A stretch of DNA of 35,069 nt. Origin: Candidatus Omnitrophota bacterium. GTDB lineage: Bacteria > Omnitrophota > Omnitrophia > Omnitrophales > Omnitrophaceae. A program made the position numbers and the translations under genes. Positions 1 through 35,069 of the stretch are shown in pieces (the first letter of the stretch is position 1; each line of letters starts with the position of its first letter). Location of the stretch: the NCBI GenBank assembly GCA_016209715.1, contig JACQVP010000011.1:1-35069 (forward strand), given 5' to 3'. Under the pieces are notes generated by a model, which was not told the DNA's origin, ran no database searches, and worked only from the letters and a program-made list of their open reading frames with translations.

Positions 1-1182
1 CAGGAGGACCTCCGCCGCGCGCGGGCGGGAGTTGTATTGGCTCGACATGGTGAAGCCGTAGGCGCCGGCGGTCATGACCGCCAGGAGGTCGCCCCGCTGG
101 AATGGCGGCAGATCGCGGTCCTTCGCCAGGAAATCCCCGGACTCGCAGATCGGGCCGACCACGTCGCAGTGGACGCGGGCCTTGGCCCGGGACTGCTTCA
201 CCGGCAGAACGTCGTGATAGGCGCCATAAAGCGCCGGGCGCACGAGGTCGTTCATGGCCCCGTCCACGATGATGAAATGCTTGGGGTGCGATTTCTTCAT
301 GAACAGCACCCGGCTCACGAAAATCCCGCTGTTGGCGGCGATGAAACGCCCCGGCTCGAAGATGATCCGGGTGCCTTTCGCGACCTGCTTCTTAAGGAGC
401 GGGATGATCCGCGCGGCAAACTGCGCCGCCGTCTGCGGCTTCTCTTCCTTATAAACGGCCGCCAGGCCGCCGCCCAAATTCAGGTAACGGATCTTCACGC
501 CGTGAGATTCCACTTCCTCGAGAAAGCCGATCACCTTCTTGAAGGCCTTGACGAACGGGCCGCCGGTAGTGATCTGGGAGCCGATGTGGACGTGAGCGCC
601 CGTCACGCGCAGGTTCGGAAAGTCGTCCTGTTCGGTGTAGATTTCATGCGCGAGCCCGAGATCGATCCCAAATTTGGATTCCTTCTTCCCCGTGGTGATG
701 TAGCGGTGCGTTTTCGGGTCCACGTCCGGGTTCAGGCGGAGCGAGATGTCCACCACTTTTTTCTTGCGGCGCGCAATGGCGTCGATGGTTTCCAGTTCCG
801 GCACGGACTCCACATTGAAAAGAAGAATCCCGCTGTCGATGGCCTTGGCAATTTCCTCCTCGCTCTTTCCCACGCCGGCGTAAACGATTTTCCCCGGCTC
901 GCAGCCGGCCTTCAAGGCCCGGAAAAGTTCCCCGCCCGAAACGATGTCCAAGCCGGAGCCCTTCTTCACCAGGGCCTTGAGCAGGGCCAGGTTGGAATTC
1001 GCCTTCATGGAAAAACAGATCAACGGCTTGAGCGGCGCGAGGGCCGAGGCCAGCTTGGCATAATGGCCGGTCAGCGTCTTATGGCTGTAAAGGTAAAAAG
1101 GAGTGCCCACCCGGGCGGCGATTTCCGCCACCTTCACCTTCTCGCAATAAAGCTCCCCGTCGCGGTATGAAAAGTCGTGCAT
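1..1182 (-). CDS. lysA: Diaminopimelate decarboxylase (partial, 3' end beyond window start)
   Basis: Reverse-strand translation from ATG at 1182: MHDFSYRDGELYCEKVKVAEIAARVGTPFYLYSHKTLTGHYAKLASAL..ICFSMKANSNLALLK..GSGLDIVSGGELFRAL; PLP-lysine KAN motif. Open to window edge. Confidence 0.93.
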   Translation of the reverse strand, partial: MHDFSYRDGELYCEKVKVAEIAARVGTPFYLYSHKTLTGHYAKLASALAPLKPLICFSMKANSNLALLKALVKKGSGLDIVSGGELFRALKAGCEPGKIVYAGVGKSEEEIAKAIDSGILLFNVESVPELETIDAIARRKKKVVDISLRLNPDVDPKTHRYITTGKKESKFGIDLGLAHEIYTEQDDFPNLRVTGAHVHIGSQITTGGPFVKAFKKVIGFLEEVESHGVKIRYLNLGGGLAAVYKEEKPQTAAQFAARIIPLLKKQVAKGTRIIFEPGRFIAANSGIFVSRVLFMKKSHPKHFIIVDGAMNDLVRPALYGAYHDVLPVKQSRAKARVHCDVVGPICESGDFLAKDRDLPPFQRGDLLAVMTAGAYGFTMSSQYNSRPRAAEVLL

Positions 1183-1185
1183 GAG

Positions 1186-2571
1186 CTACCTCTTTTTCGC
1201 CGTCTTATGCTTCCAGAATTTGAGCTGCTTCGCCACCAGGGCCGGCTGGGTGGACCCGATGGTCTTTTTTCCCGCCAGGCTCTTCGCCGGATTGAAGACC
1301 TGATAAATGTCCTTTTCGATCTTGGGCGAGAACTGCCTCAATTCGCTGAATGAAAGCTCCTTCAGGGGCCGTTCGATCGTGAGCGAATGCTGGACCATGC
1401 GGCCCACGAGCGCGTGCGCGTCCTCGAAGGCGGTCCCCTTGAGAATCAGGTAATCCAGGAGGTCCGTCGCGTAAAGCAGGCTGTCCGTCGTGGCCTGATA
1501 GCAGAGTTCCTCGTTGACCTCGGTCTTCCGCACCAGGTGGGAGAGCACCCCGAGCGAACGAATGGCCTGGCGGACAGATTCGAAAAGCGCCTTTTTGTCC
1601 TCCTGCATGTCCCGGTTATAAGCCAGCGGCAGGCCCTTCATGGTGACGAGGAGCGCGACCAGGTTACCGATGGCTGCCCCGGCGCGGCCGCGCGTGAGCT
1701 CGAGCATGTCCGGATTCTTTTTGTGCGGCATGAGGCTCGAACCGGTGGCGTAGCTGTCCGGAAAATTGATGAATCCGAATTCGGACGTGTTCCAGAGGAT
1801 CATGTCCTCCGACAGCCGCGACAGATGCATGAAAAGGATCGCGATGTCGGCGAGCGTCTCCACCAAAAAGTCCCGGTCGCTCACGGAGTCGATGGAATTC
1901 GCAGTCGGCCGGGCAAAGCCCAATTCTCTGGCGGTGGCGGCGCGGTCGATCGGCAGGCTGGAGCCGGCGAGCGCGGCCGCGCCCAAGGGGCATTCGTTCA
2001 TGTTGTCCGCCGCCTGCGCGAACCGCTTGCCGTCCCTTTCGAGCATTTCCACGTACGCGAGCAGGTGGTGGGCGAGGAGCACGGTCTGCGCCCGCTGGAG
2101 ATGGGTGTAACCGGGGATGGCCACTCCGGAGAACTTCTCCCCCAGGAAAACGAGCGCCTTCTGCAATTCCACGATCCCGGCCCGGATCAAAGCGATCTTC
2201 TCCCGCAGATAAACCTTCACCGAGGTCACCACCAGATCGTTGCGAGACCGGCCCGTGTGCAATTTCTTGGCGGTCTTCCCGATCTTCTTCTCGAGCGTGA
2301 CCTGGATCAGGGTATGCACGTCTTCGTATTCCTGAGCGAGCGCCGCGAGGTCGGCCTTCGAAAGCTCCTTGAGGACAGACTCAAGCCCCCCCACGAGCCG
2401 GGCCGATTCCTGCCGCGTGATGAGCCCTGCCTTCGCGAGCATTTTCGCGTGGGCGGTGCTCACGCGAATGTCGGCGGCCAGCAATTCGCCGTCCACGGCG
2501 AGCGAATAGGAATATTCCTTGGCGTCGTCCGCCAGCTCTTCGGTGAACCTTCCGCCCCAAAGCTTCTTCAT
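1186..2571 (-). CDS. argH: Argininosuccinate lyase
   Basis: MKKLWGGRFTEELADDAKEYSYSLAVDGELLAADI...GSSLMPHKKNPD signature; start chosen at internal Met giving a 4-nt overlap with argG. Confidence 0.97.
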   Translation of the reverse strand: MKKLWGGRFTEELADDAKEYSYSLAVDGELLAADIRVSTAHAKMLAKAGLITRQESARLVGGLESVLKELSKADLAALAQEYEDVHTLIQVTLEKKIGKTAKKLHTGRSRNDLVVTSVKVYLREKIALIRAGIVELQKALVFLGEKFSGVAIPGYTHLQRAQTVLLAHHLLAYVEMLERDGKRFAQAADNMNECPLGAAALAGSSLPIDRAATARELGFARPTANSIDSVSDRDFLVETLADIAILFMHLSRLSEDMILWNTSEFGFINFPDSYATGSSLMPHKKNPDMLELTRGRAGAAIGNLVALLVTMKGLPLAYNRDMQEDKKALFESVRQAIRSLGVLSHLVRKTEVNEELCYQATTDSLLYATDLLDYLILKGTAFEDAHALVGRMVQHSLTIERPLKELSFSELRQFSPKIEKDIYQVFNPAKSLAGKKTIGSTQPALVAKQLKFWKHKTAKKR

Positions 2572-3755
2572 GATTTTCCCTTTCCCCTCCCGACGTAGGG
2601 CAGGCCCCACAACTTGATGAAACCATTGGCGGCCTTATGGTCAAAAGCGTCCTTCGCCGAATACGTCGCCAATTCCTCGGAATAAATCGAATTCGGCGAT
2701 TTCCGTCCCGTCACCACGGCGCGGCCCGGCTCGAGGCGGAAACGCACCGTGCCCGTGATGAGACCCTGGTGCTGGGCGAAAAAGGCGTCCAGGGACTCTT
2801 TGAGCGGCGTGAACCAGAGGCCGTAATAAACGAGATCGGCGTATTTGTCCGAGAGCGCCCTCTTATAATGAAGCAGTTCCCGGTCGAGAATGAGGTCTTC
2901 GAGCTCTTCATGGGCGCGAATGAGGACCTCCGCCGCCGGGGCCTCGTAAACCTCGCGGGACTTGATCCCGACCACGCGGTTCTCGATCATGTCCAGGCGC
3001 CCCACCCCGAACTTGCCGGCCAGGACATTCAGCGCCTCGATGAGGGGAACGAGCGCCATGCGCTTTCCGTTCAGCTTCACCGGAACGCCTTTTTCGAAAT
3101 CGACGGTCAGGGTACGGGAACCCTTGGCCTTTTCGGAGCCGCGCGTCAGCACGTAGGCGTCCGCCGGGGCCTCCGTCCAGGGGTCTTCCAACACGCCGGC
3201 TTCGATGGCCACGCCCCAGATGTTCTTGTCGATCGAATACGGACTTTTCTTGGTCACCGCCACCGGGATTTTGTTCGCCAGGGCGTACTCGATTTCCTCC
3301 TCGCGCGACTTGAATTCCCAGTCCTTGAGCGGGGCGATGATCTTGAGCGAGGGATCGAGCGTGGTGACGCCGACCTCGAGCCGCACCTGGTCATTGCCCT
3401 TGCCGGTACACCCGTGGGCCACGTAGGCGGCCTTCTCCTTTTGCGCGATCTTCACCAGGTGCTTGGCGATGAGGGGACGGCCCAGCGAAGTCGCCATCGG
3501 GTATTTGCCTTCGTAACGCGCGTGCGCCCAGAGGGCCGGCAGGACGAAGTCCCGGGCGAATTCTTCCTTCAGGTCCTCGATGTAAATTTTTTCCGACCCC
3601 GCCGCGCGGGCGCGCTTCCTCAAGATGCCCTTGTCCGACACTTCGCCGATGAAGGCCGAGAAGCAGACCACCTCCAGGCCGTAATGGTCGCGGATCCACT
3701 TGACGCAGCACGACGTGTCCAAACCGCCGGAAAATGCGAGCACGACTTTGTCCAC
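2568..3755 (-). CDS. argG: Argininosuccinate synthase
   Basis: MDKVVLAFSGGLDTSCCVKWIRDHYGLEVVCFSAFIGEV; SGGLDTS PP-loop motif. Confidence 0.97.
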   Translation of the reverse strand: MDKVVLAFSGGLDTSCCVKWIRDHYGLEVVCFSAFIGEVSDKGILRKRARAAGSEKIYIEDLKEEFARDFVLPALWAHARYEGKYPMATSLGRPLIAKHLVKIAQKEKAAYVAHGCTGKGNDQVRLEVGVTTLDPSLKIIAPLKDWEFKSREEEIEYALANKIPVAVTKKSPYSIDKNIWGVAIEAGVLEDPWTEAPADAYVLTRGSEKAKGSRTLTVDFEKGVPVKLNGKRMALVPLIEALNVLAGKFGVGRLDMIENRVVGIKSREVYEAPAAEVLIRAHEELEDLILDRELLHYKRALSDKYADLVYYGLWFTPLKESLDAFFAQHQGLITGTVRFRLEPGRAVVTGRKSPNSIYSEELATYSAKDAFDHKAANGFIKLWGLPYVGRGKGKS

Positions 3756-4700
3756 TTATTTGACCTCCAGATTTGAGCCGATGGATGTGAGCAAATAGAG
3801 CAGGATGGCCTTCTGCACCGGAAGGCGGTTCGCCGCCTGCTGAAAGATAAGCGAATGGCTGCCTTCCATCACCTGGTTCGTGATTTCCTCGCCGCGGTGG
3901 GCCGGCAGGCAGTGCATGACCTTCACGTTTTCTGCCGCCCCGCGCAAGAGGTTTTGATTGATCTGAAACCCGCGGAAATTCTTCTTTTTCGCCTCCGCCT
4001 GGTTTTCTTCGCCCATGCTCGCCCAGACGTCCGTGTAGATGACCTGAGCGTTGCGGACCGCCTCGCGGGGGTTCGTGAACGCCGAGATCTTGGCGCCGGA
4101 ACGGCGCGCCAGCGTCTTCACCGTTTTCAAAAGAGCGGCCTTGGGCGCGAAATCCCGCGGCGTCGCGTAGCGCAGGGTGAGCCCGGTCTTGGCAAAGAGC
4201 AGGAGCAGCGAATTCAGGACGTTGTTCCCGTCGCCCACATAAACCACGTTGATCTTGGCCGCGTCCTTCTTGCCGAATGTTTCCAAAATCGTGTAGACAT
4301 CCGTGAGCGCCTGACAGGGGTGCGAAATGTTGCTCAGACCGTTGATCACCGGCTTGGCCGAATAACGGGCGAATTCCGTGATGGTCCGGTGCAAAAAAGT
4401 CCGGAGCACGAAAACGGCCAGGTAGCTCGAAAGGACGCGCGCGATGTCCCGCACTTCTTCCCGCTTGCCCATGGCGATGTCGTGGGGGCCGAGGTACAAA
4501 GATTCCCCGCCCAATTCGTTCATGCCGGCCTGGAACGACGCCCAGGTGCGGGTCGAGGGCTTCTCGAAAATAAGCCCCAGGGTCATCCCCTTCAGCCGGT
4601 CGGCGTAGGCCGGGGGGTTCTTTTTCACCCGGTCGGTCAGGTTGAAAAGGAATTCGATTTCCTCCCGGGAAAGGTCTTTGATCGATATCAGGTGCTTCAT
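3756..4700 (-). CDS. argF: Ornithine carbamoyltransferase
   Basis: MKHLISIKDLSREEIEFLFNL...EKPSTRTWASFQAGM...HPCQALTD...HCLPAHRGEEI; STRT and HCLPA motifs. Confidence 0.96.
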   Translation of the reverse strand: MKHLISIKDLSREEIEFLFNLTDRVKKNPPAYADRLKGMTLGLIFEKPSTRTWASFQAGMNELGGESLYLGPHDIAMGKREEVRDIARVLSSYLAVFVLRTFLHRTITEFARYSAKPVINGLSNISHPCQALTDVYTILETFGKKDAAKINVVYVGDGNNVLNSLLLLFAKTGLTLRYATPRDFAPKAALLKTVKTLARRSGAKISAFTNPREAVRNAQVIYTDVWASMGEENQAEAKKKNFRGFQINQNLLRGAAENVKVMHCLPAHRGEEITNQVMEGSHSLIFQQAANRLPVQKAILLYLLTSIGSNLEVK

Positions 4701-5905
4701 GATTTCACCGTTTCCGCGAACGCGCGGTCCAGGATCCGCATCGCCTTCTGGATCAGAGTCGACGTCACGTTGATCGCCGGCATGATCCGGAGGACCCGGT
4801 CCTGCGTGCAATTGATGAGCAGGCCCAATTCCCGCGCCCGGTCGGCGACCGGCCCGCCCGGGACAGAAAGCTCCACCCCGATCATGAGCCCGCGCCCCCG
4901 CACCTCTTGGATGCAGGGATATTTCGCCTTGAGCGCCTCAAGTTTGTCCCGCAGCTTGGCCCCCATGACTTCGACGTTCCGGAGAAGACGCTCTTTCCGG
5001 ATGGTCTTGAACACCGCCAGCGCCGCCGCGCACACCAGCGGGTTTCCGCCGTAAGTGGAAGCGTGGGTGCCCGGCGTGAAGACGTCGCCCGCGACGCGGT
5101 TGCTCACCACCAGCGCCCCGATGGGGACGCCGCTCCCGAGGGACTTGGCCAGGGTCATCAAATCCGGCTCGATGCCGTAAGTCTGATAATCGAAGATCCG
5201 CCCCGTGCGCCCGAGGCCGGTCTGGACCTCGTCCACGATCAGAAGGATCCTTTTTTCGTCGCACAGCTTCCGCAATTTCCGCACGAAATCGGCCCCGGCG
5301 ATGTTGATGCCGCCTTCGCCCTGGATCAATTCCAGCATCACCGCCACCGTTTTCGCGTTCACCCGGGCCAGCAGGGCGTCGAAATCGTTCAGCGGCACGT
5401 GATGGAACCCGGCCGGGAGCGGGTCGAAGCCCGCCTGGTATTTCGGCTGCCCGGTCGCGGTGATCGCCGCCAGCGTCCGGCCGTGGAATGAATTCGTCAT
5501 GCTGATGATTTCAAACCGGCCCTCGGCGTGCCCGAATTTGCGCGCGAACTTGATCGCCGCTTCGTTGGCCTCGGCGCCGCTGTTGGCAAAAAACACCTTG
5601 CCCGGAAAGGAATTCTTCACGATCTCTTCCGCCAGCCGGGCCTGCTTGACGTTCAGATAGTTGTTCGAGATATGGAGCATCCGGCGCGACTGGTCCTTCA
5701 AGGCGCTCACCACCGCGGGATGGCAGTGGCCCAGGCCCGAGACTCCCCAGCCGGGGAAAAAGTCGAGGTATTCCTTCCCTTCCAGGTCCCACACGCGCGA
5801 GCCCTTGCCCTTCACCAGGCAGACGGGGATCTGGCGGTAAGTGGGAAGAATATATTCCTTATAAAGTTCTTCGACGTTCCGGGTTTTCATCTGATTGACC
5901 GTCAA
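4697..5905 (-). CDS. argD: Acetylornithine aminotransferase
   Basis: Class-III PLP aminotransferase: YLDFFPGWGVSGLGHCHP..., IVDEVQTGLGRTGRIFDYQTYGIEPDLMTLAKSLGSGVPIGALVV; position in arg operon. Confidence 0.95.
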   Translation of the reverse strand: MTVNQMKTRNVEELYKEYILPTYRQIPVCLVKGKGSRVWDLEGKEYLDFFPGWGVSGLGHCHPAVVSALKDQSRRMLHISNNYLNVKQARLAEEIVKNSFPGKVFFANSGAEANEAAIKFARKFGHAEGRFEIISMTNSFHGRTLAAITATGQPKYQAGFDPLPAGFHHVPLNDFDALLARVNAKTVAVMLELIQGEGGINIAGADFVRKLRKLCDEKRILLIVDEVQTGLGRTGRIFDYQTYGIEPDLMTLAKSLGSGVPIGALVVSNRVAGDVFTPGTHASTYGGNPLVCAAALAVFKTIRKERLLRNVEVMGAKLRDKLEALKAKYPCIQEVRGRGLMIGVELSVPGGPVADRARELGLLINCTQDRVLRIMPAINVTSTLIQKAMRILDRAFAETVKS

Positions 5906-5917
5906 GGAGGGACGAGC

Positions 5918-6805
5918 TTACAGCACGATCTCGGTGCCGATTCCCTGATCCGTAAAGATTTCCAAAAGGAGCGAATGCTTGATCCGCCCGTCGATGATGT
6001 GGGCTTTTTTGACGCCGCCGGCCAGGGCCGCGGTGCAGGCCTTGACCTTGGGGATCATCCCGCCCGAGATCACCTTGTTCTTGATCAAATGTTCCACTTC
6101 TTCGACGCGCAGCGAAGAAATGAGCGAGCCCAGGTCTTCCGGGTCCCGGAGGATGCCGTGGACATTCGTGAGCACCATGATCTTCTGCACCTGCATGGCC
6201 ATGGCGATCTTGGCCGCGGCCTCATCGGCGTTCACGTTATAGGTTTCGCCCTTGCCGTCGATCCCCACCGGGTAGATGACCGGGATGATGTTGAACTCCG
6301 TGAGCTCCTTGAGCGGCAAAATATTGACGGAGGTCACTTCGCCGACGAATCCGATGTCCTCGCTCGCCTCGACCTTTTTCACGTTCAAGATCTCGTTGTC
6401 ATGCCCGCTGAGACCGATCGCGCGCGCCCCCAGCTGATTGATGTCGTGGACGATGCTCTTGTTCAGTTCGGCGAGCGTTTCCACGACCACCTCGATGGTC
6501 TTCTTGTCGGTGACCCGGAGCCCGTCCACGAAACGGGTCTGGACGCCCTCTTTTTTCAACCGCTCCGTGATGCTCGGCCCGCCGCCGTGGATCAGGATGG
6601 GCTTGATCCCGACATAGTTCATGAAGACGAGGTCATGCAGGACATTTTCCCGGATGTCCTCGTTGTTCATCGCCGCGCCGCCGTACTTGATGAGGATTTC
6701 CTTGCCCCGGAACTTCTTGATATAGGGAAGGGCTTCGATCAAAATACTGGCTTTTTCGACCAAGCGTTCCATCGCGTTTTCAACCGCCTTTACGTTGTGT
6801 ACCAC
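5918..6805 (-). CDS. argB: Acetylglutamate kinase
   Basis: ILIEALPYIKKFRGKEILIKYGGAAM...PILIHGGGPSI...; typical ArgB. Confidence 0.96.
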   Translation of the reverse strand: MVHNVKAVENAMERLVEKASILIEALPYIKKFRGKEILIKYGGAAMNNEDIRENVLHDLVFMNYVGIKPILIHGGGPSITERLKKEGVQTRFVDGLRVTDKKTIEVVVETLAELNKSIVHDINQLGARAIGLSGHDNEILNVKKVEASEDIGFVGEVTSVNILPLKELTEFNIIPVIYPVGIDGKGETYNVNADEAAAKIAMAMQVQKIMVLTNVHGILRDPEDLGSLISSLRVEEVEHLIKNKVISGGMIPKVKACTAALAGGVKKAHIIDGRIKHSLLLEIFTDQGIGTEIVL

Positions 6806-7998
6806 GAGTTGATCCTGACGTAGGCCTTGGTGAGGTCCGTGGTGAGAAAACGGGCCTGCCCCCGGCCGAGATTAAGGTTCACTTCGAGCGAGATCTCCTT
6901 GCGTTTCAGCGCCTTGCGCACGACCGGCAGGTTCTTTTTGAGCACCCGTCCGTGCTGAAGGATTTTAATCCTCTCGAACCCGATGTCAAGCTTCTTGGGC
7001 TCGAAGGGAAGCTCGGTGGCGCCGACCGCGGCGACGACGCGCCCCCAGTTGGGGTCTTCTCCCGCGAGCATGGTCTTGAAAAGCATGGAAGACGCGATCT
7101 GCCGGGCGATCTTTTGCGCGTCGAAATCGCTCCGCGCCCCTTTGATCTTGATTTCACAGATGTGCTCGACGCCTTCGCCGTCCTTGATCAGCTCCTTGGC
7201 CAGGTAGCGGCACACCCGCTTGAGATGGGAGAGAAAGAGCCGGTAAGACCGGTCCTCTTTCACGATCTTGCGGTTGCGCGCCATGCCGTTGGCGAGCAGA
7301 TAGACGGTGTCGTTCGTGCTCATGTCCGTGTCCACGTTCACCTGATTGAACGTTTCCGTGACCGATTCCCGCAGGGCCTTTTTCAGCAGGGGCTTCGAGA
7401 TGTCGGCGTCCGTGGAAATAAAACACAGCATGGTGGCCATGTTGGGATTCATCATCCCGGCTCCCTTGGCGATGGCGCCGATGCGGACCTCCCGGCCCTC
7501 GATCGGAAAGGAATACGCGATTTCCTTGGTGCAAGTGTCGGTCGTCAGGATCGCAAGCGCGGCGCGGTTGCCCCCGTCTTTGGACAGCGACTTCACCAGC
7601 GCGGGGATGGCGTCGACGATATTTTTCACGGGCAGGGCCTTGCCGATCACACCCGTGGAGGAAACGAGAATCGACTGGGCCGGGACCTCTAGCTCCCGAG
7701 CCAGGTGCTTCACGGTGTCCAGCACCGCGCGGCGCCCGACCGCCCCGTTGAAACAGTTGGCGTTGCCGCTGTTGGCGATGATGGCCCAGTGGGACTTGCG
7801 GTCGATGATTTCCTCCGACCAAAGAACCGGCCAGGCCTTCGCCGTGTTCTTGGTGAACGTGGCGGCGGCCGTCGCCGCCCGGCTCGAAACGACCAAGCCG
7901 AGGTCCAGTTTGCTCTTCTTGATCCCGCAATTGAGCCCCGAGGCCAAAAATCCTTTCGGGGAGGTGACACTGCCGTTCTTGATCCTCTGCGTCGCCAT
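6790..7998 (-). CDS. argJ: Bifunctional glutamate N-acetyltransferase / amino-acid acetyltransferase
   Basis: MATQRIKNGSVTSPKGFLASGLNCGIKK...IAKGAGMMNPNMATMLCFISTDADI (autoprocessing MATML region). Confidence 0.96.
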   Translation of the reverse strand: MATQRIKNGSVTSPKGFLASGLNCGIKKSKLDLGLVVSSRAATAAATFTKNTAKAWPVLWSEEIIDRKSHWAIIANSGNANCFNGAVGRRAVLDTVKHLARELEVPAQSILVSSTGVIGKALPVKNIVDAIPALVKSLSKDGGNRAALAILTTDTCTKEIAYSFPIEGREVRIGAIAKGAGMMNPNMATMLCFISTDADISKPLLKKALRESVTETFNQVNVDTDMSTNDTVYLLANGMARNRKIVKEDRSYRLFLSHLKRVCRYLAKELIKDGEGVEHICEIKIKGARSDFDAQKIARQIASSMLFKTMLAGEDPNWGRVVAAVGATELPFEPKKLDIGFERIKILQHGRVLKKNLPVVRKALKRKEISLEVNLNLGRGQARFLTTDLTKAYVRINSWYTT

Positions 7999-9023
7999 CA
8001 GCTGACTAACCCGCTTTCCTCCGGGAAACCGCACCGGATGTTCATGTTTTGGACCGCCTGCCCGCTCGCGCCCTTCAAAAGATTGTCGATGGCCGAAAGC
8101 ACGATCACCCGGCCGTTCGAGTCTTCCGCCGCGATTCCGACATCGCAAAAATTGGTGTGCTGCACGTCCCTCAACGACGGGAATTCCCCATCTTTCTTGA
8201 ACCTCACGAAGGGTTCCCCGCCATACGCCGCTTCAAAAGCGCGGAAAATCTCCTTCTTCTTGACACCCTTCTTCTTTTCGGCGTAGATCGTGCTCAGGAT
8301 CCCGCGATGGACCGGGAGCAGGTGCGGCACGAAGGAGAAATCGACCCGGCCGTGCGCGGCCTCTTCCAGCGCCGCCTGAATTTCAGGCATGTGCTGGTGG
8401 GCGTTCACTTTGTAGGCCTTGAAATTCTCGTTCACTTCGCCGAAGAAAGTCGAGGCCGTGATCTTTTTCCCTGCCCCGCTCACGCCGGAGTTGGAATCGA
8501 TCACGATCCCGCGGGTCTCGATCAGGTTTTTGGACAAAAGCGGCAGCAGGCCCAAAATAGCGCTGGTCGGATAGCAGCCCGGATTGGCGATGAGATTGGC
8601 GCTCCGGATCTGGCGCCGGTTCAGTTCCGGCAGGCCGTAAACGGCCTCCTTCAAAAGTTCCTTCCGGGCGTGCGGATGCTTGTACCATTCCTTGTAGACC
8701 TTCGCGTCCTTGAGGCGGAAATCGGCCGACAAATCGATGACGATTTTTCCCGCCTTGTAAAAATGGGCCGCCGTCTCCATGGCCTCGGTGTGAGGGAGGC
8801 AGATGAAAACAATGTCGCTCTTTTTCGCCACTTCCGCGGCGTTGAATTTCTCCAGTTTCAGAGTCGTCTGCTTGGAGATTTCCGGGATGAGAAGACTTAG
8901 CTCGGGCGGCTCATCCTGGCGCGAAGTCAGACACGACAGCTTCACGTGCGGGTGGCGGAGCAGAATTTTGGCCAGTTCGATGCCGGTGTATCCGGTGGCC
9001 CCGAGGATCGCGCATTGAATCAT
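7998..9023 (-). CDS. argC: N-acetyl-gamma-glutamyl-phosphate reductase
   Basis: MIQCAILGATGYTGIELAKILLRHPHVKL...NPGCYPTSAILGLLPL; NAD-binding GATGYTG and NPGCYPT motifs. Confidence 0.97.
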   Translation of the reverse strand: MIQCAILGATGYTGIELAKILLRHPHVKLSCLTSRQDEPPELSLLIPEISKQTTLKLEKFNAAEVAKKSDIVFICLPHTEAMETAAHFYKAGKIVIDLSADFRLKDAKVYKEWYKHPHARKELLKEAVYGLPELNRRQIRSANLIANPGCYPTSAILGLLPLLSKNLIETRGIVIDSNSGVSGAGKKITASTFFGEVNENFKAYKVNAHQHMPEIQAALEEAAHGRVDFSFVPHLLPVHRGILSTIYAEKKKGVKKKEIFRAFEAAYGGEPFVRFKKDGEFPSLRDVQHTNFCDVGIAAEDSNGRVIVLSAIDNLLKGASGQAVQNMNIRCGFPEESGLVS

Positions 9024-9092
9024 TTTTTTGAAAAAAAATCCCTCTTAATGTGTTGCCGGACTTAATGTTACGCCGCGAAAAAAAGGAAAGTT

Positions 9093-9121
9093 ATTATAGG
9101 GAATGGACTTTCGAATGTCAA
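9093..9121 (-). promoter_or_regulatory. Consensus sigma70-type promoter of arg operon (TTGACA - 17 nt - TATAAT)
   Basis: Reverse strand reads TTGACA (9121..9116), 17-nt spacer, TATAAT (9098..9093), about 70 nt upstream of argC ATG at 9023. Confidence 0.85.
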
Positions 9122-9191
9122 ACAGACATTTGGCCGGCCCTCCTGGAAATCAGGGTGGCTCCGAAGAAAAAATTAAGTATAATGCACCGAA

Positions 9192-10142
9192 ATGACGTAC
9201 GAATACAAAGATTGCGTTCTTTGCGGATCTAAGAATCACGACGTGATCGCGCGCCAGGACCGCAATCATAAACCCTTACAGGTCGTGATTTGCAGAGATT
9301 GCGGCCTGGTGTTTGTCAATCCCGCGCCGCCGGAGCGGGAGCTCAATCAATTCTATGCCAGCTCCTACCGCGAAAACTATAAAAAGATCCATACTCCCCG
9401 GCCCCGGCACGTGTTTCGTTCCGGGCTTCGCGCCCTCACCCGGATCCGGTTCTTAAAAAGCCTCCGCCTACCCTCCCAGGCCGCCGTCCTGGATATCGGC
9501 GCCGGGATGGGAGATTTTTTGTATCTTTCCAACCGGCACGGATTCCAAACCCAGGGGCTGGAACCGCATCAGGGGTTCGCCCGGTTCGGCAAGGAGACGC
9601 TCGGCGTCACGATCCAGGAGAAACCTCTGCAAGAGGCGAACTTCCCGGATGAAAGCTTCGACGCCATCACCATGCATCACGTTTTGGAGCATATGTGGAA
9701 TCCCGTCAAGTCGCTCGGCTCGATCGAGCGGTTTTTGCGGCCGGGAGGGAAGCTCGTGGTGGAGGTGCCCAACATCATGGCCACGTTCCACGCGCCGCAC
9801 CGGCAGTTTCATTTCGCGCATCTTTACTATTTCAGCGCCTGGACGCTCGAGGCGGCCGCCAGCCAGGCGGGATTTAAAATGGCCAGCATGACTTTCATCC
9901 CCTACACCGAGCACATTCTCGGTGTATTCGAAAAGCGCGAGCACCCGCCCCTCAACCCGAAGAACCCATCCAATTACCGGGAGATCGCGGCGAAACTGAA
10001 ACGCCACCAGTGGTGGTTTCATTACCTCACCGTCCAGCCTTATCTGCGCCCGTTCGACAATATTTTCCGCGCGGCGCACGAAGCGGTGCACACGTTCGGA
10101 CGGAAGGACCACAAGAAAATCCTGGAGGAATTGCTGAAGTGA
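9192..10142 (+). CDS. Class I SAM-dependent methyltransferase with N-terminal zinc-ribbon-like CxxC pairs
   Basis: CVLCGSKNH...VICRDCGLVFVNP...AVLDIGAGMGDFLYLSNRHGFQTQGLEPHQGF...FDAITMHHVLEHMWNP...RFLRPGGKLVVEVPN. Confidence 0.88.
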   Translation: MTYEYKDCVLCGSKNHDVIARQDRNHKPLQVVICRDCGLVFVNPAPPERELNQFYASSYRENYKKIHTPRPRHVFRSGLRALTRIRFLKSLRLPSQAAVLDIGAGMGDFLYLSNRHGFQTQGLEPHQGFARFGKETLGVTIQEKPLQEANFPDESFDAITMHHVLEHMWNPVKSLGSIERFLRPGGKLVVEVPNIMATFHAPHRQFHFAHLYYFSAWTLEAAASQAGFKMASMTFIPYTEHILGVFEKREHPPLNPKNPSNYREIAAKLKRHQWWFHYLTVQPYLRPFDNIFRAAHEAVHTFGRKDHKKILEELLK

Positions 10143-10603
10143 TGGGCCGGAATTATTGGCTTCTCAAAAGCGAGCCCGAGGCTTACTCCATCGACGATCT
10201 CTCGCGGGACAAATCCACTTATTGGGACGGGGTGCGAAATTATCAGGCGCGGAATTTTCTCCGGGACAGCCTCAAGAAGGGAGACCGGGTGTTTTTTTAC
10301 CACAGCAACGCCGAACCGCCCGGCATCGCTGGGATTGCGGAGGTAACGAAGGAAGGGTATCCAGATCCGAGCCAATTTGACCCGAAAGACGTTCACTATG
10401 ACGCAAAAAGCGATCCGCGCGATCCGACCTGGTTTGTGGTGGAAATCAAATTCGTGAAGAAATTCCGCGAGGTGATCCCCCTGGAACGTCTCAAAAAAGT
10501 CCCGGCCCTGGCCCAGATGCCCCTGCTCCGGCGGGGCCAGCGACTTTCCGTTCAGCCGGTCGCGGAAAAGGAATGGAAGGCGATCTCGGAGCTGACTCCA
10601 TAG
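10142..10603 (+). CDS. EVE domain-containing protein
   Basis: MGRNYWLLKSEPEAYSIDDLSRDKSTYWDGVRNYQARNFLRDSLKKGDRVFFYHSNAEPPGIAGIAEV; hallmark W-L-K-SEP...W-GVRN-QARN EVE fold. Confidence 0.93.
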   Translation: MGRNYWLLKSEPEAYSIDDLSRDKSTYWDGVRNYQARNFLRDSLKKGDRVFFYHSNAEPPGIAGIAEVTKEGYPDPSQFDPKDVHYDAKSDPRDPTWFVVEIKFVKKFREVIPLERLKKVPALAQMPLLRRGQRLSVQPVAEKEWKAISELTP

Positions 10604-10630
10604 GCTTCGTCTTTCCCTTCGCTCCGCGCT

Positions 10631-10867
10631 TCATTCATCCTCTTCCAGTCCTTCCATGAGTTTTCTGAATTCCTGATTTTCCATGTCTTTGGGAAGGTTC
10701 CTCATGGCCTCGCGGCTCAGTTCGACGAATCGTTTCTTATCGAGCCCGAGTTCCTTGGCGAGAAGCACGATCAGCGAAAGCGCGTAGGTCGTCGCTTCTT
10801 TCTGCTCCCTCAATTCTTCCTGAAGGGCCCGGACCGCCTTTTCCAAAGCCTTCACCGCGTCGCTCAA
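10631..10867 (-). CDS. Small coiled-coil hypothetical protein (78 aa)
   Basis: MSDAVKALEKAVRALQEELREQKEATTYALSLIVLLAKELGLDKKRFVELSREAMRNL; starts with 4-nt overlap with rodA stop, so probably translationally coupled. Confidence 0.7.
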   Translation of the reverse strand: MSDAVKALEKAVRALQEELREQKEATTYALSLIVLLAKELGLDKKRFVELSREAMRNLPKDMENQEFRKLMEGLEEDE

Positions 10868-11964
10868 AAGATGGACCTCTCTTTATAAATGGAAATCAGC
10901 AGGCCGACGGCCACGAACATGCTCACGAGCGAGGAGCCCCCGTAACTGAAAAACGGGAGCGGAAGGCCGGTGATGGGCATGAGGCCGACGGTCATCCCGA
11001 TGTTGACGAGGACCTGGAAGAAGATCATGGAAACGACGCCGGCGGCGATGAGCCGGGCCCGGGTGTCGGAGGTCCTCTCGATCACCCGCAGCATCTTCAT
11101 GAAAAGGAGCGCGAAAAGCAGGAGAACGCACAGGCTGCCGAGAAAGCCCCACTCCTCCGCCACCACGCAAAAGATGAAGTCCGTGTGGTGCTCGGGCAGG
11201 AAGTTCAGCTTGATCTGGGTGCCGTGAAGATATCCTTTCCCGAAAAGCCCGCCCGAACCGACCGCGATCTTCGATTGGATCGCGGTGTAACCCGCCCCCA
11301 GGGGGTCAATGTTGGGGTTGAGGAAAACGAGGAGGCGCTTTTTCTGGTATTCCTTCAGCGCGAACCAGAAAACGGGCATGGAGACGAGCCCCAGCCCGGC
11401 GGTTATGAAAAGATAGCGGAGCCGGACCCCCCAGAGAAACAGGATGCAAAACAGGATCGGCATGAAAATGAGGGCCGTCCCGAGATCCGGCTGTTCCAAA
11501 ATCAGGAGCATGGGAAAGGCCACGATGAAAAACGCCACCAAAAATCTCTTGGTCTGGTAACGGTTTCTGGCGCGCTCGCCGAGATAATGGGCGAGCATCA
11601 GGATGGTGGCGATCTTGGCGAATTCGGACGGCTGAATGGCCAGCGGGCCGAGATGAATCCAGCGCTGGGCGCCGAGGCGAATCGATCCCAGGAACATGAC
11701 AAACAACAGCATCAGGATGGAGACGACATACATGGGATAGGCGAAGCTGAGAAAAGTCCGGTAGCCGAGCCAGACGACGGTGAAAAGCGCGGCGACGGCA
11801 ATGCCCAGCCAAAGCAATTGCTTGACGGCGAAATTGGACGCGAGGCCGCTCGAACCGCTGTAAATGGCGAGGAGGCCCAGCAGAGAAACCATCAAGGCCG
11901 TTCGGAAAAGCGGCCAGTAAAAACCTTTGAAGAGCCGCTCCTTGTGATAGTCCAGATCAAGCAT
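10864..11964 (-). CDS. rodA: Rod shape-determining protein RodA (SEDS glycosyltransferase)
   Basis: IYSGSSGLASNFAVKQLLWLGIAVAALFTVVWLGYRTF...QRWIHLGPLAIQPSEFAKIA...GLMPITGLPLPFFSYGGSSLV. Confidence 0.95.
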   Translation of the reverse strand: MLDLDYHKERLFKGFYWPLFRTALMVSLLGLLAIYSGSSGLASNFAVKQLLWLGIAVAALFTVVWLGYRTFLSFAYPMYVVSILMLLFVMFLGSIRLGAQRWIHLGPLAIQPSEFAKIATILMLAHYLGERARNRYQTKRFLVAFFIVAFPMLLILEQPDLGTALIFMPILFCILFLWGVRLRYLFITAGLGLVSMPVFWFALKEYQKKRLLVFLNPNIDPLGAGYTAIQSKIAVGSGGLFGKGYLHGTQIKLNFLPEHHTDFIFCVVAEEWGFLGSLCVLLLFALLFMKMLRVIERTSDTRARLIAAGVVSMIFFQVLVNIGMTVGLMPITGLPLPFFSYGGSSLVSMFVAVGLLISIYKERSIF

Positions 11965-13723
11965 GGGCGACGACCTCCCCCGCGGGCGCGGCCTCTCCGA
12001 AGAATCCGAGGCCTTTCATGCCCAGCAAGATCTCTTTCGCCAAACGGCCCGCATGCAAACCTCCTGCGCCGCCGTGTTCGATGAATACGACCAGGGCGTA
12101 CTTGGGCCGGTCAAACGGAAAGAATCCGGAAAACCACGCATGCGGCTCATTCGGGGGAACTTGGGCGGTCCCGGTCTTGGCCGCGACGCGGACAAAATCC
12201 ACCCGGGCGAGTTTGCCCGTCCCGCGGTCGGACTGGACCACTTGCAGCATTCCTTTTTTGACGAGCTCGATGGTCCTCGGGCGGATCCCCGCGTTCCTGA
12301 CGCTCCGCTTGCGGTGAGGGTCGCGCACGATATGGACTTCCGGGATGACCCCGTCCCGGGCGATGATCGCCGAAAGCTGTGCCAGTTGCAAAGGAGTGGT
12401 GAGGACATACCCTTGGCCGATCGCGAAATTGAGCGTCTCCCCCTGATACCAATCGTCCTGGAACCGGGCGCGCTTCCAGGCGGTGTCAGGGATGAGCCCT
12501 TCGGAAAGATTGGTCTGCTCAATGTCCATGAATTCGCCGAGACCCAGCTTGTGCGAGTACTTGGAAAGATTCTCCACCCCGACCCGCGCGCCGACCTGGT
12601 AAAAATAGACGTTGCAGGACCGCTCAATGGCCTGCGTGAGGTTGACGTAGCCGTGGCCGTTCGGGTTCCAGCATTTAAAGGCCCGCGAATTCGGCCGGAG
12701 CCGGTAACTTCCGTGACAGAAGAAAGTCGTCGAGGGCGTGATCTTCCCCGTCTCCAGGCCGGCGATGGCGGAGACCAGCTTGAACACGGAACCGGGCGGA
12801 AAGCCGGCCCCCGCGCCGCGGTTCAAGAGGGGCAATTGAGTGCGGTCCAAAACCACCCGCATCCTTTCCGCCCCCCGGGAAGGCGAGACAAACACGTTGG
12901 GATCGAAGTCCGGCTTGCTGACCAGGGCCAGCACTTCGCCGGTTTCGATGTCCAGGATGCAGGCCGCGCCTTTCTTCTCGCCGAAGGCTTGCGAAATAAG
13001 CTTTTGCACGCGCAGATCAATGGTGAGCGCGACGGTTTCTCCTCCGACGGCCTCTTTTTCTCCCAGGACGCGCACCTGCCGGCCCCGGACATTCACCTCG
13101 ACCTGGCGTCCTCCGTCCTCCCCGTGCAAGCGGCGGTCATAAATTTTCTCGATACCGCTCCGTCCGATCCAATCATCGAAATGATACCCTTCCGCACCCA
13201 GCGCCGCGTACTCCTCCTGCGTGATCTTGCCGAGATAACCGAGCACGTGCGAAACCGCCTTGCCTTCCGGATAATAACGCAGGCCCTGGATCACGGCGTA
13301 GACGCCGGAAAGGCCGGGCCGCTTCTCCTCGATCCGGAAAACCACTTCCTTGGTGACGTCCTTCTTCAACAGCACGGGCACAAAGGGGGCATCGCGCAGA
13401 TTCTTCAGCTTTTGCTCGATGTCCTGCCGGGGAATCTCCAGGACGGCCGCCAAAAACGCGGTGTACTCGGAATTGAAGTCCTCGGGGATGACAAACACGT
13501 CGAGAGAGGCCCGCGTCTTTGCGAGCGCGACTCCGTTCCGGTCCAGGACGGCCCCGCGCGGAGCCTCGACACGGATCAGGCGGATCCGGTTCTTTTCGCT
13601 CAGCCGCCGGTAATAGGACCCGTGCAGGACTTGAAAATAGTACAGGGCCGCCGCCAAGCCCGCGATCACGGTGAAGACGATGCCGCGGAAGATCGAGAGC
13701 CGGATATCCGCAAGACGATTCAT
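11957..13723 (-). CDS. mrdA: Penicillin-binding protein 2 (peptidoglycan D,D-transpeptidase)
   Basis: EAPRGAVLDRNGVALA...GAGFPPGSVFKLVSAIAGLETG (SxxK), ERSCNVYFYQVG (SxN), AAKTGTAQV (KTG). Confidence 0.95.
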   Translation of the reverse strand: MNRLADIRLSIFRGIVFTVIAGLAAALYYFQVLHGSYYRRLSEKNRIRLIRVEAPRGAVLDRNGVALAKTRASLDVFVIPEDFNSEYTAFLAAVLEIPRQDIEQKLKNLRDAPFVPVLLKKDVTKEVVFRIEEKRPGLSGVYAVIQGLRYYPEGKAVSHVLGYLGKITQEEYAALGAEGYHFDDWIGRSGIEKIYDRRLHGEDGGRQVEVNVRGRQVRVLGEKEAVGGETVALTIDLRVQKLISQAFGEKKGAACILDIETGEVLALVSKPDFDPNVFVSPSRGAERMRVVLDRTQLPLLNRGAGAGFPPGSVFKLVSAIAGLETGKITPSTTFFCHGSYRLRPNSRAFKCWNPNGHGYVNLTQAIERSCNVYFYQVGARVGVENLSKYSHKLGLGEFMDIEQTNLSEGLIPDTAWKRARFQDDWYQGETLNFAIGQGYVLTTPLQLAQLSAIIARDGVIPEVHIVRDPHRKRSVRNAGIRPRTIELVKKGMLQVVQSDRGTGKLARVDFVRVAAKTGTAQVPPNEPHAWFSGFFPFDRPKYALVVFIEHGGAGGLHAGRLAKEILLGMKGLGFFGEAAPAGEVVAHA

Positions 13724-14241
13724 CACGCGGTCCCCCCCAGCCAGTCCCTCCGGCGCAGGTCGGCGACGTGGTCCAGAACGAAAAAGACCCAGGGGAAGCA
13801 AAAGAGCGTGTAGACCGAAATCATGAGCGCCCGCCACAGGAGGATCCCCGTCAATTCATAGGCGCCGTTCACGAAAAGATAGCCGAGACAAATGCCGGTC
13901 TCATAGATCAGGGAGAACGCGGTCGCGCTGAGCACCACCACCCAGGGATCCTGCCGTTCGAGTTTCCCCAGCGTGTAGCTCAAGATCAGAGCCGCCATGC
14001 CCAGGGTGAAAATTTCGACCCCGAAATAACGCGGCGAAAGGATGTCCTTGATCAGACCGATGAGAAAAGCGAAAAACGGAACTGTCCGCCAGTCTGCCCG
14101 AAAGGCATAAAAAAGCACGATGAGGACCCAAAAATCGGGTTTGATGCCGCGGATCTCGATGAAAGGAAGCGCGTAAAGCGAGATCAGAAACACGGCCAGC
14201 ACGAGCAGTATCGATTTGACGCTGAAGACCCGGCGGATCAT
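13723..14241 (-). CDS. mreD: Rod shape-determining protein MreD
   Basis: Small multi-TM protein between mreC and mrdA; LPFIEIRGIKPDFWVLIVLFYAFRADWRTVPFFAFLIGLIKDIL. Confidence 0.88.
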   Translation of the reverse strand: MIRRVFSVKSILLVLAVFLISLYALPFIEIRGIKPDFWVLIVLFYAFRADWRTVPFFAFLIGLIKDILSPRYFGVEIFTLGMAALILSYTLGKLERQDPWVVVLSATAFSLIYETGICLGYLFVNGAYELTGILLWRALMISVYTLFCFPWVFFVLDHVADLRRRDWLGGTA

Positions 14242-14244
14242 ACC

Positions 14245-15045
14245 TCAGCCCACCCGCTGATATTCAAGGCAAAGCACCTCCTCGATCCTGGAAAAAGAAA
14301 CGGAGGGTTTGATTTTGGCATACAGGAAAAGACCGTTTTTTTCGCGCTCGACGAATTCGATGGTGCCGATGGGAATGCCTTTCGGATAGACGCTGCCGAG
14401 CCCCGACGAAAGCACTTCGTCGCCCACCTTCACGTCAGAATCCGGGTCCAGGAATTTCATGCGCAAAAACGGGCTGCCGTCGCCCATGACAAGCCCCGTC
14501 TGGCGGCTGGATTGGACCATGCCCCCGACGCGGGACTCAACGTCGGTCAGGAGAATGACGCGGGCCGTCTCCGGCCCGACTTCGGCGACTTTTCCCACCA
14601 GCCCCTTTTCGCTGACGACCGGCATGTCTTTCTTCAGGCGCTGCCGCCCCCCCTTGTCCAGCACGATCCAGTTGCCGAGGTGGCCGGTCTCGCGGGCGAT
14701 GATTTGGGAAGCGACGGTCCGCGCCGGCGTCTTGGTCTTAAAATCCAAAAGGGACCGCAGGCGGTCATTTTCCTTCTCTTTTTCCCGGAGGAGGATGACC
14801 TCCCTTTCCAGCAGTTCGATTTCCCGCTTCAGCTGGTTGTTCTCCTGGTAGATGAAAAAAAAGCGGCGGACACCGGTGACGGCGTCCGTGCAGGACTGGC
14901 GGACGGTTTCGCCGGCGCGGAGGACGGGCTTGACGATCGAGAAAAAAGTTTCGCGCAGGGTGTCGGGAACGGGTTTGAAGTAAGCGGTTACGAACAGAGG
15001 AAGACTGAAAACGATTGTTAAGACAGCCAGTCTTTGTGGGGCCAC
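14245..15045 (-). CDS. mreC: Rod shape-determining protein MreC
   Basis: N-terminal TM, coiled coil (ENNQLKREIELLEREVILLREKEKENDRLRSLLDFK), ASQIIARETGHLGNWIVLDKG...PVVSEKGLVGKV. Confidence 0.94.
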   Translation of the reverse strand: MAPQRLAVLTIVFSLPLFVTAYFKPVPDTLRETFFSIVKPVLRAGETVRQSCTDAVTGVRRFFFIYQENNQLKREIELLEREVILLREKEKENDRLRSLLDFKTKTPARTVASQIIARETGHLGNWIVLDKGGRQRLKKDMPVVSEKGLVGKVAEVGPETARVILLTDVESRVGGMVQSSRQTGLVMGDGSPFLRMKFLDPDSDVKVGDEVLSSGLGSVYPKGIPIGTIEFVEREKNGLFLYAKIKPSVSFSRIEEVLCLEYQRVG

Positions 15046-15057
15046 GGAGGGCGGCCT

Positions 15058-16122
<1,065 letters not shown>

Positions 16123-16164
16123 AAAAGGCTGGTGACTCCTAGGAATTTGTTGTAAAGCAAAGGG

Positions 16165-16193
16165 AGTATACAAGAAGGCTCTTTGGGTGTCAA
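16165..16193 (-). promoter_or_regulatory. Promoter of mreBCD-mrdA-rodA operon (TTGACA - 17 nt - TATACT)
   Basis: Reverse strand TTGACA at 16193..16188 (overlapping the aroA stop codon), 17-nt spacer, TATACT at 16170..16165; 43 nt upstream of mreB ATG. Confidence 0.8.
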
Positions 16194-17443
16194 TGGCATA
16201 AACGGCCCAAGTCCTCGAAAAATCGGGGGTAAGAAATGGCCACACACTCTTTCCCCCGGATGGCGACTTCCCCGGAAGACCGAAGCCCCCCGACGGCCAT
16301 GGACATCGCGATCCGGTGGTCGTCGAAACTGTCCGTTTCGGCCGCCCGGAAGGTGCCTGTGCCCTGGATCCGGCAACCGTCGGCGAATTCCTTCACCTCA
16401 ACGCCGAGCCGGCCGAGATTGTCGCACATGGCCTTGATCCGGTCGGTTTCCTTCACTCTCAATTCGGCGGCGCCGCGGATTTCGGACGGGCCTTCCGCCA
16501 AAGCGCAGGCCACCATCAGAACCGGCAATTCGTCAATCAAGGACGGGATTGATTTCTTGGTGATCCGGACCCCCTTCAGGACCGAAGACCGGACCCGAAG
16601 GTCCCCTACCGGTTCCCAGTTTTCCCGCACGTTTTCAAGTGAGATTTGGGCGCCCATTTTTTCGAGAACTTTCAAAATGCCTGTCCGCGTTGGATTTAGG
16701 ATGACGTTTTTAATCAACACGTCGGAACCGGGGGTGATGAGGGCAGCGACGATAAAAAAAGCGGCGGAAGAAATGTCGGCCGGCACGGCCATGGCTTGCG
16801 GCTTCAGGCTCCGGGTTTTTCGGACAATCGATACCGGCCCTTGCCGCTCAAAATCGGCCCCAAACAGGGTCAGCATGCGCTCGGTATGGTCTCGCGAGGG
16901 GATTTTTTCCTTCACCCGGGTTTCCCCCTCCGCAAACAGCCCGGCGAGCAAGAGGGCGGATTTCACCTGCGCGCTGGAAAGCTCGTTGTCAAACTCGATT
17001 CCCCTCAGTTCGCCGCCTTTGACGGTCAGAGGGGGGAAATTAGCGTCTTGGGGGCCCTGGATTTTCGCTCCCATTGCGCGCAGGGGATCGGTGACCCGTT
17101 TCATGGGCCGCCGCGTCAGCGAAGCGTCTCCGCTCAAGGTCGCGATGAACGGCTGGCCCGCCAGAATCCCGAGAAGAAGCCGCATCGTGGTGCCCGAGTT
17201 TCCGACATAGACTTCTTTGCCGGGGGCCTTCAGGCCAGCCATTCCCTGCCCCTTCACGATGACGGCCCCTTCCGGAGGAACCTCGATCGACACTCCCAAG
17301 GTCCGGAAGGCCTCGACCGTCGAAAGGCAGTCTTCGGCCCGCAGAAAGTTCTCGATGCGGCTTTCTCCCTCAGCCAAGGAAGAGAGCATGATGGCGCGGT
17401 GGGAAATGGATTTGTCGCCCGGCGGGGAAAGCGTGCCTTTCAC
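16190..17443 (-). CDS. aroA: 3-phosphoshikimate 1-carboxyvinyltransferase (EPSP synthase), probable GTG start
   Basis: [47 protein letters not shown]...[17 protein letters not shown]; no in-frame ATG at the homologous N-terminus. Confidence 0.94.
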
Positions 17444-17453
17444 GGGAGTGGGG

Positions 17454-17681
17454 CTAATTTCTCCGAATGCGGATTTTAACGACCTGAAGTTCCTGCAGGA
17501 TCTTGTTCTGGGTCTCCAGGATGGTCTTTTGCTGGGCCGCCAATTCATCCATTTTCTTGGACAACTTCTGGATTTCCTGCCGGAGCGAAGCCACCGCCGG
17601 ATCGCCGGCCTCCGCCGCCCGGGCCGGAAGAGGGGACAAAAACAGGGCGCACAAGACAAGTGTGAGCATTGAAGAACGCAT
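17454..17681 (-). CDS. Small secreted coiled-coil protein
   Basis: MRSSMLTLVLCALFLSPLPARAAEAGDPAVASLRQEIQKLSKKMDELAAQQKTILETQNKILQELQVVKIRIRRN: signal peptide plus heptad-like region. Confidence 0.65.
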   Translation of the reverse strand: MRSSMLTLVLCALFLSPLPARAAEAGDPAVASLRQEIQKLSKKMDELAAQQKTILETQNKILQELQVVKIRIRRN

Positions 17682-17753
17682 AGGATCCTCCGTGGTGAAT
17701 GGGGGGTAGGCTAACATAGGCGAGGGTCAATTGCAAGCGGGCGGGGCGCGGGA

Positions 17754-18905
17754 TCAGTACCAGACTTCGGTCCAGGACTTCATATCGTTGCCCGTCACCT
17801 GGGATCCCGGATCGGAGTCCAGCGCCTTGTCGTAGTGGATCTTTCCGTTGCCGCTCATGGCCACGGAATTGCCGGTAAAACTGCCGAAAAACTCGCCGTT
17901 CCCGTTGATGTTGACGGACGATTGGGGCGCGTAAACCTTGCCGTAAAAATTCCCGTTGCCGGTGATGGCCACGCTGCGGCTGCCGCTCACGTTGATGGTG
18001 AGGTTCGGCGGCAGATTCCCGGAAGTGCCGACGCCGTTGCCCGCGATATTCACGTTGCCGTTGACGGTCAGCGTGGCGGTCCCCGAGACATTGAGACGGC
18101 CGTTCCCGGTCACACTGATGGAGGAAAAGCAATGGGTCCCGGCCGCCAGAGAGACCGTGTCGTTTCCGGCGACGGAAAGCGCGGTCGGATTGTTGCAGGC
18201 GGCGACGGGGGTCAGCGTCCGCAGAGACGCGGCCGCGCTTTTGGTCCCCCAAACCTTCGAATAACCGCTCATGGTGATGACGCTGAGCGGGTTCCCGTTC
18301 GGTCCGACGGTGGCGTTTCCTTTGATGTTCACGTTTCCGGACATCATCACAAAACCGGCCCGGATGGTGTTCGTGGCGATGTGGCCCTCACTGCTGGCCG
18401 TGGCCGGCGCGTAGGCGCCATTTCGCGAGTCGTAAGCGTCCGTCTCGACGTTTCCGCTCAATTGGATACTGGTGTTGGAGAAAAGACCCGTCCCGCCGCC
18501 CGTCTGGGCCGGCAGTTCGTACAGGGCGGTGATGTTGCGCTCCTGATACCCGGCGGACGCGGCCGTCGCCCCGACGGTGCCAAGCGCGGCGATGGTGTAC
18601 AAATTCGGATTGGACTGCGACTGGGTCACGGTGGTGCGGTAAGTGCCGGTAGCGCTGCCGTTCGTGGCCCCCGTCGAAGGCACGCCGGCATAAGCGCGGT
18701 TGGTCCTCAAAGTGGAGATGGTTTGGTCCAAGGCGCCTTCGGCCAGATGAAACGCGAACATGCGGTTTTCAAAGCGCTCGGCCGACTGGATCTCCACCAA
18801 ACTCCCGGCCATGAGCGAGACCGAGAGGATGGACATCATGCTGATCAGCCCCAACGTGGCCACCAGCGCCACGCCTTTTTGATTTTTAGCCTTGAATCGC
18901 GTCAT
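17754..18905 (-). CDS. PilX/GspK-like minor pilin with long GN-rich repetitive C-terminal region
   Basis: N-terminus KNQKGVALVATLGLISMMSILSVSLMAGSLVEIQSAERFENRMFAFHLAEGALDQTI; then repeated S/T-GN(G/V) units (MSGNVNIKGNATV, VTGNGRLNVSGTATLTVNGNVNIAGNG, ITGNGNFYGKVYAP, INGNGEFFGSF, MSGNGKIHYDKAL). Confidence 0.8.
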   Translation of the reverse strand: MTRFKAKNQKGVALVATLGLISMMSILSVSLMAGSLVEIQSAERFENRMFAFHLAEGALDQTISTLRTNRAYAGVPSTGATNGSATGTYRTTVTQSQSNPNLYTIAALGTVGATAASAGYQERNITALYELPAQTGGGTGLFSNTSIQLSGNVETDAYDSRNGAYAPATASSEGHIATNTIRAGFVMMSGNVNIKGNATVGPNGNPLSVITMSGYSKVWGTKSAAASLRTLTPVAACNNPTALSVAGNDTVSLAAGTHCFSSISVTGNGRLNVSGTATLTVNGNVNIAGNGVGTSGNLPPNLTINVSGSRSVAITGNGNFYGKVYAPQSSVNINGNGEFFGSFTGNSVAMSGNGKIHYDKALDSDPGSQVTGNDMKSWTEVWY

Positions 18906-18912
18906 AGCCGCC

Positions 18913-19425
18913 TCAATTCCTGAAATCGACCGTGCCCGAAAGCGATATCGGCGTCGTGATCCCGTAATCGGTCGCGTCCTGGGACGTCATCGTAATCGTC
19001 AGTGTCGCGGGGTTCGCGTTCACCGCGAATTGCAAATTCGTAACTTTGTTCGCCAGCACCTCCGTCGCGCCGGTGGTAATGTCCTGGCGCATCAGTTGCT
19101 CGCCGTCTTGGCCGCCCAAACTGTACTGAAGCCAGCCCGACCAGGTGATGTTCCCATTGGCGTCGATCGCGGCCGGTACCTGGAATTGCAGCAATCCCGC
19201 CTGCGGGACGAGGACCCGGGCGAGGTTCGAGTTTCTGAGCTCGCGCGTCATTCTTTCCATCGCCATGCGGGCCTCTCCGGAAAGCCGGGACTGGTTGTAA
19301 GTCACGTCATGGATCCGGGAGCCGCTGTGAAAGGCCTGAATGGTCAACAGCACCACAATGCTCATGAGAAACGTGCTGACCATCCCTTCCAGCAGAGTGA
19401 ATCCGGATTCACGGGTGAGTTTCAT
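18913..19425 (-). CDS. PilW-like type IV minor pilin / pseudopilin
   Basis: MKLTRESGFTLLEGMVSTFLMSIVVLLTIQAF prepilin motif (G|FTLLE). Confidence 0.85.
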   Translation of the reverse strand: MKLTRESGFTLLEGMVSTFLMSIVVLLTIQAFHSGSRIHDVTYNQSRLSGEARMAMERMTRELRNSNLARVLVPQAGLLQFQVPAAIDANGNITWSGWLQYSLGGQDGEQLMRQDITTGATEVLANKVTNLQFAVNANPATLTITMTSQDATDYGITTPISLSGTVDFRN

Positions 19426-19426
19426 C

Positions 19427-19816
19427 TCAGCGCCTCGTCACCTGTGTCACCAGCGACCGGGACATGGCCCGCTGGCGGTCCAGCCAGGTCACCGTGACCG
19501 TGATCTGGAGAGGGTCCTGCGCGGCGTTCGGATAGGTCACGATGATTTGTTCGTTGGTGAGATTGGCGAATCCTGCCACGGCCTGCCCCGAAGGGAAATT
19601 GGCGGCCACGGCGTTAAGACCTTGATTGTTGGCCACGTTGCGAATGCTTTCGATCACCGAATGACCGTCCTGCATGGCGGTCATCACAGAACGGGAGGTT
19701 TCTCCGACCCGGAAGGTGTAAAGATTGACGCCGATCATCCCCATCAGGACGGGGATGACTATCGCGATGGCGACCAAAAGTTCTACGAAGGTAAAGCCTC
19801 GTTGATTTTGTTTCAT
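19427..19816 (-). CDS. PilV-like type IV minor pilin / pseudopilin
   Basis: MKQNQRGFTFVELLVAIAIVIPVLMGMIGVNLY prepilin motif (G|FTFVE). Confidence 0.87.
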   Translation of the reverse strand: MKQNQRGFTFVELLVAIAIVIPVLMGMIGVNLYTFRVGETSRSVMTAMQDGHSVIESIRNVANNQGLNAVAANFPSGQAVAGFANLTNEQIIVTYPNAAQDPLQITVTVTWLDRQRAMSRSLVTQVTRR

Positions 19817-19821
19817 GATTA

Positions 19822-19960
19822 CGGCAACCGGCTGCCATGCCCTCTCGGGGTTTAGGCCCTTTGGCTTTGCCGGCCACCCGCTACTTTCAGCGGGCGCCGC
19901 CCTTTTCGACCCGTCAGGGTTGAGAAAGGGGTCCTATTCTTTCGAATAGTTTGCCTTTAT
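19822..19960 (-). ncRNA. c-di-GMP-I (GEMM) riboswitch-like element with ~60-nt insertion
   Basis: Reverse strand: AUAAAGGCAAACUAUUCGAAAGAAUAGGAC-[60 nt]-GCAAAGCCAAAGGGCCUAAACCCCGAGAGGGCAUGGCAGCCGGUUGCCG. Matches the GEMM-I hallmarks GGCAAAC-[GAAA hairpin]-GGAC..GCAAAGCC..CCUAAACC..AUGxCAGCCGGxUUGCCG from memory. Confidence 0.75.
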
Positions 19961-19972
19961 CGAATCAGTTTA

Positions 19973-20001
19973 AGTATGCCCGGGTGGGGGCTGGAATACA
20001 A
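19973..20001 (-). promoter_or_regulatory. Putative promoter of riboswitch/minor-pilin operon (TTGTAT - 17 nt - CATACT)
   Basis: Reverse strand TTGTAT (20001..19996), 17-nt spacer, CATACT (19978..19973), placing the TSS just upstream of the riboswitch. Confidence 0.55.
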
Positions 20002-20057
20002 CACCGGGGCGAGGGGGGCCTATAAAGCTGTAAGCTATTTATTTTAAAATGGTTATA

Positions 20058-21620
20058 TTATTGGGCCATGATCATCCGCAGGCGGAAGTCTTCATATTTA
20101 ACGTCTTCCACCTCGTCTTTGATCATTTTGTCCACGAAAGGACCGAATTCCTTCTCCATCTCGGCCACGGTGTGCCCAAGATGCTTCTCCAAGAGGGCAA
20201 TGTCCTGTTCGGCGTCAAAATCCTCGCCCTGCCGGGAGACCTCCCGCACGTATTGGAGGAATCCGTCCCGGTAAGATCCCGACATCAGGAAATACACAAA
20301 GGCCCAGCTCTGAGCGTAGCCGAGGCTGGCATAAGCCGGCTCCAGGCGATGAATGTCTGAACCCGCCGAGAAAGAAAGCAGATACTCCAAGGGCATGAGG
20401 TGGTGCTTTTCCAATTCGAATTTCAACTCCATCAACCGGGTGTCGTGCACCTCTCCGATCACCGGCGGCTCGCAAAACGACGCGAGCCCCTCCACCAGCC
20501 AGGCCCCCTGCCGCGAGTTTTTGGCGTAGATATCGAATTCATAAAGGAGCTGGTGCGCCCCTTCGTGACGGATGGTCTTGACCGTTTCAGCGCGCGCCTC
20601 GGCCTCCACTTTGAGGCGGTTCTTCTCCAGGAATTCCACGATCCTCTCGCCTTCCCCCATCACGCGCGTCTTCTCGATGTCGTCGCCGCGGTATTTCGAG
20701 ATCTGCTCGATCCGGTCCTTGATCTTTTCCTCCACGTCTTCGCTGCGGTTCAGATACCGGTTCACCATCTCCATGGATTTGATGTTGTACAGATAAAGGA
20801 TCTGCGTCTCCGGAGTGAAGAATCCCAGGATCATCGCGTTCTTGGGAAAACCGGCCGACTCGAGAAGCTGTTGAAAAGTCGCCTGCTGGCCGAAAATGAC
20901 CGCCTCGAGGGCCCGGGGCTTGTAATCCGGCCTCACGAAATCCAGGAAATAGATCAGAAACTCGTTGTAAAACCGCTCGAGCGATTTGAGGTAAAAATCC
21001 AGGTCCATCGCACCGTCGTCTGAAATGATGAGGTAGTGGGGTTTTTCATAACGGCGGAAGGAAGAATAATTCTTGGCCAGCTCCTGGAAGGGGCTTGAGT
21101 CCGACGGCCTGACCGGGGGCCACAGAGCCACTCGCTCGATCTCGCCGCCGGTAAAATCATATTCGATCACGCCGCCTCCCTCGATTTTCTCCCCGATCAC
21201 GTAGTCCGCGCCCTTTTTGCTGATGGCCACGTTCTTTTTGACGGTGCCGTTCCGGAGATAAACGCGGGGATAAGACGCGGGGTCCTGGGAGCCGTCTTCG
21301 CGGTCCTTCTGCTCGGGGAGCACAATGCCTTTCTCGCCCTGCGACTGGCTGTCATTGATCTTGATCCCGACGATTTCGTCCCGCTTGAACGTAACGATCC
21401 CGTCCTGCCATCGCACTTCCACTTCTGCCGGCGTCTCCCGGATGACTTTCCCCTGAATCACTCCGCCGTTTTTGAGGAGGACGGTGTCTACGGGCTGGAA
21501 CGGCGTCTCTTTCCCGGTCCCGCCCGAAGCGGGATTCTTCGAACAGGCCGCCGGGACCAGTCCCAAGGTAAGAATCAGGAAGCCGACGGGCGCGTATCTT
21601 CCGAACCGGACGCAAAACAT
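20058..21620 (-). CDS. DUF1570-like lipoprotein, putative zinc metallopeptidase
   Basis: MFCVRFGRYAPVGFLILTLGLVPAACSKNP lipobox; TIRHEGAHQLLYEFDIYAKNSRQGAWLVEGLASFCEPP = HExxH...WxxEGxA gluzincin-type motif. Confidence 0.75.
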   Translation of the reverse strand: MFCVRFGRYAPVGFLILTLGLVPAACSKNPASGGTGKETPFQPVDTVLLKNGGVIQGKVIRETPAEVEVRWQDGIVTFKRDEIVGIKINDSQSQGEKGIVLPEQKDREDGSQDPASYPRVYLRNGTVKKNVAISKKGADYVIGEKIEGGGVIEYDFTGGEIERVALWPPVRPSDSSPFQELAKNYSSFRRYEKPHYLIISDDGAMDLDFYLKSLERFYNEFLIYFLDFVRPDYKPRALEAVIFGQQATFQQLLESAGFPKNAMILGFFTPETQILYLYNIKSMEMVNRYLNRSEDVEEKIKDRIEQISKYRGDDIEKTRVMGEGERIVEFLEKNRLKVEAEARAETVKTIRHEGAHQLLYEFDIYAKNSRQGAWLVEGLASFCEPPVIGEVHDTRLMELKFELEKHHLMPLEYLLSFSAGSDIHRLEPAYASLGYAQSWAFVYFLMSGSYRDGFLQYVREVSRQGEDFDAEQDIALLEKHLGHTVAEMEKEFGPFVDKMIKDEVEDVKYEDFRLRMIMAQ

Positions 21621-22111
21621 AATGTGTGATCCCCCGTGTACTTGGCTTTCATCGCCTTCCACAAAGTTAACCTTGTCCAGTCGGGTTTTGCAAGCGTTCG
21701 GCTGTCGTCGCCGAGGTAGGGATTCGGAAAGAAAATCGTGATCATTTGCTCGCCCGCGCCGTTCCACATCCGGAAACCGAAGGACAGGGGGACGCAGGTG
21801 CGGTTCTTGCTTTCGAAGAAAGCGGCGCGGGAGGGCCGGCGCTCCGGGAGATTGCCGCTGAGGCAGAGGTGACAATGCCAGGACCCCGTGTCGACGGTCA
21901 AATAATGGTCCTTAAACGTGACGGCCTCGGGGGGAGCGGTGAGCTTGATTTCATACACGGCGCCCTCGATACAGGGGCCGAACGTGATTTCGCGCCAATG
22001 CTCGGTAAAAATTTCCCGGAAAAAATCGGCGAGGACTTCCGCGCGCGGCTCGAATTCGCTATAAGCGATTTCCCCGCCGTCCGGCAGCCGCTCAGCCTTG
22101 GCGGAGCCCAT
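21575..22111 (-). CDS. Conserved-looking hypothetical protein (178 aa) in putative B12-uptake operon
   Basis: FGPCIEGAVYEIKLTAPPEAVTFKDHYLTVDTGSWHCHLCLSGNLPE...PLSFGFRMWNGAGEQMITIFFPNPYL; co-oriented, overlaps both neighbours. Confidence 0.7.
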   Translation of the reverse strand: MGSAKAERLPDGGEIAYSEFEPRAEVLADFFREIFTEHWREITFGPCIEGAVYEIKLTAPPEAVTFKDHYLTVDTGSWHCHLCLSGNLPERRPSRAAFFESKNRTCVPLSFGFRMWNGAGEQMITIFFPNPYLGDDSRTLAKPDWTRLTLWKAMKAKYTGDHTLCFASGSEDTRPSAS

Positions 22112-22592
22112 GGGCGGAGGACACCGCGGCCTTGGTCCTTGTCCCGAGGATCATGCCCGTCACCTTGACGACCAGAACGCTCAGCGGGATGTCTCTCAGA
22201 AAATGCACCGCCGAATAGGGCACGGAAGCGCGGAAGCATTCGGCCAGCCCGGAAACGTTCATGGAGTAAAGCGGAGGTTCGCCCGCCGCGACGCATCCGC
22301 CGATCGCCCAAACTCCCACATTGGCCGCGATCTCATAAAAAACGACGGCCAGAAGCGCGGTCCCGGCAATCCCCGCGACAGAGGTGCCGGCAAGCGGCCG
22401 GATCCGGCGCGCCGCATAGATTCCGGCAAATAAGCCGGCGGCGATAAAGGCGTAAACCGGGGAAAAGGAGGAGGTCAGCGCCATTTTCAAGCCGACGAGA
22501 AGCGCCGCGAAAACGTACGCGGGCCAGTTCTTTTTGGAGAAATAAGCCGCGGCCAGCGCCAACGGTATCAAAGGCATGAACGTGTGAAACAT
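22092..22592 (-). CDS. Small integral membrane protein (possibly DUF6580-like)
   Basis: MFHTFMPLIPLALAAAYFSKKNWPAYVFAALLVGLKMALTSSFSPVYAFIAAGLFAGIYAARRIRPLAGTSVAGIAGTALLAVVFYEIAANVGVW; several TM segments; GGAGG SD (22604..22600). Confidence 0.7.
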   Translation of the reverse strand: MFHTFMPLIPLALAAAYFSKKNWPAYVFAALLVGLKMALTSSFSPVYAFIAAGLFAGIYAARRIRPLAGTSVAGIAGTALLAVVFYEIAANVGVWAIGGCVAAGEPPLYSMNVSGLAECFRASVPYSAVHFLRDIPLSVLVVKVTGMILGTRTKAAVSSAHGLRQG

Positions 22593-22671
22593 TATTTTTC
22601 CTCCGTAGCCCCCTCAAGTTCGGGGCTGTTTGTCGCCCCCGGCCATCAGGCCGAGGGCTGATGCGTCATTG
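22593..22671 (-). ncRNA. Candidate structured 5' leader (two GC-rich hairpins with competing pairings)
   Basis: Reverse strand GCCCUCGGCC-UGAU-GGCCGGGGGC (22658..22635) and AGCCCC-GAACUUGA-GGGGGCU (22627..22607) between a promoter and the SD/ATG. Confidence 0.5.
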
Positions 22672-22677
22672 CGGAAC

Positions 22678-22706
22678 AGTATAGCGATTCGGATTTCAAT
22701 AAACAA
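22678..22706 (-). promoter_or_regulatory. Putative internal promoter (TTGTTT - 17 nt - TATACT)
   Basis: Reverse strand TTGTTT (22706..22701), 17-nt spacer, TATACT (22683..22678), in the TonB-to-membrane-protein intergenic gap. Confidence 0.55.
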
Positions 22707-22712
22707 GCAGAG

Positions 22713-23186
22713 CTACACAATCTTAAAGTAAACGGGGACTTGGATGCAGGACAAGATCGGCCGGCCCCCCTTCTTGGCCGGCGCAAACCGCCATTTGCGG
22801 ACGGCCTTCACCGCGGCCAGGTCCAGCATTTTGCGGCCGCTTGATTTCATGACCTGCCAGCGCCCGACCCTTCCGTCCGGCAAAATCTCCACGGCCAGCA
22901 CCACTTCCCCGTTCCACCCGCGCGCGACAGCCCACCGGGGATACACGACCGGCTCGGGTTTCTCTCGCAGATAAGGCAGCTCGAAATCAGCCGTCTCTTC
23001 GCCCGCGGAAAAAATCGTTCCGGGACGGGCGGTCATCCACTGGCGTTTTTCATAGGAATAATAAACCGGAGATTGCGAGATGAAATCTTCGGCCGGGAAA
23101 GAAGTGACGGATTGATCCGCCTCCACCGCGAAGGCGGGCTGGCAAATCAGAAAGAAGACGACTGCAATACGGGTCAGAATTCCCAT
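22713..23186 (-). CDS. TonB C-terminal domain protein (short energy-transducer-like)
   Basis: PVVYPRWAVARGWNGEVVLAVEILPDGRVGRWQVMKSSGRKMLDLAAVKAVRKWRFAPAKKGGRPILSCIQVPVYFKI = TonB C-terminal fold; preceded by a signal-peptide-like segment. Confidence 0.85.
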   Translation of the reverse strand: MGILTRIAVVFFLICQPAFAVEADQSVTSFPAEDFISQSPVYYSYEKRQWMTARPGTIFSAGEETADFELPYLREKPEPVVYPRWAVARGWNGEVVLAVEILPDGRVGRWQVMKSSGRKMLDLAAVKAVRKWRFAPAKKGGRPILSCIQVPVYFKIV

Positions 23187-25360
23187 TTGGTCCCCAGGAC
23201 AAATTCTCTCGGCGCGCCGGGATTGACGAAGGTGTACGTCCCGAAGGGGTAAAGCGCCGTCCCGAAGGAGGTCGCGTTCACCGCGCGGCTGTAATATTTT
23301 TCATCAAAGAGATTATTGATCTTAAAATAAATCATCTTTTCCTTCCACTCATACGAGATGAGAAAATTAAAAACCGCAAACGGCTTGATGTAATGCCCGG
23401 CCCCGCCCGTCGCATTCAAAGTCGCCTGGCTCGCGGATTCGAACGATTGCGGATGCTGGCGGCCGGTAAACACTCCCCCGAACCTCATCTTGAGCCCGTC
23501 GTAAGGTTCGCCGAACCTTGCCAGCGGCGTGAGGGTGGTGCCGAGAGTGAACCGGTTCTCCGGAATCTGTCCCAAGGAGCGGTCGTCAAAAGGCGTTCCG
23601 CCGGGCCCGGTCTCCCGCACATATGACCGCATCCAGGTGTGGCTCGCGAAGAGCCTGATTTCTTTCGCCGGATTTAAATCCACTCGCTGTTCGAGGCCGA
23701 CCCGGCGGCTTTTGGAAATATTGATGTTCTGCCCGAAAGGCGCCGTCGGCCCGATCGCGGTCGAATCGAAAACGATTTCGTCCTCGAGATCGATCAGGAA
23801 GAAGCTCGTTTTATAGGCCGCCACTTCCTTATAGCGGAGCCGTGTCCCGGTTTCATAGCTTTTGGATGTTTCCGGATTCACGCTGGTCGAGACGGTCCCC
23901 CCGAAGGGGGTCACGTCGCTGATCGCCGGGACCCGGAACCCTTCGGAATAATTCACAAACAAATCCGCGAACGGAACCGGCCGCACCGTCAGGCCGGCCG
24001 AGACGGTGCTCTCCCGCCAGCGCCGGCTGAGGCTGTCCGAGGGCGTCAAGAAATCGTGCGTTTCGAGCCAGTTGAAATCGTGGCGCATCCCGACGTAGGG
24101 AATGATCTTGTCGTAGAATTTCAGGGTCTCGCGCCAGAAAAGCGCGGTGTTGTAGGCGGAGACCCCGCGTTCGGTCTCGCGCGGAGAAGATTCGACCACG
24201 TTTCCGCCAAAGGCGTCCTGCTCGACGGAATGGAGGCTTTCGTCGCGGAATTCCATGCCGATCAGCGTTTCATTAAAAAGTTCCTCCCGCCAATAATCCT
24301 CGTATCGGAGCTGCGTGATCAAATTCTGGTCATTGGACTTTACCGTGATGAGGTCCGTGTCCGGATTGAAGGGCGGGTCGGTGAAGGTGCCGCTCGTCGA
24401 AAAGAAATGGAGCAGCAGCGGCCGCCAGCTGTTCATGACCGAGGCCGTGAGATGGTCGTCCCAGAATTTCTTATCGCCGCCGATCTGGATCACGGTATTC
24501 CGGAGGTCGCGGCCGTCGAGGGGCTTGTTGGTCTGCTCCATCCGGTCCTGCGCCTGCTGGAAGGTGAGCTCGCCGGGATTGGAAATCGCATCGTCGACGT
24601 GCTTCACGTTCACGTAAAACCGGCCTTGTTCTTCCGCCAGTTCGTAGGCGGTCTTCACGTCGAACTGAGTGATGCGCCATTCACTGTTTTCGCGCCATCC
24701 GTCGCCGACGTCGCGGCCGCCGTTGAAATAATATTTGAACTTGCCGCCGAGCGGGGTCACCCGGTCCTCAAGCGTCCCGCTCAGCCCCTGGTTAAAATTC
24801 AAACCCCCGAAGCTGCTCCCTTCCAGGCTGCCGAAGGCCTTGACCGGTTTGTCGCTCGGCTGGCCGGTCGTGACGTTGACGACCCCCGCAAAGGCATTGC
24901 TGCCATAGACCGGCGAGGCGGAGCCCCGCTCGACCTGGATCGATTCGACGTCGTTCATGGGGATCAGATGAAAATTCATGGCGCTGCCGTCCACCTCGTT
25001 GACGCGCACGCCGTCCACGAGAAAAACAATGCTGTTCGAACCCGAGAATCCGCGCAGGCCGAAACTCGAATCCCACCCGTTTCCCACCGAGTCGAAAAAG
25101 GTGGCGCCTTCGATCTCCTCGACCGCGTCCTGAAAACGCAGCGGCTGCGCCAGCTCGAGGTCTTCTTCGCCGATGTAGGTGACGTTTGACGGGACTTCGC
25201 GAATGTCTTTTTTGACATTTTGCAGGCGGGAGGCGATGACCATGGCCCGGGCCGGAGGGGCGGCCTTCATTTCCCGGGGCTTTTCGTTTTCTTGGCTCCA
25301 GACGGGAGTCTGTCCGAGGAAAATAAAAAAGAAGGCTAGAAAAAAGCAATGCCGCTGCAT
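23174..25360 (-). CDS. TonB-dependent outer membrane receptor, probably cobalamin (BtuB-like)
   Basis: MQRHCFFLAFFFIFLGQTPVWSQ signal; plug domain (EVPSNVTYIGEEDLE..SFGLRGFSGSNSIVFLVDGVRVNEVDGSAMNFHLIPMNDVESIQVERGSASPVYGSNAFAGVVNVTT); C-terminal ...FVLGTKWEF. B12 specificity inferred from the upstream riboswitch. Confidence 0.88.
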   Translation of the reverse strand: MQRHCFFLAFFFIFLGQTPVWSQENEKPREMKAAPPARAMVIASRLQNVKKDIREVPSNVTYIGEEDLELAQPLRFQDAVEEIEGATFFDSVGNGWDSSFGLRGFSGSNSIVFLVDGVRVNEVDGSAMNFHLIPMNDVESIQVERGSASPVYGSNAFAGVVNVTTGQPSDKPVKAFGSLEGSSFGGLNFNQGLSGTLEDRVTPLGGKFKYYFNGGRDVGDGWRENSEWRITQFDVKTAYELAEEQGRFYVNVKHVDDAISNPGELTFQQAQDRMEQTNKPLDGRDLRNTVIQIGGDKKFWDDHLTASVMNSWRPLLLHFFSTSGTFTDPPFNPDTDLITVKSNDQNLITQLRYEDYWREELFNETLIGMEFRDESLHSVEQDAFGGNVVESSPRETERGVSAYNTALFWRETLKFYDKIIPYVGMRHDFNWLETHDFLTPSDSLSRRWRESTVSAGLTVRPVPFADLFVNYSEGFRVPAISDVTPFGGTVSTSVNPETSKSYETGTRLRYKEVAAYKTSFFLIDLEDEIVFDSTAIGPTAPFGQNINISKSRRVGLEQRVDLNPAKEIRLFASHTWMRSYVRETGPGGTPFDDRSLGQIPENRFTLGTTLTPLARFGEPYDGLKMRFGGVFTGRQHPQSFESASQATLNATGGAGHYIKPFAVFNFLISYEWKEKMIYFKINNLFDEKYYSRAVNATSFGTALYPFGTYTFVNPGAPREFVLGTKWEF

Positions 25361-25459
25361 GGATCGTGTCTTCCGCACGGGAAATCTCCTTGGCCTCTCG
25401 CCGGCGGGAATCCATGTCAGGGAGTGAGCATGATCTTCTCTCGCCGGAGAAGAAAGGCG

Positions 25460-25680
25460 GTTGTGGCCCAGGCAGGTCTTCTGACTCCCGGCTTTTCCCA
25501 AGCGTCCTCATGCTTGGGAGTTTCTACTCTCCGCGTCTTCCCACCCGCTCCTTCCGGAGCGGGCAGTGACTTTCTTGCGGATTTCGTACCGGTTACAGCG
25601 GCGGGACCGTGACGGATTTTCACCGTCTTCCCTTCGCCTGTGCCGTGAATGAATGGGTGACCTCAAAGATCGAAAAGCGT
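25460..25680 (-). ncRNA. Cobalamin (B12) riboswitch
   Basis: Reverse strand GGCACAGGCGAAGGGAAGACGGTGAAAATCCGTCACGGTCCCGCCGCTGTAACCGGTACG...AGTCAGAAGACCTGCCTGGGCC: classic B12-box conserved segments. Confidence 0.95.
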
Positions 25681-25684
25681 GTTT

Positions 25685-25712
25685 AGTATATCCATACACC
25701 CGGTTCGGTCAA
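25685..25712 (-). promoter_or_regulatory. Promoter of cobalamin-riboswitch/btuB operon (TTGACC - 16 nt - TATACT)
   Basis: Reverse strand TTGACC (25712..25707), 16-nt spacer, TATACT (25690..25685), immediately upstream of the riboswitch. Confidence 0.75.
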
Positions 25713-25765
25713 CAGGTTTCGCCGGACGCCCGCCGCGCCGCAGGGCCCCGCGTATTCCTTTTTTC

Positions 25766-26185
25766 TCAGGCGAGGAGGGCGCGAATGCCGGATTGGAGCT
25801 CGGCGCTGCGCTTGCGGGCGGCCCAGTACACGGTCGGGCTGGGCAGGCGGATGAAGGGCTCGGAATGGATCTCGACTTGCGTCTTGGACGGGCTCAATTC
25901 CTGAAAGTAGATGGCAACGCGCCCGCCGCCGTTGAAAAAGCGGATGGTGTCACTGGCGACCACCGCGCCCACATCCTTGTCCTTGCGGATAATTTTCAAA
26001 TCCTTGCGTTCCACCGTTTCCACCGCGGCTTCAAAAACCTTGGGGTAGCTCGACATGACCACGAACACGTCTCCGCCCCGGCCGCGATCGGACAAGATGT
26101 CTTTGGTGGTGGTGCAGCCAGCCGCCAAAAACACGAATGCGACGGCTGCCGTGACGTGCTTATTCGTAAACCAAATCACTTTCAT
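25766..26185 (-). CDS. Hypothetical lipoprotein
   Basis: MKVIWFTNKHVTAAVAFVFLAAGCTTTKDILSDRGRGG lipobox LAAGC; overlaps upstream ORF by 26 nt. Confidence 0.7.
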   Translation of the reverse strand: MKVIWFTNKHVTAAVAFVFLAAGCTTTKDILSDRGRGGDVFVVMSSYPKVFEAAVETVERKDLKIIRKDKDVGAVVASDTIRFFNGGGRVAIYFQELSPSKTQVEIHSEPFIRLPSPTVYWAARKRSAELQSGIRALLA

Positions 26186-26525
26186 CTCCGTAAAATTTAA
26201 AAGGCTCGCCCCACTGATGGGAACTGGAAAGGTCCCAAGGCTCCGAGGCGTGATCTTCCGGCTTGAAACGAATGCCCCAGGCACCCCCGTAAACCAGGAA
26301 CGAAGTCCCGCCCCCGGAATCCGCCACCCGTTGGGCGTAAGCGGGGCAAATCCGGCTGTCTTCACCGTACCCCGTGACCCAATACCAGCTTTCCCGGCCC
26401 TCCCGCGACAAGCGCATCTTCTTGAGGGGCCGCGCCGGCCCCACTTCCTGAAACACCTGATAGTCGGTGCCGCTGCAATTGGGATTATCTAGAATTTCGA
26501 GCGCCACCATGGATCGATCTCTCAA
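26160..26525 (-). CDS. Hypothetical protein (up to 121 aa; start may be the Met at 26510)
   Basis: MVALEILDNPNCSGTDYQVFQEVGPARPLKKMRLSREGRESWYWVTGYGEDSRICPAYAQRV; lies between co-oriented genes with small overlaps. Confidence 0.6.
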   Translation of the reverse strand: MRDRSMVALEILDNPNCSGTDYQVFQEVGPARPLKKMRLSREGRESWYWVTGYGEDSRICPAYAQRVADSGGGTSFLVYGGAWGIRFKPEDHASEPWDLSSSHQWGEPFKFYGDESDLVYE

Positions 26526-27322
26526 GCGGCGGCGGGGGCGGGCCCCAAAGACTCCAACTCTTTTCGCGCGGCCGGATTTTCCGGTTCCAGCTTGAGCACC
26601 TCCTGAAAGGCCTCGCGCGCCTTCGCCGCGTCCCCTGCGCCTTTATAAACCTGCCCGAGGGTCAGCCGAGCCGCGGTGAACTTCGGGTCAATTTCGAGCG
26701 CCCGCTGAAGAGGCGCCACGGCCTCGGCAAAACGGGAGTTCTCGAAATGGACCCGTCCGGCCAGAAAATGCGGATAAGCCCGCTCCGGTTCGCGCTGGCG
26801 GGCCGTTTCGGCCGCGGCCAGTGCTTTGTCAAAATTTTTCAGGATGAGATACGTTGCCGCCAGGTCGTAATAAATTTCCACCTCATTGAGCCCCATCTCG
26901 AGCGTTTTCTCGAACGCCTCGACGGCCCGGGCATAATCCTTCCTGCCGAAATGCGCGTAACCGAGCATGGACACGATCCTGGGATTGGCCGGCGTCAGGG
27001 CCTGGGCCTTTTCCGCCGCAGCCAGGGCCTCGTCCCAGCGGGACGCCCGGAGGAGCAGATCCGCCCTCATCTCATGGATCCCGGGATAATCCGGATTTTC
27101 GGCCAGCGCCTCTTCCGAAGCGCGGAGGGCCTCGTCGTATTTTTCCTCGTGAAAAAGGGTGAGGGCGAGTTCCATCTTATTGGCGGGAGCGGCCTGCGTT
27201 TCGGCCGGCGATTGGGCTTGAGTCCCGTCTTCCTCGGCGGCGGCGGGCGCGGCGCAAACAAGCACCCCGGCCAGCGCCAAGATCCACAACCGATCGGAGA
27301 TCAAGCGAAACGATTGACCCAT
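26522..27322 (-). CDS. Tetratricopeptide repeat protein, secreted/periplasmic
   Basis: Signal-like N-terminus (ILALAGVLVCAAPAAAEE) and multiple TPR units (A..YDEALRASEEALAENPDYPGIHEMRADLLLRASRWDEALAAAEKAQALTPANPRI...). Confidence 0.88.
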   Translation of the reverse strand: MGQSFRLISDRLWILALAGVLVCAAPAAAEEDGTQAQSPAETQAAPANKMELALTLFHEEKYDEALRASEEALAENPDYPGIHEMRADLLLRASRWDEALAAAEKAQALTPANPRIVSMLGYAHFGRKDYARAVEAFEKTLEMGLNEVEIYYDLAATYLILKNFDKALAAAETARQREPERAYPHFLAGRVHFENSRFAEAVAPLQRALEIDPKFTAARLTLGQVYKGAGDAAKAREAFQEVLKLEPENPAARKELESLGPAPAAA

Positions 27323-27912
27323 TCTTCATTCAGCAGCCGTTTCGTGACCCCTTCCACGAGCGGCGACTTCCCTTTCTCCAGAACCACGCGGCTCATCTTT
27401 CCGGCGCGCACCTGATAGCCTTCGTAATTCACCTCGACCTCCCCTTCCTTGACCACCACCTCGGTGATGGCCGGGGAAACGACCTTCACGAAATATTCCG
27501 TTCCGCGGACGGCGAGGATCACGAGCGGGGTCTGAATGCGGAGGACGGGATCGCCCGGCTCTTTTTTGCCCCACATGAGGCCCTTGATGAGGACCATTCT
27601 CGCGGGTTCTTCCTGACCCGTCAGGAGCAGCGTAGAATTGTGCGTGAGCTTCACCAAGCTCTTGTCGGAGGCGAACTCGAGCAGGGCACGGTCGGCTTCC
27701 TTCGTGACCAATTGGTCCCCCGCAAACAAAGATTGTCCGGTTTCTCCCGCGATCAGGTTTCCGCCCCGGAGGACGTCCAATTTGCCTTCGATCTCTTTGA
27801 CGACGGCGACCGGCTGAAGCGGTTCGGCTTCGGCGCGGACCGAAGGCGCGGAAAAGAGTCCCAAGACGAGCGCGGCCGCGATCCAGGAATGATGCCAGAC
27901 TTTGAGATTCAT
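27301..27912 (-). CDS. FecR domain-containing protein
   Basis: Signal peptide; PVAVVKEIEGKLDVLRGGNLIAGETGQSLFAGDQLVTKEADRALLEFASDKSLVKLTHNSTLLL = FecR domain; GGAGG SD upstream. Confidence 0.87.
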   Translation of the reverse strand: MNLKVWHHSWIAAALVLGLFSAPSVRAEAEPLQPVAVVKEIEGKLDVLRGGNLIAGETGQSLFAGDQLVTKEADRALLEFASDKSLVKLTHNSTLLLTGQEEPARMVLIKGLMWGKKEPGDPVLRIQTPLVILAVRGTEYFVKVVSPAITEVVVKEGEVEVNYEGYQVRAGKMSRVVLEKGKSPLVEGVTKRLLNEEWVNRFA

Positions 27913-27932
27913 CGTTTTTCCTCCCGGTGAAA

Positions 27933-27966
27933 AGAATGTGACATTCTAGCTTTCAGGGACCCCTGA
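27933..27966 (-). promoter_or_regulatory. Putative promoter of FecR-TPR operon (TTGCCT - 17 nt - TAGAAT) with overlapping palindrome
   Basis: Reverse strand TTGCCTCAGGGGTCCCTGAAAGCTAGAATGTCACATTCT; AGAATGT-C-ACATTCT is a perfect palindrome at 27947..27933 overlapping the -10. Confidence 0.5.
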
Positions 27967-27974
27967 GGCAAGCT

Positions 27975-28949
27975 TCAAAGATACGGGTCCGGCTTCTCGA
28001 GGTGGTTCTGGACGTAATCGCGGACCGCTTCTTCCAGCGCGAGAAACGGATGCGCGCATCCGGCCCGCCGGAGATTGGACAGGTCCGCCTCCGTCCAATA
28101 CTGATACTTGTCGCGGATCGCGGCCGGCATTTCCACAAACTCAATCTGCTCCGGCTTCCCCACCGCCTTGAAGATCGCGCGCACGAGACTCAGCCAGGTC
28201 TCGGCCTTCCCCGTGCCCAGGTTATAGATTCCCGCGGCCTGAGGATGGCTCCAAAACCAGAGGATCACGGCGAGCACATCCTTCACGTAGACAAAATCCC
28301 GTTTCTGTTCCCCATCGGCGATGCCCGGGCGATGGGACTTGAACAGGCGAATATGGCCGTCTTTTTTGATCTGGCCGTAGCCCTTGTGCACCATGCTCCG
28401 CATCTCGCCTTTGTGGTATTCGTTGGGGCCAAAGACGTTGAAGAACTTGAGCCCCACGAATTTTTTCTCCAGCTTGTTTTCCAGGACCCATTCGTCGAAA
28501 ACTTGCTTGGAAAGTCCGTAAAGGTTCAGCGGTTTCAACTTCGGGATGGTTTCCTTGGCGTCCGAATAGCCTCGCTCTCCGTCCCCGTAAGTGGCGGCAC
28601 TCGAGGCATAAATAAAACGTTTGCCCTCTTTCACGGCCCATTCGGCGAGACGGCGAGAATAGTCGTAATTGGTGTCCCAGAGAAATTCCTTGTTGGTTTC
28701 GGTGGTATCGGTGCAGGCCCCGAGATGGAAAATCGCCTCCAGGTCCCGGTTCAGGCGGCCGCTGGAAAGGGCCTTGACGAATTCGTCTTTCTCTAAATAG
28801 TCAGCATACTTGCGCTTACGTAAATTCTCGGACTTGGGCGGCTCGGTCCCGCGATCGTCGATCAGGAGGAGATCGGACCGGCCGAGCTCATTGAATTTCC
28901 AGGCTAAACAGCTGCCGATAAAACCGGCGCCGCCGGTGATGGCAATCAT
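27975..28949 (-). CDS. hldD: ADP-L-glycero-D-manno-heptose-6-epimerase
   Basis: MIAITGGAGFIGSCLAWKFNELGRSDLLLIDDRG...FIYASSAATYGDGERGY...FNVFGPNEYHKGEMRSMVHKGYGQIKKDGHIRLFKSHRPGIADGEQKRDFVYVKDV. Confidence 0.93.
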   Translation of the reverse strand: MIAITGGAGFIGSCLAWKFNELGRSDLLLIDDRGTEPPKSENLRKRKYADYLEKDEFVKALSSGRLNRDLEAIFHLGACTDTTETNKEFLWDTNYDYSRRLAEWAVKEGKRFIYASSAATYGDGERGYSDAKETIPKLKPLNLYGLSKQVFDEWVLENKLEKKFVGLKFFNVFGPNEYHKGEMRSMVHKGYGQIKKDGHIRLFKSHRPGIADGEQKRDFVYVKDVLAVILWFWSHPQAAGIYNLGTGKAETWLSLVRAIFKAVGKPEQIEFVEMPAAIRDKYQYWTEADLSNLRRAGCAHPFLALEEAVRDYVQNHLEKPDPYL

Positions 28950-28963
28950 AGAGGGGAATTATA

Positions 28964-31351
28964 TTACTTGCCCGCGTCGTCGGAAAGAAGAATCCGCGAG
29001 TAATAGCTGTAAAGAAAGCCGGCGGCGATGAATACGGCTCCGAGACCGATGAAGGACGCGATGCGGTACAGAGTTTCCAATTTGGAGAAATCGTGGAAGA
29101 AAAGCCGGGCCAGGACCAGGCCGAACAGCCCCAGCCCAATCCAGCGATACGGCTTGTCCCGGAGGACAAAGCCCAGAATGATAAAGGCGAAGGCCCAGGC
29201 GCCCCAAACGATCGAGATCCACGAACCGATCGCCGTGTCGTAAAAATAAAACAGGATCAGCACCGCTCCGGCGGCGGAAATGCACCGGGAAATCGATAGG
29301 TCTTTGGGAAGCGCGGCAGAAAATTTCCGGCGCAGCGAATCCCCAGTGTGAAGCAGGACAAAAACCGCCGCTCCCGAGACGGCCAGACGCAAGGCGATCC
29401 GAGGCGCGGTCAAGGCCCGCGCCAGCTCCAGAACATAATCCACCGAAGCCAGCCGGACCGCGGCGAAAAACATAAAAACCGCGGAAGCCGCGCGCAGGGA
29501 AAAGCGGTTCCATTTCATTCCCGCCGCCATGAGCGCCGCGCCCTCGAGCACCCAAACCACGGAGGCGGCCTGCCGGAACCCTCCGACGAGCGCGCCGAAC
29601 GCCAGAGCCAGCGCCGCGGCGATGAGAAAAACATTTTCCGCAACCCTCTTTTCCGTCTCCGCGGCCAGGCGGCCGGCTGAATAAGCCCGGAACACGGCCA
29701 GCCAGGCCACGGCGGCTGCGGCAAACAGGACGAGCGACGACCGCACCGGCATCAACGCCGAAAACAGGACTTCGCGCTCCAGGTAATCGCAATGGGTCAG
29801 GCGCCAGGCCGTGACGCCGGCCAGGACCCAGGCGATGACGCGAAGCACCTTCCTTTCGTGACGCACTCCGATCCAGGCCAGGCAGGCGGCGGCCGCGCAC
29901 CAGCCGTATGTGATCCAGGGCCCATCGAAATACATCGGCACAGCCAGGCAGAGCAAGGTCACGGAAAAGGCCAGATAGAGATCGGCGAAGAGACGGCGCC
30001 CCAGTCTTTGCTCGGCGACACAAAAGACCCAAAACACCGCCGCCATCACGAGGGGAAACACGTATTTATAGGCCGGGTAATGGACGTGGAGATGGTGCAC
30101 ATAGCAGGCCGTGAAAAGAAAATTGTTGGCCAATAGCACGGCGAGGCTGACGAATTCTTCCTTTTCCGAGGGCTCGCGTTTCGCAGTCAGGCCGACGAGC
30201 GCGAACAACAGCCAATAGATCGCCAAAAATCCCTGATGCAAAATCGACTGGCGAGACTGGATGAGCGGATAAATCCTCCACTCTTCCCCCGCCCACGGCA
30301 GGACCAGGGCGTCCCACCAGGAAGATTCATCCAGTTCGCGCGCCGTGCCGTAAAGATTCGGCTCGAGCCAGAACCAATGGATCAGGTAAACGGCCGCCAG
30401 CCCGAGGAGCGCCAGCCAGCTCCAGCCCATTTTGCGGGTCACGACAATGATCGACAGAGCCAGCAGGACGGACGCGCCCAGCGTGTAATATGAAACCTCC
30501 ACCATGGTGATCGCCACATACGCCAGGAAATAGGAGAAACAGACCAGGACCCCCGAACGGAATTTCAGCGACTGGGCGATTGACCCTCCGGCAACCGCCA
30601 GGAGGCCGGCAAAACCGAGCAGCGGATCGTAAATGACTCGCGTGACCGGAATCTGATAAGCGGCAAAAACAGTGAAGTAAAGGACGGCCCAGCCTCCGCC
30701 GATCAGCGCCATGGCCCATTTGCGGAAATCTTCCTTCGGAGCCAGCAGATTTCCCAGTGCGATCAAGGCCGCACCGATGCCGGCGCCGGTGCAAATCTTC
30801 CCCCAGGCCCCGATGAATTGGAAGGAATAGCTGATAAATAGGACGAGCCCCAGGACCAGCGTGAAAATGCCGATCCGGGAAAGCCAATACTTGCCGATGT
30901 TGCCTTCCGCCGTGTTTTTGGGGATCGACGGCGCGGCGGCGCGGCGCGATTCCCCCGACGCGGACGCCCGGCGCAATTCCTGATAGACAGCGGATTCGCG
31001 GACGGATTTCGCCGCCCCCGGACCCGTTCCCCGTTCTTCCATCTCGTGCAATCGGGCGGAAATCACTGCCAATTCTTTCTTCAGAAGCTGGAATTCGCTC
31101 GGGTACGGAAGCGACAAATGCGCGACCAGGTCCCCCTTCACGCGGCGGGTCTGGACCTCGAAGCCGCCCGCCTCCAAGTCTTCCAAGATCCGGCAGGCCT
31201 CCGCCGCCTGGATGTGATTGAAATGCACCTGCTCGTTGGCGGCCAGAAATTCCTTGATTTGATTCTCATCCCAGCGCGTCCGCTCGCGGAAAAGCGCGAT
31301 GAGGGCGCCGTGGAACCAATACCGCTGAGCGCCGGACAGGCTGAGTTTCAT
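28964..31351 (-). CDS. DUF2339-family multi-TM membrane protein with N-terminal soluble extension
   Basis: 795 aa; ~100-aa hydrophilic N-terminus, EKYWLSRIGIFTLVLGLVLFISYSF-type segment, then many TM helices; overlaps the protease stop by 4 nt. Confidence 0.8.
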   Translation of the reverse strand: MKLSLSGAQRYWFHGALIALFRERTRWDENQIKEFLAANEQVHFNHIQAAEACRILEDLEAGGFEVQTRRVKGDLVAHLSLPYPSEFQLLKKELAVISARLHEMEERGTGPGAAKSVRESAVYQELRRASASGESRRAAAPSIPKNTAEGNIGKYWLSRIGIFTLVLGLVLFISYSFQFIGAWGKICTGAGIGAALIALGNLLAPKEDFRKWAMALIGGGWAVLYFTVFAAYQIPVTRVIYDPLLGFAGLLAVAGGSIAQSLKFRSGVLVCFSYFLAYVAITMVEVSYYTLGASVLLALSIIVVTRKMGWSWLALLGLAAVYLIHWFWLEPNLYGTARELDESSWWDALVLPWAGEEWRIYPLIQSRQSILHQGFLAIYWLLFALVGLTAKREPSEKEEFVSLAVLLANNFLFTACYVHHLHVHYPAYKYVFPLVMAAVFWVFCVAEQRLGRRLFADLYLAFSVTLLCLAVPMYFDGPWITYGWCAAAACLAWIGVRHERKVLRVIAWVLAGVTAWRLTHCDYLEREVLFSALMPVRSSLVLFAAAAVAWLAVFRAYSAGRLAAETEKRVAENVFLIAAALALAFGALVGGFRQAASVVWVLEGAALMAAGMKWNRFSLRAASAVFMFFAAVRLASVDYVLELARALTAPRIALRLAVSGAAVFVLLHTGDSLRRKFSAALPKDLSISRCISAAGAVLILFYFYDTAIGSWISIVWGAWAFAFIILGFVLRDKPYRWIGLGLFGLVLARLFFHDFSKLETLYRIASFIGLGAVFIAAGFLYSYYSRILLSDDAGK

Positions 31352-32409
31352 TCGCCGGCCTCCAGATAAGTGAAGAAGGCGCGGGCCTTTTTTGCGATTT
31401 CCAGGCGCACCCTCGTACCGCCTACGAACTTGGCGGCCTCTTTCAAGAGTGAGTCCAGTTCCGTCACGTAAAGGTCTTGAAACTTCAGGATGAGGTCACC
31501 GCTTCGGATCCCGGCCGAGTAGGCGCGGGAGGAGACATCGATTTCACCGACCCGGATCTTCCGGTTGCCTTCTTCGTCCTTGAACTCTTCCGGCACGAAT
31601 CCGAACCGCTCTTTGAACCGGGCCAAGGCCTCCTGATTTTCGGGCTCGGACTTCAGCCGGTCCAGAAGGCTCTTGATCTTGTTCGCGGGGATGGCGAAGT
31701 TGATCCCCTGGGCCCGCCAATCTCCCCGGTAAACCAGCCCGATGACTTCGCCTTTGGCATTGAGGAGCGGGCCTCCGCTGCTGCCCGGATAGGCCGAAGC
31801 GTCGGTTTGAATCACATCGTCCAGGACCGCTTCCGCGCCCTGGAAAACTTTTCGGTGGACGGCGCTCACGATGCCCTTGCTGACCGATTGCTGATAACCG
31901 TACGGTGTGCCAATGGCAACCACTTCCTCGCCCGCCTGGACGCCGTCCGAATCCCCCAGCGCCAGCACCGGAAATTTATCTTCCGTCTCGAGACGCAGAA
32001 GCGCCACATCGTCTTTTCTGTCCTTTCCGATGATCCGGGCGGGAAAATTTTTTCCGTCTTTCAAGACCACGCGGACGGTGTCGGCATTTTCGAGGACATG
32101 CGCGTTGGTCAGCACGAGGCCTTCCGGCTCGATCAAAACTCCCGATCCCTCGCTCTGGCATTTGAAGGTAACAACGTCCGGTTCCTTTTCCTCGAAGAAA
32201 TCGGCGAAAAATTGGCCGGTAAAATCGGAGAACCCTAGGTTCCGGAGGCGGTAGACTCTGTCGGTTTGGATGTTCACGACCGCTTCCGAAGCCCGCGTGA
32301 TCATTTCCGGCAAAGGAGTGTTCGGCGGCGCGGACTCGTCGGCCGGCACGGACCGCGCGAGGAGAAGCGGCAGGCATGCCGCCGCGGCTAAAAGAGGACG
32401 TAAATTCAT
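31348..32409 (-). CDS. Trypsin-like serine protease with PDZ domain (HtrA/DegP-like)
   Basis: LVLTNAHVLENAD (His), KDDVALLRLE (Asp), DASAYPGSSGGPLLN (Ser) triad; C-terminal PDZ (SSRAYSAGIRSGDLILKFQ). Confidence 0.92.
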   Translation of the reverse strand: MNLRPLLAAAACLPLLLARSVPADESAPPNTPLPEMITRASEAVVNIQTDRVYRLRNLGFSDFTGQFFADFFEEKEPDVVTFKCQSEGSGVLIEPEGLVLTNAHVLENADTVRVVLKDGKNFPARIIGKDRKDDVALLRLETEDKFPVLALGDSDGVQAGEEVVAIGTPYGYQQSVSKGIVSAVHRKVFQGAEAVLDDVIQTDASAYPGSSGGPLLNAKGEVIGLVYRGDWRAQGINFAIPANKIKSLLDRLKSEPENQEALARFKERFGFVPEEFKDEEGNRKIRVGEIDVSSRAYSAGIRSGDLILKFQDLYVTELDSLLKEAAKFVGGTRVRLEIAKKARAFFTYLEAGE

Positions 32410-32469
32410 CGTATAAGATATCGTCCTCGGCCGGTAAAAATCGAGGGATTCCGGAGGATTTCGGCTATA

Positions 32470-33678
32470 ATGCCGCCTATGAAATCCCGGAAGATTGTCG
32501 TGGTCGGAGGAGGAGGCGCGGGCATTGTGGCGGCCATCGCCGCCGCCCGTCTCGGCGCGGAAGTGACCGTCGCGGAGCGGATGAGCCTGCTGGGCAAGAA
32601 GGTCCTCGCCTCCGGAGCCGGCCGCTGCAATCTCTTGAACGAAACCCTCAACGCTTCCTTTTATAATGAGGAGGCCGCCGGCATGGTGAATGAGACCTTC
32701 CGGCGTTTCGGGAAAGACGAAATCCTCTCTTTTTTCCGGGAACTGGGCCTCTGGACGCACACCGAGGAGGACGGGCGCATCTTTCCGCTCACCGACAAAG
32801 CCCTCACGCTGATGGACCTTCTCCGGGCGGAGATCGAAAAGCTGGGGATCGCCGTCCAGCTGAATTGCCATGTTCGTTCCGTCAAATCCAGCGGACGGGA
32901 ATTCGTATTGGAAATCGAAAACGGAAAGGCCCTGCGGGCGGAACGCGTCATCCTGGCGGCCGGAGGCCAGTCGTATCCCAATCTCGGCTCCGACGGCAGC
33001 GGCTTCGAACTGGCCCGCGCGTTCGGCCACGCCATCGTTCCGCCGGTCCCGATCACCGTGCCTCTCATGACGCAGGACGTCTGGTGCCGCGTGCTCGAAG
33101 GCCAAAGAATCCGCGGGCGGGCCCGTCCGTTCCTGGATTCCAAAGCCGTCATGCCCTGGATCGAAGGAGATATCCTTTTTACGAATTACGGCTTGTCCGG
33201 CACGGCGATCCTCGACATCAGCGACCCGGTTTCGGTGGGCTTAAACCGCGCTCCCGCGAAAAAGGCCTCCGTCGCTTTGGATCTCGTGCCCTTCCTAAGC
33301 GAAAATGATCTCGCCCGCGAGCTCGAGAGGCGCGTCGCGCGCGGCATGAAAGACGCGTATCTTGTGGCCGGGCTCCTCCCGCCCAAATTCGCGCAGGTCC
33401 TCCGGGAATTTCTTGTCCCGGACAAAGTGAGGCGTCTCGCCGCCGTCCTCAAGAACCGCGTCTTCTTCGTCTCCGGCACCCGCGGCTGGGACGCCGCGGA
33501 ATTCACCGCGGGAGGCGTCGCCATTTCCGAGGTCGATTCCCGGACCTTCGAATCCAGAAAGCAGGGCGGGCTCTACCTATGCGGCGAAGTCGTGGATGTA
33601 AACGGACGTCGCGGAGGCTATCAACTGGCTTGGGCCTGGGCCTCGGGCTATCTCGCCGGCGTCAGCGCGGCCGGTTGA
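32470..33678 (+). CDS. BaiN/HI0933-family FAD-dependent oxidoreductase (start may be ATG at 32479)
   Basis: KIVVVGGGGAGIVAAIAAARLGAEVTVAERMSLLGKKVLASGAGRCNLLNE...GIYLCGEVVDVNGRRGGYQLAWAWASG-type C-terminal motif. Confidence 0.94.
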   Translation: MPPMKSRKIVVVGGGGAGIVAAIAAARLGAEVTVAERMSLLGKKVLASGAGRCNLLNETLNASFYNEEAAGMVNETFRRFGKDEILSFFRELGLWTHTEEDGRIFPLTDKALTLMDLLRAEIEKLGIAVQLNCHVRSVKSSGREFVLEIENGKALRAERVILAAGGQSYPNLGSDGSGFELARAFGHAIVPPVPITVPLMTQDVWCRVLEGQRIRGRARPFLDSKAVMPWIEGDILFTNYGLSGTAILDISDPVSVGLNRAPAKKASVALDLVPFLSENDLARELERRVARGMKDAYLVAGLLPPKFAQVLREFLVPDKVRRLAAVLKNRVFFVSGTRGWDAAEFTAGGVAISEVDSRTFESRKQGGLYLCGEVVDVNGRRGGYQLAWAWASGYLAGVSAAG

Positions 33679-33836
33679 GCCGGGGCTTCCCTCGGATGGG
33701 TGCAAAGACACACCGGCCGGCCGCAACAAGTTTTCGGGTTGGTCGAGCCCGCGCGCAAGGAGAGGGGGGGACTCCCCGCCAAGTAAAGGCTCAGGGAAAA
33801 AACTAGAAGGAGGGCCGGGAACTTCATCGAGCTCAT
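33648..33836 (-). CDS. Putative small secreted Cys-rich protein (62 aa)
   Basis: MSSMKFPALLLVFSLSLYLAGSPPLSLRAGSTNPKTCCGRPVCLCTHPREAPAQPAALTPAR; signal-like N-terminus and CCx5CxC; 31-nt convergent overlap with the flavoprotein gene. Confidence 0.45.
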   Translation of the reverse strand: MSSMKFPALLLVFSLSLYLAGSPPLSLRAGSTNPKTCCGRPVCLCTHPREAPAQPAALTPAR

Positions 33837-33865
33837 GGTATCAGGACTCGCACCCCGGACCGCGG

Positions 33866-35069
33866 TTATTTCGGCATCAATGGGATTTGAAGATAGATCA
33901 GGAAAAGGGCGATGACGATGGTGACGGTGGAAACGATGAAGCCGGGCTTCATCCATTCCATGAAGGGAATGCTTTTCTTAAATTCCCGCTCCAGCATCCC
34001 CACGGCCACGATATTGGCCGTACTGCCGATAATGGTCAAATTGCCGTAGAGGGTTCCCCCGAAAAGCATTCCCCACCAAAAAGGATAGACAAAGATCCCG
34101 TTGGCCTTGATCCCCATGGCAATGGGAATAAACGTGGCGACAGCCAGGACGTTGTCCATGAAACCGGTCAGCAGGCTGACCGCGCCGGTGAAAGAGACCA
34201 GAAGAACGGTTGGGTTACCGCCGGCGACGGAAATCAGCCCGCTCGCAATGCGGTCGGTGACTCCCGTATATTTCAGCGTCCCGACAGAGGCGAACAAAGC
34301 CATGAAGAAGGTGAGGGTCCACCAATCAACCCGCTTCATGAAAAAGTCGCGGGCCGTGGAAGCGTTGAGCAGAATGGCGACGCCCCCGGCGAGCAAGGCC
34401 ACGCCCAAAAGCAAAGTGTTCCTTTCCACACCCAGCCATTCCTCCAGAGAATGATGGGACACCAGCAGGACGATCGTTCCGATAAAAAGGGCCCAGCAAG
34501 CGCGGATATCTTTCTTATGGTAATGAACGTGCGAGGTCTCGCTCTGCTGTTTGCGCTCCTGCTCCATGTTCCGGCCCAGTTCGCGGATGGCGCTTCCGAA
34601 CAGCCCGAAACACATCGGGATCATAACCGCCAGAGTGATGACCGAAATAGGCGTTGCCCATCTGAGAAAGTCCGCGAAGGTCAGCCCACCGCGGAGCGCG
34701 ATCATCACCCCGATCGGATTCCCGACCGCGGTGGCGCTCGAACCGATATTCGTGGCAAACACGATCATCAACAGAAAAGGAACCGGGTTGACCTTATAGC
34801 GCTTCGTCAAATGAAACATCGTCGACATCATGAAAAGGATGGATGTCACCTCGTCCACCAGCGAGGCCGAGACGGCCGAAAACACCATCAGGGTCCCCAC
34901 GAGAAGATAGGAACGATGGCCGATCTTATCGACCACTTTCGCGATGATGTATTCAAAGAAGTGCTTTTCCTCGAGATGCCCTATCATGCACATCATGCCG
35001 ACGAGAAACAGGATGATGTCCAAGCCGGCATGCTCGATGAGGTGAGGCGTGTTGAGCAGGCCCGTGGCC
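33866..35069 (-). CDS. NhaD/ArsB-type (ion transporter superfamily) antiporter, partial at 5' end
   Basis: FVVGTLMVFSAVSASLVDEVTSILFMMSTMFHLTKRYKVNPVPFLLMIVFATNIGSSATAVGNPIGVMIAL-type signature; the frame stays open upstream (ATGLLNTPHLIEHAGLDIILFLVGMMCMIGHLEE) to the window edge. Confidence 0.88.
   Translation of the reverse strand, partial: ATGLLNTPHLIEHAGLDIILFLVGMMCMIGHLEEKHFFEYIIAKVVDKIGHRSYLLVGTLMVFSAVSASLVDEVTSILFMMSTMFHLTKRYKVNPVPFLLMIVFATNIGSSATAVGNPIGVMIALRGGLTFADFLRWATPISVITLAVMIPMCFGLFGSAIRELGRNMEQERKQQSETSHVHYHKKDIRACWALFIGTIVLLVSHHSLEEWLGVERNTLLLGVALLAGGVAILLNASTARDFFMKRVDWWTLTFFMALFASVGTLKYTGVTDRIASGLISVAGGNPTVLLVSFTGAVSLLTGFMDNVLAVATFIPIAMGIKANGIFVYPFWWGMLFGGTLYGNLTIIGSTANIVAVGMLEREFKKSIPFMEWMKPGFIVSTVTIVIALFLIYLQIPLMPK

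Follow-up and report, generated by a model that had tools for sequence, protein, structure and literature searches.

The best described relatives of the RNA analysed here are the c-di-GMP-I riboswitches, represented by Vc2 of Vibrio cholerae and the Rfam family RF01051. The core sequence, the helices P1, P2 and P3, the GNRA tetraloop, the pocket residues, the position in a 5' leader and the type of genes are alike. In the RF01051 consensus, however, GAC and GCAAAGCC are contiguous, whereas our RNA carries 60 nt between them, in two hairpins that would give P2 a four-way junction at its base. The c-AMP-GMP riboswitch (GEMM-Ib) of Geobacter has the same fold, but its members carry A at position 20, where our RNA has a G (G19955), and no comparable insert in GEMM-Ib is reported in the literature searched. 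The c-di-GMP-I-GGC family (RF03167) belongs to the same clan; the RF03167 copy at locus L083, discussed below, is without insert. In the PRPP aptamer (ykkC subtype 2) an added helix makes a known core a four-way junction (PMC6031431), but both aptamer and ligand are unrelated, and a single closing helix is involved in ligand recognition there, in contrast to the two inserted hairpins found here.

The window, a stretch of 35,069 nt from an Omnitrophota genome of the same family as Candidatus Omnitrophus fodinae, was compared with Rfam 15 using cmscan. RF01051 matches at 19820-19965 on the minus strand with 48.5 bits (E 1.1e-6; cut-off 35 bits) and is the best clan match at the locus, rather than RF03167. 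The alignment spans the full model, and the insert is bridged solely via a local end. In shuffled window sequence, 0 matches to a pattern of core plus insert are expected. The sequence-only reading had recognised the GEMM-I hallmarks in order on the reverse strand; they do lie there in that order, and the search allowing insertions upholds the family assignment. The window contains a further riboswitch at 25454-25656 (minus strand), of the cobalamin class (RF00174, 90.6 bits), which lies just ahead of a TonB-dependent-receptor-like gene (23174-25501). The elements of the aptamer and its operon are as follows.

19961-19966, minus strand: P1, 5' strand GATTCG, 6 bp with CG(t)AATC at 19823-19817 (by inspection)
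19955-19960, minus strand: J1/2, ATAAAG (Rfam alignment)
19955-19950, minus strand: GGCAAA (sequence)
19953-19954, minus strand: lower P2, 5' side GC, with partners G19870 and C19869 (Rfam consensus structure)
19934-19949, minus strand: upper P2 hairpin CTATTC-GAAA-GAATAG, perfect 6-bp stem with GNRA tetraloop (sequence and Rfam)
19931-19933, minus strand: GAC (Rfam alignment)
19900-19930, minus strand: insert hairpin A, 31 nt (fold; site and covarying stems common to 94 RNAs)
19871-19899, minus strand: insert hairpin B, 29 nt, abutting A (fold; recurrence and covariation)
19863-19870, minus strand: GCAAAGCC, with the lower P2 3' side, A19868 and the start of P3 (Rfam alignment)
19826-19866, minus strand: P3 hairpin with CCTAAACC and AG (G19832) (Rfam alignment)
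19817-19824, minus strand: C19824 and P1 3' strand CGTAATC, with ATG immediately after (sequence and Rfam alignment)
19427-19816, minus strand: pilV-like gene for a minor prepilin, at the head of the controlled operon (PF07963 N_methyl, E 1.1e-6)
18913-19425, minus strand: pilW-like prepilin (PF07963 just below the cut-off, 20.9 vs 21.2 bits)
17754-18905, minus strand: pilX-like protein with DUF7305 (PF23981, E 1.4e-15)

The P1 register agrees with the Rfam alignment, and the P1 pairing recurs in the full-length fold. On the minus strand GCAAAGCC is followed by CCTAAACC, then GGCAGCCGGTTGCCG and then the pilV ATG (19816-19814). P2, with its GAAA tetraloop on a perfect 6-bp stem, and the aligned P3 hairpin are both present. 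By the Rfam alignment, and in Vc2 numbering, G19955 is the equivalent of the ligand contact G20, A19868 that of A47, which intercalates in the ligand, and C19824 that of C92, which pairs with a guanine of c-di-GMP. All three pocket residues are kept, and both residues that would form the long-range pair C44-G83 are present (C19931 and G19832). Because the pocket is intact, c-di-GMP rather than c-AMP-GMP is predicted as the ligand.

The insert occupies 19930-19871 of the minus strand, between GAC (19933-19931) and GCAAAGCC (19870-19863), and its length is exactly the 60 nt claimed beforehand. Folded alone it reaches -33.4 kcal/mol (z -4.3), and 0 of 200 shuffles were as stable. The two hairpins touch one another and both flanks. 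The fold bears out the earlier description of abutting hairpins, one of 31 and one of 29 nt, except that hairpin A contains small internal mismatches. Again by the alignment, C19931 corresponds to C44 of Vc2 and G19870 to G45, which places the extra domain beside the pocket, next to the ligand-binding junction as had been proposed. In the Rfam alignment the same two nucleotides are equivalent to C37 and G38 of the pilM aptamer. There, C37 pairs with G66 of P3, right above G38, which belongs to the lowest P2 pair, and the counterpart of this contact in Cd1, C35-G79, is required for binding (PMC9262584). By the alignment and these data, the insert separates the nucleotide through which P2 contacts P3 from the pocket-side P2 pairs. 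Since two hairpins intervene where the canonical architecture is contiguous, the window RNA is a variant within the c-di-GMP-I family. An Actino-ugpB match of the insert in Rfam (29.4 vs 42.5 bits) is below the cut-off and was read as chance.

To collect such RNAs, the GTDB genome collection was scanned with a structure-blind pattern in which the core is fixed on either side of 36-66 free bases; ordinary aptamers in tandem were left out, as were matches that lacked a P2 stem, and loci from relatives were added. Of the resulting 74 distinct inserts, 72 form exactly two hairpins and leave no more than 4 bases unpaired outside them, against 6.4 expected from dinucleotide shuffles; the mean z is -5.1. 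With shorter and longer inserts from Omnitrophota genomes included, the set grew to 94 distinct c-di-GMP-I RNAs with inserts of 33-96 nt, located between the same two nucleotides in all 94. Two hairpins are formed in 90 of them, and 75 of the 94 have no unpaired base at all before, between or after the hairpins; stretches of equal length beside the same aptamers were never of this perfect kind (0/267). In the minimum-energy fold at full length both hairpins and P2 form together in 70/90 members. The strict pattern misses members such as L004, L051, L054 and L055, which have GGC for GAC or another P2, and the counts are therefore lower bounds.

The stems of both hairpins covary strongly, with 4-6 standard pair types at each of the outer base pairs of A and B, whereas about half of these positions are paired once partners are shuffled or slid. 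Among perfect members, pairing of the outermost positions follows from how the set was selected, so that the control fractions are the unbiased evidence. The loops vary freely in sequence and size, and the hairpins in length; there is no conserved loop sequence, the lengths of A and B show no correlation, and GNRA loops occur in 6/90 members for each hairpin, too few to suggest docking. In five members (L189, L199, L200, L204, L205) A and B are partly complementary and could pair as one long structure, perhaps reflecting a duplication or a conformational switch. Another kind of expansion, with extra hairpins within the P2 tetraloop hairpin and not at its base, was seen in relatives at L040, L047, L048, L049, L050, L053, L056, L058 and L061.

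The gap between GGAC and GCAAA was measured across 286 Omnitrophota genomes. It is 0-3 nt in 105/286 genomes, 4-34 nt in 2, 35-65 nt in 40 (a count that includes two non-member genomes, G007 with a tandem and G046 with a chance match) and 66-96 nt in 16. The two short gaps, of 33 and 34 nt, again hold two hairpins. Single-hairpin inserts were absent from the 286 genomes in a search able to detect those of 12-34 nt. This two-hairpin rule may be explained by the geometry of P2, since a perfect four-way junction would keep P2 continuous and a three-way junction would bend it.

Nearly all members come from Omnitrophota, including Velamenicoccus archaeovorus, which has an expanded copy (L184) in a complete chromosome. 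Beyond this phylum, members were found in one Auribacterota genome (L140, L163, L168), one genome labelled Elusimicrobia (L084), one 'PVC group' bacterium (L147) and one further bacterium (L116). Matches in Acetothermia, Bipolaricaulota and Bacillota, each either a tandem of ordinary aptamers or due to chance, were removed. Expanded copies in tandem with an ordinary aptamer occur at L024 and at L083 (1475-1552 and 1659-1737, minus strand), where the ordinary copy, of the RF03167 type, lies behind the expanded one.

The window genome has two ordinary c-di-GMP-I copies (L001, L002) and two expanded ones, the window copy and L004 (contig C106, 1454-1632, minus strand). The latter reads GGCAAAC-TATTCGAAAGGATAG-GGC-[CCCTCGCATACAAGGTGCGAGGG][CGGCCGCC...GGGCCGGCCG]-GCAAAGC, and its Rfam alignment is wrong. 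It precedes a paralogous pilV-pilW-pilX operon, with PilV 30% identical (E 9e-18). Between the two copies the core is nearly letter-identical; the hairpins have diverged in sequence and kept their structure. A terminator lies behind the L004 aptamer; its 3' arm, TTTCGAATAG, is exactly complementary to CTATTCGAAA, the 5' strand of P2 together with the loop, and may take part in antiterminator pairing.

Taken together, we read the window RNA as representing an expanded, so far undescribed subclass of c-di-GMP-I aptamers, centred on Omnitrophota. The suggestion of an expanded GEMM subclass is supported by the family match, the recurrence of core and two-hairpin insert at the same site in related genomes, and the covariation of the insert stems. 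We take the expanded form as new because the open literature searched does not mention Omnitrophota or Omnitrophica with riboswitches, the reviews consulted say nothing of a junction inserted into c-di-GMP-I, and Rfam at its gathering threshold recovers only 2/18 tested expanded loci.

The genes downstream fit with control by c-di-GMP. Behind expanded copies we found type IV prepilins (8/81), response regulators (6), transglutaminase-like/LapG-like proteases (4), glycoside hydrolases and secreted proteins; the window genome encodes 8 GGDEF domains. A small protein family with the typical stretch RVVTFLNRQELDFLD, absent from the Pfam tallies, stands right behind the expanded copies L095, L114, L134, L136, L143, L148 and L197 and is perhaps a regulator of the c-di-GMP response. 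An intrinsic terminator follows within 260 nt in 45/87 expanded copies (6/243 in the control), and members with such a terminator behind the aptamer probably act on transcription. Pairing of the terminator 5' arm with the aptamer is weakly supported as a general rule (mean 5.87 vs 5.64 +/- 0.16), so that we do not claim a common expression platform. At L003, L079, L094, L155 and L194 the aptamer ends a few bases before a start codon, which P1 abuts or includes. In the window, 6 nt separate the pocket C-C from the ATG, with no recognisable terminator and, in agreement with the sequence-only reading, no visible Shine-Dalgarno sequence ahead of the ATG. The plausible promoter suggested just upstream was not recovered (0 sites in a sigma-70 consensus scan). 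A GC-rich hairpin, GCCCCGGTG...CACCCGGGC, lies directly upstream of the aptamer at 19978-20010 (minus strand).

We propose, with reasonable though not full confidence, that the window copy is an expanded c-di-GMP-I riboswitch with a perfect four-way junction in P2, which binds c-di-GMP and acts as an OFF switch. With hairpins A and B in place, the internal loop of P2 would become a perfect four-way junction, in which lower P2, upper P2, A and B meet. Upper and lower P2 could then remain stacked, with the tetraloop still docking on P3, and A and B may form a second stack bracing the pocket. c-di-GMP would bind at the P1/P2/P3 junction, as in Vc2. The bound aptamer would lock P1, whose 3' strand abuts the pilV AUG, and block ribosome entry, and, judging from this geometry, high c-di-GMP would mean less product of the minor-pilin operon. 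Translational repression of pilV by c-di-GMP is likely because P1 abuts the start codon.

The window copy might instead be a c-di-GMP-I riboswitch that works as an ON switch, or one that controls transcription or RNA stability and does not mask the start codon. Both ON and OFF switches of this class are on record (PMC9262584), and an ON response is implied at L057 and L189, where the 5' arm of the terminator is the 3' strand of an aptamer. The window, however, has no terminator and just 6 nt from the pocket C-C to the ATG, so that little besides the start of translation can be controlled there; we regard such a mode as unlikely, though it keeps appreciable weight. A separate functional module in A and B, for example a site for a protein or for a second ligand, which gates c-di-GMP binding, would agree with the conserved presence of the insert beside the pocket. 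Yet A and B have no conserved loop or internal sequence, and their loops are no more complementary to each other or to P3 than in mismatched pairs, a comparison that also gave no kissing loops among A, B and P3; we therefore consider this improbable.

Insertion of a dispersed palindromic element (REP/BIME-like) into the riboswitch, where it has no role, is more doubtful still. Some inserts are indeed strong palindromes, some relatives contain a few GTCCGCC-GGCGGAC palindromes, and A and B are related to each other in a few members (L189, L199, L204). The window insert, by contrast, is single-copy in its own (69% complete) genome, from which the GTCCGCC palindrome is absent, and the constant site, the constant number of two hairpins, the lack of a common loop sequence and the compensatory changes all speak against a repeat-element origin; the own-genome search and the palindrome count did not support it, and it is largely refuted. 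Decay into a non-functional riboswitch with a chance insert could account for an Rfam score below that of the best copy of the same genome (48.5 vs 69.1 bits), but it is hardly credible for an RNA that keeps all pocket residues, has covarying insert stems and shares its architecture with a paralogous copy in the same genome.

The preferred reading, an expanded aptamer with a four-way junction in P2, implies that a classic riboswitch core tolerates a whole four-way junction beside its ligand pocket, and that one phylum keeps it. The two-hairpin rule makes these RNAs a clean natural test case for the tuning of a well-studied aptamer by the architecture of a junction, and a hidden part of the c-di-GMP regulon is uncovered in a phylum known mostly from metagenomes. 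Our more speculative suggestion, for which we would claim little likelihood at present, is that the junction alters aptamer function, by changing affinity, on-rate or dinucleotide preference, or through a pre-docked state for very low c-di-GMP. If this is true, the c-di-GMP response of Omnitrophota would have two tiers, with canonical and expanded aptamers side by side in one cell.
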